Assembly (NCBI RefSeq): GCF_003014735.1
Contig: NZ_PYAX01000005.1
Location: forward strand, 558,001-622,000
Direction: 5' to 3'
Origin: Saccharothrix carnea
GTDB taxonomy: Bacteria; Actinomycetota; Actinomycetes; Mycobacteriales; Pseudonocardiaceae
DNA length: 64,000 nucleotides
Shown: positions 1 to 64,000 of the stretch, piece after piece
Numbering within the stretch: position 1 is the stretch's first letter
Layout: the number at the start of each line of letters is the position of its first letter
Notes under the pieces: model-generated
Told to the model about the DNA's origin: nothing
Seen by the model: only the letters and a program-made list of their open reading frames with translations
Database searches by the model: none
Translations under genes and position numbers: made by a program

Positions 1-338
1 ATGCCGGTGGCGAAGCACGTGACGAGCAGCACCTCGTAGGACAGCAGCGGGGCGACGAACCAGAAGACGCCCTCGGTGACCACCGACAGGGCCAGCATGG
101 CGCGCAGACCGCGCCGGTCGACCAGGTGGCCCATCAGCGGCGAGCCCACCGCGATGCCGACCGTGCTCACCGCCCCGACCAGGCCCGCGGCACCGTAACC
201 CCGGTCCAGGGCGAGCAGGACGTGCATGGTGATCGTCATGCCCGCGGCCGTCGGGGGCACGCGCGCGAGCAGCATCAACAGCATGAAGCCGGGCACGCGC
301 GGCGTTCGGAGGACGGCCAGGTAGGGGGAGACGTTCAC
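1..338 (-). CDS. MFS transporter, N-terminal part (runs off the window)
   Basis: The first 112 codons of a membrane protein read leftward from a GTG at 336-338 and leave the window at base 1. The visible part has hydrophobic segments with the MFS loop between helices 2 and 3 (SPLMGHLVDRRGLRAML), which is the family signature. This suggests a drug or metabolite exporter of the major facilitator superfamily. An upstream ATG in another frame stops after three codons, so GTG is the best start. It diverges from furA across about 85 bp. Substrate unknown; the rest of the gene is outside the window. Confidence 0.75.
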   Translation of the reverse strand, partial: MNVSPYLAVLRTPRVPGFMLLMLLARVPPTAAGMTITMHVLLALDRGYGAAGLVGAVSTVGIAVGSPLMGHLVDRRGLRAMLALSVVTEGVFWFVAPLLSYEVLLVTCFATG

Positions 339-423
339 CCACTCATCTTCACTGGCCGGGGCAACAGGTTTAACCGTTCGTTTTCTTGACCAGTTCCAGA
401 AAGCGTGATGGGGTGGTGGAGCC

Positions 424-840
424 ATGACCTCAGGACCACGTGAGCTGCTCAAGGACGCCGGGCTGCGCATCACCGCGCCCCGGATCGCGGTGCTCGAATG
501 GCTCGCCGAACACCCCCACGCCACGGCCGACGCGGTCGCCGAGGGCGTGCGGGCCAGGCTGGGGTCCGTGTCGACGCAAGCCGTCTACGACGTGCTGAAC
601 GCGTGCGCGCGGACCGGGTTGCTGCGCCGGATCGAACCCGCCGGTCACCCGGCCCGCTACGAGACGCGGACCGGCGACAACCACCACCACCTCGTGTGCC
701 GGGACTGCGGACGCACCGTGGACGTCGACTGCGTCCACGGCGCCGCGCCCTGCCTCGAACCGTCCGACACGGCCGGCTTCACCGTGGACGAGGCGGAGGT
801 CCTGTTCTGGGGTCTCTGCCCGGACTGTCGTGGGCACTGA
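424..840 (+). CDS. furA: Fur-family repressor (FurA/CatR type)
   Basis: A 138-residue Fur-family regulator. The N-terminal winged helix includes LRITAPRIAVLEWL and STQAVYDVLNAC. The dimerisation half has the His cluster DNHHHLVC and two CxxC pairs (CRDC, CPDC) expected for structural zinc. Its stop lies 30 bp before katA, the usual furA-catalase arrangement in actinomycetes, so it probably represses katA and itself and is relieved by peroxide. The ATG at 424 follows a GGTGG-like ribosome site. Family assignment is sure; the target is inferred from position. Confidence 0.93.
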   Translation: MTSGPRELLKDAGLRITAPRIAVLEWLAEHPHATADAVAEGVRARLGSVSTQAVYDVLNACARTGLLRRIEPAGHPARYETRTGDNHHHLVCRDCGRTVDVDCVHGAAPCLEPSDTAGFTVDEAEVLFWGLCPDCRGH

Positions 841-870
841 CTGCCGCACCCCACAGAAGGAGCGACCAGC

Positions 871-2319
871 GTGACCGAACCGCGTCACACCACCAACAAC
901 GCAGGCATCCCGGTCGCGAGCGACGACCACTCGCTGACCCTCGGCGCCAACGGCCCGATCCTGCTCCAGGACCACTACCTGATCGAGAAGAACGCCCAGT
1001 TCAACCGGGAGCGGGTGCCCGAGCGGGTCGTGCACGCCAAGGGTGGCGGTGCGTTCGGCTACTTCGAGACCACCGAGGACGTCAGCCGCTTCACCAAGGC
1101 GGCCCTGTTCCAGCCCGGCGTGAAGACCGAGACGCTGCTGCGCTTCTCCACCGTCGCCGGCGAGCTCGGGTCACCCGACACGTGGCGCGACCCGCGCGGT
1201 TTCGCGCTGAAGTTCTACACCAGCCAGGGCAACTACGACCTCGTCGGCAACAACACCCCGGTGTTCTTCCTGCGCGACCCGATCAAGTTCCCCGACTTCA
1301 TCCGCTCGCAGAAGCGCCGCGCCGACACCGGCCGCCGCGACCACGACATGCAGTGGGACTTCTGGACGCTGCAGCCGCAGACCGCGCACCAGGTCACGTG
1401 GCTGATGGGCGACCGGGGCATCCCGAAGACGTGGCGGCACCAGAACGGCTACGGCTCGCACACCTACCTGTGGGAGAACGCCGCCGGCGAGCGCTCCTGG
1501 GTCAAGTACCACTTCAAGACCGACCAGGGCATCGAGTGCCTGACCTCCGAGCAGGCCGCCCGCATCGCCGGTGAGGACGCCGACGCGCACCGCGCCGACC
1601 TGTGGCACGCCATCGAACGCGGCGAGTACCCGTCGTGGACGCTGCACGTCCAAGTCATGCCGTACGAGGACGCCGCGACCTACCGCTTCAACCCGTTCGA
1701 CCTGACCAAGGTGTGGCCGCACGCCGACTACCCGCTGATCAAGGTGGGCAAGCTCGTCCTCGACCGCAACCCGTCGGACTACTTCGCCGAGATCGAGCAG
1801 GCCGCGTTCGAGCCGACGAACCTCGTGCCCGGCATCGGCACGTCACCGGACAAGATGCTGATCGGCCGCATCTTCTCCTACCCCGACGCCCACCGGTACC
1901 GCATCGGCGCGAACTACAACGAGCTGCCGGTGAACCGGCCGAAGTCGCCGGTGAACTCGTACTCCAAGGACGGCGCGATGCGCTACACCAACGCCGTCGA
2001 CCCCGTGTACGCCCCGAACTCCTACGGCGGCCCGCACGCGTCGACCCAGGCGGCGGGCGAGGTGGCGTCGGCGTACGGCGTCGAGGACGCGGTGACCCGC
2101 TCGGCCTACAAGCTCCATGCGGAGGACGACGACTTCGGCCAGCCCGGCACGCTGATCCGCGAGGTCATGGACGAGGCTCAGCGCGAGCGCCTGGTGCAGA
2201 CCGTGATCGCGCACGCGTCCAACGGCGTGTCCGAGCCCGTGCTGGAGCGCGTGTTCGAGTACTGGCGCAACATCGACAAGGAGACCGGCGACAAGATCGC
2301 CGCCGCCTTCGGCAAGTGA
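871..2319 (+). CDS. katA: Monofunctional haem catalase
   Basis: A 482-residue clade 3-like catalase that dismutates hydrogen peroxide in the cytoplasm. Visible motifs are the distal catalytic His at residue 55 ([15 protein letters not shown]), the conserved Asn in [12 protein letters not shown] and the proximal Tyr in [15 protein letters not shown]. Length is normal for a small-subunit catalase. The GTG start at 871 has AGAAGGAG 9 bases upstream. It follows furA closely and is probably co-transcribed with it. A strong hairpin lies 42 bp after the stop. Confidence 0.97.
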
Positions 2320-2361
2320 TCACGTACCTCGTGGCCGTGCACCCCTGAAAGTGCACACCCG

Positions 2362-2395
2362 ACAGGGCCGTCCGAATCCGTTCGGGCGGCCCTGT
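2362..2395 (+). terminator. Terminator hairpin after katA
   Basis: Inverted repeat of 15 bp arms (ACAGGGCCGTCCGAA and TTCGGGCGGCCCTGT, one G-U) around the loop TCCG, 42 bp after the katA stop. No U-tract follows, as is common in high-GC actinomycetes. Confidence 0.75.
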
Positions 2396-2731
2396 CCCTG
2401 CTCGCCGCCCAATCCCTCGCTGCCTAGTCCTCGCCGCCCCCGTCCACACGGCCCCGTCCGTGCTCGCTGCCCGGTCCCGCTCGCCGCCCAGTCCGTGCTC
2501 GCCGCCCAGTCCGTGCTTGTCGCCTGGACCGCGCTCGTCGCTGCTCCCGCTCACCGTCCCTGCTCGCCGCCCAGGCCTGCTCGTCACCCAACCCCGCACC
2601 TGCACCCCGCGGGTCGGTCGACCGCGCCCCCCGGACTCCCCGCCGGTCTCCGATCGCCGGATTCCCGTCGAATCCCGATCCCCGCTGCCGCCGCCCGCCG
2701 TCCAGGTGGGGGTGGAGCGTGTGGTGGGCGG
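2396..2731. repeat. Low-complexity GC-rich tract with decayed 18 bp repeats
   Basis: No credible gene. The plus strand is C-rich up to about 2690 and then turns G-rich. Degenerate copies of an 18 bp unit (CTCGCCGCCCAGTCCGTG) are clearest at 2488-2525. The tract joins directly to copy A of the 92 bp dispersed repeat. Open frames here encode only Pro/Arg-rich low-complexity peptides. Confidence 0.6.
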
Positions 2732-2823
2732 TCGGGGGTGGTTTCGGCGGCTCCGCTGGTTTTCAACCGAGGTGCGAGAACAGTGTTTCCGTACATTTTC
2801 CGGCGATGATCACCCCATCGTGT
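2732..2823 (+). repeat. 92 bp dispersed repeat, copy A
   Basis: Begins TCGGGGGTGGTTTCGGCGG and ends ATCGTGT. By hand alignment it matches copy B (16726-16817, opposite strand) at 88 of 92 positions and copy C (31881-31971) at about 79. It contains an imperfect hairpin at 2772-2794 followed by ATTTTC. It sits between katA and the esterase, which converge, with the GTGT end nearest the esterase stop (141 bp). Confidence 0.85.
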
Positions 2824-2964
2824 GGTCGTGAGGGACGTGTGGTCTCGGTGGCATAGGTCGTTGTCGACGCTAGTGCCGCGTGATCGCGGTCGCCGTCACG
2901 ATGTGCCGGGGTGTGGATAACGTGCCGGGGTGTGGACAACCCAGTGCCGGAGGGCGCCCGGTGT

Positions 2965-4032
2965 TCACGCCGTCTCGGGGATGTCCTGCCTGGTGTTGGC
3001 CAACGCCAACCCGGTGCGCAGCGACCCGACCGCCTCCGCCACCGCCTCCCGGAACACGCCACCCACGCCGAGGATGTTCGCGTACCCGTGGAACAGCCCC
3101 TCGTACCGCCGCAACACCACCGGCACGCCCTGCCGCGCCAGCTTCTCCGCGAACGCCTCACCCTCGTCCCGCAACGGGTCGAACCCGGCCGTCGCCAGGT
3201 ACGTCGGCGGCAGCCCGCTCAGGTCCTCCGCCAGCAGCACCGACAGCCGCGGATCGGTGTGCGCGTCGCGTGACGGCGCGTAGTGGTCCAGGAACCAGTC
3301 CATCTTCTCGTCGGTGAGGAAGAACCCCCTGCCGAACAGCTCGCGCGACCGCCGCCGCACCGACGCGTCCACCGCCGGGTAGAACAGCAGCAGGAACACC
3401 GGCTTCACCTCACCCGCGTGCAACGCCGTCACCGCCGCCAGGTTCCCGCCCGCGCTGTCACCGCCCAACGCGATGCGCCGCGGGTCGATCCGCAGCTCCT
3501 CGGCGTGCGCCACCGCGTACTCGAACGCGGCCTGCGCGTCGTCCGCCGCGGCCGGGAACGGGTGTTCCGGCGCGAGCCGGTAGTCCGCTGACAGCACCCG
3601 CACCCCGCCCTCGACGGCGAGGAACCGGCACAGGTTGTCGTGGCTGTCCAGGTCACCGCTGACCCACCCGCCACCGTGGTAGAAGACCAGCAGCGGCGAC
3701 CCGGCGGCCAACCCGGTCGGCTCGTAGAACCGCGCCCCGACACCGTCCAGCGACAGCGAGCGCACCGCCACGCCGCCGATCACGGGACCGCACACCAGAG
3801 CGGTGCTGCGGCTCAGGGCCAGGCGGTTGGCCGCGGGCGTGGTCGTCTGCCAGTCCTCGCCGCTGAGCTGTTGCAGCCTCAGCAGGAGCTGGGCTTCCGG
3901 GTGGAGCCGCTGGCCGTCCAGGGTGACGGGGCGACCGGCGATCAGCCTGCGCAGCGGCGCGGGCAGGCCGAACACGAAGCGCAGGGCACCGGCCAGGACG
4001 CCGGGAGGGATCGACTCGGCGAGCTTCGACAT
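2965..4032 (-). CDS. Alpha/beta hydrolase, HSL-type esterase/lipase
   Basis: A 355-residue carboxylic ester hydrolase of the hormone-sensitive-lipase family. It shows the oxyanion-hole motif HGGGW, the nucleophile elbow GGDSAGGN, the acid in FDPLRDEG and the catalytic His in GLFHGY. No signal peptide is seen, so it is probably cytoplasmic and acts on short acyl esters. The ATG at 4030-4032 is preferred because the frame upstream overlaps the divergent reductase and lacks family character. The frame remains open to 4155. Substrate unknown. Confidence 0.88.
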   Translation of the reverse strand: MSKLAESIPPGVLAGALRFVFGLPAPLRRLIAGRPVTLDGQRLHPEAQLLLRLQQLSGEDWQTTTPAANRLALSRSTALVCGPVIGGVAVRSLSLDGVGARFYEPTGLAAGSPLLVFYHGGGWVSGDLDSHDNLCRFLAVEGGVRVLSADYRLAPEHPFPAAADDAQAAFEYAVAHAEELRIDPRRIALGGDSAGGNLAAVTALHAGEVKPVFLLLFYPAVDASVRRRSRELFGRGFFLTDEKMDWFLDHYAPSRDAHTDPRLSVLLAEDLSGLPPTYLATAGFDPLRDEGEAFAEKLARQGVPVVLRRYEGLFHGYANILGVGGVFREAVAEAVGSLRTGLALANTRQDIPETA

Positions 4033-4111
4033 GAGACGCACGTTACTCGTCGGTAGGGGTTCGGGCGAGCGACTGGACCTCCAGTTAGGTGCAGGTGGCA
4101 GGATCGGGACC

Positions 4112-4672
4112 ATGACGGTCACCGTGGTGGGCATCGGCGGATCCCTCCGCCCCAACTCGCAGTCCGAGCGCGCGATGAGGATCGCCCTGGAAGGCGCCGT
4201 GGACGCGGGCGCGAAGGTGGTCGAGGTCTCCGGGCCCGACCTGGTGCTCCCGTTCTACGACCCGTCCGTCCCCGATCGCACCGAGAGCGCCCACCGGCTG
4301 GTCGAGGCGCTGCGCGTCGCGGACGGCGTGGTGCTCGTCTCGCCCGGCTACCACGGCACGGTGTCCGGCCTGGTCAAGAACGCCCTCGACTACATCGAGG
4401 ACCTGCGCGGCGACGAGCGCCCCTACCTGGACGGCCGCGCGGTCGGCTGCGTGGCCACCGCCCAGGGCTGGCAGGCGTCGGTGACCACGCTGACCGCGTT
4501 GCGCTCGATCGTGCACGCGCTGCGCGGCTGGCCGACGCCGTTGGGCGCGGCGGTGAACTCGGGCGAGGTCGAGTTCGACCTCGAAGGCGGCTGCACGGTG
4601 CCGTCCGTGGCCGACCAACTCCGCACGATCGGGCGACAGGTGGCCGAGTTCGCCGTGTCGAGGTCGGGCTGA
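4112..4672 (+). CDS. NAD(P)H-dependent FMN reductase-like flavoprotein
   Basis: A 186-residue flavodoxin-fold protein. The N-terminal phosphate-binding loop VGIGGSLRPNSQSERA and the flavin-contact segment SPGYHGTVSGLVKNALDYI are typical of NADPH-dependent FMN reductases (SsuE/azoreductase-like). It probably reduces free or bound FMN, or a quinone, with NAD(P)H. The ATG at 4112 follows GGATCGGGACC. It diverges from the esterase by 79 bp and precedes ohr and dps, which suggests a redox-stress neighbourhood. The natural acceptor cannot be read from sequence. Confidence 0.85.
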   Translation: MTVTVVGIGGSLRPNSQSERAMRIALEGAVDAGAKVVEVSGPDLVLPFYDPSVPDRTESAHRLVEALRVADGVVLVSPGYHGTVSGLVKNALDYIEDLRGDERPYLDGRAVGCVATAQGWQASVTTLTALRSIVHALRGWPTPLGAAVNSGEVEFDLEGGCTVPSVADQLRTIGRQVAEFAVSRSG

Positions 4673-4787
4673 GCGGGTACGAGTGAGGGGGGCGTGAGCT
4701 GCCACACGACCGGGTGTGGTTCGGCTTCGGCCGGGTGTTGAGCCGAGTGACGGGGCTCGACCACCAGCTCAAAGGAGAGCGTTCACC

Positions 4788-5210
4788 ATGCAGGTGCTCT
4801 ACACCGCGCAAGCCATCGCAGTCGGGGACGGTCGCAACGGCGAGGTCCGCTCCTCCGACGGTGTGATCGACGAGCAGCTCTCCACGCCCAAGGAGCTGGG
4901 CGGTCCCGGCGGCGACAAGACCAACCCCGAGCAGCTGTTCGCGGCCGGGTACGCGGCGTGCTTCCACAGCGCGCTCAAGGTCGCCGCGCGGCAGGCCAAG
5001 GTGCACGTCGGCGAGACGTCGGTGACCGCGAAGGTCGACCTGGGTCCGAACAGCGCCGGCGGCTTCCAGCTCGCGGTGGAGCTGGCGACCCACATCCCGG
5101 GCGTCGAGCAGGCCGTGGCCGAGCAGCTGGTCGCCGCCGCGCACCGGATCTGCCCCTACTCCAACGCCACGCGAGGCAACATCGAGGTGGCCCTCACGAC
5201 CACCGTCTAA
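4788..5210 (+). CDS. ohr: Organic hydroperoxide resistance protein
   Basis: A 140-residue OsmC/Ohr-fold thiol peroxidase. The two redox-active cysteines are Cys58 (GYAACFHSAL) and Cys122 (ICPYSNATRG), spaced as in Ohr rather than OsmC. It reduces organic and lipid hydroperoxides in the cytoplasm. A clear ribosome site AAAGGAGAG (4771-4779) fixes the ATG at 4788. dps starts 23 bp after the stop, so the two are probably one transcript. No OhrR-type MarR regulator is adjacent. Confidence 0.95.
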   Translation: MQVLYTAQAIAVGDGRNGEVRSSDGVIDEQLSTPKELGGPGGDKTNPEQLFAAGYAACFHSALKVAARQAKVHVGETSVTAKVDLGPNSAGGFQLAVELATHIPGVEQAVAEQLVAAAHRICPYSNATRGNIEVALTTTV

Positions 5211-5233
5211 CCTTCCGAGGAGGCGTCAGACCC

Positions 5234-5719
5234 ATGAGCAAGTCTCCGAAGTCCCCGATCACCAGCCCGCTGACCGAGTCGGACAAGGCGTCGGTCGGCG
5301 CGGTGCTCCAGGCCACCCTGGTCGACCTGGTCGACCTGTCCCTGGTGGCCAAGCAGGCGCACTGGAACGTGGTCGGCAAGAACTTCCGCAGCGTCCACCT
5401 CCAGCTCGACGAGCTGGTCACGACGGCCCGCACGTACACCGACGAGGTCGCTGAACGCGCCGCCGCGCTCGGCATCTCGCCGGACGGCAAGGCGAAGACC
5501 GTGGCCGAGGGGTCCGGCGTGCCCGAGTTCCCCGGCGGTTGGCTGAAGGAGGACGAGGTCGTCGCGGCCGTCGTCACCGCGCTGGGTGAGCTGATCGGGC
5601 GGCTGCGCAAGCGGATCGACGAGACCGACAAGTCCGACCTCGTCACCCAGGACCTGCTGATCGAGATCACGAAGAACTTCGAGCAGGCGCACTGGATGTG
5701 GCAGGCGCAGCAGGCCTGA
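5234..5719 (+). CDS. dps: Dps-family ferritin-like DNA-protection protein
   Basis: A 161-residue Dps/ferritin-like protein. The intersubunit ferroxidase ligands are present: His43 (KQAHWNVVG), His55 and Asp59 (VHLQLDEL). It should assemble as a dodecamer that oxidises and stores iron with hydrogen peroxide and shields DNA. The GAGGAGG site at 5218-5224 fixes the ATG at 5234. Its place behind ohr and near furA-katA fits a peroxide-defence group. Hairpins follow the stop. Confidence 0.94.
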   Translation: MSKSPKSPITSPLTESDKASVGAVLQATLVDLVDLSLVAKQAHWNVVGKNFRSVHLQLDELVTTARTYTDEVAERAAALGISPDGKAKTVAEGSGVPEFPGGWLKEDEVVAAVVTALGELIGRLRKRIDETDKSDLVTQDLLIEITKNFEQAHWMWQAQQA

Positions 5720-5754
5720 CCCGGGCCTGGAGCCCGGGCCCGACCCGCCGTGCC

Positions 5755-5781
5755 GGGGGCCACCGACCACCGGTGGCCCCC
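5755..5781 (+). terminator. Terminator hairpin after dps
   Basis: Perfect 11 bp stem (GGGGGCCACCG / CGGTGGCCCCC) with loop ACCAC, followed by GAAAATG, 35 bp after the dps stop. A smaller hairpin precedes it at about 5721-5740. Confidence 0.75.
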
Positions 5782-5815
5782 GAAAATGTCGGACCCCGCC
5801 GGTAAACTTGAAAAC

Positions 5816-5946
5816 AGGGATCCCCTGAGCGGGGACCCCTGCTTGGCGTTTGAAGGGCTCCTGCCGGCAAGGCCGCGCTTGGCGGGTGAAGGGCTCCTGC
5901 CGACAGGACCGCGCAGGCGGTGAAGGGCCCTCGAGCGCGAGGGCCC
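5816..5946. repeat. 36 bp tandem repeat between two hairpins
   Basis: Two tandem 36 bp units (5842-5877 and 5878-5913) share TGAAGGGCTCCTGCCG, and a third partial unit reaches about 5940. The block is flanked by a hairpin at 5816-5840 (10 bp stem, one mismatch) and a perfect 9 bp hairpin at 5925-5946 (GGGCCCTCG / CGAGGGCCC). The latter probably terminates the S9 peptidase transcript, whose stop is at 5962. Confidence 0.6.
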
Positions 5947-5961
5947 CTGCCCGGCGAGCCG

Positions 5962-7770
5962 CTACAGCACGCGCTGCACGAAGGCGACCTCGGCGGCGGT
6001 CTGGCGGATCGTCTCGGCGACCACCAACGATCCGTGCCCGGCGTCGTACCGGTACACCTCGTACGTCGCCCCACGCGCCGCCAGCCGGTCGAGGTAGTTG
6101 TCGATCTGCCGGATCGGGCACCGCGGGTCGTTCTCGCCCGCCAGCACGAGCACGGGCGCGCGCACCGCGTCCACGTAGGTCAACGGCGAGCACTCGCGGT
6201 ACCGGTCGGGGAGTTCCTCCGGCGAACCGCCGAACAGCGCCCGGTCGAACGCGCGCAGCGGCTCCATCTCGTCCTCGTACGCGGCCAGGTAGTCGGCCAC
6301 CGGCACGCCCGCGACACCGGCCGCCCACCGCTCCGGCTGCGTGCCCAGCGCCAGCAGCGACAGGTACCCACCCCACGACGCGCCGTTGACCACGCACTTC
6401 GCCGGGTCGGCGAACCCGGACGACACGGCCCAGTCGTGCACCGCGGCCACGTCCTCCAGCTCGGTCAGCCCCGGCCTGCCCTCGATCGCGTCACGCCACT
6501 TCGACCCGTACCCGGTGGAACCGCGGTAGTTCACGTGCACCACGGCGAACCCGGCGTCCAGCCACACCGCGCGGTAGGCGGAGAACCGGTCCTCGTCGGC
6601 CGAGTGCGGTCCGCCGTGCAGGTGGAACACGGTCGGCAGCGGGCCGTCCGGCGCACCCTCCGGACGTGCCACCAGGGCGTGCACGTCGCCCACGAAGACG
6701 TCGGTCAGGTCGACGGACGGCGGCGCCTTGTGGCCCGGCGGCTCCAGCAGCACGCGCTCGTCGCCGTCCACGTCCAGCACCCGCACCACGCCCGGCTGGG
6801 CGGCTGACGACCACGAGTACTCCACCGCGCCGTCCGGCCGCACGTTCGCGCTGCCCACCGACCCGTGCGGGGTGTCCAACGCGTGCAGCGCGCCGGTCTC
6901 CAGGTCGTAGCGGTGCAGGGTGTTGCGCGCCTGGAACGTGTGCACGACCAGCAGCGACTTGGCGTCCGGGTACCAGTCGGCGCCGATCTCGCCGGGCAGG
7001 TCGATGACGATCTCGGTCTCGGTGTCCGCCGCGACGTCCCAGATCAGCAGCTCTTCCTTGCCGCGCCGCTCGTGCCCGACCAGCAGCCGGTTGTCACCGC
7101 GCACCGGGCTGAACGCGATCGCGTCCAGGCCCTTGCCCGGCCCGTCCCACTTCTCCGCCACCTTTTCACCCGAGGGGGTGACCACGCGCAGGGCGGCGTG
7201 CCGGTTGTCGCCGTGCTCGGAGTGCGACAGCACGACCAGCGTCTCGTCCTTGGACAAGCCCGACACGCCACCGTCGTTCTCGTGCGCGTAGACGACCTCG
7301 GCCGGCCCGCCGTCGCGCGACACGTACACCGTGGTGCCGTCGTCGGTGGACGTGCCGACCGCGACGACACCGTGCCCGATCTCCAGCCCCGCCGGGTACG
7401 CGGCCGGCACGCCGTCCACCGCGGGCTTGGCGTCGCCACCCGGCTGGAACGGCTCGCTGACCCACGTCCCGAACTCGTCACCATCCGTGTCGTTGAACCA
7501 CCAGATCGTGTTGCCGTCCGGGCTGAGCGCGGCGTGGGACGTGCCGTTCGGGCGGTCGGTGACCCTGCGGTGGGAGTCGCTCGCCCGGTCCCAGGCGTAG
7601 ACCTCCCACACGCCGCTGGAGTTCGACAGGTACAGGCTGCGGTCAGGTGCGTCGTCGGCCCACCCGGGCAGGCTCACGCGCGGGGCCGTGAAGCGGGCCC
7701 GCCAGCGGGCTTCGGCCTCGGCGTCGGCGAACAGCGGGTCGGGCACTTCGGCGGTCGGGTGCGTCGTCAC
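5962..7770 (-). CDS. S9 family prolyl-oligopeptidase-like serine peptidase
   Basis: A 602-residue two-domain peptidase: an N-terminal beta-propeller (about residues 1-350) and a C-terminal alpha/beta hydrolase. The catalytic Ser is in NGASWGGYLS, the Asp in GENDPRCP and the His in YDAGHGS; HGGPHS gives the oxyanion loop. It should cleave short peptides in the cytoplasm, since no signal peptide is seen. The GTG at 7768-7770 overlaps the upstream methyltransferase stop as GTGA, so translation is probably coupled. Longer upstream readings run through the methyltransferase and are not real. Confidence 0.9.
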   Translation of the reverse strand: MTTHPTAEVPDPLFADAEAEARWRARFTAPRVSLPGWADDAPDRSLYLSNSSGVWEVYAWDRASDSHRRVTDRPNGTSHAALSPDGNTIWWFNDTDGDEFGTWVSEPFQPGGDAKPAVDGVPAAYPAGLEIGHGVVAVGTSTDDGTTVYVSRDGGPAEVVYAHENDGGVSGLSKDETLVVLSHSEHGDNRHAALRVVTPSGEKVAEKWDGPGKGLDAIAFSPVRGDNRLLVGHERRGKEELLIWDVAADTETEIVIDLPGEIGADWYPDAKSLLVVHTFQARNTLHRYDLETGALHALDTPHGSVGSANVRPDGAVEYSWSSAAQPGVVRVLDVDGDERVLLEPPGHKAPPSVDLTDVFVGDVHALVARPEGAPDGPLPTVFHLHGGPHSADEDRFSAYRAVWLDAGFAVVHVNYRGSTGYGSKWRDAIEGRPGLTELEDVAAVHDWAVSSGFADPAKCVVNGASWGGYLSLLALGTQPERWAAGVAGVPVADYLAAYEDEMEPLRAFDRALFGGSPEELPDRYRECSPLTYVDAVRAPVLVLAGENDPRCPIRQIDNYLDRLAARGATYEVYRYDAGHGSLVVAETIRQTAAEVAFVQRVL

Positions 7771-8561
7771 ACACCCGATCCTGCCGGCTTCCGCGCGGTG
7801 ACCAGGTAGTAGTCGACGAGACCGCGTTCGACGGCGCGCAGCCAGTTGCGGTCCCAGCGGTCGGGACGCGGGCCCAGTTCGAGCCACCGGTCCAGCCCGC
7901 GCCACACGTGCTCGCCGATGCTGAGCGCCGTGACGTCGGCGAACCCCGCTGCGCGCAGGTCGCGCACCACGTCGTCGACCAGGTGGGCGCGGTCGAGGCC
8001 GGTGGCGAAGGTCCGCAGCACCTCGGCCAGCGCGTCGCCCGCGTCCCGCGTCCTGGTGAAGAACGTGGTCACGGCGAACCGCCCGCCCGGCACGAGCACC
8101 CGGGCGCTCTCGCGCGCGAACCCCGCGACGTCCTCGAAGTGCTGCGCCGCCTCCACGGACAGCAGGGCGTCGAACGAGGCGTCGGGGAACGGCAGGTCGT
8201 CGCACGCGCCCTGGACGAACGCCACCCGCGGGTCGTCGTTGACTTCGCGCGCCCGCGCCACCTGCTCCGGCACCAGGTCCACGCCGCGCACCAGGGCGGG
8301 GTCACGGCGCAGGACGCGTCGCGCGCCCAGGCCGCGTCCCGACCCGACTTCCAGCACCCGGTGACCCGGCCCGATCCCGAGCGCGTCCACGACCAGGTCG
8401 TACAGGGCCTCCTGCGACGCGACCCGCTGCTCGACGGTCAGGTCGCCGTCCAGCGGGATGCCCGCCCAGTAGCCGAAGTTGATGAAACCGCCCGCGAACA
8501 CCGGCAACGCCGCCAGGTCGCCCGTCCCGTACACCCGCCGCACCTCGGTGAGATCTCCCAT
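7767..8561 (-). CDS. Class I SAM-dependent methyltransferase
   Basis: A 264-residue methyltransferase. SAM-binding motif I is VLEVGSGRGLGARRVL, the acidic residue of motif II is in RGVDLVPEQ, and the post-motif segment is FPDASFDALLSVEAAQHF. FINFGYW near the N-terminus resembles small-molecule C/O-methyltransferases of the UbiE/sterol type. It is first of a two-gene unit with the S9 peptidase (4 bp overlap). The ATG at 8559-8561 was chosen because upstream codons lack family similarity. Substrate unknown. Confidence 0.85.
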   Translation of the reverse strand: MGDLTEVRRVYGTGDLAALPVFAGGFINFGYWAGIPLDGDLTVEQRVASQEALYDLVVDALGIGPGHRVLEVGSGRGLGARRVLRRDPALVRGVDLVPEQVARAREVNDDPRVAFVQGACDDLPFPDASFDALLSVEAAQHFEDVAGFARESARVLVPGGRFAVTTFFTRTRDAGDALAEVLRTFATGLDRAHLVDDVVRDLRAAGFADVTALSIGEHVWRGLDRWLELGPRPDRWDRNWLRAVERGLVDYYLVTARKPAGSGV

Positions 8562-8590
8562 GCGTCGATGTTCCCGGCCGGCGTGCCGGT

Positions 8591-8770
8591 GTGAGCGGCG
8601 ACGGGTTCGACTTGGCGCAGTGGGCATCGGCCGGTTGCCCGCGTCGCGGCTGGTGCACCCGCGTGGGCACGGCGCCGTTCGTGTTCACGTTGCGTGAGAC
8701 GTTCCCGGCCCTCGACGTGACGGAGCGTGACCTCGTCGTGCGTGATCCGACCGGGTGCGGGGTGGCCTAG
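8591..8770 (+). CDS. Possible small protein of 59 residues
   Basis: A GTG-started frame of 59 codons with high third-position GC, as in the real genes nearby, between the divergent methyltransferase and the membrane-protein gene, whose 3' end it overlaps by 4 bp. The peptide has three Cys and ends DPTGCGVA. No ribosome site is evident and no family is recognised. It could be a short regulatory or natural-product-related protein, or chance. Confidence 0.3.
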   Translation: MSGDGFDLAQWASAGCPRRGWCTRVGTAPFVFTLRETFPALDVTERDLVVRDPTGCGVA

Positions 8771-8982
8771 CGGTCGAGTTCCTCGGCCATGATCCGGTCC
8801 AGCTTGCGTGAAGCGCGGTGCAGGGCGCGGGTCGCGAGGGCGATCAGCGCCACCGCCGTGCCGACGACGACGGCCGCGACCGGCGAGGCGAAAACCGCGG
8901 CCAGACCGGCTAACCCGAGCGTGACCTGGATCCAGGCGACGACCGGGACCCAGCTGGCGGCGGTGGCGGTGGTGGTGGTCAT
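8767..8982 (-). CDS. Small two-helix membrane protein
   Basis: A 71-residue protein with two hydrophobic helices (about residues 10-30 and 33-52) and a basic C-terminal tail (ATRALHRASRKLDRIM). The ATG at 8980-8982 has GGGAGA about 6 bases upstream. Function unknown. It is monocistronic, with 242 bp of spacer before the next gene on the right. Confidence 0.65.
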   Translation of the reverse strand: MTTTTATAASWVPVVAWIQVTLGLAGLAAVFASPVAAVVVGTAVALIALATRALHRASRKLDRIMAEELDR

Positions 8983-9091
8983 CGGGCATCTCCCTACCGG
9001 CGGCGGAACGCGTTGACTCGTCGTCGCACGAGCCCTGCCGGTTGTTACGCACTGTCACCTTGATCGGCAACCTTCACTCGATCGGGCTAAC

Positions 9092-9110
9092 TGAACGTGA
9101 CGATCGTTCA
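9092..9110. promoter_or_regulatory. Inverted repeat upstream of the 9225 gene
   Basis: TGAACG and CGTTCA separated by 7 bases, about 115 bp before the ATG at 9225. Another imperfect inverted repeat (TTCGTCCGAACGAA) lies at about 9169-9182. Either could be an operator; no regulator is identified. Confidence 0.3.
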
Positions 9111-9224
9111 GGGAAGGTGCTGGTCGGCGAATTAAGAAACAGCGAGGAGTAGTTCGTAACGTCCTCGTTCGTCCGAACGAATCACGTGTTACACGGTGCT
9201 GCCAGCGCAGGGGAGGTCTGACCG

Positions 9225-9425
9225 ATGATCGAGAACACGGTTCGGCAGGGCGGTCGCGTCGGGTGCGTCGACGCCCTGGGTCGTCGGCGGACCCTCGAGG
9301 TGTCGCTCACCGAAGAGGGCAACGTCTGCATCCACACCCCACCCGGCGAGTCCGCGAAGCTCGACTGGAACGAGGTCGGCGAACTCCTCCGGCGCCTCGC
9401 GGAACTGCGACCGCACGTGAAGTGA
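9225..9425 (+). CDS. Small unknown protein of 66 residues
   Basis: The ATG at 9225 follows GGGGAGG at a good distance. The protein is charged and soluble: a probable beta-strand region (RRTLEVSLTEEGNVCIH) followed by an amphipathic helix (WNEVGELLRRLAEL). No family recognised. A strong hairpin follows the stop, supporting a free-standing transcript. Confidence 0.65.
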   Translation: MIENTVRQGGRVGCVDALGRRRTLEVSLTEEGNVCIHTPPGESAKLDWNEVGELLRRLAELRPHVK

Positions 9426-9440
9426 CGTCCGGTCGACGCG

Positions 9441-9472
9441 CGGTCGGGAGGACCCAGCGGACCTCCCGACCG
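9441..9472 (+). terminator. Terminator hairpin after the 66-residue gene
   Basis: Perfect 11 bp stem CGGTCGGGAGG / CCTCCCGACCG with a 10-base loop, 16 bp after the stop at 9425. Confidence 0.75.
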
Positions 9473-9528
9473 CCCCGGCCCGGCGAAAAGCGCTCGCCGG
9501 CCGACGCGCGAGCCACTCCAATGGGCGG

Positions 9529-10284
9529 ATGATCGACCACACGGAGCTCAACCGCCGCCACTGGGAGGACAACGCCGCCGCCGCGCACGGACCACTGGCC
9601 CGTGAGCACTGGGCGCGGCCCGAACCGTGCTGGGGGCTGTGGGCCACCCCCGAGTCCGAGGTCTCCGTCCTGCCACCGGACCTGGCCGGCATGGACGTGA
9701 TCGAACTCGGCTGCGGCACGGCCTACGTCTCGGCGTGGCTCGCCCGGCTCGGCGCCCGCCCCGTCGCCATCGACATCTCCGCCCGCCAACTCGACACCGC
9801 CCGCGAGATGCAGGCCGAGTTCGACCTCCACTTCCCGCTGCTGCTCGGCGACGCCCAGCGGGTTCCCCGCGACGACGCCACGTTCGACCTCGCCATCAGC
9901 GAATACGGCGCGTCCCTCTGGTGCGACCCGCACCGCTGGATCCCGGAAGCCGCCCGCCTGCTCAAACCGGGCGGCCACCTCGTGTTCCTGCACCGGTCGC
10001 CGCTGTTCGCCCTGTGCGCCCGTGACGGCACGACCGCGTCCACGTCCCTCGTGCGCCCGCAGTTCGGCCTCAACCGCGTCGACCACGGCTCGTCCACCGA
10101 GTTCACCCTGCCGCACGGCGAGATGCTGCGGCTGCTGCGGTCGTCCGGCTTCACCGTGGACGACCTGATCGAGATCCAGGCACCCACCCCCGCGAACCGC
10201 GAGTACCACGAGGTGTCGTCCACGTGGGCGCAGCAGTGGCCGAGCGAGGAGATCTGGAAGGCCCGCCTGACGTCCCCGCGATAG
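9529..10284 (+). CDS. Class I SAM-dependent methyltransferase
   Basis: A 251-residue methyltransferase with motif I VIELGCGTAYVSAWL, an acidic motif II (VAIDISARQLDTA) and a post-motif DATFDLAISEYGA. RLLKPGGHLVFLH is the usual strand-turn after the active site. It resembles uncharacterised methyltransferases that begin with an NRRHW motif, as here. The ATG at 9529 lacks a strong ribosome site but matches the usual family N-terminus. Substrate unknown. Confidence 0.87.
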   Translation: MIDHTELNRRHWEDNAAAAHGPLAREHWARPEPCWGLWATPESEVSVLPPDLAGMDVIELGCGTAYVSAWLARLGARPVAIDISARQLDTAREMQAEFDLHFPLLLGDAQRVPRDDATFDLAISEYGASLWCDPHRWIPEAARLLKPGGHLVFLHRSPLFALCARDGTTASTSLVRPQFGLNRVDHGSSTEFTLPHGEMLRLLRSSGFTVDDLIEIQAPTPANREYHEVSSTWAQQWPSEEIWKARLTSPR

Positions 10285-10381
10285 CACCCCTCGGCCTGGT
10301 CGAGCGGCCGACGAGCACTCCCACCCGCACACTGGGAGCCCCGGAACCCGATGGGGCGATCAGCACCGGCCGGAGGTCACC

Positions 10382-10579
10382 ATGGCGCCGTACTCCCGAA
10401 CCATCCCCTGCCACGACACCCTCGGCCGTCCCCGAACGACCAACGTCGCCCTCGACCAGGACCGCCGCCGCGTCACCGTGATGACCCCACAACCCGCCGC
10501 GTCCTACGACTGGCACGAACTGGACAAGCTGATCGCCACCCTCAACGATGCCCGCACCGCCATCACCGGCCGCCGCTGA
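10382..10579 (+). CDS. Small unknown protein of 65 residues
   Basis: The ATG at 10382 is preceded by CCGGAGGTCACC. It begins MAPYSRTIPC, has a basic middle and ends with the amphipathic helix WHELDKLIATLNDARTAI. Its overall plan (short beta part then C-terminal helix) resembles the 9225 product, though identity is low. Function unknown. It is the last gene before the tRNA-Pro island. Confidence 0.55.
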   Translation: MAPYSRTIPCHDTLGRPRTTNVALDQDRRRVTVMTPQPAASYDWHELDKLIATLNDARTAITGRR

Positions 10580-10602
10580 CCGCGGCTGCTTCCGAAACGG
10601 AA

Positions 10603-10636
10603 GAGGCCCTTCCCTCCGTGAGGAGGAAAGGGCCTC
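10603..10636 (-). terminator. Displaced tRNA-Pro terminator
   Basis: Long hairpin (GAGGCCCTT...AAGGGCCTC with an inner CCTCC/GGAGG pairing) directly outside the left att site. It is probably the original downstream terminator of tRNA-Pro, now separated from the gene by the inserted island. Confidence 0.6.
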
Positions 10637-10640
10637 TGAC

Positions 10641-10687
<47 letters not shown>

Positions 10688-11222
10688 TAGGTACGGCACC
10701 TGCGCCGACCTGCCCGTGTACCTAAATATGCTGGTAGAGCCGTTGGAAGTCATCGGTCTGCGTGAGTAACCAAGGCGTTGGATCGTGACTGCTTCTCCCA
10801 GATTTCTCCCATGGCCCTGAGTGCGTACGAGCCACCAACGCGGGCGGGTCAACGACCGAGCGCTCCCGCTCACCACACCGAGGGCCAGCCAGATCCAGGC
10901 GGAGTCTGCTGACGACTGATGCTCACTCCGCTCCGCTTACGGCAGCCGCTCACGCTTTCGAGGTCTGCGAACCACAGACCAGCACCGATCGCGACACCCA
11001 TTCGCGCAGCCTAACGAGGTACAGAGGTCCCCCACGAACGTGCCCGACCACCGGCGAACGCCACCACGAATGCAACCACAGCGCACCGCGCCCGAGCTGA
11101 AGGCAGAAGTCATGGCGTCGGTAGTGGATGTCTAGCCGCAGTTGTGCGGTGTGCATCGGTGTACGGGCCGTGATGGTGTGCCCAGGTGGCCCGTCGGTCC
11201 GGCGGACCGGGATGGGGTGTGC
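10688..11222. other. 535 bp island stretch without a clear gene
   Basis: Contains the left arm-type site (10792-10810) and otherwise only short frames without ribosome sites. GC content looks lower around 10720-10800 than in the surrounding chromosome. It presumably holds the STAND gene promoter. No further structure seen. Confidence 0.5.
10792..10810. promoter_or_regulatory. Left arm-type recombinase site
   Basis: The 19 bp CTTCTCCCAGATTTCTCCC is identical to 14930-14948 near the right end. Each contains two direct TTCTCCC half-sites 10 bp apart, as expected for arm sites bound by the N-terminal domain of a tyrosine integrase. Confidence 0.6.
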
Positions 11223-13547
11223 GTGACGGCGGTTGGGGACACCGGAGATGACCGTGCCGTGCCGGAGGTGCGGCAGGACGCGAACGCGTCGGAGCACGGG
11301 ATAGCGGTGCAGGCGGGTCGGGACGCAGCGGTCACAATCCACCAGGCGGCCGCGGAGCCGGTGCGTGTGGTGTGGCCGGTGCGGGTGGGTGCGGTGCCGT
11401 TGACGGCGGACTGCTACCAGGACCGGGCCGCGGGGCGGCGCATGGTGGAGGCCTTGACGTCGGAGGGTGCCGCAGCGCGTGTGCCGGCGGCGACGGCGGT
11501 CTTGCACGGGTTGGGCGGGGTGGGCAAGACGCAGATCGCCGCCCGGCACGCCCGGCGGGTGTGGCTCGACCCGTCTGTGGACGTGGCAGTGTGGATCACC
11601 GCCACCTCGCGGGACGCGGTGGTGACCGGCTACGCCGACACCGCGAGACGTCTTCTATTGGTGGGAAACGACGCCGAACCCGAACGTGCGGCCGGGGCAC
11701 TGCTGGAATGGTTGGCGGCGACCGATCGTCGCTGGCTCATCGTGTTGGATGATTTCACCAGACCGGCGGATCTGCGGGACCTGTGGCCTTCGCACGACCG
11801 CACCGGCCAACTGCTGGTCACCACACGTCACCAGGACGCGGCTGTGGCCAGGCGCGACTGGGAGATGATCGAGGTCGGCGTGTTCGATCCCGCCGAGTCC
11901 TCGGCCTACCTACGAGAACGTCTGCCCGACGTGGTGGCCGACGAGGAGATCGAACAACTGTCGAGGCTGGCCGAGGACCTCGGACACCTGCCGGTGGCAC
12001 TGGCCCAGGCCGCGGCGTTCATCGCGGATAAGCCCTTGTTGAGCCCGACCGCCTATCGGGCACGTCTGGCGGACCGTCGCCGCCTGTTGGCCGAGGTGAT
12101 GCCGGATGAGCAAAGCCTGCCAGTTGGCCATCGTGCGACCGTGGCCGCGACGTGGTCGCTGTCGATCGACCTGGCCGACGAACTGCGCCCGGCCGGCCTG
12201 GCACGCCCGCTGCTGGAGATCGCCGCCCTGCTCGACCCCGCTGGCATCCCCACCGACGTGCTCACCGGCCAGGCGGTATGCGGGTACCTGGCGGACCGGG
12301 TCGGCCGTCCGGTCGACGACGAAGCGGCCGGTGACGCCCTGGGCTGTCTCAAACAGTTGAGCCTGATCACCCTGGACCTCACCCAACCGGCACGCGCCGT
12401 CCGGATCCATGCCCTGGTCCAGTGGGCCACCCGCGACGCGGTGCCCGCCGACCGCATGCCCGAGTTGGCGTGGACGGCCGGTGACGCACTGATGCAAGTC
12501 TGGCCCGAGACCGAACGTGATCAGACGACGGCTGCGGGTCTGCGATCCAACGCCACCACGCTGTGGAGCAACTCGGAGGGATACCTGCTCGACCCCAACC
12601 CGGAAACCGGCGCCCATGCGGTGTTGTTCGGCATCGGTCGCAGTCTGGGACGGACGGGACTGACCGCCCAGGCGGTTGATCACTTCCACCGACTCCACAC
12701 CATCCTGCACCGACACCTGGGGCCCGACCATCCCGACACTCGGGCCACCCGCGGCAACCTCGCCCGCTGGCGGGGTGAGGCCGGTGATCCGGCCGGGGCG
12801 GCCCAGGCACTCGTCGAGCTGCTCACCGACCGACTGCGTGTTCTGGGCCCCGACCACCCCGTCACTCTGACCACCCGCGGCAACCTCGCCCGCTGGCGGG
12901 GTGAGGCCGGTGATCCGGCCGGGGCGGCCCAGGCACTCGTCGAGCTGCTCACCGACCACCTGCGTGTTCTGGGACCCGACCACCCCGCCACTCTGACCAC
13001 CCGCCACAACCTCGCCTACTGGCGGGGTGAGGCCGGTGATCCGGCCGGGGCGGCCCAGGCACTCGTCGAGCTGCTCACCGACCGACTGCGTGTTTTGGGA
13101 CCCGACCACCCCGACACCCTGACCACTCGCAGTAACCTCGCCCGCTGGCGGGGTCGAGCCGGTGATCCGGCCGGGGCGGCCCAGGCACTCGTCGAGCTGC
13201 TCACCGACCACCTGCGTGTTCTGGGCCCCGACCACCCCGACACCCTGACCACCCGCAACAACCTCGCCTACTGGCAGAGTGAGGCCGGTGATCCGGCCGG
13301 GGCGGCCCAGGCGTTCGCCGAGTTGCTCACCGACCGACTGCGTGTTTTGGGACCCGACCACCCCGACACCCTGACCACTCGCAGTAACCTCGCCCGCTGG
13401 CGGGGTCGAGCCGGTGATCCGGCCGGGGCGGCCCAGGCGTTCGCCGAGTTGCTCACCGACCGACTGCGTGTTCTGGGCCCCGACCACCCCGCCACTCTGA
13501 CCACCCGCCACAACCTCGCCCGCTGGCGTAAGAACGCTGCTGACTGA
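11223..13547 (+). CDS. STAND (NB-ARC) NTPase with seven near-identical TPR units
   Basis: A 774-residue protein (the frame is open from 11142; GTG 11223 has GGGATGGGG upstream). Order: a short N-terminal segment without a recognisable effector, which carries GIAVQAGRDAAVTIHQ; NB-ARC with P-loop GLGGVGKTQIA, Walker B RRWLIVLDDF and a GLPL-like LGHLPVALAQAA; a winged-helix region; then seven 42-residue TPR units from about residue 480 to the end (GPDHPDTLTTRSNLARWRG). STAND proteins oligomerise when the repeat sensor meets a trigger and then signal death or regulation. As the only intact gene of the island it is a candidate conflict/defence sensor; that role is inferred. Confidence 0.85.
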   Translation: MTAVGDTGDDRAVPEVRQDANASEHGIAVQAGRDAAVTIHQAAAEPVRVVWPVRVGAVPLTADCYQDRAAGRRMVEALTSEGAAARVPAATAVLHGLGGVGKTQIAARHARRVWLDPSVDVAVWITATSRDAVVTGYADTARRLLLVGNDAEPERAAGALLEWLAATDRRWLIVLDDFTRPADLRDLWPSHDRTGQLLVTTRHQDAAVARRDWEMIEVGVFDPAESSAYLRERLPDVVADEEIEQLSRLAEDLGHLPVALAQAAAFIADKPLLSPTAYRARLADRRRLLAEVMPDEQSLPVGHRATVAATWSLSIDLADELRPAGLARPLLEIAALLDPAGIPTDVLTGQAVCGYLADRVGRPVDDEAAGDALGCLKQLSLITLDLTQPARAVRIHALVQWATRDAVPADRMPELAWTAGDALMQVWPETERDQTTAAGLRSNATTLWSNSEGYLLDPNPETGAHAVLFGIGRSLGRTGLTAQAVDHFHRLHTILHRHLGPDHPDTRATRGNLARWRGEAGDPAGAAQALVELLTDRLRVLGPDHPVTLTTRGNLARWRGEAGDPAGAAQALVELLTDHLRVLGPDHPATLTTRHNLAYWRGEAGDPAGAAQALVELLTDRLRVLGPDHPDTLTTRSNLARWRGRAGDPAGAAQALVELLTDHLRVLGPDHPDTLTTRNNLAYWQSEAGDPAGAAQAFAELLTDRLRVLGPDHPDTLTTRSNLARWRGRAGDPAGAAQAFAELLTDRLRVLGPDHPATLTTRHNLARWRKNAAD
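12655..13547 (+). repeat. 126 bp tandem repeat encoding the TPR units
   Basis: CCGGTGATCCGGCCGGGGCG recurs at 12781, 12907, 13033, 13159, 13285 and 13411, exactly 126 bp apart. Six units are nearly identical in DNA; the first is divergent. Units four and six share a long exact stretch including the variant GTTTTGGGACCC, which suggests a two-unit duplication or gene conversion. Confidence 0.93.
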
Positions 13548-13652
13548 TCCTTCGGTGCGGCGTTCGGCAACGTCGACCAGGGCACTGGCAGGCCGTTCCG
13601 CGCTCTGTCGGCCCTGTACTACTACTGCTCTTCTCCTTCTCAGGATCAGAAA

Positions 13653-13732
13653 ACAAACCCGCAAACCCGCAAGTGGCCGACACGAGGGCCTCTGACCTGC
13701 GCTGATGTGCTGCGGGTTTGGGTGCGGGTTTG
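13653..13732. repeat. Inverted repeat upstream of the integrase remnant
   Basis: ACAAACCCGCAAACCCGCA (13653-13671) faces TGCGGGTTTGGGTGCGGGTTTG (13711-13732, given here as two direct TGCGGGTTTG units). The 39 bp between includes GAGGGCCTCTGACCTG, similar to sequence beside the left att site. It could be recombinase-accessory or operator DNA, or scar sequence from loss of the integrase 5' end. Confidence 0.5.
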
Positions 13733-14896
13733 ACGGAGAAGCGCGAACGGGAGTTGGGATACGCCGAGTCGAGCATCAAGACCTGGCGCGGCACGCTCCA
13801 CCTGATCCTTGCCGATGCGGTAGAGGAAGGACGTATCGACGCAAACCCGGCCGCACGTCGCCGAGGGCGCGGCAAGCGGTCTGGCCGGTCGAAGAACCGT
13901 GGTCCCGAGAAGGCGGTGACCACCGCACTGGGGGTCCTGCTCGTCGCCGAACGCGCGGCCCTGTTGTCCGGCCGCGATGACGAGTTCGTTGCGATCGTGA
14001 CCAAGGGGTTCACCGGCATGCGCTGGGGAGAGCTGGTCGGCCTGGAGTGCGACTACGTCCGAGAGGCCAGCATCCGCGTGGAGTGGCAGCTCTACGAACT
14101 GGACACCGGAGAGCTTCACCGCTGCCCACCGAAGGATGACTCGCACCGCACGATCGACATTCCGCAGTGGCACGCCGAGCTGCTGACGGCGCACCTGGCG
14201 CACAAGGCCCCACCGCCGTGTTCCTGTCACGGAAGAAGCTACGTGTTCAGCGGGCACCGGGCCGCCAACGGCGCCGCACGCGCGGTCGGTGCGAAGCTGG
14301 TGGACGTCGCTCGCCTCGCGGGCGTTTCAACCGGCACGGTATCCGCGGTTCTCAACCGCCCGGAAGCGGTGAGGCCAGCTACACGGCGGGACGTCGAAGC
14401 GGCAATCGCCGAGCTGGGGTACGTGCGCGGTGGAGCAGTTGGCGCGCTGGCGTCCCACTGGCGTCGGAACGGGTTTGCGACCTGGCTGTTCAAACCGGCG
14501 GTCAGCGGCTGGTATCCGCGTAAAGCGCCGTCACCGGCACGACCGGTCCCGATCGTCGGCAATCCGTGGCCAGGGATACCGGTCCGAGGTCGCAACGCCG
14601 CAGGACGTGCTGACGCGTGTTGGCTGCCGATTGCCGAAGGCCTGACACCCCATGGCCTGCGGCACACGCACAGGACGCTCCTGGTGGAGCTGGGTGTGCC
14701 CGCGAAGCTGATCGACGAACGCATCGGGCACGAGGACGGCTCTGTGCAGGGTCGGTACACCCACGTAACGCCACTCATGCGGGAACGGCTCGTGGAGGAC
14801 CTGACGGGGCTGTGGGAGGCAGCGTTGACTGCCAGGCGGGAGATGTACCCGACATCGCCCGTTCGAGCCCTGGACTGGCTGCTCCGATCGACCTAG
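13718..14896 (+). pseudogene. Tyrosine recombinase, 5'-truncated, with embedded LacI-type HTH
   Basis: 392 codons remain after an in-frame TGA at 13703-13705; the first codon, TTG at 13718, is only a possible start. Visible: the second half of the core-binding domain (SSIKTWRGTLHLILADAVEEG), catalytic Arg I (TGMRWGELVGLE), a LacI-family helix-turn-helix (VDVARLAGVSTGTVSAVLNR, about residues 190-240), then HGLRH, IGHEDG and the nucleophile Tyr in GRYTHVT. The arm-binding N-terminal domain is missing. I recall actinobacterial integrases with such a LacI insert, so the fusion is probably not unique, but automatic annotation may call it a LacI regulator. Likely a non-functional island integrase. 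Confidence 0.8.
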
Positions 14897-14929
14897 GCGG
14901 GAAGTGAGCTGGGAGCGGCCGAGCATGAT

Positions 14930-14948
14930 CTTCTCCCAGATTTCTCCC
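14930..14948. promoter_or_regulatory. Right arm-type recombinase site
   Basis: Identical 19 bp copy of 10792-10810, 34 bp after the integrase stop and 74 bp inside the right att core. Confidence 0.6.
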
Positions 14949-14970
14949 GAGACGGCCCCGCAACACGAGT

Positions 14971-15005
14971 CAGGCCCGGTTCACCTTTGCGGTGAACCGG
15001 GCCTG
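14971..15005 (-). terminator. tRNA-Pro terminator supplied by the island
   Basis: Perfect 15 bp stem CAGGCCCGGTTCACC / GGTGAACCGGGCCTG with loop TTTGC, 18 bp beyond the tRNA 3' end on the minus strand. Confidence 0.8.
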
Positions 15006-15021
15006 ACCTGCACTTATCTCT

Positions 15022-15096
<75 letters not shown>

Positions 15097-15124
15097 GCTT
15101 GCCTGGGATCGAACGAGGAGAACT

Positions 15125-16084
15125 CTACCTGACGTTCCCACCCACTCCGAACCGGGTATCCCTTTTCGCGTCGGACACGTCCTGACCTGCGTCGACGGGG
15201 CGTGGCACGAGGGTGAGCAGGCTCGCCTCCGGTGGGCAGGCGAAGCGGACCGGCGCGTAGGGCGACGTGCCCAGGCCGGCGGAGACGTTCAGCCACATGT
15301 GCGCGCCCCAGCGCGAGACGCCACGAGCACGCGAGCGGTCCAGTTCGCAGTTCGTCACGATCGCGCCGTAGCCCGGGATGCGCAGCTGGCCGCCGTGCGT
15401 GTGCCCGGCCAGCACCAGGTCGTAACCCTCGGCGGCGAACGGGTCCAGCACGCGCGGCTCCGGGGAGTGCGTCACGCCCAGGCGCAGCGGCACGTCCGGC
15501 ACCGGTCCGCTGATCTCGTCGAACCGGTCCCGCTTGAGGTGCGGGTCGTCCAGGCCCGCGGCGAAGACCTCCAGGCCGTTCACCTCGAACCGGCGGCGCG
15601 CGTGCGTCAGGTCGAGCCAGCCGTGCTCGATCATCGCCGCGCGCAGGTCCCGCCACGGCAACGGGATGCCGTGGATGCGCTTCGTCTTCGCCGACGGCAT
15701 CAGGTAGCGGGCCGGGTTCTTCGGGCGCGGCGCGTAGTAGTCGTTGCTGCCGAACACGAACACGCCGGGACGGTTCAGCAGCGGACCCAGCGCCCGCACC
15801 ACCGCGGGCACGGCCTGCTTGTGCGCCAGGTTGTCACCGGTGTTCACCACCAGGTCCGGCTCCAGCTCGTCCAACGCGGCCACCCACCGCTGCTTGGACT
15901 TCTGGCCCGGCATCATGTGCAGGTCCGACAGGTGCAGCACCCGCAGCGGCGACGAGCCGGGCGCGAGCACCGGCACCGTCGCCTCGCGCAACGTCCACCG
16001 CCTCCGCTCGATACCCGCCGCGTAGGCGAGCGTGGCGGTGCCCAGGGCGGTCGTGGCAAGCAGCGTTCGGCCGAGCGTGTTCAC
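15125..16084 (-). CDS. Membrane-anchored metallophosphoesterase (YkuE-like)
   Basis: A 319-residue calcineurin-like phosphoesterase. Metal-binding motifs are in order: LSDLHM, NTGDN, a GSND variant of GNHE, and AGHTHGGQ. A hydrophobic N-terminal segment (about residues 4-24) suggests a membrane anchor with the catalytic domain outside or at the membrane. The family includes UDP-diacylglucosamine and lipid-phosphate hydrolases, but the substrate is not known. GTG start at 16082-16084. It is transcribed towards tRNA-Pro. Confidence 0.88.
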   Translation of the reverse strand: MNTLGRTLLATTALGTATLAYAAGIERRRWTLREATVPVLAPGSSPLRVLHLSDLHMMPGQKSKQRWVAALDELEPDLVVNTGDNLAHKQAVPAVVRALGPLLNRPGVFVFGSNDYYAPRPKNPARYLMPSAKTKRIHGIPLPWRDLRAAMIEHGWLDLTHARRRFEVNGLEVFAAGLDDPHLKRDRFDEISGPVPDVPLRLGVTHSPEPRVLDPFAAEGYDLVLAGHTHGGQLRIPGYGAIVTNCELDRSRARGVSRWGAHMWLNVSAGLGTSPYAPVRFACPPEASLLTLVPRPVDAGQDVSDAKRDTRFGVGGNVR

Positions 16085-16148
16085 GTGGTCGAGGGTAGGG
16101 GGTTAACCGATTCGGGGTGAGACGGGCTTCCCGGTACCGTTCCGGCCC

Positions 16149-16616
16149 ATGGCGGAGTTGAAGGCGCGGTTGCAGGCGGACCTGACGGCGGCGATCAAGA
16201 ACCGGGAGACGGTCCGGGCGGGCGCGCTGCGGATGACGCTGGCCGCGCTGACCACCGAAGAGGTCTCCGGCAAGAGCGCGCGTGAGCTCACCGACGACGA
16301 GGTGCTGAAGGTCATCACCCGTGAGGTGAAGAAGCGCAAGGAGGCGGCGGAGGCCTTCGCCGGCGCCGGGCGGACCGAGCAGGCCGAGTTGGAGCAGGCC
16401 GAGTCCAAGGTCCTGGAGGCCTACCTGCCCGCCCAGTTGGACGACGCGGAACTGGCGACCCTGGTCGACGCCGCGATCACCCAGGTTTCCGAGCAGCTGG
16501 GGGAGAAGCCGGGCCAACGGCAGATGGGCCAGGTCATGAAGATCGTCAACGCCCAGGTCGCGGGCCGCGCGGACGGCGGCCGAGTCGCCACCGCGGTCAA
16601 GGCCAAGCTGGCCTGA
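16149..16616 (+). CDS. GatB/YqeY domain protein
   Basis: A 155-residue YqeY-family protein, homologous to the tail domain of the GatB amidotransferase subunit. It begins with the conserved helical segment ELKARLQADLTAAIKNR and ends with the basic helix RADGGRVATAVKAKLA. Free-standing YqeY proteins are suggested to bind tRNA or assist amidation, but the role is unsettled. The ATG at 16149 is 64 bp from the divergent metallophosphoesterase. Copy B of the 92 bp repeat begins 109 bp after its stop. Confidence 0.9.
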   Translation: MAELKARLQADLTAAIKNRETVRAGALRMTLAALTTEEVSGKSARELTDDEVLKVITREVKKRKEAAEAFAGAGRTEQAELEQAESKVLEAYLPAQLDDAELATLVDAAITQVSEQLGEKPGQRQMGQVMKIVNAQVAGRADGGRVATAVKAKLA

Positions 16617-16725
16617 GGCGCGGTCGACGCGGGAGCCGGACCACCGGCCCCGCGCCCTGCCAGTGCGGATCCTGGCCATTTCCGGGATCATGGCGATCAA
16701 CTCGAGGTCGGGACGGTCAAGCCCT

Positions 16726-16817
16726 ACACGATCGGGTGATCATCGCCCGAAAATGTACGGAAACACTGTTCCCGTACCTCGGTTGAAAACCAGCGGAGCC
16801 GCCGAAACCACCCCCGA
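16726..16817 (-). repeat. 92 bp dispersed repeat, copy B
   Basis: The same element as copy A but on the minus strand (4 differences in 92). Its internal palindrome at 16755-16777 is the best of the three, with 10 of 11 arm positions paired, followed on the minus strand by ATTTTC. It lies between the convergent yqeY and ponA2 genes, GTGT end towards yqeY. Confidence 0.85.
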
Positions 16818-17330
16818 CCGCCCACGACCCCGCAGCCCCCGCCGCCCCCCGCTGACACCGCCCCACCGCCCACTGCCGACCCCAGCGCGACGCTGACGAC
16901 ACCGGGCCGACGAGCCAACGAGCACCGGCGGCCCGAGACGCCTCGCACTCGCGCTGCCCGCACCGCCGCGCCGGAGTGGTGTAGCAGGGCTGGCCGGGGA
17001 TGCGGCGGCGCTGGACCGCCTGGGACGGCGGGGTGGGTGTAGTCGGACCGGCCAGGGGGTGCGGCGGCGTTGGACTGCCCGGGGCGGCGGGGTTGGTGCG
17101 GTTGAAGTCCCCGCGGGGTGCGCTGGGTGGATTGGTCGCCGGGGCCCTGGAGTCGCTGCGCTGGGGTCGGTGCGCGGGGCCGTGGGGTGCGGTGGGCGGG
17201 CTGGTGCGCCGGCGCCGTGGGGTTGGTGCGGTGGATGGCAGGAGGGTGCGAAGGGCGCGCTGGGCCGGGGGCGGTGGCCGAGCGGTGAGGGCCCGGGACT
17301 GGACGCGGCGGCGGGGGTGGTGTGGTGCCG
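16818..17330. other. GC-rich low-complexity tract beside repeat copy B
   Basis: About 510 bp with no credible gene. The plus strand is C-rich to about 16970 and G-rich after. Open frames on both strands give only Arg/Pro/Gly-rich peptides. It lies between repeat copy B and the 8 bp microsatellite and may be the 3' untranslated region of ponA2. Confidence 0.5.
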
Positions 17331-17458
17331 CCCGAGCGCCCGAGCGCCCGAGCGCCCGAGCGCCCGAGCGCCCGAGCGCCCGAGCGCCCGAGCGCCCGAG
17401 CGCCCGAGCGCCCGAGCGCCCGAGCGCCCGAGCGCCCGAGCGCCCGAGCGCCCGAGCA
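17331..17458. repeat. Perfect 8 bp tandem array, 16 units
   Basis: CCCGAGCG repeats 16 times without a break (the last unit ends in A). It begins 21 bp after the ponA2 stop. Because 8 is not a multiple of 3, every frame reads the same 8-residue periodic peptide, which produces spurious open frames. Such an array should vary in copy number by slippage. Confidence 0.95.
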
Positions 17459-17478
17459 GCCGGTGGGCGCGGGGTCGG

Positions 17479-19950
17479 TTAGCGGCGGGGTGGGTCGGTG
17501 GGGAGGGTGATTTGTGGGGGGCCTGTGGGGCGGCCCGGGTTGGTGGGGCGGCCCGGTTCGCCTTGGCCCGGGTTCGGGGATTCGGTGGTCGGGGGTGGGT
17601 CGGACGGTTGCGGTGGGGGGACGTAGCCCGTGGAGACCAGGAGGGTGACGATGGTGCCCTTGAGGGCGCTGCCGCGGGGGGTTTGGCTGACGACTTGGCC
17701 CTTCGGCTGCTCCGAGTTGCGGTTCTGGGCGGAGACCTTGTAGCCCGCTTGTTCGAGGATCCTGGTGGCGTCGTTGACGTTCCGGCCGACGACGTCGGGA
17801 ATCCGGATCTCGCTGCCGCCCTTGAGGTAGCGCTCCTCGACCGGTGGCATGCCGCGCACCGGCAGTCCATCGTGGATCTTCGTCATCGTCTCGAACCACG
17901 TGCGCGCGGGCACGGTGCCGCCGTAGATGTCACCCTTGCCGCACAAGCGGGGTGGGCCGGCGTTCACGCAGATCCCGCGCGGTTCGACGCCGTCGTTGAA
18001 GGTTTGCACGGCGCCGGCGAAGTCGGGGGTCGCGCCGATGAACGCGGCCGACTTGTAGTCCTCCGTCGTCCCCGTCTTGCCGAGCATCGGCCGCGTCCAC
18101 TTGAACTGCTGCGCCGCCCGCGCCGCGGTACCGGCACCCTGGTCGTCCTTGGACATGCCGACCGCCAGGCCGTTCGCCAGCGGCTCGGCCACGACCTGCT
18201 CGCACGGCGCCTCGTTCACCGGCACGGGGTTGCCGTTGCGGTCGAGGATCTGGCCGATCGGGGACGGCGGGCACCACACGCCGCCGCTCATGATCGTCGC
18301 CGCCACGTTCGCCAGTTCGAGGGTGCTCACCGGCGCGGGGCTGAGGGTGAACGACGCGTTGCCGCCGTTGGACTTGTAGAACTCGGTCTGCGAGATCCGC
18401 AGCTCCTTGTTCTTCGCCTTCGGGTCCGGCCGCACGCCCGCGATGTTCGTCGCCATCGTCTCGCGCATCCCCAACCGGGACGCCATGTCCACCACCGGGT
18501 CCATGCCCAGCTGCTCTTCCAGGATCACGAACCCCGTGTTCGGCGAGGTCTGCAACGCCGTCTGCAACGACATCTGCGACGGGTAGCTCGACGACGCGTT
18601 CCCCAGGCAGTACCACCGCGTGTTCGGCTCACCGGTCGGCGGGCACTTGTCCCCACCGCCCTTGAACACCCTTGACACGTACGAGTTCGGCGTGGCCATC
18701 GTGTTCTCGATGCCCATGCCCTTTTCCAACGCCGCCGCGGCCGTGAACACCTTGTAGACCGACCCCGCCCCGAACTTGTTCTCCACCCCGGACGGCAGGT
18801 CGAACTGGGTCTGGAACTGGTCGGCCTTCAGCCCGTAGTCGCGGTTCGCCACCAGCGCCACGACCTCGTGCCGCTCCTTGCCCGGCCGCACGACCGCCAT
18901 CGTGTTCGCGATCCCGTCGGTCGACTTCGCGACCTGCGCCTCCGCCGCGCGCTTCGCGTGATCGGTGATGGTGCGGTCCAAAGTGGTCCGGATCGTGTAG
19001 CCGCCGGTCTTCAGCTGCTCCAGGCTGAAACCGTTGCGCGCCAAGTAGTTCAGCGCGTACGAGCAGAAGAACCCGTGCTCCGGCCCCGCCCCGATGCACC
19101 CGTTCGCGGGCGTCCGCACCGGCGACGCGAGCCCGAGCGGTTCGGCCTTCGCGGCCTCGGCGGCGTCCCGCGACAGCTTGTCGTTCTCGACCATCTTGTC
19201 GATCACCTGGTTGCGCCGCTCCAACGCCTTCTCCGGGAACACCTCCGGGTTCAGCGCGGACGGGCTGTTGACCATGCCCGCGAGCATCGCCGCCTGCGGC
19301 ACGGTCAACTTGTCCGCCGTGGTGTTGAAGTACGCCTGGGCCGCCGCCGCGATGCCGTAGATCGTCGACCCGAACGGCACCACGTTCAGGTAGCGGGCCA
19401 GGATTTCCTCCTTGCCCAGCTGGCTTTCCAGTTGCAGCGAGATCCGCCATTCACGCGCCTTGCGCGCGACCGTCTGCTCCTGCGCCTTCTGCTGCTCGAC
19501 CTGGTTGTTGCGCGCCACGACGTGCACGAGGTAGTTCTTCACGTATTGCTGCGTGAGCGTGGAAGCACCCTGCGTGACCGATCCGCTGAACTGGTTCGTC
19601 AGTCCGGCCCGGATGGTGCCCCGCCAGTCGACGCCCTGGTGCTCGTAGAACCGGCGATCTTCGATCGAGACGAGCGCGGCCTTCATCGTCGGCGAGATCA
19701 TCTCCGGCGGGACGAGCACGCGGTACTGGTCGTACAGGTACGCGATCGGCGCGCCGTCCTTGTCGGTGATCGTGGAGATCAACGGCGGGTCGGTGGTGAC
19801 CAGGTCGGCCGAGATGCTGTCGACCGTGTCGCTGGCTCTGTTCGACACCATGCCCAGCGAGCCCACGACAGGGAACAACATGCCTGCCAGCAGCACTCCG
19901 GCCAGCAGACACAGTCCGAGCAGTTTCAGCACGCCGTTCCTGGCTCGCAT
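17479..19950 (-). CDS. ponA2: Class A penicillin-binding protein with PASTA domain (PonA2 type)
   Basis: An 823-residue bifunctional peptidoglycan synthase. Order: an N-terminal membrane helix (residues about 10-32), the GT51 glycosyltransferase with IEDRRFYEHQGVDW and QGASTLTQQYVKNY, the transpeptidase with GAGSVYK (SxxK), SPNTG (SxN) and GKTGTT, then one PASTA domain (IPDVVGRNVNDATRIL) and a Pro-rich tail. It polymerises and crosslinks the wall outside the membrane. ATG 19950 is preferred; a GTG at 19971 is possible. It diverges from whiB4, as ponA2-whiB4 do in mycobacteria. Confidence 0.95.
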   Translation of the reverse strand: MRARNGVLKLLGLCLLAGVLLAGMLFPVVGSLGMVSNRASDTVDSISADLVTTDPPLISTITDKDGAPIAYLYDQYRVLVPPEMISPTMKAALVSIEDRRFYEHQGVDWRGTIRAGLTNQFSGSVTQGASTLTQQYVKNYLVHVVARNNQVEQQKAQEQTVARKAREWRISLQLESQLGKEEILARYLNVVPFGSTIYGIAAAAQAYFNTTADKLTVPQAAMLAGMVNSPSALNPEVFPEKALERRNQVIDKMVENDKLSRDAAEAAKAEPLGLASPVRTPANGCIGAGPEHGFFCSYALNYLARNGFSLEQLKTGGYTIRTTLDRTITDHAKRAAEAQVAKSTDGIANTMAVVRPGKERHEVVALVANRDYGLKADQFQTQFDLPSGVENKFGAGSVYKVFTAAAALEKGMGIENTMATPNSYVSRVFKGGGDKCPPTGEPNTRWYCLGNASSSYPSQMSLQTALQTSPNTGFVILEEQLGMDPVVDMASRLGMRETMATNIAGVRPDPKAKNKELRISQTEFYKSNGGNASFTLSPAPVSTLELANVAATIMSGGVWCPPSPIGQILDRNGNPVPVNEAPCEQVVAEPLANGLAVGMSKDDQGAGTAARAAQQFKWTRPMLGKTGTTEDYKSAAFIGATPDFAGAVQTFNDGVEPRGICVNAGPPRLCGKGDIYGGTVPARTWFETMTKIHDGLPVRGMPPVEERYLKGGSEIRIPDVVGRNVNDATRILEQAGYKVSAQNRNSEQPKGQVVSQTPRGSALKGTIVTLLVSTGYVPPPQPSDPPPTTESPNPGQGEPGRPTNPGRPTGPPQITLPTDPPRR

Positions 19951-20206
19951 GCAGGTCAGCGTACGCGGCACCTGAAGAGGTGATCGAGATCGCGCACAGT
20001 TGATTACCCAGGATGAGTACTCGTACTCAAGACAGGTAACAGGTGGGCAACCCAGGGTTGGAGGTGGAACCAGAAGGCTCTACAGTCCGTCACTGTCCAA
20101 GACAGCAGCCGAGGGCACGACCACTCGATGGTGAGCCTACGGCATCCGCGGCAGGGGTGTGGCGGATTTAGAAGGTCTGGGCACTGTGTGAACCGAGGTG
20201 GGGGAT

Positions 20207-20497
20207 ATGCAGCAGGGGGATTGGCGGATCAAGGCCTCGTGCCGTGATGAGGAGCCGGACCAGCTCTTCGTCCGCGGTGCGGAGCAGCGCAAGGCCAAGG
20301 TGGTGTGCCTGGGTTGCCCGGTGCGCACCGAATGCCTGGCCGAGGCCCTGGACAACCGGATCGAGTTCGGTGTGTGGGGCGGCATGACCGAGCGTGAACG
20401 GCGGGCGTTGCTGCGGCGACGCCCGGATGTCACGTCATGGCACGAGCTCCTCGACACCGCACGTCAGGAGCACCACGAGGAGTCCAAGGTCGGTTGA
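20207..20497 (+). CDS. whiB4: WhiB-family iron-sulfur regulator (WhiB4/WblA type)
   Basis: A 96-residue WhiB-like protein. The four cluster-binding cysteines are in KASCRDE, VVCLGCP and RTECLAE, followed by the turn FGVWGGMTERERRALL. The sequence and neighbours (ponA2 divergent, two ArsA-like ATPases) match M. tuberculosis WhiB4 (Rv3681c) and Streptomyces WblA, which respond to oxidative signals and, in Streptomyces, affect development and antibiotic output. The ATG at 20207 follows GAGGTGGGGG. It is tail-to-tail with the ATPase gene, 14 bp apart. Confidence 0.93.
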   Translation: MQQGDWRIKASCRDEEPDQLFVRGAEQRKAKVVCLGCPVRTECLAEALDNRIEFGVWGGMTERERRALLRRRPDVTSWHELLDTARQEHHEESKVG

Positions 20498-20511
20498 CCG
20501 GCCGGGCTCCA

Positions 20512-21630
20512 CTACTCGCCCGCCAACCGCCGTCCGATCTCGTGCAGGCCGTCCAGGTCGTGCACGTCGGTGGGTAGCGCGGGTACTCCGATCAGCGGAA
20601 CACCAGGGTGCGCACGGGTGAATCGCGCGAGCAGTCGCTTCTCTCGATCGGCGACCGCCACGCGATCCGCGTGCACCCGCAACACCGCGGCAGCCAGCGG
20701 AGCGTCCCCAGTGCGCTCGAGCCGGTCCGCCGCCGCCAACGCACCTGGTGCCGGCAAGGGGGCCAGCACCGGGTGCGTCCGGTTCGCCACCAGACCGGTC
20801 AACGGCATCCGTTCCGCGCTCAACCGCTCCACGAAGTAGCTGGCCTCGCGCAACGCGTCCGGTTCGGCCGCCGCGACCACCAGGAACCCGGTTCCGGGTG
20901 ATCGCAGCAGCTCATAGGTGGCCTGGGCGCGTTGCCGGAAGCCACCGAACATGCTGTCGAACGCCTGCACGAACGTCGAAGCGTCCTGCAGGAGTTGGCC
21001 GCCGACGATCGTGGACACGGCTTTGGTGAACAGGCCGAAGCCCGCGCCCACGATCTTGCGGATGCCGCGCCCGCCCGCACGGGCGGGCGCCGACAGCATC
21101 CGGATCAGCTTGCCGTCCAGCACGGTCGACAGCCGCTGCGGCGCGTCCAGGAAGTCCAGCGCCGACCGGCTCGGCGGGGTGTCCACGACGATCAGGTCCC
21201 ACTCGTCGCGTTCGACCAGTTGGCCCAGCTTCTCCATCGCCATGTACTCCTGCGTGCCGGAGAACGACGTGGAAATCGTCTGGTAGAACGGGTTCGCCAG
21301 GATCTGCTCGGCCCGCTCCCGACCGGCGTGCTGCCACACCATGTCGTCGAACGTGCGACGCATGTCCAGCATCATCGCGTGCAGCTCACCCTGGTCGAGC
21401 CCCAGCGCGTCGACCCGGCGGGGCTGGTTGTCCAGCTCCCCGAGGCCCAGCGACTGGGCCAGCCTGCGCGCCGGGTCGATCGTCAGCACGACCGCCCGCC
21501 TGCCCCGTTCGGCGGCACGCACGGCCAGCGCCGCCGCCGTGGTCGTCTTGCCGACGCCACCCGACCCGCAGCACACCAGCACCCGGGTCTCCGGGTTGTC
21601 CAGCAACGCGTCCACGTCCAGCCGGTTCAC
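20512..21630 (-). CDS. ArsA/Get3-like ATPase (Rv3680 type)
   Basis: A 372-residue deviant-Walker ATPase with [15 protein letters not shown], switch [14 protein letters not shown] and switch [17 protein letters not shown]. It is second of a pair whose genes overlap by 4 bp (GTGA at 21627-21630), matching Rv3679-Rv3680, reported as Get3-like and probably acting as a heterodimer. The cysteines used for arsenite by ArsA are not evident, so arsenite transport is unlikely. Client unknown. Confidence 0.9.
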
Positions 21631-22619
21631 CGCACACCTCGCCCGACCAGCACCTCGGCCAGCTCGTACAGCGCGGCCACGTCCACGCCGTCCGTCAGCT
21701 CCGGCAGTTCCAGCGTCGGCAGGTCCGCCTCGGCCAGCTTCTCCTTCGCCCGCTCCTCCATCCGGACCCGCAACGCGTGCTCCACGGTCTGCTCGACCAG
21801 CCCGTCCAGCACGTCGGCGTCCACCTCGACGCCCGCCGCCTCCAGCCCGGTCCGCACCCGGCCGACGTCGACCCGCCCCTCGGACGCCGCCGCGACCGAC
21901 CGCGCGGGCAGCCGCGGCGCGCTGACCCGGTTCACGAACACCGCGCCCGGCCGCAGGTCTGCGGCGTCCAGCTCGGCCACCGCGTCCAACGTCTCGCGCA
22001 CCGGCATCTCCTCCAGCAACGCCACCAGGTGCACCGCCGTGTCACCGGAGTGCAGCAGCTTGACCACGCCGTCGCTCTGGCCCTTGATCGGCCCGACCTT
22101 GGCGAGGTCGGCCATGGCCCTGGTGACGTCCAGGAACCGGACCACCCGACCGGTCGGCGGCGCGTCGAGCACGACGGCGTCGTACTCGTGCCGCCCGGTC
22201 TTGCCCGCGCGGCGCACGCACTCCTTGACCTTGCCGGTGAGCAGCACGTCCCGCAGACCCGGCGCGAGGGTGGTGGCGAACTCGATCGCTCCCATCTTCT
22301 TCAACGTCCGGCCGGCGAAGCCGAGGTTGTAGAACATGTCGAGGTACTCGAGCAGCGCCGCCTCGGGGTCCACGGCGAGCGCACGCACTTCGCCCCCACC
22401 GGGCGCGGACGCGATCCGCTCCTCGGAGTACGGCAGCGGCGGGCGGTCGAACAGCTGCGCGATGCCCTGCCGGTTCTCCACCTCCACCAGCAGCACGCGC
22501 CGTCCGCCGGTGGCCAGCGCCAGCGCGAGGGCCGCGGCGACCGTGGTCTTGCCGGTCCCGCCCTTGCCCGTCACCACGTGCAGCCGCGCACGGGTGAGTT
22601 CGTCGGTCCAGCCGTTCAC
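21627..22619 (-). CDS. ArsA/Get3-like ATPase (Rv3679 type)
   Basis: A 330-residue ATPase with [19 protein letters not shown] and the signature Lys of the deviant Walker A, switch [15 protein letters not shown], and a helical C-terminal half ([16 protein letters not shown]). First gene of the pair; translation of the second is coupled by the GTGA overlap. Homologous to Rv3679. Probably cytosolic and working with its partner on membrane or tail-anchored clients, by analogy with Get3; the client is not known. Confidence 0.9.
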
Positions 22620-22674
22620 CAGATCAGCCTATGCGCGACGCCCTGAGAACCGCTGGCCACGCCGCCTGCCAAGG

Positions 22675-22926
22675 TCAGTCCCACATGGTGACGAACACCA
22701 CCGCGATGGCCGTCGCCGCGACGACGCCCCACGCCAGGACCGAAGGCAGCACGTACGCGATCAGCACCGCCACGACCGCGACGATCACGGCCCCGACCAG
22801 CAACGCCCGCATCACGTCGGACCGCCTGGCACCCTTGCGATCGCGTGCCTGGGCCATCCCGACGAGGATCATCACCAGCCCGCCCAGCAGGAACGCGCTG
22901 GTGGCGACGATCCGCCACGTTTCCAC
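22675..22926 (-). CDS. Small membrane protein with three helices
   Basis: An 83-residue protein with hydrophobic segments at about residues 7-24, 39-56 and 60-78. GTG start at 22924-22926 (METWRIVATSAFLLGG). It lies 55 bp upstream of the ATPase pair on the same strand and may share its transcript. No known family recognised. Confidence 0.6.
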   Translation of the reverse strand: METWRIVATSAFLLGGLVMILVGMAQARDRKGARRSDVMRALLVGAVIVAVVAVLIAYVLPSVLAWGVVAATAIAVVFVTMWD

Positions 22927-22958
22927 GTGATCAACGCTAGCGCCGAGTGATCGCCCCG

Positions 22959-23225
22959 TCACGTCACGCTTTGGCCCTCGGGCACCACCTCCCCCTCCAC
23001 CCACACCAGCCGCGCCCGCGCCGACTTGTCGATCGCGAAGTACCACAGCGCCCGCTCCGCGCTCGTGGTGGAGATCCGGAGCCCCGACCCGCCCTCGGGG
23101 CCCGTCACCTCCGCCGAGCCGCTCCCGAACTCCAGGCCCCACGCCGCGACCCACCCGCCCTCGGCGTTCTCCTGGACGATCGCGAACAGCCTCGGCGCCT
23201 CCGCGATCAACTCTGCATTGTTCAT
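22959..23225 (-). CDS. Unknown 88-residue protein
   Basis: The ATG at 23223-23225 begins MNNAELIAEAPRLFAIV. It contains a probable beta-rich part (GGWVAAWGLEFGSGSAEV) and ends VVPEGQSVT. No family recognised. It diverges from the XRE regulator, about 95 bp apart, so that regulator might control it. Confidence 0.5.
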   Translation of the reverse strand: MNNAELIAEAPRLFAIVQENAEGGWVAAWGLEFGSGSAEVTGPEGGSGLRISTTSAERALWYFAIDKSARARLVWVEGEVVPEGQSVT

Positions 23226-23320
23226 GGGTGAATGGTAGCGTTCGAGTAGTTCAAACCGCTGAAATCGAACGAGTGAAGTTCGTGGGATGGGTCGTCACAC
23301 AGAGTGGTTAAGGTGATCGA

Positions 23321-24178
23321 ATGGCAATCGGCTCGACGCGCGGCAAGCGCCGCCTCGGACGTCACATCCGCCCGATCCTGGAGAGGTCCGGCCTCAAGGT
23401 CGACGAGGTGGTCAAGCAGTCGCGGGTGTCCCGCCCGACGATCACCCGCATGCTGTCCGGCGAGGCCCTGGCGCGCTGGCCCGCGCTGTCGATGGTCCTC
23501 GACGTCATCGGCGCGACACCCGAGGAGAAGACCCGGGCGCTGCAGCTCTGGGAAGTCGCCGACGTCGACCCGTCCGCGATCCAGCACGCCCGTGACCTGC
23601 CCGCGAACTACAAGCGGCTGCGGATGGACGAGCTGGAGGCGGTGCGGGAGCGCACCCTCGACTCGGCCCTGGTCCCCGGCCTGCTCCAGACCGCCGGGTA
23701 CGCCGAGGCGCTCGCACGGGCCGCCCGTCGCCGGATCGTCGGCGAGAGCTGGGACTCCCGCGCGGCGGCCGAGCGCGCTGACCGGCAAGCGGCGCTGACC
23801 AGGGAAGACCCGGTCGAGTACCACGCCCTGATCGACGAGACCGCACTCCGTCGTCTGGTCGGCGGCCCCGAGGTGATGCGCGAGCAACTGGCCCACCTCG
23901 TCGCGATGGCGAAGCGGCCGAACGTGACCATCCAGGTCCTGCCGTACTCGGTCGGCGCCTACGGGGCGCAGGTCGGAGCGATGTTCCTGCTGGACTTCAT
24001 CGAGTCGGACGAACCGCGGGCCGCCTATGTGGAGGCCCTGACGGGCATGGTTCCCGTAGAAGATGAAGAGGCCGAGGTGCTGTCGGCGGTCTGGGACGAC
24101 GCCGCGCGCCTGGCGCTCACGGAGGACGACTCCGTGGGTCTCATCGGGTCGGTGCGGGACGCGCTAGGAGACAGATGA
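23321..24178 (+). CDS. XRE-family regulator with DUF5753
   Basis: A 285-residue protein: helix-turn-helix at about residues 23-60 (LKVDEVVKQSRVSRPTITRM), then a DUF5753 domain containing LVPGLLQTAGYAEAL and VTIQVLPYSVGAYG. This is the standard actinomycete partner of a DUF397 protein, as with BldB/AbaA-type pairs affecting development. Its stop overlaps the DUF397 start (ATGA at 24175-24178). Confidence 0.93.
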   Translation: MAIGSTRGKRRLGRHIRPILERSGLKVDEVVKQSRVSRPTITRMLSGEALARWPALSMVLDVIGATPEEKTRALQLWEVADVDPSAIQHARDLPANYKRLRMDELEAVRERTLDSALVPGLLQTAGYAEALARAARRRIVGESWDSRAAAERADRQAALTREDPVEYHALIDETALRRLVGGPEVMREQLAHLVAMAKRPNVTIQVLPYSVGAYGAQVGAMFLLDFIESDEPRAAYVEALTGMVPVEDEEAEVLSAVWDDAARLALTEDDSVGLIGSVRDALGDR

Positions 24179-24357
24179 TCAACCAGGCGTGGCGGAAGAG
24201 CAGCAGGAGCGGTTCGGACGCGCAGTGCGTCGAGTTGGCGGTGGGCGAGCGTGTCGCCGGTGTGCGGGACACGAAGAACCGGGACGGCGGCACGTTGGTG
24301 TTCGGGGCGCGGGCGTTCGCCGCGTTCCTGGCTGATGTGAAGAGGTCTCAAGTCTGA
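24175..24357 (+). CDS. DUF397 small protein
   Basis: A 60-residue DUF397 protein with the family core AWRKSSRSGSDAQCVELAV and VRDTKNRDGGTLVF. It overlaps the XRE gene by 4 bp. In known pairs the DUF397 partner binds and modulates the XRE protein; that is expected here. Confidence 0.93.
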   Translation: MINQAWRKSSRSGSDAQCVELAVGERVAGVRDTKNRDGGTLVFGARAFAAFLADVKRSQV

Positions 24358-24426
24358 GCACGGTGTGACACGAATGGGGGTACTCGGACGGGTGCCCCTG
24401 TTCGGCACCCCGCTAGGCTGCGCGCC

Positions 24427-24582
24427 ATGCAGAAGTGGGAGTACGCGACCGTCCCGCTGTTGATCCACGCCACCAAGGCGATCCTGGACCAGTGGGGTGA
24501 CGACGGCTGGGAACTGGTCACGGTGCTGCCGAACCCGAGCGGCGAGCAGCACGTCGCCTACCTGAAGCGGCCCAAGGCATGA
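24427..24582 (+). CDS. DUF4177-like 51-residue protein (Rv3678A type)
   Basis: A short gene beginning MQKWEYATVPLLIHATKAIL with the DUF4177 core WGDDGWELVTVLPN. Its stop overlaps the ridA start as ATGA (24579-24582), as expected for the Rv3678A-Rv3678c order. The ATG at 24427 follows GCTGCGCGCC without a strong ribosome site. Function unknown. Confidence 0.82.
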   Translation: MQKWEYATVPLLIHATKAILDQWGDDGWELVTVLPNPSGEQHVAYLKRPKA

Positions 24583-25037
24583 GCTGGACGGCACGTCTAG
24601 CCGAGCTGGGAGTCGAACTGCCCGAGGTCGCGGCACCGGTCGCGGCCTACGTGCCCGCCGTGCGCACCGGGCAGCTGGTCTACACGTCCGGGCAGCTGCC
24701 GTTCGTCAAGGGCTCGCTCGCGGCCACCGGCAAGGTCGGCGGCGACATCAGCCCCGAAGAGGCCAAGGCCCACGCCCGCACGTGCGCGCTGAACGCGTTG
24801 GCCGCCGTGGACGCGCTGGTCGGCCTCGACCAGGTGACCCGCGTGGTCAAGCTGGTCGGGTTCGTCGCCTCCGCCGAGGGCTTCACCGGCCAGCCCGCCG
24901 TGATCAACGGCGCCTCCGACCTGCTCGGCGAGGTGTTCGGCGAGGCCGGGCGGCACGCGCGGGCCGCGGTCGGCGTGGCCGAGCTGCCGCTGGGCGCGCC
25001 GGTCGAGGTGGAACTGATCGTCGAGATCGGGGAGTGA
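24579..25037 (+). CDS. RidA-family enamine/imine deaminase-like protein
   Basis: A 152-residue YjgF/RidA-fold protein of the larger subgroup matching Rv3678c. Core motifs: VYTSGQLPFVKG, ALNALAAVDALVGLDQVTRVVKL and VAELPLGAPVEVELI. The Arg that defines active RidA deaminases is not obvious at its usual C-terminal place, so deaminase activity is uncertain. Coupled to the DUF4177 gene upstream; the next gene starts 1 bp after its stop. Confidence 0.88.
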   Translation: MSWTARLAELGVELPEVAAPVAAYVPAVRTGQLVYTSGQLPFVKGSLAATGKVGGDISPEEAKAHARTCALNALAAVDALVGLDQVTRVVKLVGFVASAEGFTGQPAVINGASDLLGEVFGEAGRHARAAVGVAELPLGAPVEVELIVEIGE

Positions 25038-25038
25038 G

Positions 25039-25641
25039 ATGTCGGACACGTGCCACGAGCTGCTGCTGAGGCTGGCCGGTCGGCTGCCGGACGAGCTCCT
25101 CTGGAGATTCCGCGACTGGGCCGCCACGGACGCCGTCGCGGTGCTCGCCCGCGCCCTGCCGCGCACGTTGCTGCACGACCGGATCGGTCTGACGGACTAC
25201 GAGCAGCGGCTGCTGGCGGACGCGCTCGTGCCCCACGGAGCCGACCGGTCCATCATCAGTTCTGTCAAAGGGCTGGACGAACTGCCCGAATCCGGCTACA
25301 CCTTCTCCCCGGAATCACCCGATCGGGTGTCGATGGGTGATTCCGCGACCGTGGTGCTCGGAGCGACCTTGCGAGGACGCCTCGGGGTCGGCGAAGTCCG
25401 GTCCTCGTGGCGGCTGGGCGGGGGCGAACCCAGGAGGCTGATCCTGGTCACCGCCACGACCGGCGAAGCCCGGTTGACCGGTGAGCTCCAGCGGGTGCTG
25501 CGGGCGCTCGGCGAGCACGACCCGTGTGTGGAGGTCCTGCCCGCCGGACTGGACCTGCCGCCCTACCACAGGGCGGCGTTGGCGGCATCGGAGCTGGTGT
25601 GCGCCGGCGCTGACGCCGACGGGCACTTGGTGCCCGTATAG
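25039..25641 (+). CDS. Unknown protein related to the 25680 product
   Basis: A 200-residue protein starting MSDTCHELLLRLAGRLPDEL. The N-terminal half is helical (about residues 5-75) and the C-terminal part is predicted alpha/beta (RRLILVTATTGEARLTGEL...VCVEVLPAGLDLPPYHRAAL-like). The N-terminus, the middle strand and the segment PPYHRAALAASE correspond in order to parts of the next product (LHDLLLALAGRVDDDAL, GEYHAAAVTTARE), so the two are diverged paralogues. No known domain. Probably in the same transcript as ridA. Confidence 0.72.
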   Translation: MSDTCHELLLRLAGRLPDELLWRFRDWAATDAVAVLARALPRTLLHDRIGLTDYEQRLLADALVPHGADRSIISSVKGLDELPESGYTFSPESPDRVSMGDSATVVLGATLRGRLGVGEVRSSWRLGGGEPRRLILVTATTGEARLTGELQRVLRALGEHDPCVEVLPAGLDLPPYHRAALAASELVCAGADADGHLVPV

Positions 25642-25679
25642 AGCTCGGCGCTCCCGCGCGGGCCGGAAGGAGAACAGGC

Positions 25680-26948
25680 GTGACGAACGACGGAGTGGGA
25701 CTCCCCGTCCGTTTACACGACCTCCTGTTGGCGTTGGCCGGAAGAGTCGACGACGACGCGTTGACCCAGGCCCGGGAGCTGCTGGCGGTCGCGGAGCTGG
25801 ACAGAGCCGTGGAACTCGTCGTCGGCTGCCTGCTGGCCGGGCGCATCCCGGTGTCGCCGGAGGAACGCCACGAGATCGGCTGGCTGCTCGGCGAGGTCCG
25901 CTCGGACCGCTCGCTGGCCGACCGGCTGTTCGCGGTCGAGCGGGTGCCGGCGGTCAAGCACCGGTTCAGCGTGGAGTCCGACCCGGCCGAGGGCCTCGGT
26001 GACGTGCTGGGCAAGACCGTGTCGGTGCTGCCGGACGTGCGCGGAGTGCGTGCCACGTGGCGGTCCAGCCCGGCCGGTGCGACGCCCGGACCGCTGCCGC
26101 AGCGGGTCGTCCTGGTCGACATCGGCCCGGCGGGTTTCGCGCCCGCCACCGCCTACCGGGTGGACACCGTGCTGCGCAAGGCGGGCATCCGGGCGGCGGT
26201 CGAGGTGCTGACCGTGGGCACGCAGCTGGGCGAGTACCACGCGGCGGCCGTCACGACGGCGCGCGAGGTGTTCTTCCCGTCCGGGTCGACGACCCCGCAG
26301 CCACCACCGGACTCGGGCGCGTGGTTCGACGGTGAACCGCGGGACCAGGCACCGGTGATCGAGCCGGAACCGGTGCCTGCCGAACCCCAGAACGGCTCCA
26401 AGTCACGTCGGGCGCGCGTCGAGTCGTACGAGGGCGCGCAGCCGTTCCCGCCGAAGCCGGTGAAGCGGTTGCCGGTGCGCGAGCCGGAGCACGTCGAGGA
26501 CGTGCGCGTTGACGACGTTCGCGTCGAGGACGTGCAGGTTGAGGACGTTCGGGTCGACGATGTTCGGGTCGAGGTGTCGCGGTCGGAGGACGCGGAGGCC
26601 CATCCGGTGCAGGAGGCGCCCGTCGAGCCGCCGCCCGTGGCCGAGGAGCGACCGCCCGCGCCGATGTTCGCGTTCCCGGACGACCACCCGTTGTCGCGGG
26701 CCGAGGTCACCACGGAACTCGGGCCGGACGACCTGGCCGCGTTGCAGGCCGCGTTGGCGGACGGGCAGGCGCCCGCCGCCGTGCAGCTGCCGCCGACCGT
26801 GGACGCCAAGCTCAGCGACCGGGAACGGGCGTTGTTGCAGCAACTGCACGAGGAGTTGGCGCAGCGGGAGCAGCAGTCGTGGCCGGGAGCCGGTCCCGAG
26901 TTCGTCAACGGGGTGCCGAAGCCGTCGAACGGCAAGTACCCCGGCTAG
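25680..26948 (+). CDS. Unknown protein with a VEDVR-repeat linker
   Basis: A 422-residue protein; the GTG at 25680 follows GGAAGGAG. Residues 1-200 match the plan of the preceding gene product. Residues about 200-350 are a Pro/Glu-rich linker with five tandem 5-residue units (VEDVR/VDDVR). The C-terminus has a short helix-rich region (SDRERALLQQLHEELAQRE). No signal peptide or catalytic motif. It may be an adaptor carrying an interaction domain on a flexible linker. Function unknown. Confidence 0.68.
   Translation: MTNDGVGLPVRLHDLLLALAGRVDDDALTQARELLAVAELDRAVELVVGCLLAGRIPVSPEERHEIGWLLGEVRSDRSLADRLFAVERVPAVKHRFSVESDPAEGLGDVLGKTVSVLPDVRGVRATWRSSPAGATPGPLPQRVVLVDIGPAGFAPATAYRVDTVLRKAGIRAAVEVLTVGTQLGEYHAAAVTTAREVFFPSGSTTPQPPPDSGAWFDGEPRDQAPVIEPEPVPAEPQNGSKSRRARVESYEGAQPFPPKPVKRLPVREPEHVEDVRVDDVRVEDVQVEDVRVDDVRVEVSRSEDAEAHPVQEAPVEPPPVAEERPPAPMFAFPDDHPLSRAEVTTELGPDDLAALQAALADGQAPAAVQLPPTVDAKLSDRERALLQQLHEELAQREQQSWPGAGPEFVNGVPKPSNGKYPG
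26493..26567 (+). repeat. 15 bp in-frame tandem repeat
   Basis: Five 15 bp units (GTCGAGGACGTGCGC and variants) encode VEDVR/VDDVR within the 25680 gene. They keep frame and alternate Glu/Asp, suggesting recent expansion with mild drift. Confidence 0.85.
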
Positions 26949-27988
26949 AGGCTCCTCAGTCCGATCAACAGCTCGGCCCTGTCGTCCCTGGTGAGGGGGC
27001 GATAGGGCCGAGCTGCTCCGCGGTCGGTGGCAGCTTCGACGCGGCGGCGGACCGGGTCGTCGGCGGGCAGGTCCTGGACTTCGAGGCCCGCTTCGGCCCA
27101 CGCGGCTGCGTGCGCGTCGGCCCGGTGGTGGCGCAGGGCCCTGAGCTGGTCGAACAGTCGTGCCTGGGGCGTGTCGCCGGTGTGTGCGGCGCACATCGGG
27201 TGGTCCACCGGCGGGACCGCGATCTCCGGCGGGGTCGGCCACAGGTCGGCGGCGGCTTTGGTGTGGGCTTCGTTGACCACGGCCAGGAACGCGCGGGCGC
27301 GCGGGGTGGCGGTGACCTGGTCGTCCTCGATCACCAACCAGTCCGGGTCGGCGAGCGCGGCGTCCAGGTGCGGGTTGTAGCGGTGCAGGTCTCTGACTGC
27401 TCGGAGCGACATCGGGCCGTGGACGAGGACGCTCGCCAGGTCGCCCAGGATCGGCACGTGCGGTGGACGTTCGCCGTGGAGGTAGCGCGCGCTCCGGCGG
27501 TGCACGGGCGGGATGAGGCGGTGCAGCTCCACGGCGACCTCGGCGGCCGTGGCGCAAGCGTTTGCCGCGTCCAGGGCCAGCTCGCTGGACGCCCGCAGTT
27601 CCGGGTCTTCGCGCAGGTCGAGGGCCGTGCGGAAGTGGCGTTCGGCGGCACGCCACTCGCCCTGGTCGTAGCGCGACTTGCCGGCGTGCTGGTGGGCGAA
27701 GTGCCCGAGCCGGTCGTGGGTGAGCAGCTCCGTGAACACCTCGTCGGCCTCCGCGAACCGGCCCTGCCACTGGTGGACGTGCGCCAGCCGGAGCCGGGTC
27801 GCGGGCGTGTCGTCGGCCTGCCGGAACGCGTGTTCGGCCTGGTCCAGGCGGTGGAGCAGGCGTGCGGCCAGGCCCACCTCGGTCCACTCGGCGTGCGTGG
27901 TCGGGCGTTGGCGGTCCAACCAGGCGGCTAAGCCCTCGGGGTCTTCGGGGACCTCGCGCAGGGTCTCCGGGTCGATCCGGTACTTCAC
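26945..27988 (-). CDS. TPR-like protein of 347 residues
   Basis: GTG at 27986-27988 (MKYRIDPETLREVPEDPEGL). Residues about 30-150 hold two or three TPR-like helix pairs (FAEADEVFTELLTHDRLGHF, WRAAERHFRTALDLRED). The rest is helical without a known domain. It is last of a three-gene unit; its start overlaps the oxidoreductase stop (GTGA). Its 3' end overlaps the end of the convergent 25680 gene by 4 bp. Confidence 0.72.
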   Translation of the reverse strand: MKYRIDPETLREVPEDPEGLAAWLDRQRPTTHAEWTEVGLAARLLHRLDQAEHAFRQADDTPATRLRLAHVHQWQGRFAEADEVFTELLTHDRLGHFAHQHAGKSRYDQGEWRAAERHFRTALDLREDPELRASSELALDAANACATAAEVAVELHRLIPPVHRRSARYLHGERPPHVPILGDLASVLVHGPMSLRAVRDLHRYNPHLDAALADPDWLVIEDDQVTATPRARAFLAVVNEAHTKAAADLWPTPPEIAVPPVDHPMCAAHTGDTPQARLFDQLRALRHHRADAHAAAWAEAGLEVQDLPADDPVRRRVEAATDRGAARPYRPLTRDDRAELLIGLRSL

Positions 27989-28896
27989 GCCTCGGCCTTG
28001 CGACGCGCCAGGTCGATGATCCGCTGGAGGTGCAGACCGCGGCGCACGTCGAGGGGGTGTTCGGTGGTGCCGCTGTCGATCATGGCCACGAAGTCGTCCA
28101 GCAGGTTGGTGAACGCCTGCTGCGCGGTCGTGCCGCGATCGGCCAGCACGCGGTGGCCGTGCTCGCCGTAGACGATCACCTCGGCGATGCTCGGGTTCAG
28201 CGGCAACGTCATCGTCATCGTGGCCACGCTCGTCGCGCCGCCCTCGTGCCGGAACACGATCTGCCACAGGCCGTGCTCCGACCGGTCGGCCGCGATGACG
28301 TCGGTGATCGTGCCCAGGGTGGCGTCGAGCAGGTCGAACGCGTGCGGGCCGATGTCGTCCAGCGGACCGCGCTCGTGCCGCCAAGGCGAGTTCGAGAACG
28401 GGCCGCCGAGCAGCGCACCGGTCAGCCAGCGCGCACTGCCGCCCACCCAGCCGCCCGCCTGGTTCAGCTGTTCGAGTTGTTCACGGGTCTCCGGGGTGTA
28501 GCGCTTGGTGAGGACGACCAGCGAGGCGACGTCGTTGGCCTTGACGGCGTCGGCGAGGCGTTCGGCGTCCTCGAGCGTGGCCGCGATCGGCTTCTCCAGG
28601 ATCAGGTGCCTGCCCCGCTCGGCGGCCCTGATCGCGATCTCCGCCTGCACCTCGGGCGGCACGGCGAACGCGACCGCGTCCACCTGGTCCAAGAGCTCGT
28701 CCGGGGTCTTGGCGACGGCCGCGTCGTGGGACCGGGCCAACTCGGCGGCGGCCTCCTCCCGGCGGGCCCAGATCGTGGTCAGGCGGGTGCCCGGGTGGTC
28801 GGCGATACCCGGTGCGTGCACCATGGTCGCCCACGGGCCGGCACCGACGAGTCCTACGCGCAGCTGTTCGTCCACCCGGCCCATCCTGCCTTTCAT
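27985..28896 (-). CDS. Gfo/Idh/MocA-family oxidoreductase
   Basis: A 303-residue NAD(P)-dependent oxidoreductase. The Rossmann motif is VGLVGAGPWATMVHAPGI, the conserved Lys-Pro is in ILEKPIAATL, and the C-terminal sheet domain has GPLDDIGPHAFDLLDATLG. The family oxidises or isomerises sugars and cyclitols; the substrate is unknown. Start 28896 is chosen because it overlaps the upstream stop (ATGA at 28893-28896); an ATG at 28884 and a GTG at 28875 are alternatives. Confidence 0.86.
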   Translation of the reverse strand: MKGRMGRVDEQLRVGLVGAGPWATMVHAPGIADHPGTRLTTIWARREEAAAELARSHDAAVAKTPDELLDQVDAVAFAVPPEVQAEIAIRAAERGRHLILEKPIAATLEDAERLADAVKANDVASLVVLTKRYTPETREQLEQLNQAGGWVGGSARWLTGALLGGPFSNSPWRHERGPLDDIGPHAFDLLDATLGTITDVIAADRSEHGLWQIVFRHEGGATSVATMTMTLPLNPSIAEVIVYGEHGHRVLADRGTTAQQAFTNLLDDFVAMIDSGTTEHPLDVRRGLHLQRIIDLARRKAEA

Positions 28897-29285
28897 CGGC
28901 CGCCGACGTAACTCGACTCGGGGACGAAGATCCGCCCGCCGTGGTCGAACTTCAGCTCCACGCCGTCCGGCCGGCGGTCGACCTCGGGCTTGTCTCCCCA
29001 GCCGCTCGGGATCTCGACCACGTGGCCGTGGTCGGGGGACCGGCCGAGCCAGACCTCGTGGTCCGTGCCGCCGAGCAGGCTCGACCGCTGCTTGGTGTAG
29101 ACGTTCGGCGTGCCCTCGTTCGTGCTGGTCAGGGTGACGCTGGGGAGGAAGAGGAGGACGGCGGCCGTCGCGGTGAGGCCGGTGCCGACGATCGCGCCGA
29201 CCACGAACAGGACGACGTTCAGCAGGCAGCCTCTGTGCTTGTTCCTGGGAGTGGCTTCCGGTGGGGTTCCTGGCGTGGTGTCCAC
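28893..29285 (-). CDS. Membrane-anchored unknown protein
   Basis: A 130-residue protein: a short polar N-terminus, one strong transmembrane helix (about residues 19-45, NVVLFVVGAIVGTGL), and a C-terminal beta-rich outer part with GVELKFDHGGRIFVPESSY. GTG at 29283-29285, 28 bp from the divergent NUDIX gene. It leads the unit with the oxidoreductase and TPR protein. No family recognised. Confidence 0.68.
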   Translation of the reverse strand: MDTTPGTPPEATPRNKHRGCLLNVVLFVVGAIVGTGLTATAAVLLFLPSVTLTSTNEGTPNVYTKQRSSLLGGTDHEVWLGRSPDHGHVVEIPSGWGDKPEVDRRPDGVELKFDHGGRIFVPESSYVGGR

Positions 29286-29313
29286 AGGCGGATGATCCTC
29301 GTAGGCTCGGGGC

Positions 29314-30117
29314 GTGCGCGAACTCCCCGATGATCTCGTGTTGCCCGGCCACTTCGTGCCGGAGGACTTCACCGGACCGCCGGTGCGGCCCCGTGACGCG
29401 GCGACCGTGGTGCTGGTGCGTGACGGGGCGGCCGGGCTGGAGGCGTTCCTGCTGCGTCGGGTGGCCGGAATGGCGTTCGCGGGCGGGATGACGGTGTTCC
29501 CCGGCGGTGGGGTCGACCAGCGTGACGCGGACACGTCGGTGGCCTGGAGCGGGCCGCCACCGACGTGGTGGGCTTCGCGGTTCGGGTGCTCGGTGGAGCT
29601 GGCGACGGCGTTGGTGTGCGCGGCGGTGCGGGAGACGTTCGAGGAGTCCGGGGTGCTGCTGGCCGGGCCCTCGGCGACGTCGGTGGTGGCCGATACGGCG
29701 GCGTTCGCGTCAGCGCGGGCGGCGTTGGTGGCGCGGGAGTTGTCGTTGGCGCAGTTCCTGGCGTCGGAGGGGTTGGTGCTGCGGGCGGACCTGCTGCGGC
29801 CTTGGGCGAACTGGTTGACGCCGGAGGAGGAGCCGCGGCGGTATGACACGTACTTCTTCGTGGCGGTGTTGCCCTCGGGGCAGCGGGCGGATGGGGCGAC
29901 GACGGAGGCTTCCGACGCGGTGTGGCAGCGGCCTGGTGATGCGTTGGCGGATTGGAAGGCCGGGCGGCGGGCGTTGATGCCGCCCACTTGGGTGACGTTG
30001 GCGGAGTTGGACGAGTTGGGGTCGGTGGCGGCGGTGTCGGCCGCGTCGCGGACGGTGTCGAAGGTGATTCCCAAACTGGTGCGGGAGGGTGACGTGCTGC
30101 GGGTGGTCGTGCCGTGA
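29314..30117 (+). CDS. NUDIX hydrolase (NUDT19/RNUT19-like)
   Basis: A 267-residue NUDIX protein. The Nudix box is split as in the NUDT19 group: MTVFPGGGVDQRDAD, about 30 residues, then ALVCAAVRETFEESGVLL, which carries the metal-binding REXXEEXG. It probably hydrolyses a CoA ester or another nucleoside diphosphate derivative. GTG start at 29314. Its stop overlaps the next start (GTGA at 30114-30117). Confidence 0.87.
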   Translation: MRELPDDLVLPGHFVPEDFTGPPVRPRDAATVVLVRDGAAGLEAFLLRRVAGMAFAGGMTVFPGGGVDQRDADTSVAWSGPPPTWWASRFGCSVELATALVCAAVRETFEESGVLLAGPSATSVVADTAAFASARAALVARELSLAQFLASEGLVLRADLLRPWANWLTPEEEPRRYDTYFFVAVLPSGQRADGATTEASDAVWQRPGDALADWKAGRRALMPPTWVTLAELDELGSVAAVSAASRTVSKVIPKLVREGDVLRVVVP

Positions 30118-30887
30118 GCGAGTTGGCTTATGGGGTGTTGCGGCAGGTCACGCCCACGGCGGCGGTGCTGTTGGCGGAGAACCCCGGGGTGATGACGTTG
30201 GACGGGACGAACACCTGGGTGCTGCGGGCGCCGGGGGCGGAGTCCTGTGTGGTGGTCGATCCGGGGCCGATGGACCCGGCGCACTTGGGGCGGATCGCTG
30301 CGCAGGCGCCGGTGGAGGTCGTGCTGCTGACGCATGGTCATCTTGATCACTCGGAAGGAGCACGTTCGTTCGGGCGACAGGTGGATGCGCCGGTGCGGTC
30401 GGTGGACCCGGCGTTCCGGTTGGGTGGGGAGGGGTTGGCCGAGGGGGACGTGATCTCGGCGGCCGGGTTGTCGATCCGGGTGTTGCCGACGCCCGGGCAC
30501 ACGGCTGATTCGGTGTGCTTCCTGTTGGACGACGCGGTGTTGACCGGGGACACGGTGCTCGGTCGGGGGACGACCGTGGTGGCTCATCCGGATGGGCGGC
30601 TCGGTGACTATTTGGAGTCGTTGCGGCTGCTGACCACACTTCCGGTGGGCACGATCGGGTTGCCGGGGCATGGGCCAGAGCTGCCGGACGTGGTGGCAGC
30701 CGCCGGGGGGTACCTGGTGCACCGGGAGCAGCGGTTGGCGCAGGTGAAGGCAGCGGTGACGACGTTGGGCGGTGCGCCTACGGCACGTGCGGTGGTCGAG
30801 CTGGTGTACGCCGACGTGGACCGTTCGCTGTGGCCCGCGGCGGAGTGGTCCGTGCGGGCTCAGCTGGAGTACCTGCGCGAGGCTTGA
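30114..30887 (+). CDS. Metallo-beta-lactamase fold hydrolase (Rv3677c type)
   Basis: A 257-residue LACTB2-like hydrolase. Metal ligands: THGHLDHSEG, the His in PTPGHTADS, the Asp in VLTGDTVLG and the last His in GLPGHGPE. A C-terminal helical domain includes LVHREQRLAQVKAAV. Human LACTB2 is an endoribonuclease; here the substrate is open. Coupled to the NUDIX gene, an order also found in mycobacteria near crp. Confidence 0.9.
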   Translation: MSELAYGVLRQVTPTAAVLLAENPGVMTLDGTNTWVLRAPGAESCVVVDPGPMDPAHLGRIAAQAPVEVVLLTHGHLDHSEGARSFGRQVDAPVRSVDPAFRLGGEGLAEGDVISAAGLSIRVLPTPGHTADSVCFLLDDAVLTGDTVLGRGTTVVAHPDGRLGDYLESLRLLTTLPVGTIGLPGHGPELPDVVAAAGGYLVHREQRLAQVKAAVTTLGGAPTARAVVELVYADVDRSLWPAAEWSVRAQLEYLREA

Positions 30888-30889
30888 AG

Positions 30890-30929
30890 GGCTTACGCGA
30901 CGCCTGACCGGCTTACGCGACGCCTGACG
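30890..30929. repeat. 20 bp tandem duplication at a convergent gene end
   Basis: GGCTTACGCGACGCCTGACC followed at once by the same 20-mer with one change (final G). The second copy holds the stop and last codons of the 30913 gene, so its 3' end is duplicated between the two convergent genes. Confidence 0.85.
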
Positions 30930-31206
30930 GGTTGTCGATCGCGTACCGCCACCCGCCATCGGGCCCGCGACGGGCGACGTCGGTCGCCGTGCCGGTGAGG
31001 TCGCCGATGCGCCAGTCGACGATCAACAGGGCCAGATCACCCCTCGTGATCACCTTTCGGGCGTTGACCGTCATCGTTTGGGTGAGAGCGAGGTGCTCCG
31101 CGAGCTCCGCGGGCTGCGCGCCGGGCTCGTAGACACCACTGGGGTCGCCGGCGTTGAAGCCCGCGGCGAACAACGGGGGCAACTCTTCGGGGGTACGCGC
31201 GATCAT
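30913..31206 (-). CDS. Short SnoaL/NTF2-like protein
   Basis: A 97-residue protein with the SnoaL-like start TPEELPPLFAAGFNAGD and the later strand motif GDLALLIVDWRIGD. The usual segment between YEPGA and the second helix, about 20 residues in homologues, is missing, so it may be shortened or degraded. ATG at 31204-31206, 25 bp from the divergent HxlR regulator. Function unknown. Confidence 0.68.
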   Translation of the reverse strand: MIARTPEELPPLFAAGFNAGDPSGVYEPGAQPAELAEHLALTQTMTVNARKVITRGDLALLIVDWRIGDLTGTATDVARRGPDGGWRYAIDNPSGVA

Positions 31207-31231
31207 GCGGGTGACGCTAGGAGGACGTTGC

Positions 31232-31639
31232 GTGACCAACCAAACGGTGAGTACCGAGCCGCCCGCCGCCGCGATGACCCGCACCCCGCCCGCCACCAGC
31301 GCGTGGCACGGCGACCCGCACGGCGAAGTCGACCGCCCGGTGCCCGACTGCCCGGTGGAGCTGACGTTGCGAGCGCTGCGCGGGCGGTGGACGACGTTGG
31401 TGGTGCGCGAGCTGTTCGAGGGCGAGCGGACCTTCGGCGACCTGGCCACCGCCCTGCCGACGTTGTCCGACAAGGTGCTGGCCGATCGGCTCGCGCAGTT
31501 GGTCGCGACCGGCGTCGTGGTCCGGGTGCGCGAGCCGGGGTGGCCCAGCCGGGTGCGGTACTCGCTCACGGGCCGGGGGCACGCGCTGCGCGGGGTGCTG
31601 GACGCCATGTGGGCCTGGGGTGCCGCCACTGCGACGTAG
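31232..31639 (+). CDS. HxlR-family regulator
   Basis: A 135-residue MarR-like winged-helix regulator: CPVELTLRALRGRWTTLVV, then FGDLATALPTLSDKVLADRL and a basic wing (VREPGWPSRVRYSL). The GTG at 31232 follows AGGAGG. HxlR proteins sense electrophiles or redox state. It is divergent from the SnoaL-like gene, which is its likely target. The long 3' region ends at repeat copy C. Confidence 0.9.
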   Translation: MTNQTVSTEPPAAAMTRTPPATSAWHGDPHGEVDRPVPDCPVELTLRALRGRWTTLVVRELFEGERTFGDLATALPTLSDKVLADRLAQLVATGVVVRVREPGWPSRVRYSLTGRGHALRGVLDAMWAWGAATAT

Positions 31640-31880
31640 CCCGGCTGTCCGTCCGGCCAGGTGTGTCCCGCCCGCCGTGGTGTGTCCGCTCGACGGTGGC
31701 GCAGTTCCGGCTCGCTCCTGGTGGGACCGACCGCTCCTGGTGCGGGGCCGGTGGCGATCCCGGCCGTCGATGGTCGGCGGGCAGGGCCAGCGGATCGTGG
31801 GTCGGTGGCGGTGAAGGTCGAGAGGCTGCGGTGGCGGTGCGTGGGTGGTTTGGGTGGGGGCGGCTCCGGGGGTTGGAGGG
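31640..31880. other. GC-rich tract between the HxlR gene and repeat copy C
   Basis: 241 bp without a gene. The plus strand becomes increasingly G-rich towards copy C, as in the tract before copy A. Confidence 0.45.
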
Positions 31881-31971
31881 TCGGGGGTGGTTGAGGCGCT
31901 CCGCTGGTTTCTAACCGAGGTGTGGTAACGGTGTTTCCGTACATTTTCGGGCGGAGTTCACCCGATTGTGT
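31881..31971 (+). repeat. 92 bp dispersed repeat, copy C (91 bp)
   Basis: About 12 substitutions and one 1-base deletion relative to copy B. The hairpin region is 31920-31942 and is followed by ATTTTC. Its GTGT end is 3 bp from the stop of the convergent sliding-clamp gene. The 1-base deletion shows the element is not read as protein. Confidence 0.83.
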
Positions 31972-31974
31972 TGG

Positions 31975-33081
31975 TCAGGGGGTCTGGCGGAGGGGGACGA
32001 CCAGGTAGGTCAGTTCGACGCCGTCGTCGCCGGCTTGGGAGGTCAGGACGGTGGAGCGGAGGCCGTCTTGGATCTTCAGTTCTACCCGGCGGCCGCTGAA
32101 GGCGCGCAGGGCGTCGGCCAGGTAGCGGGCTTGGAAGGTTTTGGTGACGCGGTTGCCGTCGATCGTGGCCTTGATCGACTCCTCGGACTCGCCGCTCTGC
32201 GGATCGCTGCCCCGCACGCGCAGCTCGCCGTCGTCCACCTGGATGGTGACCGAACCGTGTGGCCCGGCGTACGGGACGGCACGGCGGACCGCGCCGGCCA
32301 GCACATCGGCCTCCACCAACACCGTGCTGTCGATGACCGCCTCCAGCAGCTTCCGCACTCGATCGTCGGGGAACGGGGCCGCCAGCAGCGCCGTGCTCAC
32401 GCTCCCGCCCGCCCACGACAGGGCGATGCGGTCCGCGTCGGCGTGCACCGTGACCTCCGCCGCACGGTCCGGCTGCCTGGACGCCTCGGCCAGCACCACC
32501 GCCGGGGCCAGGACGTCCAGCTCGCCTGCCGGCACCCAGGGCAGCGAAGCGAACGCCATCCGATAACGGTCCGTGGCGATCAGCTCCAGCCGGCCGCCGG
32601 GGGCGCTGTGCATCCGGACGCCGGTGAACATCGGCAGCGCGTCGTCCTTGGACGCGGCGGAGGAGACCGGGGTCAGGGCGGCGGTCAGGGCGCGGGCGGG
32701 GATGGTGCCCAGGGCCGGTGGCAGCGGTGGGATGCCGGGGTGGGTGCTCAGGTCGAGCAGGGGCAGGGCGAAGCGGGCCGTGGACGTGCGCACGGCCAGG
32801 CGTGAACCCTCCACCACCAGTCTGACCTGGGGGTCTTCGAGGCTGCGGAGGGTATCGGCCAGCGGCCGGGCCGGGACCACCACCGCGCCGTCCGCGTGCA
32901 CGGTCGCGGCACGGGTCAGGCGGACGGCGTGCTCGCGGTCGCTGCCCGCCAGCTCGATCCCGGCACCGTCGGCACGCAGGACCAACCCGGCCAGCACCGG
33001 GTCGTACACCCTCGTCGGCAGGAGGCGGGCGACATCGGCGGCGGCGGTGGCCAGCTCGGCTGTGGTGGCGGTCAGGTCCAT
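31975..33081 (-). CDS. Second DnaN-like sliding clamp protein
   Basis: A 368-residue protein with the three-domain beta-clamp plan: an N-terminal domain (DLTATTAELATAAADVARLL), a middle domain with PMFTGVRMHSAPGGRLELIA then TDRYRMAF, and a C-terminal domain with FQARYLADALRAFSGRRVEL and the ending VVPLRQ in place of the usual MPMR/VPVR. No dnaA, recF or gyrB is nearby, so it is an extra paralogue. It could replace the clamp for a specialised polymerase or be regulatory. ATG at 33079-33081. Confidence 0.85.
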   Translation of the reverse strand: MDLTATTAELATAAADVARLLPTRVYDPVLAGLVLRADGAGIELAGSDREHAVRLTRAATVHADGAVVVPARPLADTLRSLEDPQVRLVVEGSRLAVRTSTARFALPLLDLSTHPGIPPLPPALGTIPARALTAALTPVSSAASKDDALPMFTGVRMHSAPGGRLELIATDRYRMAFASLPWVPAGELDVLAPAVVLAEASRQPDRAAEVTVHADADRIALSWAGGSVSTALLAAPFPDDRVRKLLEAVIDSTVLVEADVLAGAVRRAVPYAGPHGSVTIQVDDGELRVRGSDPQSGESEESIKATIDGNRVTKTFQARYLADALRAFSGRRVELKIQDGLRSTVLTSQAGDDGVELTYLVVPLRQTP

Positions 33082-33128
33082 GCCGACAAGCTAGACCCGA
33101 CCACCGACAATTCCCGGATGAGTGCTGG

Positions 33129-34367
33129 TCAGCGGGACACCAGAGCCAGTTCGTCCTGGCGCAGCGGCGGCACGCCGGCGGCCACCGTGCGGCGGAAGAT
33201 CCACACCAGGACGGCGATCACCAGGCCGGAGGCCGCCGCCGCGACGAACGCCACACCGGTGCCGTAGGACTCGACCAGCTGACCGCTGGCCGACTGGCCG
33301 ATCGCCAACCCGACCGTCACCGCGGTCACCACCCAGCCGAACGCCTCGGTGGCCGTCCCGGCGGGCGCGACCTGCTCGATCGCGGCCGAGTGGGTGGTCG
33401 CCTGCGGTGTGATCAACGTGCCGACCACGAGCAGCGCCGCGCCCAGGCCGATGAGCGTCGACGGCACGGCGAGCAGCAGCGACAGCACCGCGAACCCGCC
33501 GAGCAGCACGGGCAGCCGCAGGTGCATCGCCCGCGGGAACGGCTTCATCGAGTACAGGACGCCGAACAGCACCGAGCTCACCGACCACAGGCTCAGCAGC
33601 AACCCGCCCATGCCCACGTGACCTGCCCGCTCCGCCGCGGCGGGCACGGCCACCTCGATGAACCCGATCGTCACGCCGAAGCCCAACGCCGCCAACGCGA
33701 CCGTGCGCATGCCGGGTGACGCCAGCGCACCGAGCAGGTTGCGGCTCATCGCCGCCGGCCGGACGCCGCGCACGGTCGGGTTCAGCGCGAACCACACCGC
33801 GCCGACCGCCATCGACACCGCGCCGATCACCACGCCGGTCCCCGCCCACGGCGCCGCGACCAGCAGCCCGGCCAGGCCGGGGCCGAGGATGAAGAACACC
33901 TCCATGCTGATCGCCTCGTAGGCGTACCCGGCCAGCCGCGCGGACCCGGCGGGCAGCACGTGCGACCACAGGGCCCGGGACGCGGAACCCACCATCGGCT
34001 CGGTGAGACCGACCAGGAACGCGACCGGCACCAGCACGCCCAGCGTCGCACCGGCCTCGACCGCGCTGATCGCCAGCGTCACGAACACCGCGAACAACGA
34101 CACCGCACCGAGCAGCGGCCGGGTCGGCCCGAGCCGGTCCATCAGCCTGCCCTGCACGATCGACCCGACCGCGACACCCACCAGCGACGACGCCGACACC
34201 AGGCCGGCCGCGGCGAACGAGCCGGTCTCGCGCTGCACGTACAGCAGCAGCGACAGGCCGACCATCGCGATCGGCAGGCGGGCGAGCAGGGACGCGACCA
34301 CGGGGCCGCGCATGCCGGGGGTCGTCAGGGCGGTGCGGTAGTCGGAGAGGCGGGCAGACTGGGACAT
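33129..34367 (-). CDS. MFS transporter
   Basis: A 412-residue, probably 12-helix major facilitator. The A-motif-like loop GRLMDRLGPTRPLLGAV follows helix 2. Overall it resembles actinobacterial exporters of the YfcJ/SetA kind. The ATG at 34365-34367 is the first in-frame one after a dense operator array (34368-34405), so it is probably induced by a ligand-sensing repressor encoded elsewhere. Substrate unknown. Confidence 0.87.
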   Translation of the reverse strand: MSQSARLSDYRTALTTPGMRGPVVASLLARLPIAMVGLSLLLYVQRETGSFAAAGLVSASSLVGVAVGSIVQGRLMDRLGPTRPLLGAVSLFAVFVTLAISAVEAGATLGVLVPVAFLVGLTEPMVGSASRALWSHVLPAGSARLAGYAYEAISMEVFFILGPGLAGLLVAAPWAGTGVVIGAVSMAVGAVWFALNPTVRGVRPAAMSRNLLGALASPGMRTVALAALGFGVTIGFIEVAVPAAAERAGHVGMGGLLLSLWSVSSVLFGVLYSMKPFPRAMHLRLPVLLGGFAVLSLLLAVPSTLIGLGAALLVVGTLITPQATTHSAAIEQVAPAGTATEAFGWVVTAVTVGLAIGQSASGQLVESYGTGVAFVAAAASGLVIAVLVWIFRRTVAAGVPPLRQDELALVSR

Positions 34368-34405
34368 GCGTACCAGTATGCCCGCACTGGTACGCGCGTA
34401 CCAGT
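34368..34405. promoter_or_regulatory. Three-half-site operator before the MFS gene
   Basis: GCGTACCAGT (34368-34377), then ACTGGTACGC (34386-34395) and GCGTACCAGT (34396-34405). The second and third form a perfect 20 bp palindrome; the first and second form a perfect 10 bp inverted repeat with an 8 bp spacer. It abuts the start codon. The pattern suggests a TetR- or MarR-type repressor binding in two registers. Confidence 0.75.
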
Positions 34406-34735
34406 CAATTGCGCGGTGTGATCCATCACCGGTCACCGCGAGGCCGCCGGATGGTCTTGAACCGTCCATCGGCTGGGAGTGGGTTGCAGTTCGATTACAA
34501 CACTGGGATGACCGGGTGAAACCACCCGGAGAAACCGCTGAACAGAGGGCCCTTGAGGGTGAACGGGCTTGAGTTGCGGGGTAGGGGGCGTGCGATCGTG
34601 GGAGCAAGCCAACTGCCAGCCCGTTTCGCGCTCCGTCGCGACGGGTAACCAAGCCTCCTTCCGGCGCCACGAGGGTCGGGGCCTGCGGGTGCCGGAGGTG
34701 TGGAAGGCGCGGTCTGTCGGGGGATGGGCCGTGCG
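34406..34735. other. 330 bp spacer upstream of the MFS gene
   Basis: No gene recognised. It holds the upstream side of the MFS promoter and short frames without family character on both strands. Confidence 0.4.
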
Positions 34736-34781
34736 CAACAAGACCGGTGCGCCGCGTCGGGGGCGGCGCCCGGTCTTGTTG
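34736..34781 (-). terminator. Strong terminator after crp
   Basis: Outer 12 bp stem CAACAAGACCGG / CCGGTCTTGTTG and inner 7 bp stem GCGCCGC / GCGGCGC with one bulged base, 13 bp after the crp stop on the minus strand. Confidence 0.82.
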
Positions 34782-34793
34782 TTCTCGGTACCG

Positions 34794-35468
34794 CTAGCGG
34801 GCCCGGCGGGCGAGCCGCTCCGGGTCCAGGATCAGCACGCTCTTGCCCTCCAGCCGCAGCCAGCCGCGGTGGGCGAAGTCGGCCAGGGCCTTGTTCACCG
34901 TCTCGCGCGAGGCGCCCACGAACTGGGCGATCTCCTCCTGCGTCAGGTCGTGCGTGACCCGCAGCAGTCCGGCCTCCTGGCTGCCGAAGCGCTGCGCGAG
35001 CTGCAGCAGCGCCTTGGCCACGCGGCCGGGCACGTCGGTGAAGATCAGGTCGGCCAGCATCGAGTTCGTCCGGCGCAGCCTGCGGGCCAGGGCCCTCAGC
35101 AGCTGCTCGGCGATCTCCGGCCGGTTGGTGATCCACTGCCGCAGCGCGGGGCGGTCCATGCTGACCGCGCGCACTTCGGTCACCGTGGTCGCGGTGGACG
35201 TGCGCGGACCGGGGTCGAAGATCGACAGCTCGCCGAACATGTCGGACGGGCCGAAGATCCCCAGCAGGTTCTCCCGGCCGTCCGGCGACTTGCGGCCGAT
35301 CTTCACCTTGCCGGACTGGATGATGTAGAGCCGGTCGCCCGGCTCGCCTTCCGCGAAGATCACGTGGCCACGCGGGAATTCAACAGACTCCAGCGTCTGC
35401 GCCAGCGCCTCCGCTGCGGCCTGTTCAACCCCCTGGAAAATGCCCGCGCGGGCCAGGGTCTCGTCCAC
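34794..35468 (-). CDS. crp: cAMP-binding global regulator, Crp/Fnr family
   Basis: A 224-residue regulator, the same length as M. tuberculosis CRP (Rv3676), to which it is nearly colinear. The cyclic-nucleotide domain has [18 protein letters not shown] and [18 protein letters not shown]; the recognition helix is [21 protein letters not shown] at 35466-35468 follows AGGAGG and gives the Mtb start; the frame upstream adds ten weakly supported residues. It controls carbon and redox genes in relatives, including acs-type genes. Confidence 0.95.
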
Positions 35469-35620
35469 CTCGTCCCTCCTGTCGAGACGCGGCGGCATGG
35501 TTGAGCGCGTTCCGCCTTCTGGCGGATCAGCGCCTGCCGCCGATCACTGAGTGCAGTCTAAGGGCTGTGGTCGGGATCGCCTTTCGGCGCGCCGCTCACC
35601 ACAGCCCGGACAGCCCGATA

Positions 35621-35650
35621 AGGCCCGCGGGGGGTTGACCCCGTGGGCCT
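35621..35650 (-). terminator. Terminator after the Rv3675-like gene
   Basis: 12 bp stem AGGCCCGCGGGG / CCCCGTGGGCCT with one G-U, loop GGTTGA, 18 bp after the stop at 35668. A separate 10 bp inverted repeat (GGGCTGTGGT / ACCACAGCCC) lies at 35562-35607 in the crp upstream region. Confidence 0.7.
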
Positions 35651-35667
35651 CGCCGGTCCTACCCCGC

Positions 35668-35919
35668 TTAGCGGCGGGTGCGCCGCTGTCGCAGGTTCCT
35701 GGCACGACCGCCCAGCCTGCGCAGCCGGAACAGTTCCAGCGCGCGGCCGATGCCGTGCCCGTAGAGCGCCCTGACCTCGTCGGGGCGGGCCGACTCCAGG
35801 AACTCCTCGACCTCGTCCTCCTGCACGGCGACGTGCCGCAGACGAGCTTCCACGCGCTCCATGAAGAGCGCGAAGAACATGATCACGATCGGAACGGCGA
35901 TGACGAACCAGGCAGTCAT
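35668..35919 (-). CDS. Small membrane protein (Rv3675 position)
   Basis: An 83-residue protein: one N-terminal membrane helix (MTAWFVIAVPIVIMFFALFM) then a charged cytoplasmic region (VQEDEVEEFLESARPDEVR) and a very basic tail. It sits between crp and nth, where mycobacteria carry Rv3675. ATG at 35917-35919. Function unknown. Confidence 0.7.
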   Translation of the reverse strand: MTAWFVIAVPIVIMFFALFMERVEARLRHVAVQEDEVEEFLESARPDEVRALYGHGIGRALELFRLRRLGGRARNLRQRRTRR

Positions 35920-36203
35920 GATGGCTCCGATCCTTGCGCATCCGGTTCGGCGCGCGGTCAAGGGGGGTCACTCCGGCATGTCGGTTCGAGGTCGTTCGGT
36001 GGTTCATCCCGTCGTGCACAGGACGTGCGCGGTCGGCCGGTGGTTGCTTGCCCCCGATCGTCGCCCGCCAAACCGGAGGCCGCCCGCCGTGGGGCATCCC
36101 CCGCGAGGGTGGGACTTCCGCACGATCGGGCGGCGACCCCGGACGAGGACCCGGCGACGACCGAGCCGCCGTGCACCCGGCAGCGGCCAGTAATCTCGTC
36201 GGC

Positions 36204-36971
36204 ATGGCGAAGAGCGCGGTGAAGCAGCCGGAGACGCGGCTGGGGCTGGTCCGCCGGGCGCGTCGCATGGTGCGGGTCCTCGGTGAGGGCTACCCGGACG
36301 CGCACTGCGAGCTGGACTTCGTCGACCCGTTGCAGCTGCTGGTGGCGGTCGTGCTCTCGGCGCAGACGACCGACGTCCGGGTGAACCAGGTCACGCCCGC
36401 GTTGTTCAAGCGGTACGCCACGGCCGCCGACTACGCCGCCGCCGACCGCACCGAGCTGGAAGAGCTGATCAAGCCGACCGGCTTCTACCGCAACAAAGCC
36501 ACGTCGCTGATCGGCCTGGGCTCGGCCCTGGTGGAACGGTTCGGCGGCGAGGTGCCCGGCCGTCTCGAAGACCTGGTGACGCTGCCCGGTGTCGGCCGCA
36601 AGACCGCGAACGTGGTGCTGGGTGACGCTTTCGGTGTGCCCGGGATTACCGTCGACACGCACTTCGGCCGGCTCGTCCGCCGGTGGGGTTGGACACAGGA
36701 AGAAGATCCGGTCAAGGTCGAGCACGCGATCGGCGCCCTGGTCGAGCGCAAGGAGTGGACCTTGCTGTCGCACCGCACGATCTTCCACGGCCGCCGCGTC
36801 TGCCACGCCCGCACACCGGCCTGCGGCGCGTGCCTGCTGGCGCCCCAGTGCCCGTCCTACGGCATCGGCCAGGTCGACCCGGTCAAGGCGCAGAAGCTGG
36901 TCAAGGGCGAGGAAGCGCCGCACCTGATCGACCTCGCCGAACGCGTGCGGGCGGGGGAGAAGCTGGCGTGA
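36204..36971 (+). CDS. nth: Endonuclease III (DNA glycosylase/AP lyase)
   Basis: A 255-residue HhH-GPD glycosylase that removes oxidised pyrimidines and cuts AP sites. The helix-hairpin-helix with catalytic Lys is [14 protein letters not shown], the catalytic Asp is in [14 protein letters not shown], and the 4Fe-4S cysteines fit Cx6Cx2Cx5C ([17 protein letters not shown]). The ATG at 36204 gives the usual length. Its stop overlaps the next start (GTGA at 36968). Confidence 0.96.
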
Positions 36972-37567
36972 GCGCACCGGCGCGGTGGGCCGTCGTCGTC
37001 CTGGTGCTGGCGGTGGCGGGTGTGGTCGCGCTGTGGCCGCGCTCGTCGGACCCGGTCGACCACGCCATCCCGACCCGCACCCAGCGCACCGTGGACCTCG
37101 ACGCCGTGCGCGGTCAGGCCGCGCTGAGGCCGTGCCCGCAAGGTCCGTCCGACGCGCGGGGACCGGAGCCGTTGCGCGGCTTGATCGTCGACTGCCTGGC
37201 GGACGGGAAGCCGGTCGACGTGGCGTCCACCGTGACCGGGCGCGCTGTGGTGAACTTCTGGGCCACCTGGTGCGTTCCCTGTCAGGAGGAGCTGAGGGTC
37301 CTCGACACCTACGCACAGGAACCCGGCGCGGTCCCGGTGATCGCGGTCCTGGTCGAGAGCAAGGAGGCGGACGGTCTGGAGCTGTTGGCGAAACTCGGCG
37401 TGCGCCTGCCTTCGGTCGTCGACCCGGCTGACGGTGTGCGCAAGGCCGCCCGCGCACCCCGGACGTTGCCGTTGAGCTACGTCGTCGGCGCGGACGGTTC
37501 GCTGACCCAGGTGACCGATCCCGTGGCCTTCACGTCCGTCGAGCAGGTGCGCGAGGTGGTCGGATGA
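36968..37567 (+). CDS. Membrane-anchored thioredoxin-like protein (Rv3673c type)
   Basis: A 199-residue TlpA/ResA-like protein. A single N-terminal membrane helix (about residues 6-23) is followed by an exported thioredoxin fold with active site [15 protein letters not shown]. It probably reduces disulfides at the outer face of the membrane. Coupled to nth and to the NUDIX gene by 4 bp overlaps. MarP downstream uses disulfides, which may link their functions. Confidence 0.9.
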
Positions 37568-38235
37568 CGGCCCTGGTCGACCCGGACGACGTCCCGGGGT
37601 GGATGAGCGGGCTGGTCAAGGCGACCGCCGAGACCGACGCCCGCGCGTTCACCCGGATCAAGCCGCCACCCGACGGCACCGGACGTCCCGCCGCCGTGCT
37701 CATGCTGTTCGGCGACGGGCCGGACGGCCCGGACGTGCTGCTGCTGCGGCGATCCGACACGCTCGGCTCGCACCCCGGCCAGGTCGCGTTCCCGGGCGGT
37801 GCGGCCGACCCGACCGACGACGACCCGGTGGACACGGCGCTGCGCGAGGCGTTCGAGGAGACCGGTGTGCTGCGCGAGGGCGTGCGGCCGGTGGCGACGT
37901 TGCCGCAGCTGTACGTGCCGGTGTCAGGGTTCGTCGTCACGCCGGTGCTGGCGCACTGGGACGCGCCGTCGCCGGTCGCGCCGGTCGACCCGGCCGAGAC
38001 CGCCGCGGTGGCACGGGTGCCGATCTCGCACTTGGCCGACCCGGCGAACCGGTTCCGGGTGAGCCACCCGTCCGGGTACATCGGTCCGGCGTTCGCCGCG
38101 CCCGGCATGCTGGTGTGGGGCTTCACCGCCGGCCTGCTCGACGGCCTGCTCGCGCTGGGCGGGTGGGAACGGCCGTGGGACACCGCGGACGTCCGTGATC
38201 TCGACCTCGCGCTGCGCGCGGTGGAGGTGTCGTGA
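37564..38235 (+). CDS. NUDIX hydrolase, CoA-type (Rv3672c type)
   Basis: A 223-residue NUDIX protein with an intact box from FPGGAADPTDDDPVDTALRE to AFEETGVLREGV, preceded by the LLLRRSDTLGSHPGQVAF segment found in CoA pyrophosphatases (NudL/NUDT7). It likely cleaves CoA or its esters. It overlaps its neighbours by 4 bp on each side. Confidence 0.9.
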   Translation: MTALVDPDDVPGWMSGLVKATAETDARAFTRIKPPPDGTGRPAAVLMLFGDGPDGPDVLLLRRSDTLGSHPGQVAFPGGAADPTDDDPVDTALREAFEETGVLREGVRPVATLPQLYVPVSGFVVTPVLAHWDAPSPVAPVDPAETAAVARVPISHLADPANRFRVSHPSGYIGPAFAAPGMLVWGFTAGLLDGLLALGGWERPWDTADVRDLDLALRAVEVS

Positions 38236-39419
38236 ACTGGGTCGACCTGCTCGTGCTGGCGCTGGCCGCCTTCGCCGCGGTGTCCGGCGCGCGGCAGGGC
38301 ATGGTCGTGGCGCTGCCCGCGTTCGTGGGTGTGCTCGTCGGCCTGGTGCTGGGCACGCAGCTCGCGCCGCTGGTCGTCTCCCAGTTCGACAACGTGGTGA
38401 CCAAGGTCGTGTTCGCGGTCGGCATCGTGGTGCTGCTGGTCGCGCTGGGCGAGACGCTGGGCGTCTACATCGGCCGCGGCATCAAGCCCAAGGTGAACTC
38501 CAGCCCGTTGCGCGGTGCGGACAACGCGCTGGGCGCGATCGTGCAGGGCGCGGTGGTGTTCGTGGTGGCGTGGATGATCGCGCTGCCGCTGACCATGGTC
38601 GCGGGCCTGCCGTCGCTGGCGAAGGCGCTCAACCAGTCGGTGATCCTGTCCACCGTCGACGACGCCATGCCGCCCGCCGCCCGGACGCTGGCCGACGACC
38701 TGCAGAACCTGTTCGACGTGTCCGGTTTCCCGGCCGCGATGGACCCGTTCGACCGGACCCCGATGCGGGAGGTCGGCCCGCCGGACCCGGCGCTGAGCGC
38801 GAACCCGATCGTGCGGAAGCTGGAGCCCAGCGTGCTGAAGGTGCGCGGACGGGCGCCGTCGTGCTCGCGGGCGTTGGAGGGCACGGGTTTCGTCATCTCG
38901 CCGGAGCGGGTGATGACCAACGCGCACGTGGTCGCGGGCACCACCGACGTGACGGTCGAGGTCGGCATCGGCGAGTTCGACGCCACCGTCGTGCACTACG
39001 ACGCGCAGACCGACATCGCGATCCTGGCCGTGCCGGACCTGGAGGCGACGCCGCTGCAGTTCCGCACCGACGAGATCGCGCCGGGCGAGGACGGGATCGT
39101 GCTCGGCTACCCGCTGGACGGGCCGTACACGGCGTCCGAGGCGCGGGTGCGCGAGCGGATCAGGATGCTGCGCGGACCGGACATCTACGACGCGCAGACC
39201 GTGACGCGGGACGTGTACACGGTGCGGGCGAAGGTGCGCAGCGGCAACTCCGGTGGGCCGTTGGTCGACCCGCAGGGCCGGGTGATGGGCGTGGTGTTCG
39301 GCGCGGCCGTGGACGACCAGGAGACCGGGTTCGTGCTGACCGCGGACGAGGTCGCGGAGGAAGTGGCGAAGGCGCCGACGATGGTCAGGCGCGCGTCGAC
39401 GCAGACCTGCGCGTCCTGA
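38232..39419 (+). CDS. marP: Membrane serine protease MarP
   Basis: A 395-residue protein: four N-terminal membrane helices (CvpA-like, residues about 1-125), then an extracellular chymotrypsin/HtrA-fold protease with His in TNAHVVAG, Asp in QTDIAILAV and Ser in SGNSGGPL. Cysteines in PSCSRALEG and near the C-terminus (TQTCAS) match the regulatory disulfide of M. tuberculosis Rv3671c. It acts in acid and oxidative stress resistance by cleaving wall hydrolases. GTG at 38232 overlaps the NUDIX stop. Confidence 0.94.
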   Translation: MNWVDLLVLALAAFAAVSGARQGMVVALPAFVGVLVGLVLGTQLAPLVVSQFDNVVTKVVFAVGIVVLLVALGETLGVYIGRGIKPKVNSSPLRGADNALGAIVQGAVVFVVAWMIALPLTMVAGLPSLAKALNQSVILSTVDDAMPPAARTLADDLQNLFDVSGFPAAMDPFDRTPMREVGPPDPALSANPIVRKLEPSVLKVRGRAPSCSRALEGTGFVISPERVMTNAHVVAGTTDVTVEVGIGEFDATVVHYDAQTDIAILAVPDLEATPLQFRTDEIAPGEDGIVLGYPLDGPYTASEARVRERIRMLRGPDIYDAQTVTRDVYTVRAKVRSGNSGGPLVDPQGRVMGVVFGAAVDDQETGFVLTADEVAEEVAKAPTMVRRASTQTCAS

Positions 39420-39437
39420 TCCGTCCCGCCACGAGGC

Positions 39438-40364
39438 TCAGACCTTCGCCAGGAAGTCGGTGACCAGCCGGCTCGTCGTGTTCGGCGCCTCCTGGTGCGG
39501 GAAGTGGCCCACCTCCGGCAGCACGCGGTACGACGAGCGGGCACCCGTCCACAGCGCCGAGTCGGCCGCCGTCGACTCCAGCACCACCGGGTCCAGGGCG
39601 CCGTGCAGCTGCAGGACCGGGACGTCCAACCTGCGGTCCACCGCCTCGGCGAAGCGGCGGCCGTCGCCGCGCAGCTGGGACCGCACGGCCCAGCGGTGGT
39701 ACTCCATCGAGCTGTGCGCGACGCCGGGCACCAGGAACGCCTCGCGGTTGCGCCGCACCACCTCGTCGAACTCCGGCGACACCCTCCACTTCGGACCGCC
39801 CCACGCGCCGAGCATCCCGGCCACCGCCGCGCCCCGGTCCTTGGTCAGCCACCGCTCGGGGTACACCGGAAGCTGGGAGCGGAACAGGTGGGCGCTGGCC
39901 CGGCCCTGGCGGCGGGGGTGGCGGCGGATCGCGCGGCGCAGCGCCAGCGGGTGCGGCGCGGACACGGCCGTCACCGAGTAGACCAGCCGCGAGTGCATGG
40001 CGGCGACCGTCCACGCGAGCATGCCGCCCCACCCGTGGCCGACGAGGTGCGCCCGCGGTTCGCCGAGCGCTTTCACCAGGCCCGCGACGTCACCCGCGAG
40101 CGTGAAACCGTCGTACCCGCGCGGTGGTTTGTCCGAGTCGCCGTAGCCGCGCAGGTCCACGGCCACCGCGCGGTAGCCCGCCTCGGCGATCGAGACGAGC
40201 TGGTGCCGCCACGTCCACCAGAACTCCGGGAAACCGTGCAGCAGCAGCACGAGCGGGCCCTCGCCCAGCTCGGCGACGTGCAGGCGGATGCCGTTCGCGG
40301 ACACGTCGCGGTGTGTCCACGGGCCGGGCACCCGCGCCGTCGACGGGTCCGGTGGCAGCCGCAC
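39438..40364 (-). CDS. ephE: Alpha/beta hydrolase, epoxide hydrolase type
   Basis: A 308-residue hydrolase matching Rv3670 (EphE) by place and motifs: HGFPEFWWTWRHQL (oxyanion), the nucleophile in VGHGWGGMLAW, and the C-terminal His in LPEVGHFPHQE. The nucleophile-elbow residue reads His-Gly-Trp where epoxide hydrolases have an Asp, so the attacking residue is unclear and activity is uncertain. GTG at 40362-40364, 8 bp after the upstream gene; the two are probably co-transcribed. It converges with marP. Confidence 0.8.
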   Translation of the reverse strand: MRLPPDPSTARVPGPWTHRDVSANGIRLHVAELGEGPLVLLLHGFPEFWWTWRHQLVSIAEAGYRAVAVDLRGYGDSDKPPRGYDGFTLAGDVAGLVKALGEPRAHLVGHGWGGMLAWTVAAMHSRLVYSVTAVSAPHPLALRRAIRRHPRRQGRASAHLFRSQLPVYPERWLTKDRGAAVAGMLGAWGGPKWRVSPEFDEVVRRNREAFLVPGVAHSSMEYHRWAVRSQLRGDGRRFAEAVDRRLDVPVLQLHGALDPVVLESTAADSALWTGARSSYRVLPEVGHFPHQEAPNTTSRLVTDFLAKV

Positions 40365-40372
40365 GGCGCGGC

Positions 40373-40843
40373 TCAGTGGCCTTCGCCGCGGTGCCGGAGT
40401 GCCGCGACGGTGTCCCTGGCCGAGTCGATGGTCCGCTGCGGCGCGCGCAGCTTCTTCAGCTTGCGCACGCCCAGGAAGGCGAACAGCCCCGCCGTGAGCA
40501 GCATCAGCCCGAACACGATGAGGAACGCCGACCAGCGGGGCAGCCACACGTCCAGCAGCTCCGCGCCGAAGAAGAAAAAGAAGAACGAGCTGAACAGCAG
40601 CACCGCCAGCGCGACGATGAAGTAGACGCTGCCCTTGACGCCCTTCTTGATCTCGCCCGCGACCTCGGACTTGGCGAGCTCGACCTCCGCCCTGACCAAC
40701 GTGGACAGGTGGGCCGTGGCGTCGCGCACCAGGCCGCCGATGGACGTTTCCTCCGCGATCTTCACCGCTGTCTCCGCCGTCAACGGGATCGACGGAACAG
40801 ATGGCAGTCCGCTGCCGTTGGTGTTCTCCCGAGCGCTGGTCAC
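40373..40843 (-). CDS. Phage-holin-superfamily-like membrane protein (Rv3669 type)
   Basis: A 156-residue protein: an N-terminal amphipathic helix (STLVRAEVELAKSEVAGEIK) followed by two membrane helices (about residues 74-94, which contain a run of seven Phe, and 104-125), then a basic tail. This is the Actinobacterial holin-4/YqjE-like family. GTG at 40841-40843. It precedes the hydrolase gene on the same strand. Function unknown; a lytic holin role is unlikely here. Confidence 0.82.
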   Translation of the reverse strand: MTSARENTNGSGLPSVPSIPLTAETAVKIAEETSIGGLVRDATAHLSTLVRAEVELAKSEVAGEIKKGVKGSVYFIVALAVLLFSSFFFFFFGAELLDVWLPRWSAFLIVFGLMLLTAGLFAFLGVRKLKKLRAPQRTIDSARDTVAALRHRGEGH

Positions 40844-40902
40844 CGACTCATCGTGCCATGCAGCGCCGCCCGGGGCCGCCCGACCGGCACAACTGCGCAC
40901 GT

Positions 40903-42099
40903 TCAGTCATCATCGTCGGCGCGCTGGTGGACGCGACTGCGCCGGACCAGCAGAACCGCCGCCAGCAACGACGCCGTCAACGACGCCAGCAGCACCGCCG
41001 CCTTGGCCTGTTCGGCGTCCGCGCCGTCCAGCGCCAGGTCCGCGATCAGCAGGCTCACGGTGAACCCGACACCGCCGAGCATGGCCACCGCGACGATGTC
41101 GCGCGGTCCGGCGCCGCTCGGCCACACGGCCGCCTTGAACAGCACCGCCAACGCGGACGCGCCCACGATCCCGATCACCTTGCCCACCACCAGGCCGAGC
41201 ATCACGCCCAACGCCAGCCGGTCGGTGAACAGCGAGCCCAACGCCTCGCCGTTCACCGGCACGCCGGCTGCGAACAACGCGAACAGCGGCACCGCCAGGC
41301 CCGCCGACCACGGCTGCAACCGGTGCTCCAGCCGCACGGCGGGCGCCTCGTGCTCGTAGTGGTCCTTGCGCACCCGGGTCAGCAGGGCCAGCGCGACGCC
41401 CGCGATGGTGGCGTGGATGCCCGCCTCGTGCACCGCGACCCACGTGCCCACCGCGACCGGCACGTACAGCCACGGTGACGTCACCCGCTTGTGCTGGAGG
41501 AACGCGTACAGCGCCAGCAACGCCACCGCGACCAGAGCGGCGACCGGGTTCAGCGTGGCGGTGAACAGCACGGCGATGAGGACGATCGCGCCCAGGTCGT
41601 CCACCACGGCCAGGCTGAGCAGGAAGACCCGCAGGCTGCTCGGCAACCCGGACGCGGTGATCGCGAGCACGCCGAGGGCGAAGGCGATGTCGGTCGCCAC
41701 CGGGATCGCCCAGGCCCGTTCGACGCCCGGCTCACCCCAGCCGACCGCCAGCGCCACCGCGGCGGGCACGATCATCCCGCCGATGGCCGCGACCACCGGC
41801 AGGATCGCCGCCTTGAGGTCGTTCAGCTCGCCGACCACCAGCTCGCGCTTGAGCTCCAGCCCGGCCACGAAGAAGAAGATCGCGAGCAGGCCGTCCTTGG
41901 CCCAGTCGCCGACGCTCAGGCTCAGGTGCAGCGACTCCGGACCGAGGTGGAAGTCGCGCAACGCCGTGTAGGTGCCCGAGATCGGCGAGTTCACCCAGAT
42001 CAGCGCGATGGCGGTGGCGGCGAGGAGGATCATCCCGCCCACGGTCTCGGTGCGCAGGTAGCGCGCGAACTCGGCGGCGGTGGGGCGCTTCTCGATCAA
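40903..42099 (-). CDS. nhaA: Na+/H+ antiporter NhaA
   Basis: A 398-residue inner-membrane antiporter. The paired Asp motif is VATDIAFALGVLAI and the later VVDDLGAIVLIAVLF is diagnostic. It exchanges sodium for protons and controls internal pH. The frame starts at a TTG (42097-42099) with CCGGAG 6 bases upstream; no better ATG/GTG keeps the N-terminus EKRPTAAEFARYLR. It ends 60 bp from the holin-like gene. Confidence 0.93.
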   Translation of the reverse strand: MIEKRPTAAEFARYLRTETVGGMILLAATAIALIWVNSPISGTYTALRDFHLGPESLHLSLSVGDWAKDGLLAIFFFVAGLELKRELVVGELNDLKAAILPVVAAIGGMIVPAAVALAVGWGEPGVERAWAIPVATDIAFALGVLAITASGLPSSLRVFLLSLAVVDDLGAIVLIAVLFTATLNPVAALVAVALLALYAFLQHKRVTSPWLYVPVAVGTWVAVHEAGIHATIAGVALALLTRVRKDHYEHEAPAVRLEHRLQPWSAGLAVPLFALFAAGVPVNGEALGSLFTDRLALGVMLGLVVGKVIGIVGASALAVLFKAAVWPSGAGPRDIVAVAMLGGVGFTVSLLIADLALDGADAEQAKAAVLLASLTASLLAAVLLVRRSRVHQRADDDD

Positions 42100-42245
42100 G
42101 ATCGACTCCGGTGGTTCGGCAACGACTCATCCTCGTGCCGACCAGGCTTCCCGGCTCACCGGGAACGACCCTAACCCAGAAGAGGGCCCGCCGACCAACG
42201 GCGAGCCCCTCCTGTGTTCGATCCCAGCGCTCAGTCCCGCTCTGC

Positions 42246-44222
42246 TCAGTCCTCCTGGGCGCCCGACTTCAGGCCGCTGGAGATGAGGTCCATCACCGAC
42301 GAGTCCGCGAGCGTGGTCACGTCGCCGACCTGCCGGTTCTCCGCCACGTCGCGCAGCAGGCGGCGCATGATCTTGCCCGAGCGGGTCTTCGGCAGCTCCG
42401 GCACCACCATGATCTGCCGGGGCTTCGCGATCGGGCCGATCTCCTTGGCCACGTGGTCGCGCAGCGCCTTGATCGCCTCCGCGCCGTCCGAGCCCTCGGC
42501 CACGCCGCCGCGCAGGATCACGAACGCCACGATGCCCTGGCCCGTGGTCGGGTCGGACGCGCCGACCACCGCCGCCTCGGCCACCGTCGGGTGCGAGACC
42601 AGCGCGGACTCGACCTCGGTGGTGGAGATGCGGTGCCCGGACACGTTCATCACGTCGTCCACCCGGCCCAGCAGCCAGATGTCGCCGTCCGCGTCGTACT
42701 TCGCGCCGTCACCGGCGAAGTAGTAGCCCTGCTCGGCGAACCGCGACCAGTACGTGTCGCGGTAGCGCTCGTCGTCGCCCCAGATGCCGCGCAGCATGCC
42801 CGGCCACGGCTGGTCGAGCACCAGGTAGCCGCCGCCACCGTGCGGCACCTCGTTGCCCTGGTCGTCCACGACCTTCGCGCCGATGCCGGGCAGCGGGCGC
42901 TGCGCCGAACCGGGCTTGGCGGACGTCGCGCCGGGCAGCGGCGAGATCATGATCCCGCCGGTCTCGGTCTGCCACCAGGTGTCCACGACGGGCGTCCGGC
43001 CCGCGCCGATGGTCTCCCGGTACCAGATCCACGCCTCGGGGTTGATCGGCTCGCCGACGCTGCCCAGCACGCGCAGGCTCGAGAGGTCGTACTCGGCGGG
43101 GATGTCCGCGCCCCACTTCATGAACGTGCGGATCAACGTCGGCGCGGTGTAGTAGATCGACACACCGTACTTCTGCACGATCTCCCAGTGGCGGCCCTCG
43201 TGCGGGGTGTTGGGCGTGCCCTCGTAGACGACCTGCGTGACGCGGTTGGACAGCGGGCCGTACACGATGTAGCTGTGCCCGGTGACCCAGCCGATGTCGG
43301 CGGTGCACCAGTAGACGTCGGTGTCCGGCTTGAGGTCGAACACGTTGTGGTGCGTGTACGACGCCTGGGTCAGGTAGCCGCCGGAGGTGTGCAGGATGCC
43401 CTTCGGCTTACCCGTGGTGCCCGACGTGTAGAGGATGAACAGCGGGTGCTCGGAGTCGAACGCCTCCGGCGTGTGCTGGTCGGACTGGCGCTCCACCACG
43501 TCGTGCCACCAGACGTCGCGGCCCTCGGTCCACTCGACGTCGGAGTTCGTGCGCTTGACCACCAGCACGTGCTCGACGGTCTTGGCGTTGGCCACGGCCT
43601 CGTCCACGGCGGGCTTGAGCGCCGCCGGGTTGCCGCGCCGGTACTGGCCGTCGGTGGTGATCACCAGCTTGGCCCGCGAGTCCTCGATGCGGGTGCGCAG
43701 CGCCTCGGCGGAGAAGCCGCCGAACACCACGCTGTGCATCGCGCCGAGGCGGGCGCAGGCGAGCATGGCGAAGATCGCCTCGGGGACCATCGGCATGTAG
43801 ATGGCGACCCGGTCCTCCGCGCCGACACCCAGCTCGACCAGCGCGTTCGCGGCCTTGGAGACCTCGCGCTGAAGCTCGGCGTAGGTGATGGCGCGGCTGT
43901 CGCCGGGCTCGCCCTCCCAGTGGATGGCGACCTGGTCGCCGTGGCCGGACTCGACGTGCCGGTCGACGCAGTTGTAGGCGACGTTGAGCTTGCCGCCGAC
44001 GAACCACTTCGCGAAGGGCGCGGCGGACCAGTCGAGCACCCGGTCCCACTTGGTGTCCCAGGACAGCCGCTCGGCCTGCTTCGCCCAGAACGCCTCGCGG
44101 TCGGCGTCCGCCTCCTCGTACAGGTCGGCGGTGGCGTTCGCCTGCGCGGCGAACTCCTCGCTGGGCGGGAACGTCCTGGTCTCCGTCGACAGGTTGTCCA
44201 GGGCGGCTTGCGGCTCTGTCAT
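42246..44222 (-). CDS. acs: Acetyl-CoA synthetase
   Basis: A 658-residue AMP-forming ligase that activates acetate. The P-loop is LYTSGTTGKPKG, the adenylate motif is DTWWQTETGGIMISP, and the acetylated catalytic Lys is in KTRSGKIMRRLLRD. The ATG at 44220-44222 has GGAGG at the usual distance. Order nhaA-acs follows the crp-marP block, as Rv3667 does in mycobacteria. CRP and acetylation are the expected controls from relatives. Confidence 0.97.
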   Translation of the reverse strand: MTEPQAALDNLSTETRTFPPSEEFAAQANATADLYEEADADREAFWAKQAERLSWDTKWDRVLDWSAAPFAKWFVGGKLNVAYNCVDRHVESGHGDQVAIHWEGEPGDSRAITYAELQREVSKAANALVELGVGAEDRVAIYMPMVPEAIFAMLACARLGAMHSVVFGGFSAEALRTRIEDSRAKLVITTDGQYRRGNPAALKPAVDEAVANAKTVEHVLVVKRTNSDVEWTEGRDVWWHDVVERQSDQHTPEAFDSEHPLFILYTSGTTGKPKGILHTSGGYLTQASYTHHNVFDLKPDTDVYWCTADIGWVTGHSYIVYGPLSNRVTQVVYEGTPNTPHEGRHWEIVQKYGVSIYYTAPTLIRTFMKWGADIPAEYDLSSLRVLGSVGEPINPEAWIWYRETIGAGRTPVVDTWWQTETGGIMISPLPGATSAKPGSAQRPLPGIGAKVVDDQGNEVPHGGGGYLVLDQPWPGMLRGIWGDDERYRDTYWSRFAEQGYYFAGDGAKYDADGDIWLLGRVDDVMNVSGHRISTTEVESALVSHPTVAEAAVVGASDPTTGQGIVAFVILRGGVAEGSDGAEAIKALRDHVAKEIGPIAKPRQIMVVPELPKTRSGKIMRRLLRDVAENRQVGDVTTLADSSVMDLISSGLKSGAQED

Positions 44223-44424
44223 GGCGGGCGGACCTCCTGAATCCGTGGGGATGCGCACTGACCGTAGTGCGATTCAGCTCACTGCGCACCCAAAAGGTTC
44301 AGACCAATTTCGGCCGAGTTCGAAACGCGTGGGTAACTGTGTAACCCGGTCCGGGGCCCGTGACCACCGCGATTCCGCCGAACGACACCTAGGTTGCGAC
44401 CAGCGGCACGTGGCGTGACTCGCG

Positions 44425-44994
44425 TCACGCCGTGAGCCTGGCCTTGAGGTCCGGCCACTCGTCCGCGGTCATCGAGTACACGACCGTGTCGCGCAGGGTG
44501 CCGTCCGGTCTGATGCGGTGCACCCGCAGGACGCCCTCGCGGGTCGCGCCGAGTCGTTCGATGGCCTTCTGCGACCGCTCGTTGCGCAGGTCGGTGTGCC
44601 AGCCGACGCGCAGGGCGCCGAGGTCCTCGAAGGCGCGTCGGAGGAGCAGGAACTTGGCGTTGGTGTTGAGGGCGGTGCGCTGCCAGCGGGTGCCGATCCA
44701 CGTGTGGCCGATGTAGAGACCGCGGTTCCTGGGGTCGATCTCGTAGTACGACGTCGTGCCGGCGACCTCGTTCGTCCGCGGGTCGATCTGCGCCCAGGCC
44801 AGCCGGGTCGGGTCGGCGAGGCCGCGTTCGATGTAGGCGCGGGTTTCCTCGACCGTGGCGGGCTGGGTGGAGCTGAGCCACGTCCAGACCTCCGGGTCCT
44901 TGCCCGCCTCGTGCAGGCCCTCGGCGTGGTCGGGGATGAGGGGTTCGAGGCGGACGTGGTCGCCGATGAGCACCGGGCGGTCGTACCAGTTCAT
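44425..44994 (-). CDS. GNAT-family N-acetyltransferase (RimJ/RimL-like)
   Basis: A 189-residue acetyltransferase. Motif A is replaced by the RimJ/L style LNTNAKFLLLRRAFEDLGA followed by RVGWHTDLRNERSQKAIERL, typical of GNATs that acetylate protein N-termini or small amines. ATG at 44992-44994. It diverges from the Fic-like gene by 91 bp. Substrate unknown. Confidence 0.87.
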   Translation of the reverse strand: MNWYDRPVLIGDHVRLEPLIPDHAEGLHEAGKDPEVWTWLSSTQPATVEETRAYIERGLADPTRLAWAQIDPRTNEVAGTTSYYEIDPRNRGLYIGHTWIGTRWQRTALNTNAKFLLLRRAFEDLGALRVGWHTDLRNERSQKAIERLGATREGVLRVHRIRPDGTLRDTVVYSMTADEWPDLKARLTA

Positions 44995-45085
44995 GCATCG
45001 ACGGTAGATGCACTAGTGGCTACTTGAAATATCCATTTCCGGCTTGTTGTAGATGGCCACTTACCGGCGGGTAGTGTGCTCCGGC

Positions 45086-45811
45086 GTGACCGATCCGCTT
45101 GCCCCGCTGCTGGACCTGCCCGGTGTGGCCGACGCCGTCGCCGCGGCGCGTGACGCCGTGTTCCAGGTGCACCGGCACCGGGTGAACCTGCGCGGCTGGG
45201 CGACCACCGCGGCCGAGGCGTCCGTGCGCGCCGCCCGTGCGTCGGCGGCGCTGGACGGCGGTCCGACCGCGATCCCGGAGGACGGCACCGTGTCGGACCC
45301 CGTGCTGGCGGGCGCGCTGCGGGTGGCCGAGTCGTTGGGCGTGGTGTTCCCGACGTGGCAGCGGGCGCCGTTGCAGGCGTTGGCGCGGCTGCACGTGCTG
45401 GCGGGTGCGGACCTGGGCGGCGAATTGGGCCGTCCCCGCCCGGCACCGGGCGTCTCCTCCCGCCTGGACCTGCTCGCGCAGCTCGTCACCGGCGGCACGT
45501 CCGTCCCCGGCCCGCTGCTCGTGGCGGTGGTGCACGGCGAGCTGATGTCGCTGGCGCCGTTCGACACGGCCAACGGCGTGGTGGCGCGTGCGGCGTCCCG
45601 CCTGGCCTCCATCGCGACCGGCGTCGACCCGAAGTCCCTGGCCGTCCCCGAGGTCTTCTGCCTGCGCCGCCAGAACGACTACGCCTCCGCCCTGCACGGC
45701 TTCTCCACCGGCGACCCGGACGGCATCACCCGCTGGATCCTCTTCCACTGCGAGGCCCTCGAAGCCGGCGCCCGCGAAGCCCGCGGCATCGCCGACGCCG
45801 CCACCACCTGA
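45086..45811 (+). CDS. Degenerate Fic-domain protein (Rv3662c position)
   Basis: A 241-residue helical protein. The segment SLAPFDTANGVVARAASRL aligns with the Fic motif HPFxxGNGRxxR, but the catalytic His is Ala and GNGR reads ANGV, so classical AMPylation is unlikely. The rest fits an all-helical Fic fold (ALARLHVLAGADLGGEL; LLVAVVHGELMS). M. tuberculosis has an unknown gene of similar size at this place (Rv3662c). GTG 45086 is preferred over 45053. Function unknown. Confidence 0.75.
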   Translation: MTDPLAPLLDLPGVADAVAAARDAVFQVHRHRVNLRGWATTAAEASVRAARASAALDGGPTAIPEDGTVSDPVLAGALRVAESLGVVFPTWQRAPLQALARLHVLAGADLGGELGRPRPAPGVSSRLDLLAQLVTGGTSVPGPLLVAVVHGELMSLAPFDTANGVVARAASRLASIATGVDPKSLAVPEVFCLRRQNDYASALHGFSTGDPDGITRWILFHCEALEAGAREARGIADAATT

Positions 45812-45830
45812 GTGTTCGACTCGCGGTGGG

Positions 45831-46952
45831 TCAGAGGAGTTGTTTCAGGGTGGTGGCGGCGCGGTCGGCGTCGTCGAAGGTGTTGTAGAGCGGGGCGAAG
45901 CCGAAGCGCAGGACGTCCGGTGGGCGGTGGTCGCCGATGACCTGGCGGTCGATCAGCTCGGCCATCAGGCGCTCGGCGTCCGGGTGGCGCAGGGAGACCT
46001 GGTGGCCGCGCCACTCGTCGGACGGGGTGAGCACCTCGATGCCCGGCAGGTCCTCGACCAGCGAGCGGAAGTGGGCGGTCAGGGCCAGGCCCTTGGCGCG
46101 CACGTCGGCGAGGTCCACGTGGTCCCAGACGTCGAGGGCCGCGTCCAGCGCGAGCATCGAGAGGATGTCCGGCGTGCCCACGCGCGCACGGGAGACGCCC
46201 GGGTCCGGCGTGTACTCCGACGACATCGCGAACGGCACCTCGTGGCCCGTCCACCCCGTCAGCGGTTGGTCGAACGTCGGCTGGGCGTGCTTCGGCACGT
46301 AGATGAACGCGGGCGAACCCGGCCCGCCGTTGAGGAACTTGTACGTGCACCCGACCGCCAGGTCGACGTCCAGCGCGTCCAGCTCGATCGGCAGCACGCC
46401 GGCGCTGTGGCACAGGTCCCACACGACCTTCGCGCCCACCGCGTGCGCCTGCGCCGTCAGCTCCGCCATGTCCAGCAACCGGCCCGTGCGGTAGTCGACG
46501 TGGTTGAGCAGCACGACCGCCGTCGTGTCCCGCAGGTCCAGCTCCTCCGGCGGCGCCGGCCGCAGCGCCAGGCCCGTCAGCTCCGCCACCGACCGGGCGA
46601 TGTACCCGTCTGTCGGGAACGTCCCCGCGTCGACCACGATCTCCATGCGGTCGGTGTTGCGCACCGCCGCCATCAGCGCCTTGAACAGGTTCACGCTGGT
46701 CGAGTCGGCCACGACGACCTGGCCGGGCTTGGCGCCGATGAGCCGGCCGATGCGGTTGCCGACCCGTTCCGGAGCCTCCCACCAGCCCTCGGACCAACTG
46801 CGGATCAGGCGCCGACCCCACTGGTGGCGCACGACGTCCTGCACGCGGTCGGCGACGGCCTTCGGTGGCGCGCCCAGCGAGTTGCCGTCCAGGTACACCA
46901 CGTCGTCGTCGAGGTCGAACAGGTCGCGGATATGCGCCAACGGGTCGTTCAC
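45831..46952 (-). CDS. kynU: Kynureninase
   Basis: A 373-residue PLP enzyme that cleaves kynurenine to anthranilate and alanine. The PLP Lys is in VGCTYKFLNGGPGSPAF, and other motifs are YLDGNSLGAPPKAV, IRSWSEGWWEAP and VWDLCHSAG. GTG at 46950-46952 overlaps the kynA stop (GTGA). kynA-kynU form one unit. No formamidase gene is seen here, so that step must be provided elsewhere. Confidence 0.95.
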   Translation of the reverse strand: MNDPLAHIRDLFDLDDDVVYLDGNSLGAPPKAVADRVQDVVRHQWGRRLIRSWSEGWWEAPERVGNRIGRLIGAKPGQVVVADSTSVNLFKALMAAVRNTDRMEIVVDAGTFPTDGYIARSVAELTGLALRPAPPEELDLRDTTAVVLLNHVDYRTGRLLDMAELTAQAHAVGAKVVWDLCHSAGVLPIELDALDVDLAVGCTYKFLNGGPGSPAFIYVPKHAQPTFDQPLTGWTGHEVPFAMSSEYTPDPGVSRARVGTPDILSMLALDAALDVWDHVDLADVRAKGLALTAHFRSLVEDLPGIEVLTPSDEWRGHQVSLRHPDAERLMAELIDRQVIGDHRPPDVLRFGFAPLYNTFDDADRAATTLKQLL

Positions 46953-47764
46953 ACGTAGCTCCTGGCCGTCCACAGTTCGGGGAACACGGAGCGTTGCGTG
47001 CGCTTCTCCAACCACGCAACCCCCGCGGAGCCACCGGTTCCGGCCTTCGCGCCCATCGAACGCCGGGTCGCCAGCAAGTGGTCGTAGCGCCAGCGGGCGA
47101 ACTCCTCGGCGATGTCGGTCAGCGCCTCGCCCAGTTCGAGCAGGTCACGCGAGCCACCGCGGTAGATGTCCGCCCACACGGCCTCCACCTCGGCGTTCGG
47201 CTCGTACGGCTGGCTGACGTCACGCTTGAGCACGTCCTGCGGGATCGGCAGGCCCTGCCGGTACAGGGCGGCGAGCACCTCGTCGTACAGGCTCGGCTCG
47301 TTCAACAACTTCTCGAGCGCCTCGTGCTGGCGCGGCACGGCGCGGTGCGGCACGAGCATCGACCGCGACTTCTCACCGAGCAGGAACTCCACCTCGCGGT
47401 ACCGGCCCGACTGGAAGCCGGAGCCCTCGCCGAGGGCGTCGCGGAACGAGTTGAACTCCGCGGGCGTCATCCGGGCGATCGGCCGCCACGCCGCGTTCAA
47501 CGCCTGCATGTGCAGGTCGCTGCGGCGCAGGGTGCGGACCGCCGCCCGCAGGTCGTCCGCGCGCAGTTCCTTCTTGGCCTGCCGCCACTCGAAGCACAGC
47601 AGGCCGAAGTACAGCTCCATGACCTGCGTGATCACCAGGAACGACATCTCACGCGGGTCCTCGGACCACTGCTGCTGCAGCGAGTGCAGCACGGAGGCGT
47701 GCACGTAGTCCTCGTAGGGCGTCGTGCCGCCGAAGTCGAGTTTGGGTGAAACCGGGCAAGTCAT
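46949..47764 (-). CDS. kynA: Tryptophan 2,3-dioxygenase
   Basis: A 271-residue haem dioxygenase that opens tryptophan to N-formylkynurenine. Motifs: TTPYEDYVHASVLHSLQQQW, VMELYFGLLCFEWRQA, LQALNAAW-type helix, SGFQSGRYREVEFLLG and FARWRYDHLL. The proximal His is expected in the WRYDHLLATRR region. The ATG at 47762-47764 follows GAAGG. First gene of the kyn unit and divergent from an Lrp regulator. Confidence 0.95.
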   Translation of the reverse strand: MTCPVSPKLDFGGTTPYEDYVHASVLHSLQQQWSEDPREMSFLVITQVMELYFGLLCFEWRQAKKELRADDLRAAVRTLRRSDLHMQALNAAWRPIARMTPAEFNSFRDALGEGSGFQSGRYREVEFLLGEKSRSMLVPHRAVPRQHEALEKLLNEPSLYDEVLAALYRQGLPIPQDVLKRDVSQPYEPNAEVEAVWADIYRGGSRDLLELGEALTDIAEEFARWRYDHLLATRRSMGAKAGTGGSAGVAWLEKRTQRSVFPELWTARSYV

Positions 47765-47870
47765 GCCTTCATCATGACCGGGTGTTCCGGTGAGTTGAAT
47801 GGGTGATGACGACTGTTTGGCGGCAAAGTTCTTACAGATGAAAGGCGATTCATCGAGTAGCTTTGTGGTC
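47765..47870. promoter_or_regulatory. Divergent kynA/lrp control region
   Basis: 106 bp between the kynA and Lrp starts, comparatively AT-rich in the middle (TTCTTACAGATGAAAGGCG). It probably holds both promoters and the Lrp site; no clean palindrome is visible. Confidence 0.4.
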
Positions 47871-48320
47871 GTGAGCATCGAACTGGACGGCGTGGACTGG
47901 GCCCTGTTGGAGGCCCTGCAGGAGGACGCGCGACTGTCGTACAACGAGCTGGCACGGCGTGTGCACGTGTCGCCGCCGACCGTCGCGCAACGCGTGCGCA
48001 GGCTGGAGAACGCGGGCGTCATCACGGGCTATCGCGCCACCGTGGACCCGACGGCGGTGGGGCGGTCGGTGGTCGCCCTGGTGCGGATGAAGTGCTACGG
48101 GCCGCGGTGCATCACGGTGCACCCGGAGCTGCTCGACGACTGCCCCGAGGTGGTGGAGGTGCTGCGGCTGACCGGCGACATCTGCTCGGTGGTGAAGGTC
48201 GTGACCACGTCGATCAGCGAGCTGGAGCGGTTGCTGGTGCGGCTGGGCGGCTACGGCGAGACGTCCAGCGCGATGGTGTTGTCGACGCCTATCCCGTGGC
48301 GCCCGGTGCCAGCTGGCTGA
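47871..48320 (+). CDS. Lrp/AsnC-family regulator, probably of the kyn genes
   Basis: A 149-residue regulator: N-terminal helix-turn-helix (LSYNELARRVHVSPPTVAQR) and C-terminal RAM domain (VVALVRMKCYG...VVEVLRLTGDICSVV in order). It is divergent from kynA-kynU, as kynR is in other bacteria, and probably responds to kynurenine or tryptophan. GTG 47871 is chosen by homology; the frame is open from 47799. Its last 32 bp overlap the murQ 3' end tail-to-tail. Confidence 0.88.
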   Translation: MSIELDGVDWALLEALQEDARLSYNELARRVHVSPPTVAQRVRRLENAGVITGYRATVDPTAVGRSVVALVRMKCYGPRCITVHPELLDDCPEVVEVLRLTGDICSVVKVVTTSISELERLLVRLGGYGETSSAMVLSTPIPWRPVPAG

Positions 48321-49224
48321 GCGCCAGCCGGACGTGCCCCTGGGTGCGTTCCAACGCCTCCGCGGCACGTGCCGCGGGCACACCGGCCAACAGGTGCACC
48401 AAGGCCACCTTCAGGTCGCCGCCCGCGTCGGTCAGCGCCGTCGTGCACTCCTGCTCGCCCAGGCCCGTCGCCTCGCGCAGGATGCGGACCGTGCGGCCGC
48501 GCAGCTTGGCGTTGGTCGCGCGCATCGACACCATCAGGTTCGAGTACGTGCGGCCGAGCCGGACCATCACCGCGGTGGAGAACGACGTCAGCACCAGCTT
48601 CTGCGACGTGCCCGCCTTCATCCGGGTGGACCCGGCGATCGCCTCCGGGCCGGTGTCGAGCGCGATCAGCACGTCCACCTCGACCGGTGCCGGCGCGGTC
48701 GGGTTGTTGGACACCAGCACGGTGTGGGCGCCCAGCGTGCGCGCCTCCTCCAGCGCCGCCACCACGAACGGCGTGCGGCCGGACGCCGTGACGCCGACGA
48801 CCAGGTCGCCCGGTGCCGCGTGCTTGCGGATCTCGGCGGCACCGGCGGACGCCTGGTCCTCCACGTTCTCCACGGCGTTGACCAGTGCGTCCCGGCCGCC
48901 CGCGTGGTGCGCGACGAACCAGTCCGGCGGCGAGTTGAACGTCGGCACCAGCTCGGCGGCGTCGAGCGTGGCCAGCCGGCCGGACGTGCCCGCGCCGACG
49001 TAGTGCACGCGGCCACCGGCGCGCAGCGCGCCCACGGCGAGGTCCGCGGCACGGGCCAGCTCGGGCAGCACGGCCGCCACGGCGTCGGGGACCAGGTGGT
49101 CCTCGGTGTTGATCAGGCGGAGCACGTCCAGCGTGGAGAGCCGGTCGATGTCCTCCGTCCGCGGGTTCCTGGCCTCGGTGGGTGAGTCCACGCGGACCGC
49201 GACACCGTCCCGGGGCGGCGTCAT
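48289..49224 (-). CDS. murQ: N-acetylmuramic acid 6-phosphate etherase
   Basis: A 311-residue SIS-domain lyase that splits D-lactate from MurNAc-6-phosphate. Motifs: GAGTSGRLATLDAAELVPTF, with the catalytic Glu, and EAIAGSTRMKAGTSQKLVL. It starts NPRTEDIDRLSTLDVL as in the family. Coupled to murR by ATGA (49221-49224). It is the last step of the recycling cluster and feeds GlcNAc-6-phosphate metabolism. Confidence 0.96.
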   Translation of the reverse strand: MTPPRDGVAVRVDSPTEARNPRTEDIDRLSTLDVLRLINTEDHLVPDAVAAVLPELARAADLAVGALRAGGRVHYVGAGTSGRLATLDAAELVPTFNSPPDWFVAHHAGGRDALVNAVENVEDQASAGAAEIRKHAAPGDLVVGVTASGRTPFVVAALEEARTLGAHTVLVSNNPTAPAPVEVDVLIALDTGPEAIAGSTRMKAGTSQKLVLTSFSTAVMVRLGRTYSNLMVSMRATNAKLRGRTVRILREATGLGEQECTTALTDAGGDLKVALVHLLAGVPAARAAEALERTQGHVRLALSQLAPGATG

Positions 49225-50138
49225 TTACCGGACTCCCGGCGCCGCCTGCCGTCCGGCCGCGCGCCGAGGCGGTGCCCCGACACCGCGTCGTACGTCGCTT
49301 CGAGGGCGGTCTTGGCGCTGTCCACGTGCCGCTGCGCCACCCCGATGAACAGGCAGTCGATCACGGTGAGCTGGGCGATCCGGCTGGCCATCGCGCCCGA
49401 GCGGAACGTGGTCTCGCGGGCCGCCGTGGTCAGCACGTGGTCGGCGACCTCGCTGATCGGCGAGCGCGGGAAGTTCGTCAGCGCCACCGTGGTCGCGCCG
49501 TGCTCCTTGGCCACCCGCAACGCCTCGACGGTCTCGGAGGTGGAGCCGGTGTGCGATATCCCGACCGCCACGTCCGCGGCGGTGAGCACGGCGGCCGACG
49601 TGAGCGCTATGTGCGTGTCGTTCCACGCGAAGCAGGTTCGCCCGATCCGGTGGAGCTTCTGCTGGAGGTCGAACGCCACGAACGCGCTCGCGCCGAACCC
49701 GTAGACGTCCACCCGGCCCGCACCCGCGACCGCCTCGACGACCGCTTCGAGCGTGTCCACGTTCAGCTGCTCGGCGGTCTCCTCGACCGCCCGCGCGTCC
49801 GCGAACGCGACCTTGCCGACGACCTGGCGCAGGTCGTCGCCGGGACCGATGTCGCCGCCCAGGTCGCGGTCGGTGCGCATGGACGTGCGGGCCGTGTCGG
49901 CGGCCAGGGCTATGCGCAGTTCCGGGTACCCGCCGACGCCGATGGCCTTGCAGAACCGGGTCACCGTGGTCTCGCTGGTGCCCGCGGCCTCGGCGACCTC
50001 GGTGATGCTGCGGTGGGCGACGGTCGCCGGGTTGTCCAGCACGACCTTGGCGACCCGCTGCTCGGCCCGGGCCAGGCCCGGCAGGAGTGAACGGATCTTG
50101 ACCAGGGGACTGGAGTCGGCGGTACTTTCGGTGGACAC
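49221..50138 (-). CDS. murR: RpiR-family regulator of MurNAc use
   Basis: A 305-residue protein: an RpiR helix-turn-helix (SITEVAEAAGTSETTVTRFC) and a SIS domain (DVYGFGASAFVAFDLQQKL; VAVGISHTGSTSETVEAL). SIS domains of MurR bind MurNAc-6-phosphate. GTG at 50136-50138 has no ribosome site. TAAGTT lies 7 bases upstream on the coding strand, so a leaderless transcript is possible. A motif shared with the nagZ upstream region overlaps this spot. Confidence 0.92.
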   Translation of the reverse strand: MSTESTADSSPLVKIRSLLPGLARAEQRVAKVVLDNPATVAHRSITEVAEAAGTSETTVTRFCKAIGVGGYPELRIALAADTARTSMRTDRDLGGDIGPGDDLRQVVGKVAFADARAVEETAEQLNVDTLEAVVEAVAGAGRVDVYGFGASAFVAFDLQQKLHRIGRTCFAWNDTHIALTSAAVLTAADVAVGISHTGSTSETVEALRVAKEHGATTVALTNFPRSPISEVADHVLTTAARETTFRSGAMASRIAQLTVIDCLFIGVAQRHVDSAKTALEATYDAVSGHRLGARPDGRRRRESGK

Positions 50139-50154
50139 GTGGGAAACTTACTAA
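50139..50154. promoter_or_regulatory. Candidate MurR operator at murR
   Basis: GTGGGAAACTTACTAA (plus strand), matched upstream of nagZ by GTGGGTAACTTGCCAA on the minus strand: 13 of 16 identical with core GGWAACTTRC. It overlaps the putative -10 of murR. Confidence 0.5.
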
Positions 50155-50178
50155 CCGCCCCACCCACGGTCAACGCAG

Positions 50179-50201
50179 GGTTGGGGTAACTCACCCCAAC
50201 C
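50179..50201 (-). terminator. Hairpin after the amiE-like gene
   Basis: Perfect 9 bp inverted repeat GGTTGGGGT / ACCCCAACC with loop AACTC, 47 bp after the stop at 50248. It probably ends the nagZ-namZ-amiE unit before murR. Confidence 0.65.
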
Positions 50202-50247
50202 GTGACCCAAACTCACCGCTTGGCGGGTCCCTACCGCGCCGATGTCA

Positions 50248-51900
50248 CTAACGGTCCGCGGCCCGCCACCCTTCGGGGTGCAAACCCGCTGGTTCGCGCT
50301 CCGCGTCGAGTGCCACGCCCCGCTCGTCGATGACCCGGACGGCGTCCACGTACACGCCGCGGCCGCCGTAGCCCGTGCCCCGGACGTACCGCCAGCGGAA
50401 CTTGCCCGCCGACTCCGTCTCCAGCTCGACCTTCTGCCAACGCCGCTGCCCGTAACCGGCCAGCACCCGGACCTCGCGCCACGCGGACCCGTCGTCGGTC
50501 GCCTCCAGGACGACCTTGTCGCCCGGGTCGAGGTCCACGAACGCCCAGAACGACAGCTGCTGCTCCGCCGAGCGCCGCGGCAGCTCCCGCGTGGTCAACG
50601 TGGCGCCGTTCGACTCCGGCGTCCACGCCGTGCCGTGCCGGGGACGCACCGCCAGCGCCTTCGCCAGGCCGTCTGCCGCCACCCGCCGGGCCGGGTTGAT
50701 CGAGCCCCAGTTCCGGCTCGGGTGCACCCGGTTGGTCAGCAGGATCGCGATCGACCGCGACAACGGGTCCAGCACCAGCGTGGTGCCCGTGTAGCCGGTG
50801 TGCCCGGCGGCCCGCGGCGAGGTCAGCGCGCCCATGTACCAGCGCTGGTCCAGCTCGAAGCCCAGGCCGTGCGAGTTGCCCGGGAAGCCCTGGTTGAAGT
50901 CGGTGAGCATCAGCTCGACGGTGTCCTCGCGCAGGATCCGGCCGCCCGCGTGCGCGCCGCCGTTGAGGATCGCCTGGCCGAGCACGGCCAGCTCCCGCGC
51001 GGTGGAGAACATGCCCGCGTGGCCCGCGACGCCGCCCAGCGACCAGGCGTTCTCGTCGTGCACGCTGCCGCGGATGATGCCCCGGCCCGCCTGGTACTCG
51101 GTGGCGGCGATCCGGTCCAGCTTGGCCGCCGGCGGGTTGTAGCCGGTGTCCACCAGGCCGAGCGGCGCGGTGATGTCGTCGCGGACCAGCTCGTCCAGCT
51201 TCTTGCCCGACCACTTCTCGGCCAGCAGGCCGAGCGTGATCAGGTTGAGGTCCGAGTACAGGTAGGTGGTGCCGGGGGCGCTGCGCGGCTTGGTGTCCAT
51301 CACGGCCTTGAGCCGCGACGGGATGTCGGGGTACTGCGACCACAGCGGCAGCCACGCGACCAGGCCCGAGGTGTGGGTCAGCAGCTGCCGGACGGTGATC
51401 GACTCCTTGCCGTTGACGCCGAACTCCGGCAGGTGGCGTGCCACCGGGTCGTCCAGCCCGAAGCGGCCCAGCTCGTGCTGCCGCATCACCACGATCGAGG
51501 TGAACAGCTTGGAGATCGACGCCAGGTCGAAGATCGTGTCCTGGGCCATCGGCACCCGTTGCGCCTCGGGCAGCTCGGTGCCGGCGGCGTCGGCGTAGCG
51601 GACCGCCCAACCGGTCGGCTCGTGCGTGACCACGACGCCGTCGTGCGCGAACAGCGTGACGGCGCCCGCGAACAGCGGGTGGCCGGTCGCGTCCGGGACG
51701 GTGTACCGCTCGATCTGCGCCAGGGCGGCGTCGAGCGGCGCCGGGTCGAGTCCCACGCGCTGCGGGGTACCCGTTCGCAGCACGTTGCTCGACCAGCCCT
51801 CGTGCGGCTGGTCGAAGCGTGCCTCGCGGCCCTCGGCGTGCGCCGGCAGGGTGACGGACAGGGCCATGGTGGTCGCGATCAGCAGGGCGGGGACGCGCAT
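50248..51900 (-). CDS. Secreted serine hydrolase, AmiE/YbbE-like (beta-lactamase family)
   Basis: A 550-residue exported protein with a signal peptide (MRVPALLIATTMALSVTLPA, cut after AHA). The class C beta-lactamase-like domain has SISKLFTS (SxxK), the Tyr in TYLYSDLN and HTGYTGT near the third motif. A C-terminal beta-sandwich (about residues 425-545) may bind wall glycans. In Bacillus the equivalent AmiE (YbbE) removes peptide from MurNAc within the same gene cluster, so this is its probable role. ATG 13 bp after the namZ stop. Confidence 0.85.
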   Translation of the reverse strand: MRVPALLIATTMALSVTLPAHAEGREARFDQPHEGWSSNVLRTGTPQRVGLDPAPLDAALAQIERYTVPDATGHPLFAGAVTLFAHDGVVVTHEPTGWAVRYADAAGTELPEAQRVPMAQDTIFDLASISKLFTSIVVMRQHELGRFGLDDPVARHLPEFGVNGKESITVRQLLTHTSGLVAWLPLWSQYPDIPSRLKAVMDTKPRSAPGTTYLYSDLNLITLGLLAEKWSGKKLDELVRDDITAPLGLVDTGYNPPAAKLDRIAATEYQAGRGIIRGSVHDENAWSLGGVAGHAGMFSTARELAVLGQAILNGGAHAGGRILREDTVELMLTDFNQGFPGNSHGLGFELDQRWYMGALTSPRAAGHTGYTGTTLVLDPLSRSIAILLTNRVHPSRNWGSINPARRVAADGLAKALAVRPRHGTAWTPESNGATLTTRELPRRSAEQQLSFWAFVDLDPGDKVVLEATDDGSAWREVRVLAGYGQRRWQKVELETESAGKFRWRYVRGTGYGGRGVYVDAVRVIDERGVALDAEREPAGLHPEGWRAADR

Positions 51901-51913
51901 CGCTGTTCTCCCT

Positions 51914-53166
51914 CTACCGGTAGCGCAGGTAAGGCCGGCGGGTGCGGTCGAACGCGGCCAGCTCGTCGGCCCAGGCGCCGACCACCTCGTCGGTGTTCGC
52001 GCCCGCGTCGACCATGCGGCGCAGCCGGTCCGAGCCGCTGAGCTTGTCGATGTAGAGGTCCGGGCGCCACGCGAAGACCTGGGGGTAGCGGGCCCTCGCC
52101 GTGACGATCATGGCGACGGCCGTGCGTGGCGCGTCGAAGCTGTGGGCGTCGGTGAGGTGCAGGGCGACGCCGCCGCACAGCTTGTTGGCGAACTTGTTGA
52201 ACGTGGGCGTGAAGTAGGTCTCCCGGAACCGGACGCCGGGCAGGCCCAGCGCGTTGAGGTCCTCGGCCCACCGCCAGTCCAGGCCCGGTGCGCCGATCGT
52301 CTCGAACGGGCGGGTGGTGCCGCGACCCTCGGAGAACACCAGCCCCTCGAACAGGCACGTGCCGGGGTAGACCAGGGCCGTGTCGTGCGTGGGGACGTTC
52401 GGGCTCGGCGGTACCCACGGCAGGCCGGAGTGCAGGTCGTCCCGCTTCCAGCCCCGCACGTCGACCACTTCGAGGCTCGCCACCCGGCCACCGTCGGTGG
52501 GCAGGAACTCACCGTCGAACAGCCGGGCCAGCTCGCCGATGGTCATGCCGTGCTGCTGCGCGATCGGCTTGCGGCCGACGAACGTCGCGTAGGCCGGGTC
52601 GAGCTGCGGGCCGCGGGCCGTGCCTCCGACCGGGTTGGGCCGGTCGAGCACGACGAACCGCGCGCCGGTCGCCGCGGCGGCCTGCATGACCGCGTACATC
52701 GTCCAGATGTAGGTGTAGAAGCGCGCGCCGATGTCCGCGATGTCGAACACGAGCGTGTCCACGCCCGACTTGGTGATCATCCCGGCGATCTTGGTGACGC
52801 TCGCGCCGTAGGTGTCGTAAACCGGGATGCCGGTGCGCGGGTCGAGGTAGTCGCCCTCCGAGCCGCCGGCCTGCGCCGTGCCGCGGAAGCCGTGCTCGGG
52901 GCCGAACGCGGCCAGCGGCCGCACCCCGGCGGCCACCATCGAGTCGACGATGTGGGTGTGGTCGCGCAGCACGCCGGTCGGGTTGGTGACCACGCCGATC
53001 CTGCCGCCCGCGAACCGCTGCCAGCCGTCCTCGGCGAGCTGCTCGGCACCGGTCTTGATCAGGCGCGGTCGGTCCGGGTGGTCGGGAGCGCTGTCGAACG
53101 CGCCGAGCGCGGGGACGGCGAGGGCGCCGGCGCCCGCCGCGAGGAAGTGCCTGCGGTCCATGGCGG

Positions 53167-53170
<4 letters not shown>
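51914..53170 (-). CDS. namZ: Exo-beta-N-acetylmuramidase NamZ (DUF1343)
   Basis: A 418-residue DUF1343 protein. The N-terminus MDRRHFLAAGAGALAVPAL has a twin-arginine-like signal. Family motifs: GPEHGFRGTAQAGG, VFDIADIGARFYTYIWTM, RGTTRPFETIGAPG and FNKFANKLCGG. NamZ removes terminal MurNAc from peptidoglycan fragments. GTG 53170 overlaps the nagZ stop as GTGA; an inner ATG at 53161 is the alternative. Confidence 0.92.
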
Positions 53171-54879
<1,709 letters not shown>

Positions 54880-54904
54880 TGCGGCCTCCCCACTGGGAAT
54901 CTTC

Positions 54905-54938
54905 CACCACAACGTGGTGCGTTTGGCAAGTTACCCAC
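54905..54938. promoter_or_regulatory. nagZ upstream region with a second candidate MurR site
   Basis: TTGGCAAGTTACCCAC at 54923-54938 (reverse of GTGGGTAACTTGCCAA) matches the murR site in 13 of 16 positions. A CACCAC/GTGGTG inverted repeat lies next to it at 54905-54919. It is 44-59 bp upstream of the nagZ start. Confidence 0.5.
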
Positions 54939-55080
54939 GTCACAGAGGCGGGTCAACGGGTTGCGTTGTGTGGCCATTGTGCGGAGGGGCACCGACAGAA
55001 CCAGGGGTTTGGCGAGTCACTCGTTCGGGCATTAGTTCGGCGAGTCGCGCTTTCGGGGCAGGAAGCAGTGGCGCAAAAAG
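54939..55080. other. Spacer upstream of nagZ
   Basis: No gene. GGCGAGTCACTCGTT and CGGCGAGTCGCGCTT recur loosely around 55011-55060. Confidence 0.35.
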
Positions 55081-55114
55081 ACGGTGGGGCCCCTCGACCG
55101 AGGGGCCCCACCGT
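55081..55114 (-). terminator. Perfect 15 bp intrinsic terminator
   Basis: ACGGTGGGGCCCCTC / GAGGGGCCCCACCGT with loop GACC. Read leftward, the stem is followed by CTTTTTG, a true U-tract that is rare in this window. It must end a minus-strand transcript coming from 55115-55470 or from the HAD gene. Confidence 0.9.
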
Positions 55115-55470
55115 CGTCAGCGCGGGCTTCTGAGTTACCAAGCGTGCAACTCGTGTCGTACCGACCTGGCCTCGGCGTCCGGCGTCCCGGTACGCAGGCC
55201 CTAGACGACAAGCCTCCCGCGGCGTGCTGCGCGTGGGTGTCTCGAAGTCCGCGCACGGAGCTCCGCCGGGGTGGACGCTGCTTCTCTTCCGCTTCGTCCC
55301 TGGCCGACCCGAGGTCCGCACTTCCATTTGTAGTGCGTGTCCGGCGTCACAGCAAGGGCTCGATGGGGTGCACCGGTCAAGCGACCGTGAGTAGCGGAAA
55401 GTCTTTTGTGACAGTGATTCCGTGCCACCGGGGACCCCCGGTACCGCTGACCGGGGCACGCCGGGGTGAA
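55115..55470 (-). ncRNA. Candidate small RNA or long 3' region upstream of the 55081 terminator
   Basis: 356 bp between the HAD stop (55471) and the terminator, without a supported gene. Frames here are short or run into the terminator. A small hairpin (GAGTT...AACTC) sits at about 55132-55152. It is either the 3' untranslated region of the HAD mRNA or an independent sRNA. No known RNA family recognised. Confidence 0.35.
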
Positions 55471-56283
55471 TCAGCTCCGGCGGCGCCTGCGCAGGCCGTA
55501 CCAGGCCACGCCCGCGGCCGTCGCGGCGCCCAACCCGATCGCGGTGACGGCCACCGCGGTGCCGGACGGGCGGGGGATGCGGGCGCGCAGCGACACGGGG
55601 TCGGAGAACGTGAGCACCGGCCAGCCGCGCTGGGTGGCGGTCCGGCGCAGCGCGCGGTCCGGGTTGACCGCGGTCGGGTGGCCGACTGCCTCCAGCAGCG
55701 GCAGGTCGGTGATCGAGTCGGAGTAGGCGTAGCAGCGGCTCAGGTCGTAGTCGTGCTGCTCGGCGAGCTGCTTGACGGCGATCGCCTTGTTCTCGCCGGC
55801 GCAGTAGAAGTCGACCTCGCCGGAGTAGCGGCCGTCCGCGACCACCATTCGGGTGCCCACGCTGTGCGTGGCGCCGATCATGGTGGAGATGGGCGCGACC
55901 AGCTCGTCGCCGGAAGCGGACACGACGACCACGTCGTGGCCCTCGCCCTTGTGGTCGGTGATGAGCTGCGTGGCCTCCTTGTAGACGAGGGGATCGACGA
56001 TGTCGTGCAGCGTCTCCTCGACGATCGAGCGCACCTGCTCGACGTCCCAGCCCTCGCAGAGCGCGGTGATGTGCGAGCGCATCCGGTCCATCTGGTCGGC
56101 GTCGGCGCCGGCCAGCATGAAGACGAACTGCGCGTAGGCGCTCTTGAGCACCGCACGCCGGTTGATCAGGCCCTCTTGGAAGAAGGGCCGGCTGAACGCC
56201 AGCGTGCTCGACTTGGCGATGACGGTCTTGTCCAGGTCGAAGAACGCGGCGACTCGACTGCCTTCGGTGGCGTGCTCGGTCAC
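55471..56283 (-). CDS. HAD-family phosphatase (SerB-like, Rv3661 type)
   Basis: A 270-residue HAD hydrolase with motif I AAFFDLDKTVIAKSS, motif II VVVVSASGDEL, the Lys in AGENKAIAVKQL and motif IV AYSDSITDLPLLEAVG. A C-terminal membrane helix (AVAVTAIGLGAATAAGVAWY) ends in RRRRR, so it is probably membrane-tethered. Homologous in place to Rv3661. It may dephosphorylate a phospholipid head group or phosphoserine; unknown. GTG at 56281-56283. Confidence 0.88.
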   Translation of the reverse strand: MTEHATEGSRVAAFFDLDKTVIAKSSTLAFSRPFFQEGLINRRAVLKSAYAQFVFMLAGADADQMDRMRSHITALCEGWDVEQVRSIVEETLHDIVDPLVYKEATQLITDHKGEGHDVVVVSASGDELVAPISTMIGATHSVGTRMVVADGRYSGEVDFYCAGENKAIAVKQLAEQHDYDLSRCYAYSDSITDLPLLEAVGHPTAVNPDRALRRTATQRGWPVLTFSDPVSLRARIPRPSGTAVAVTAIGLGAATAAGVAWYGLRRRRRS

Positions 56284-56440
56284 CGGTCAAGCTTAAGCGG
56301 GGAGGGGTCGGCCGGCCGCCGCAGTGGTTCGTGAGTTTACGAATCAGGTGTGCGGTCGGTCGAATTTTGGTCTCCCTCTAACGAGAAGACACGCATGACC
56401 CTGTCCCGTGGGGATACAGTAGACGGGTCCGGCTCGACCG
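56284..56440. other. Spacer holding the HAD and 6C RNA promoters
   Basis: 157 bp with no gene. The AT-richer stretch at 56330-56375 (GAATTTTGGTCTCCCTC) probably carries promoter elements, though none is textbook. Confidence 0.4.
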
Positions 56441-56512
56441 GACGGGTTCAGTCCGACCCCCCGGGACTGAACCAATGACGACCCCCGTCCCTCCCCCCTG
56501 GCGGGGGTCGTC
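56441..56512 (+). ncRNA. 6C RNA
   Basis: Two adjacent hairpins, each with six cytosines in the loop: stem GGTTCAGTC(C) / (G)GGACTGAACC with CCCCCC at 56457-56462, then GACGACCCCCG / CGGGGGTCGTC with CCCCCC at 56493-56498. This is the defining structure of the actinobacterial 6C RNA (B11 in M. tuberculosis), found there between Rv3660c and Rv3661, exactly as here. The 5' end is not fixed and may lie some 30-40 bases upstream. It is thought to regulate mRNAs through its C-rich loops. Confidence 0.9.
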
Positions 56513-56765
56513 CCATGTCCGGGGTCGGTTTTCCGGGGTCGTCGCGCTGGACCTCCGCGCACTCGCGCTCCTTGTTCCATCATCCTCCGATTCTTTCGCC
56601 GCCGCGGCCGTGACCGCCGTCTTGCGGACTGCCGGCGGGGTTGTCGGCCGTCGAGTTGTCCACAGGCCATCCGGTTGTCCACATGTTGATCATGTGGCGT
56701 TGTGTCCTTCCTCACCGCTCGACACCGTGGAACCCGTAGATCCGCAACGGGAACGGGGGAGTGGC

Positions 56766-57818
56766 GTGAAGCGACCGGTGGCTTTGGTGACCGACGCGGT
56801 ACTGGTGGACGAGGTGCTGCACGCGGCGGCGGTCGTGGGCTGCGAGTTGGAGCGCGTGGTCGACGTGACGGCGTTGCGCGGGCGTTGGCACGGTGCGGCG
56901 GCGCTGGTGCTGGACTTCGAGGCCGTGGTCGCGTGCGCCGGGTTCCCGCGCAGATCGGGTGTCCACGTGGTCGGTGCCGGTCCGCCGGGTGCGGAGGTGT
57001 GGCGGCGTGCCCTGGCGCTGGGCGCGGAGCAGGTGCTGGAGCTGCCCGCCGACCAGGAGCGGTTGCGGGCGGTGCTGGCCGATGCGGCGGAGGACGTGCC
57101 GGTCGGTGAGGGCAGGGTGCTGGCGGTCCTGGGCGCGCGTGGCGGTGCCGGTGCGTCGGTGCTGGCGGTGGCGGTGGGGCAGGCCGTGCTGGCGGCCGGT
57201 GGTCACGGCCTGCTCGTCGACTGCGACCCGTTGGGCGGCGGTCTCGACCTGACGTTGGGCGCGGAGCGGCAGGAAGGGCTGCGGTGGCCCACGTTGCGGC
57301 TGAAGGGTGGCCGTGTGCCCGCCGCGGCGTTGCGCTCGGCGTTGCCGGGCCGTTCGGGCAGGCGGGGCAGCTTGACCGTGCTGTCCTGCGGCCGGACAGG
57401 TCCGGGCCCGGAGCCGGATGCCGTGGTGGCGGTGATCGAGGCGGGCAGGCGCGCTGGAGGGACCGTCGTGTGCGACGTGCCGCGCCAGCTGACCGCCGCG
57501 GCGTGTGCCGCCCTCGACCGGGCCGACCTGGCGGTGTTGGTGGTGCCCGCGGACGTGAAGGCGTGCATGGCGGCCAGGACCGTGGTCGACCAGGCCGCCG
57601 AACGGGGCGTGCGGCTGAAGGCGGTGGTCCGAGGCCCGGCTCCCGGCGGCCTGACCACGGCGCAGGTGGTGGAGGCGATCAACGTGCCGCTGCTGACCAC
57701 CATGCGCCCGGAACCGAGGCTGGCCAGAGCCCTGGACAGCGGCCACTTCCCCGAAACCACCCGCGGCCCGTTGGCGAAGGCCGCCCGAAAAGTCCTGGCG
57801 GCCCTCAATGCCCACTGA
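56766..57818 (+). CDS. Septum-site/CpaE-TadZ-like protein (Rv3660c type)
   Basis: A 350-residue MinD/CpaE-family protein: an N-terminal receiver-like part (VALVTDAVLVDEVLHAAAVV) and a ParA-like domain with a degenerate Walker A (VLGARGGAGASVLAVAVG) and LLVDCDPLGGGLDLTLG. It probably places or regulates the Tad machine encoded downstream, and in mycobacteria it is linked to septum placement. GTG 56766 has CGGGGGAG upstream. Confidence 0.9.
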   Translation: MKRPVALVTDAVLVDEVLHAAAVVGCELERVVDVTALRGRWHGAAALVLDFEAVVACAGFPRRSGVHVVGAGPPGAEVWRRALALGAEQVLELPADQERLRAVLADAAEDVPVGEGRVLAVLGARGGAGASVLAVAVGQAVLAAGGHGLLVDCDPLGGGLDLTLGAERQEGLRWPTLRLKGGRVPAAALRSALPGRSGRRGSLTVLSCGRTGPGPEPDAVVAVIEAGRRAGGTVVCDVPRQLTAAACAALDRADLAVLVVPADVKACMAARTVVDQAAERGVRLKAVVRGPAPGGLTTAQVVEAINVPLLTTMRPEPRLARALDSGHFPETTRGPLAKAARKVLAALNAH

Positions 57819-58524
57819 CCGGAACACCCCGCTGCCCCACCCCACCCGCCCACGAACGGAACCCGCCCCACCACCCTCGGTCGACACCGGTTCCCCACCA
57901 GCACGACCCGACCGACCACCACCTCCAGCCGACAGCGGTTGCCCGCAAGTCGAACCCGGTGCCGAGCAACACCAGGCCGTGGTCGACGAAGGCTGCTCGC
58001 GAACCGAACCCGGCGCACTCGGACCCGGCGCAGCGCTCACCGAATCACCCGAGGCCCTCCCGGCGTCACCCGGAGCCCGCCGAGCACCACCCGGCTTCCC
58101 GCGTTCCCCATCACCCGTCGCGACATCACTTCCTCGGGCGCCCGGACCGCGCGGTCCGATGCCCGGCAGTTGCCCGCGATCCAGTCGTCCGCCCTCGGCG
58201 AGGGCGGCTCAAGACCTCTTGGCGGTGCTTCATGGCTACTGATCGAACCCATCCATCGCATGGGCCGGGTGGCTCGGCGTGCGGAAGTCGGGTCCGGCGT
58301 CGGGGTCGGGCGGTGGGTGGTGAGTCGTGATCTCGGGCCCACGGTGAGGCGGCATCCCGGGTTTCGGGCGCCGGTGCGGTTTCGGCGTTGTCGGCCGGAG
58401 CTGCTTTCGACGCTGGTGTTCGCCGAGTTGTCGGCGCAGTTGCGAGCCGAGGCGGGCGGTGGGCGGCAGGGGTTGGTCGATGCCGCTCGGGAGGTGCTGG
58501 GTGGACGTCGTCGGGAGGGTGATC
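57819..58524. other. 706 bp spacer between the TadZ-like gene and tadA
   Basis: Left part (to about 58200) is C-rich and Pro-biased with no believable gene. A GTG frame at 58320-58541 ends EVLGGRRREGDRERPC and overlaps tadA by 17 bp. Its second half has coding-like third positions but the first half does not, so it is only a weak candidate for a 73-residue protein. Confidence 0.4.
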
Positions 58525-59655
58525 GTGAACGACCTTGTTGAGCGGGTTCGGTTGCGGTTGGCCAGTGGGCGCGGGGACCTCACGTCCGCGGCGGTCGCGG
58601 CGGCGGTGCGGGGTGAGGCCGGTGGGGTGCTCGGTGACGAGGACGTCCAGCGGGCGCTCGCGGTGCTGCGGCAGGAGTTCGTCGGTGCCGGGCCGCTGGA
58701 GCCGCTGTTGCGGGATCCGGGCACGACCGACGTGTTGGTGACCCGGCCGGACCAGGTGTGGGTCGACGGTGTGGACGGGTTGCGCCGCACGGACGTCGCC
58801 TTTCCCGACGAGGCCGCGGTTCGACGGCTCGCGCAGCGGCTCGCGGTGGCGGCCGGGCGGCGGTTGGACGACGCCTCGCCCTACGTCGACGGGTGGTTGC
58901 CCGGCTCGGTGCGGTTGCACGCGGTGTTGCCGCCGATCGCGCCGTTCACCTGCCTGTCGTTGCGGGTCCTGCGTCCGGCGGCGCACGACCTGGCGACGTT
59001 GCGGGCCTGCGGCACGTTCGGCCGGGTGGCGGCCGATCTGCTGCGGGCGATCGTGGTGGCGCGGCAGGCGTTCCTGGTCGTCGGTGGCACGGGGTCGGGG
59101 AAGACGACGCTCCTCGCCGCGCTGCTGGGCTGTGTGCCGCACGACGAGCGCATTGTCTGCGTCGAAGACGCCGGGGAACTCCAGCCCGACCACCCGCAGG
59201 TGGTCCGGCTGCTGGCTCGCGGTCCGAACGTCGAGGGCGCGGGTGAGGTGACGATGCGGGACCTGGTGCGGCAGGCGTTGCGGATGCGACCCGACCGGAT
59301 CGTGGTCGGGGAGGTGCGGGGCGCCGAGGTGTGCGAGCTCCTTTCGTCGCTCAACACCGGGCACGACGGTGGTGCGGGGACGTTGCACGCCAACTCGCCC
59401 GCCGAGGTGCCCGCCCGGCTGGAGGCGTTGGCCGCGCTCGGTGGGCTCGACCGGCACGCCTTGCACAGCCAGCTGGCCGCCGCGGTGAAGGTCGTGCTGC
59501 ACATGCGCCGCGCGGGTGACGGCACCCGGCACCTGGCGGAGATCGGTGTGCTGGAACGGCGGTCCGGTGACCTGGTCGTCCGGCCCGCTTGGCGGCGTGA
59601 CGGAGGTTGGCAGGAAGCCGGTCCGGCGCTCAAGGGCCTGGTCGGTGCGCCATGA
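58525..59655 (+). CDS. tadA: Tad/Flp pilus assembly ATPase
   Basis: A 376-residue CpaF-type secretion ATPase (Rv3659c type). Walker A is VVGGTGSGKTTLLAAL (residues 186-201), followed by the Asp box VCVEDAGELQPDHP, Walker B RPDRIVVGEVRGAEV and the His box GHDGGAGTLHANSP. It powers assembly of Flp-like pili at the inner membrane. GTG 58525 has GGAGGG upstream. Its stop overlaps the tadB start (ATGA). Confidence 0.94.
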   Translation: MNDLVERVRLRLASGRGDLTSAAVAAAVRGEAGGVLGDEDVQRALAVLRQEFVGAGPLEPLLRDPGTTDVLVTRPDQVWVDGVDGLRRTDVAFPDEAAVRRLAQRLAVAAGRRLDDASPYVDGWLPGSVRLHAVLPPIAPFTCLSLRVLRPAAHDLATLRACGTFGRVAADLLRAIVVARQAFLVVGGTGSGKTTLLAALLGCVPHDERIVCVEDAGELQPDHPQVVRLLARGPNVEGAGEVTMRDLVRQALRMRPDRIVVGEVRGAEVCELLSSLNTGHDGGAGTLHANSPAEVPARLEALAALGGLDRHALHSQLAAAVKVVLHMRRAGDGTRHLAEIGVLERRSGDLVVRPAWRRDGGWQEAGPALKGLVGAP

Positions 59656-60413
59656 CTTTGCTGTTGCTGGCCGCGGCGTTGCTCGTGGTGCCCTCGGCCG
59701 AGGCGCGGCGGCGGCTCGCCGGACCTCGCCGCCGAGTGCGGTGGAAACCCCTGCGGCCCAAGCGAGTGCACGCGGTGCTGGTGGGGATCGCGTTGGGCCT
59801 GCCGGTGGGCGTGGGCGGGGTGTTCGCGGGTGCGTTGCTGGCGGCGACCGTGTGGCACGCGTACCGCGAGACGACTCGGCAACGCGACCGGCTGGCGGCC
59901 TCCGCCGCGCTCGCGGACGGGCTGAAGGCGTTCGTCGCCGAGCTGCGGTCGGGCGCGCACCCGGCGAAGGCGGCGATGGGTGCGGCGCAGGACGCGGAGC
60001 CGCCCGCGACCGACGTGCTGCGGGCCGTCGCGGCGACGTCGGCACGGGGTGGTGACGTGGAAGCGGCGCTGGTCGACTTCCCCGATGCCCGCCAGTTGGC
60101 GCGGGCGTGGCGGTTGTCGGCGGTGCACGGGGTGCCGTTGGCGGACGTGCTGGACGCGGTCCGCCGGGATTTCGACCGGCGCACCGCCTTCGCCGAGCAG
60201 GTCCACGCCCGCATGGCCGGTCCGCGGGCGAGCGCGGCGGTGCTGGCCGGGTTGCCGCTGTTCGGCGTGGTGCTCGGTGAGCTGAGCGGGGCGGGACCGC
60301 TGGCCGTGCTGTCCGGCACCGCGCCGGGCCAGGTGCTGCTGGTCGCCGGGGTGGTCCTGATCTGCGCCGGGCTGCAGTGGAGCGGTCGACTGACCAGGCA
60401 GGTGATCGCATGA
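59652..60413 (+). CDS. tadB: Tad pilus inner-membrane protein TadB
   Basis: A 253-residue T2SSF-domain membrane protein (Rv3658c type): N-terminal helices, a cytoplasmic helical bundle (DVEAALVDFPDARQLARAW; GVPLADVLDAVRRDF) and C-terminal helices (VLLVAGVVLICAGLQW). It is the platform on which TadA acts. ATGA overlaps on both sides couple it to tadA and tadC. Confidence 0.9.
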   Translation: MTLLLLAAALLVVPSAEARRRLAGPRRRVRWKPLRPKRVHAVLVGIALGLPVGVGGVFAGALLAATVWHAYRETTRQRDRLAASAALADGLKAFVAELRSGAHPAKAAMGAAQDAEPPATDVLRAVAATSARGGDVEAALVDFPDARQLARAWRLSAVHGVPLADVLDAVRRDFDRRTAFAEQVHARMAGPRASAAVLAGLPLFGVVLGELSGAGPLAVLSGTAPGQVLLVAGVVLICAGLQWSGRLTRQVIA

Positions 60414-61330
60414 CCCTGTCACCGCCGCTGGTGCTGTCACTGGTGCTGCTGGCCTTGGCGGTCATCACGCTCCCGGCACCGGGCAGGGCCGCGGCACGGC
60501 TCAGGCACACGGCCAGAGGCCAACCGGGAGCCGGGCCGGACGCTGGGCGACCACCCTGGCTGACGGTCGGCCGGCGACCTCGGTCCAAGGCCGGGCGACA
60601 ACCGGTGCTGGAGGCCGGGGGACAGCTTGGGCCGGAGATCGAGCGATCGTTTTGGCTGGAGCCGGGACCGCGGCCTGACTCGGCGATCGGGCGAACGCCC
60701 TCGCCGGAGGTTCGGGGACGGGTTGGGCCGAAGACCGGGCGAGTGCCCTGGCTGGGCCTCGGGCGACGAGCCGGGGCGAGGGCTGAGCTGGCGGCGCGGG
60801 TGGTGGCCGGGAGGCGGACACCGCTGAGGAGTTGGCGGCGGCTCGGGGCGGAGGTCAGGCGAAAACGCGGGCCCGAGGCGCGGTTCGGGGACCCGTTCGC
60901 CGCAGCGGCGGCGTGGGACCTGCTGGCGGCCGCGCTGAGGGCCGGGTTGCCGGTGGCGGAGGCGGTGCGGGCGGTGCTGCCGGGTGTTCCGGCCGGGGCG
61001 GCGGGGCGGCTGCGGGAAGTGGTCGACCTGTTGACGTTGGGCGCTGATCCGGTGGACGCGTGGGGCGAGGCGTTGGCGCACCCGGACACGGCGCCGCTGG
61101 CCAGAGCGGCACGGCGAACCGCGCGGTCGGGTGCGGCGTTGGCCGGGGCGGCGGCGGACCTGGCCGCGGAGGCGCGGGCGCGTGTGTCGGACCAGGCGGA
61201 GGCTCGGGCTCACCGTGCCGCGGTGCTCGTGGCGGGCCCGTTGGCGCTGTGCTTCCTGCCCGCGTTCCTGTGCCTGGGCGTGGTGCCGGTGGTGATCGGT
61301 GTCGTCAGCCGGGTGAGCGAGGGTTTCTGA
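60410..61330 (+). CDS. tadC: Tad pilus inner-membrane protein TadC, with low-complexity insert
   Basis: A 306-residue T2SSF-domain protein (Rv3657c type). An N-terminal helix (LVLSLVLLALAVITLPA) is followed by about 100 residues of Arg/Gly/Pro-rich imperfect repeats (GRPPWLTVGRRPR; GRVPWLGLGRRAG), then the usual bundle (AAWDLLAAALRAGLPVAEAV) and a final membrane helix. The insert makes it longer than expected and is probably a repeat expansion. Confidence 0.86.
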   Translation: MTLSPPLVLSLVLLALAVITLPAPGRAAARLRHTARGQPGAGPDAGRPPWLTVGRRPRSKAGRQPVLEAGGQLGPEIERSFWLEPGPRPDSAIGRTPSPEVRGRVGPKTGRVPWLGLGRRAGARAELAARVVAGRRTPLRSWRRLGAEVRRKRGPEARFGDPFAAAAAWDLLAAALRAGLPVAEAVRAVLPGVPAGAAGRLREVVDLLTLGADPVDAWGEALAHPDTAPLARAARRTARSGAALAGAAADLAAEARARVSDQAEARAHRAAVLVAGPLALCFLPAFLCLGVVPVVIGVVSRVSEGF

Positions 61331-61361
61331 GTGTCCACTTTAGACAACGAGAGGCTGGGAG

Positions 61362-61538
61362 ATGGTGGCTGGTAAGCGAATTGTGTTGGGTGACGGGGGC
61401 ATGTCGACGGTGGAGTACGCGATCGGAACGCTCGCCGCCGCCGCGCTCGCGCTGCTGCTGTTCGCGCTGATGAGCGGTGACTGGGTGCAGGAGCTGCTCC
61501 GGGCCTTGGTGCTGCGGGCCTTCACGGTGGACACGTGA
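61362..61538 (+). CDS. flp: Flp-type pilin (Rv3656c type, DUF4244)
   Basis: A 58-residue prepilin: a short basic leader, a Gly-Met cleavage position then STVEYAIGTLAAAALALLLF, with the Glu+5 of type IV-like pilins and a single hydrophobic helix. It should be the major subunit of the pilus built by TadABC. The ATG at 61362 follows GAGGCTGGGAG. Its stop overlaps the TadE start (GTGA). Confidence 0.88.
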   Translation: MVAGKRIVLGDGGMSTVEYAIGTLAAAALALLLFALMSGDWVQELLRALVLRAFTVDT

Positions 61539-61876
61539 AGCCCGGGCTCGGCGACGACCGGGGCGGGGTGACGGTCGAAGCGGCCGTGGCGGTGTGCGGG
61601 TTGGTCGCCTTGCTCCTCCTGGGCATCGGCGCGGTGATGGCGGTCGTGGACTACCTCCGGTGCACGGACGCGGCGCGGGAGGCGGCACGGCTGGTGGCCC
61701 GGGGTGACGACGCCCGGGTGCGAGGCGTGGTCGAGGGGATCGCGCCCGAGGGCGCCCGGTGGGCGGTGCGAAGAGCGGAGGACACGGCGTCGGTGGAGGT
61801 CACGGTCTCGTGGCTCGGTGTCGAGCTGCGGGGAGGTGCCTACGCGGTGGTCGAACCGGGGGTGGTCGGTGGATGA
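61535..61876 (+). CDS. tadE: TadE-like pseudopilin (Rv3655c type)
   Basis: A 113-residue TadE-family protein: GGVTVEAAVAVCGLVALLLL is the N-terminal processed helix, followed by ALREAARLVARG-like positions (DAAREAARLVARGDD). It is a minor pseudopilin. GTG 61535 overlaps the pilin stop and its own stop overlaps the next start (ATGA). Confidence 0.88.
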   Translation: MKPGLGDDRGGVTVEAAVAVCGLVALLLLGIGAVMAVVDYLRCTDAAREAARLVARGDDARVRGVVEGIAPEGARWAVRRAEDTASVEVTVSWLGVELRGGAYAVVEPGVVGG

Positions 61877-62214
61877 CCGGTGCGGATGACCGCGGGTCGG
61901 CGTCCGTCGTGGCGGTGGCGGTGGGCGCGGTGTGGTTCGGGCTCGTGGCGGTCGGCGTGCACGTCGGCGAGGCCGTCGTGGCCCGGCACCGGGTGGCGGC
62001 GGCGGCCGATCTCGGGGCGTTGGCGGCGGCCGGGCAGCTCGCCGGCGGGGTCGCGCACGCGTGCGCGCGGGCCGAGTGGGTCGTCGAACGGATGGGCGGG
62101 CGGCTGACCGCGTGCCAGGTGGACGGGTGGGAGGTGAGCGTCCGGGTGTCCGGCGAGGGCACGGTGTTCGGCGCGCCCAGCGCGCGTGCCCGGGCAGGTC
62201 CGGCCGAACCGTGA
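61873..62214 (+). CDS. TadG/Rv3654c-like helicase-family-named pilus protein
   Basis: A 113-residue protein with an N-terminal membrane helix (ASVVAVAVGAVWFGLVAVGV) and the TadE/G pattern AAAADLGALAAAGQLAGG. It matches Rv3654c in place and plan. It is the last gene of the coupled Tad unit. Two Cys (HACARAEW, TACQVDGW) may form a disulfide outside the cell. Confidence 0.84.
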   Translation: MTGADDRGSASVVAVAVGAVWFGLVAVGVHVGEAVVARHRVAAAADLGALAAAGQLAGGVAHACARAEWVVERMGGRLTACQVDGWEVSVRVSGEGTVFGAPSARARAGPAEP

Positions 62215-62419
62215 CCCCGGCCCGACGCGACGAACGGTCGTCCGCCGGCGGTGAGCGGACTCACACGACCGCAGATTCGCGGCTTCACGGTGGGTGAGCG
62301 GCCCGCACGCCGTTCTGCCGGCCGCCCCCGCCGGCCGCGCTCGCCGTGCCACAACGACCAGTGGCCGACAAGCGCTTACCAAAACCGCCGGTCATGGCGT
62401 TAGTTCAAGTGGTGGCACC

Positions 62420-62454
62420 GACACGGTGTCGAACAACGCGCGACACGGTGTCGT
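62420..62454. promoter_or_regulatory. Twin 13 bp palindromes before the prim-pol gene
   Basis: CGACACGGTGTCG occurs at 62420-62432 and again at 62442-62454, both perfect about the central base and 22 bp apart centre to centre, so on the same DNA face. They lie 30-64 bp before the ATG at 62484. Likely a cooperative repressor or activator site. Confidence 0.75.
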
Positions 62455-62483
62455 GGACGCAGAACGCAGGAGGCGAACGAAAG

Positions 62484-63086
62484 ATGGAGTGGTCGGATAG
62501 CTGGCGCGGGGCCTTCCGCATCGAGCTGCGCGCAGAGGCGGTCAACCTCGCGTGGCACGGGTGGCCTGTGCTGCCGGGCACCTATCCGGCGGGTGAGCGG
62601 TGGGCCGGGCGCGACGGCGTCGAGGACAGCGGGCCGGTCCCGGTGCACCACGACTGGCAGGAGCGCATCGGCACCAAGGCGGAGCAGGTCGCCACCTGGT
62701 GGGCGGGCCACTCCTACAGCATCCTGCTGGCCACCGGCCACGGCGTGGACGCCGTCGAGGTCGGCGCCGACCTCGGCCGCCGGGCCGCGGTCGAGCTGCG
62801 CGCCGCGGGCATCCCGGTGCCGATCGTGGCCACCCCGGAAGGCCGCTGGATGTTCCTGGTCGCCTCCGGTGGCACGCCGATCACCGACCCGGACGTCACC
62901 CACTACGGCCAGGGCGAGTACGTCCCGCTGCCGCCCAGCCCCGGCCAGGTCGGCGTGGTGCACTGGCGGGTCAAGCCGCAGATCTGCGCGTGGCACCTGC
63001 CGCACGTGGACGTGGTCCGCGAGGCGCTGCTCCAAGCCGCCGACCACACCTCCGACTACGGCCTGGTCGCCGCCGACCGGTCGTGA
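62484..63086 (+). CDS. Bifunctional primase/polymerase (prim-pol) N-terminal domain protein
   Basis: A 200-residue protein with the prim-pol plan: AVNLAWHGWPVLPGTYPAG, GHSYSILLATGHGVDAVEVG (acidic metal site) and GRWMFLVASGG. It is the short free-standing form common in actinomycetes and lacks a helicase part. It may act in DNA repair or be regulatory. The ATG at 62484 follows AGGAGG. Its 3' end overlaps the convergent helicase by 31 bp. Confidence 0.85.
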   Translation: MEWSDSWRGAFRIELRAEAVNLAWHGWPVLPGTYPAGERWAGRDGVEDSGPVPVHHDWQERIGTKAEQVATWWAGHSYSILLATGHGVDAVEVGADLGRRAAVELRAAGIPVPIVATPEGRWMFLVASGGTPITDPDVTHYGQGEYVPLPPSPGQVGVVHWRVKPQICAWHLPHVDVVREALLQAADHTSDYGLVAADRS

Positions 63087-64000
63087 CCGACGTGGCCGTG
63101 CTGAACGTCGTGGTGTCTCTCCCCGACCACCCCGAGCACGACGTCCAGCACGGCCACACCGCCCGCCTTGTCCAGCGGATCGTTGCCGTTCCCGCACTTC
63201 GGCGACTGAACGCAGGACGGGCACCCGGCCGGACACGCGCAAGCCGCGATGGCCTCCCTAGTAGCGACCAACCACGGGATGACCGCGTCGAACCCGCGGT
63301 CGGCGAACCCGGCTCCCCCGGGATGACCGTCGTGCACGAACACCGTCGCCTCCCCGGTGTCCTCGTGCAGCGCGGTCGAGACTCCGCCGATGTCCCAACG
63401 GTCACAGGTCGCGAAGAGCGGTAGCAGGCCGATCGCCGCGTGTTCGGCGGCGTGCAGTGCGCCGGGGACGCGCGCCGGTGTCAGACCGGCGCCCCCCGGC
63501 GCACTGCCCAGCAAACCCGAGGACACCGTGTACCAGACCGCCCGCGTCACCAACGTCTGCGCGGGCAGCGACAGCGGCACCGAGTCGATCACCTGGCCGG
63601 ACGGCAGCTTGCGCAGGTAGCCGACCACCTGCGAGGTCACCTCCACCTCGCCCAGGCACACCGTCACCCCCTCGAACGAGCGCTTCTCCAGCACCCGCAC
63701 CACCGAGATGTCCTTGGTGTCACGGGCGGTCGTCGTCCAGTCCGGCTTCTCCGCGTGCACCATCGCCAGCCCGGCGTCGAGGTCCAGCTCGTCCACCACG
63801 TACGACTCGCCCTGGTGCAGGTAGACGGCACCGGAGTGCACCTGCCAGCACGCCGAGCCCGGGTCGACGGTGCCGAGCATCCGCCCCGAGTCGGCCTCCA
63901 CCACCACGACCTGCTCGCCACCGGACCCGCGGATGTCCACCTGCGCGTGCGGCCGGTCGTGCGACGTCCAGTACCACCCGTTCGGCCGCCGCCGCAGCAC
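63056..64000 (-). CDS. DEAD/DEAH-box helicase with DUF1998 zinc domain, C-terminal part
   Basis: The last 314 residues of a large helicase (Rv3649/MrfA type); the N-terminal ATPase part lies beyond base 64000. Visible are the DUF1998 region (VTRAVWYTVSSGLL; HAAEHAAIGLLPLFATCD; VFVHDGHPGGAGFADRGF) and the four-Cys cluster CACPAGCPSCVQSPKCGNGN. Relatives such as Bacillus MrfA act in repair of mitomycin-type damage. Partial gene. Confidence 0.9.
   Translation of the reverse strand: MLRRRPNGWYWTSHDRPHAQVDIRGSGGEQVVVVEADSGRMLGTVDPGSACWQVHSGAVYLHQGESYVVDELDLDAGLAMVHAEKPDWTTTARDTKDISVVRVLEKRSFEGVTVCLGEVEVTSQVVGYLRKLPSGQVIDSVPLSLPAQTLVTRAVWYTVSSGLLGSAPGGAGLTPARVPGALHAAEHAAIGLLPLFATCDRWDIGGVSTALHEDTGEATVFVHDGHPGGAGFADRGFDAVIPWLVATREAIAACACPAGCPSCVQSPKCGNGNDPLDKAGGVAVLDVVLGVVGERHHDVQHGHVGHDRSAATRP

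Follow-up and report, generated by a model that had tools for sequence, protein, structure and literature searches.

MIRUs sit in operons, between a stop codon and the next start codon, and are known for overlapping stop codons and for keeping one orientation relative to transcription. They are described as actinobacterial tandem repeats of 46-101 bp at 41 dispersed loci (PMC3914561). The element described here, which is ~92 bp long and has 30 copies in Saccharothrix carnea, falls within the 46-101 bp range and likewise occupies tens of loci; unlike MIRUs, it occurs as single copies, lies between convergent genes in 16 of 30 cases, and has a C-rich tract behind it. A second family to compare is that of the REP and BIME repeats, which are tied to a RAYT transposase. 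REPs are short intergenic palindromes of 20-40 bp, for which roles in transcription termination and mRNA stabilization have been hypothesized (PMC3733652), and they usually exceed 100 copies, with alternating orientation in BIMEs (PMC2817692). Our element is also a short intergenic repeat but, unlike REPs, is ~92 bp long, has ~30 copies, and keeps mostly one orientation to the gene. With Rho-dependent terminators it shares a C-rich, G-poor region of little structure behind the gene. The rut sites of such terminators are degenerate and have no common 92-bp block, whereas here a conserved, repeated block lies ahead of the C-rich tract. Integron attC sites are of similar size and stand directly behind ORFs in one orientation, but the host genes of our element in S. 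carnea are scattered and unrelated, and the attC box pattern was not recognized by eye. None of the families considered fits on all features tested, and a search of open-licence papers by title and abstract turned up no description of the element.

Results

A dispersed element in S. carnea and its relatives

The window analyzed is a 64,000-nucleotide stretch of the S. carnea genome. It contains three 92-letter repeats, termed copies A, B, and C, whose coordinates and strands in a preliminary description were borne out for all three, as were the identities given there of 88/92 (A-B) and about 79/92 (B-C). In our alignment A and B match without gaps, B and C match at 79/92 with one gap, and A and C share 77/92 positions, also with one gap; the core GTGTTTCCGTACATTTT is unchanged in 3/3 copies. 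It is reading along the adjacent gene, on the other strand from that read previously, that is informative; this is the sense strand used throughout.

2732..2823, minus strand (gene-sense; the preliminary description gave the other strand): element copy A; host 2965-4032 (minus), gap of ~140 nt
2965..4032, minus strand: host of copy A, alpha/beta hydrolase (Abhydrolase_3), by Pfam scan
16726..16817, plus strand (gene-sense): element copy B; host yqeY 16149-16616 (plus), gap of ~107 nt
16149..16616, plus strand: host of copy B, YqeY-like protein, by Pfam scan
31881..31971, minus strand (gene-sense): element copy C; host 31975-33081 (minus), sliding-clamp-like
31975..33081, minus strand: host of copy C, DNA polymerase III beta-subunit-like protein, by Pfam scan

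Each of the three hosts has a convergent gene opposite it, and the profile match of copy C stops 1 nt short of the host stop codon. The gene at 31975-33081 has all three beta-subunit domains and adjoins an HxlR-type regulator; its product may be a second sliding clamp.

A blastn search with copy A against the whole S. carnea genome (8.9 Mb) gave 25 matches at E<=1e-3, far more than chance would yield. These 25 served to build a sequence-only profile, which gave 30 matches at E<=6.1e-6, beyond which lay eight weaker ones (E 0.011 to 4.6). This first profile matched 19/25 genus genomes at E<=0.01; copy number per genome ranges from 0 to 36. A broader profile of 53 sequences matched 22/390 family genomes at E<=1e-4, namely 20/25 genus genomes and a single genome in each of the genera g15 and g16; these counts are lower bounds, because filtering was stricter in this search and 10 candidates were scored per genome. 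Single matches in G031, G010, and G004 (E 0.010-0.025) were left uncounted, and a closer profile search of seven genomes at E<=0.05 gave seven matches in the g15 genome and one in the g16 genome. The preliminary description held the repeat to be a dispersed element, a view to be dropped if no further copies turned up in the genome or its relatives; 30 copies in S. carnea and matches in 20/25 genus genomes exclude that outcome. Five genus genomes are without a copy at E<=1e-4, and the element is therefore dispensable. Among the 74 stretches of named genomes that match a 17-base core exactly, the only actinobacterial ones are from Saccharothrix; the others come from scattered, unrelated taxa.

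For closer analysis we examined 130 copies in 11 genomes, which for the relatives are part of the matches: S. carnea (30/30), G003 (20/28), G030 (20/26), G024 (14/14), G009 (11/12), G022 (18/19), G002 (9/10), G025 (3/3), G006 (2/2), G021 (2/2), and G011 (1/1). The matched genomes G001, G005, G007, G008, G023, G027, G028, and G029 are outside this set. Four extents in G003 were taken from blastn and are shorter than profile extents.

In the draft genome G001, several copies fall at or near contig starts (C30:1-91, C32:2-50, C56:56-146, C267:52-140, C23:445-532, and C213:358-446). Short-read assemblies may break at the element or its C-rich tract, and copy counts in drafts may thus be low. In single-contig chromosomes, the copies listed tend to lie mid-record in G003 and G027, whereas in G030, and with less clarity in G009, they tend toward the ends of the record. 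This would be the pattern of a cluster near the replication origin.

Position and orientation relative to genes

With genes predicted by a codon-usage script rather than a standard annotator, the nearest gene on the P1 side (the gene-proximal end, described below) runs in sense for 26/30 S. carnea copies and for 112/130 copies in the 11 genomes. The host stop codon lies at -20..150 nt from 24/30 S. carnea copies and 91/130 overall; random placement in S. carnea intergenic DNA puts a fraction of 0.18 within that range (binomial ~4e-13). The remainder comprises 18/130 copies with no sense gene on the P1 side, as called by our script, and 21/130 with a sense gene whose stop is outside the range. 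Four S. carnea copies overlap the gene end and provide the last codons and the stop (...TIG*). Likewise, the last codons and stop of pepA come from the element in 11 genomes and from a remnant in G022, and pepA in element-free genomes has other terminal codons.

Copies in S. carnea are single, the closest two being ~5.5 kb apart. A promoter function is disfavored because 16/30 of them lie between convergent genes. Host proteins, as read, are scattered and unrelated (GroEL-like, TypA-like, and DNA-ligase-like, among others); a regulon was rejected on that reading, with three of the proteins also scanned with Pfam. Several copies are found at distances of 5-15 kb from one another and in opposite orientation. 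The idea that such inverted pairs flank modules was considered and set aside, since every copy follows its own gene and the orientations are explained thereby.

Anatomy of the element

Alignments give the sense order as P1 ACACGATCGGGTGATCAT, a variable stretch, P2 GTACGGAAACACTGTTACCG, P3 TCGGTTGAAA..., and then AACCACCCC. The modules of copy B are as follows.

16726..16743, plus strand: module P1 ACACGATCGGGTGATCAT, at the gene-proximal end (alignments)
16755..16777, plus strand: module P2, imperfect inverted repeat GTACGGAAACACTGTTCCCGTAC, overlapping the "core" of the preliminary description, on the other strand
16778..16798, plus strand: module P3, CTCGGTT... segment (alignments)

A second subfamily, assigned by eye to 16/18 copies read in G022 and to five S. 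carnea copies, retains P1, the P2 heart GAAACGCTGTTAT, and P3 CGTCGGTTGAAACAACGAGG around a different and longer middle. The place of P3 holds a different hairpin in g15 (CTGCT...AGCAG) and CCTCG...CGAGG in g16, a difference between genera that is drawn from few sequences. P1, like P2, is an imperfect inverted repeat. This would suit a DNA-bound factor, but by a rough estimate chance alone would yield palindromes this strong within 92 bp.

Searching with the P1 pattern and allowing <=1 mismatch gave 40 sites in the S. carnea genome versus 0 for the reversed control, and 13 in G004, a genome without a good copy. The loci that were read include copies or a degenerate copy, coding sites, and intergenic sites. 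Solo P1-like sites CACGATCGGGTGATC occur in DNA that our gene caller leaves intergenic, at L343, L349 (G031), L350 (G000), and L364 (G004; one mismatch), and are found also in genomes without good copies. P1 was possibly recruited from such a site, which would then be an operator bound by a regulator. At three loci of G038, a genome of genus g15 (L432, L434, and L436), similarity seems to extend beyond the hairpin into a common ribosome-site-like stretch and an ATG; the frames after that ATG have low third-position GC and a noncoding look.

RNA structure

Conservation of the repeat at the DNA or RNA level, as proposed in the preliminary description, is supported. Of the 25 blastn loci, 13 were scanned against Rfam, with zero matches at gathering scores. 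Compensatory changes, which the preliminary description had suggested looking for, did not appear. RNAalifold on 25 copies gave 5 pairs with zero double changes. Swap tests gave negative results for both hairpin-like regions examined: the arm-swap test detected no covariation in 113/130 copies (89 of one subfamily and 24 of the other, one of the latter mis-anchored), and the P3 test found native pairs no better than swapped ones in 120/130 copies (p 0.96; at least one mis-anchored). Fold z-scores for 48/130 copies averaged -0.88 on the sense strand and -0.84 on the antisense strand. By region, P1 shows a modest gain in folding over its shuffles (120 copies, mean z -1.26), and the middle and P3 are barely better than shuffles (z -0.39 and -0.47). 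A structured RNA was rejected as a candidate: RNAalifold, z-scores, and swap tests revealed no conserved fold within the genus.

Hairpins at gene ends with and without the element

For each gene end, the 110 nt that follow the stop codon were scored for their best 40-nt hairpin. The median for 91 hosts was -14.5 kcal/mol, versus -29.8 kcal/mol for 96 element-free convergent ends (p 9e-15) and -20.0 kcal/mol for 91 co-directional element-free ends (p 1e-7); scores below -20 kcal/mol were reached by 20% of hosts versus 73% of the convergent nulls. Because the element fills part of the scored stretch, two controls were run, one normalized to shuffles (median -0.53 versus -2.79, p 2e-5) and one matched for spacer, with 42 hosts (-15.9 versus -22.6, p 0.003).

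The same genes were also compared across species with (21) and without (52) the element. For pepA, yqeY, and the esterase together, p was 2e-8 in 120 nt and 5e-5 in 250 nt, values that overstate independence because the species are related. By gene, hairpins with versus without the element scored -12.0 (11 genomes) versus -25.7 (13) for pepA, -17.1 (9) versus -27.2 (16) for yqeY, and -16.0 (1) versus -31.8 (23) for the esterase, for which 21/23 element-free genomes have a hairpin below -20. In this comparison G011 pepA was dropped (stop not found), G032 had no esterase match, and the P1 remnants at G022 pepA and G002 yqeY were scored as element-free.

Element and hairpin do coexist at some ends. 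Five of 24 S. carnea hosts have a hairpin below -20 kcal/mol together with the element, among them yqeY of copy B, where a hairpin of -23.9 kcal/mol stands ahead of the element; at copy C a strong hairpin separate from the element is absent. In 42 hosts the spacer measures 45-150 nt, and over a quarter of these have a strong hairpin inside it. As to the features of intrinsic terminators, a strong hairpin is scarce at hosts, and a U-run is absent, by eye, from the sense consensus. On the side of the neighboring convergent genes, 24/40 ends score below -20 kcal/mol versus 4/40 for hosts; that these neighbors more often have hairpins of their own favors one-way use of the element, a comparison confounded by spacing.

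A C-rich tract behind the element

Pooled over 30 S. carnea copies, the 50 nt after the element have a sense-strand composition of C 0.56, G 0.19, and T 0.04; after copies in other genomes the values are C 0.53, G 0.22, and T 0.07. The C-rich tract follows most copies; its bias starts at the element end and fades over 150-200 nt. The spacer between stop codon and element has C 0.38 and T 0.17, and 33 element-free gene ends have C 0.37 and T 0.16. Several copies besides A have no C skew in the first 110 nt. The tracts in the window are as follows.

2690..2731, minus strand: short C-rich tract after copy A, ~30-40 nt and weak; full 100 nt C37 G39
16818..16960, plus strand: tract behind copy B, rich in C and poor in T (C57 T3 in its first 100 nt), with an approximate far boundary
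31780..31880, minus strand: tract behind copy C, C-rich (C58 T8 in 100 nt)

Behind the yqeY element of G028 (L203) and G024 (L208), the tract consists of short imperfect tandem units, such as CCACCCCCCGACCGCC, which suggests slippage.

Inheritance and movement

Across 68 pairs of copies that have the same host in different genomes, median identity is 0.75 for the element and 0.65 for the 95 nt behind it, the level of unrelated flanks; copies are thus retained and flanks are not. Same-host copies are more alike than others in every genome pair that has them, although often with few pairs, and identity within a genome is about that of distant same-host copies. Inheritance in place and spread are both needed. 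In a check for concerted evolution among copies with a known ortholog, the nearest neighbor is the ortholog in 20 cases, a same-genome paralog in 26, and another copy in 17.

The gene end of copy A has the element in one genome of 24: it is absent from 23/23 relatives scored and from the 20 relatives' ends that were read, and the element therefore spreads. At the yqeY gene end it is present in 9/25 genus genomes, S. carnea included, and the gene hosting copy C has it also in G003 and G030. The 11 hosts in G009 are common to none of the other genomes examined, according to a blastp grouping that misses some true pairs, for example yqeY. At the ends of G022 pepA and G002 yqeY, P1 alone remains; these look like remnants.

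Discussion

On balance, we favor the reading that the 92-bp repeat serves as a module at transcript 3' ends, read in sense after the stop codon and replacing a strong GC hairpin: a dispersed, polar, factor-dependent terminator, perhaps one that loads Rho. From its position and orientation, the scarcity of strong hairpins, the C-rich tract behind most copies, its retention at certain gene ends across diverged species, and its presence at different gene ends in different species, we infer termination by the element. It would replace the strong GC hairpin typical of most element-free convergent gene ends. A factor would recognize the conserved modules P1 ACACGATCGGGTGATCAT, P2 GGAAACRCTGTTA, and P3 TCGGTTGAAA and, once bound, could end transcription through a DNA roadblock or an RNA pause site. 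The C-rich, G/T-poor tract may act as a rut-like loading region for Rho, and copies may have spread by transposition-like insertion or by recombination.

The main rival is a nonautonomous MITE- or REP-like element with biased insertion behind stop codons and no role in termination, which we regard as rather unlikely. Under it, hairpins were removed by the insertion or by later deletion, and copies persist at a harmless site. The variation from 0 to 36 copies among genus genomes agrees with such an element, as do the G009 hosts, all 11 of them private to that genome in the (incomplete) blastp grouping, and the restriction of copy A at its gene end to one genome of 24. Its two ends show a weak inverted match by eye, GGGTGRT / AACCACCC, but the match is internal and off the conserved boundary, and the flanks of filled and empty ends (three genes) are too diverged for a target-site duplication to be read. 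Two further points tell against neutrality: copies with the same host keep their sequence and their flanks do not, and, as an argument, loss of the sole terminator between two convergent genes should be costly unless the element substitutes for it.

Sense orientation and position would also suit an RNA element of the 3'UTR, acting in stability, processing, or small-RNA release, in which a protein or RNA binds conserved linear motifs of the mRNA tail. The weak folding of P1 (mean z -1.26, 120 copies) and the P3 hairpins of different sequence in two other genera point the same way, but there is no covariation within the genus, the middle and P3 fold barely above shuffles (z -0.39 and -0.47), and the scarcity of hairpins is left unexplained; we consider this reading improbable. 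Highly improbable, in our judgment, is a DNA site for a chromosome-organizing or fork-barrier protein (Ter/Tus-like, or a nucleoid factor) that is tolerated at gene ends only. The imperfect inverted repeats of P1 and P2 would fit it, as would close P1 matches outside elements, some intergenic and some in genomes without good copies. Palindromes this strong are, however, roughly what chance would place in 92 bp, and neither the fixed orientation to the gene nor the sense-strand C-rich tract is explained.

If the favored reading of a terminator is extended, the repeats might form a mobile family of sequence-specific, polar, factor-dependent terminators that moves between gene ends, replaces hairpins, and sometimes gives the stop codon, with genome-flavored modules coevolving with a trans-acting factor that occurs in only a few genera of a single actinobacterial family. 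We put this forward tentatively and hold it to be possible rather than probable. To our knowledge, how transcripts end in high-GC actinobacteria without U-tract hairpins is not settled. Related species with or without a copy at the same gene are ready-made natural experiments. Should termination prove to be its role, the stop signal would be carried by a dispersed element, and actinomycete engineering would gain a compact, hairpin-free terminator part.
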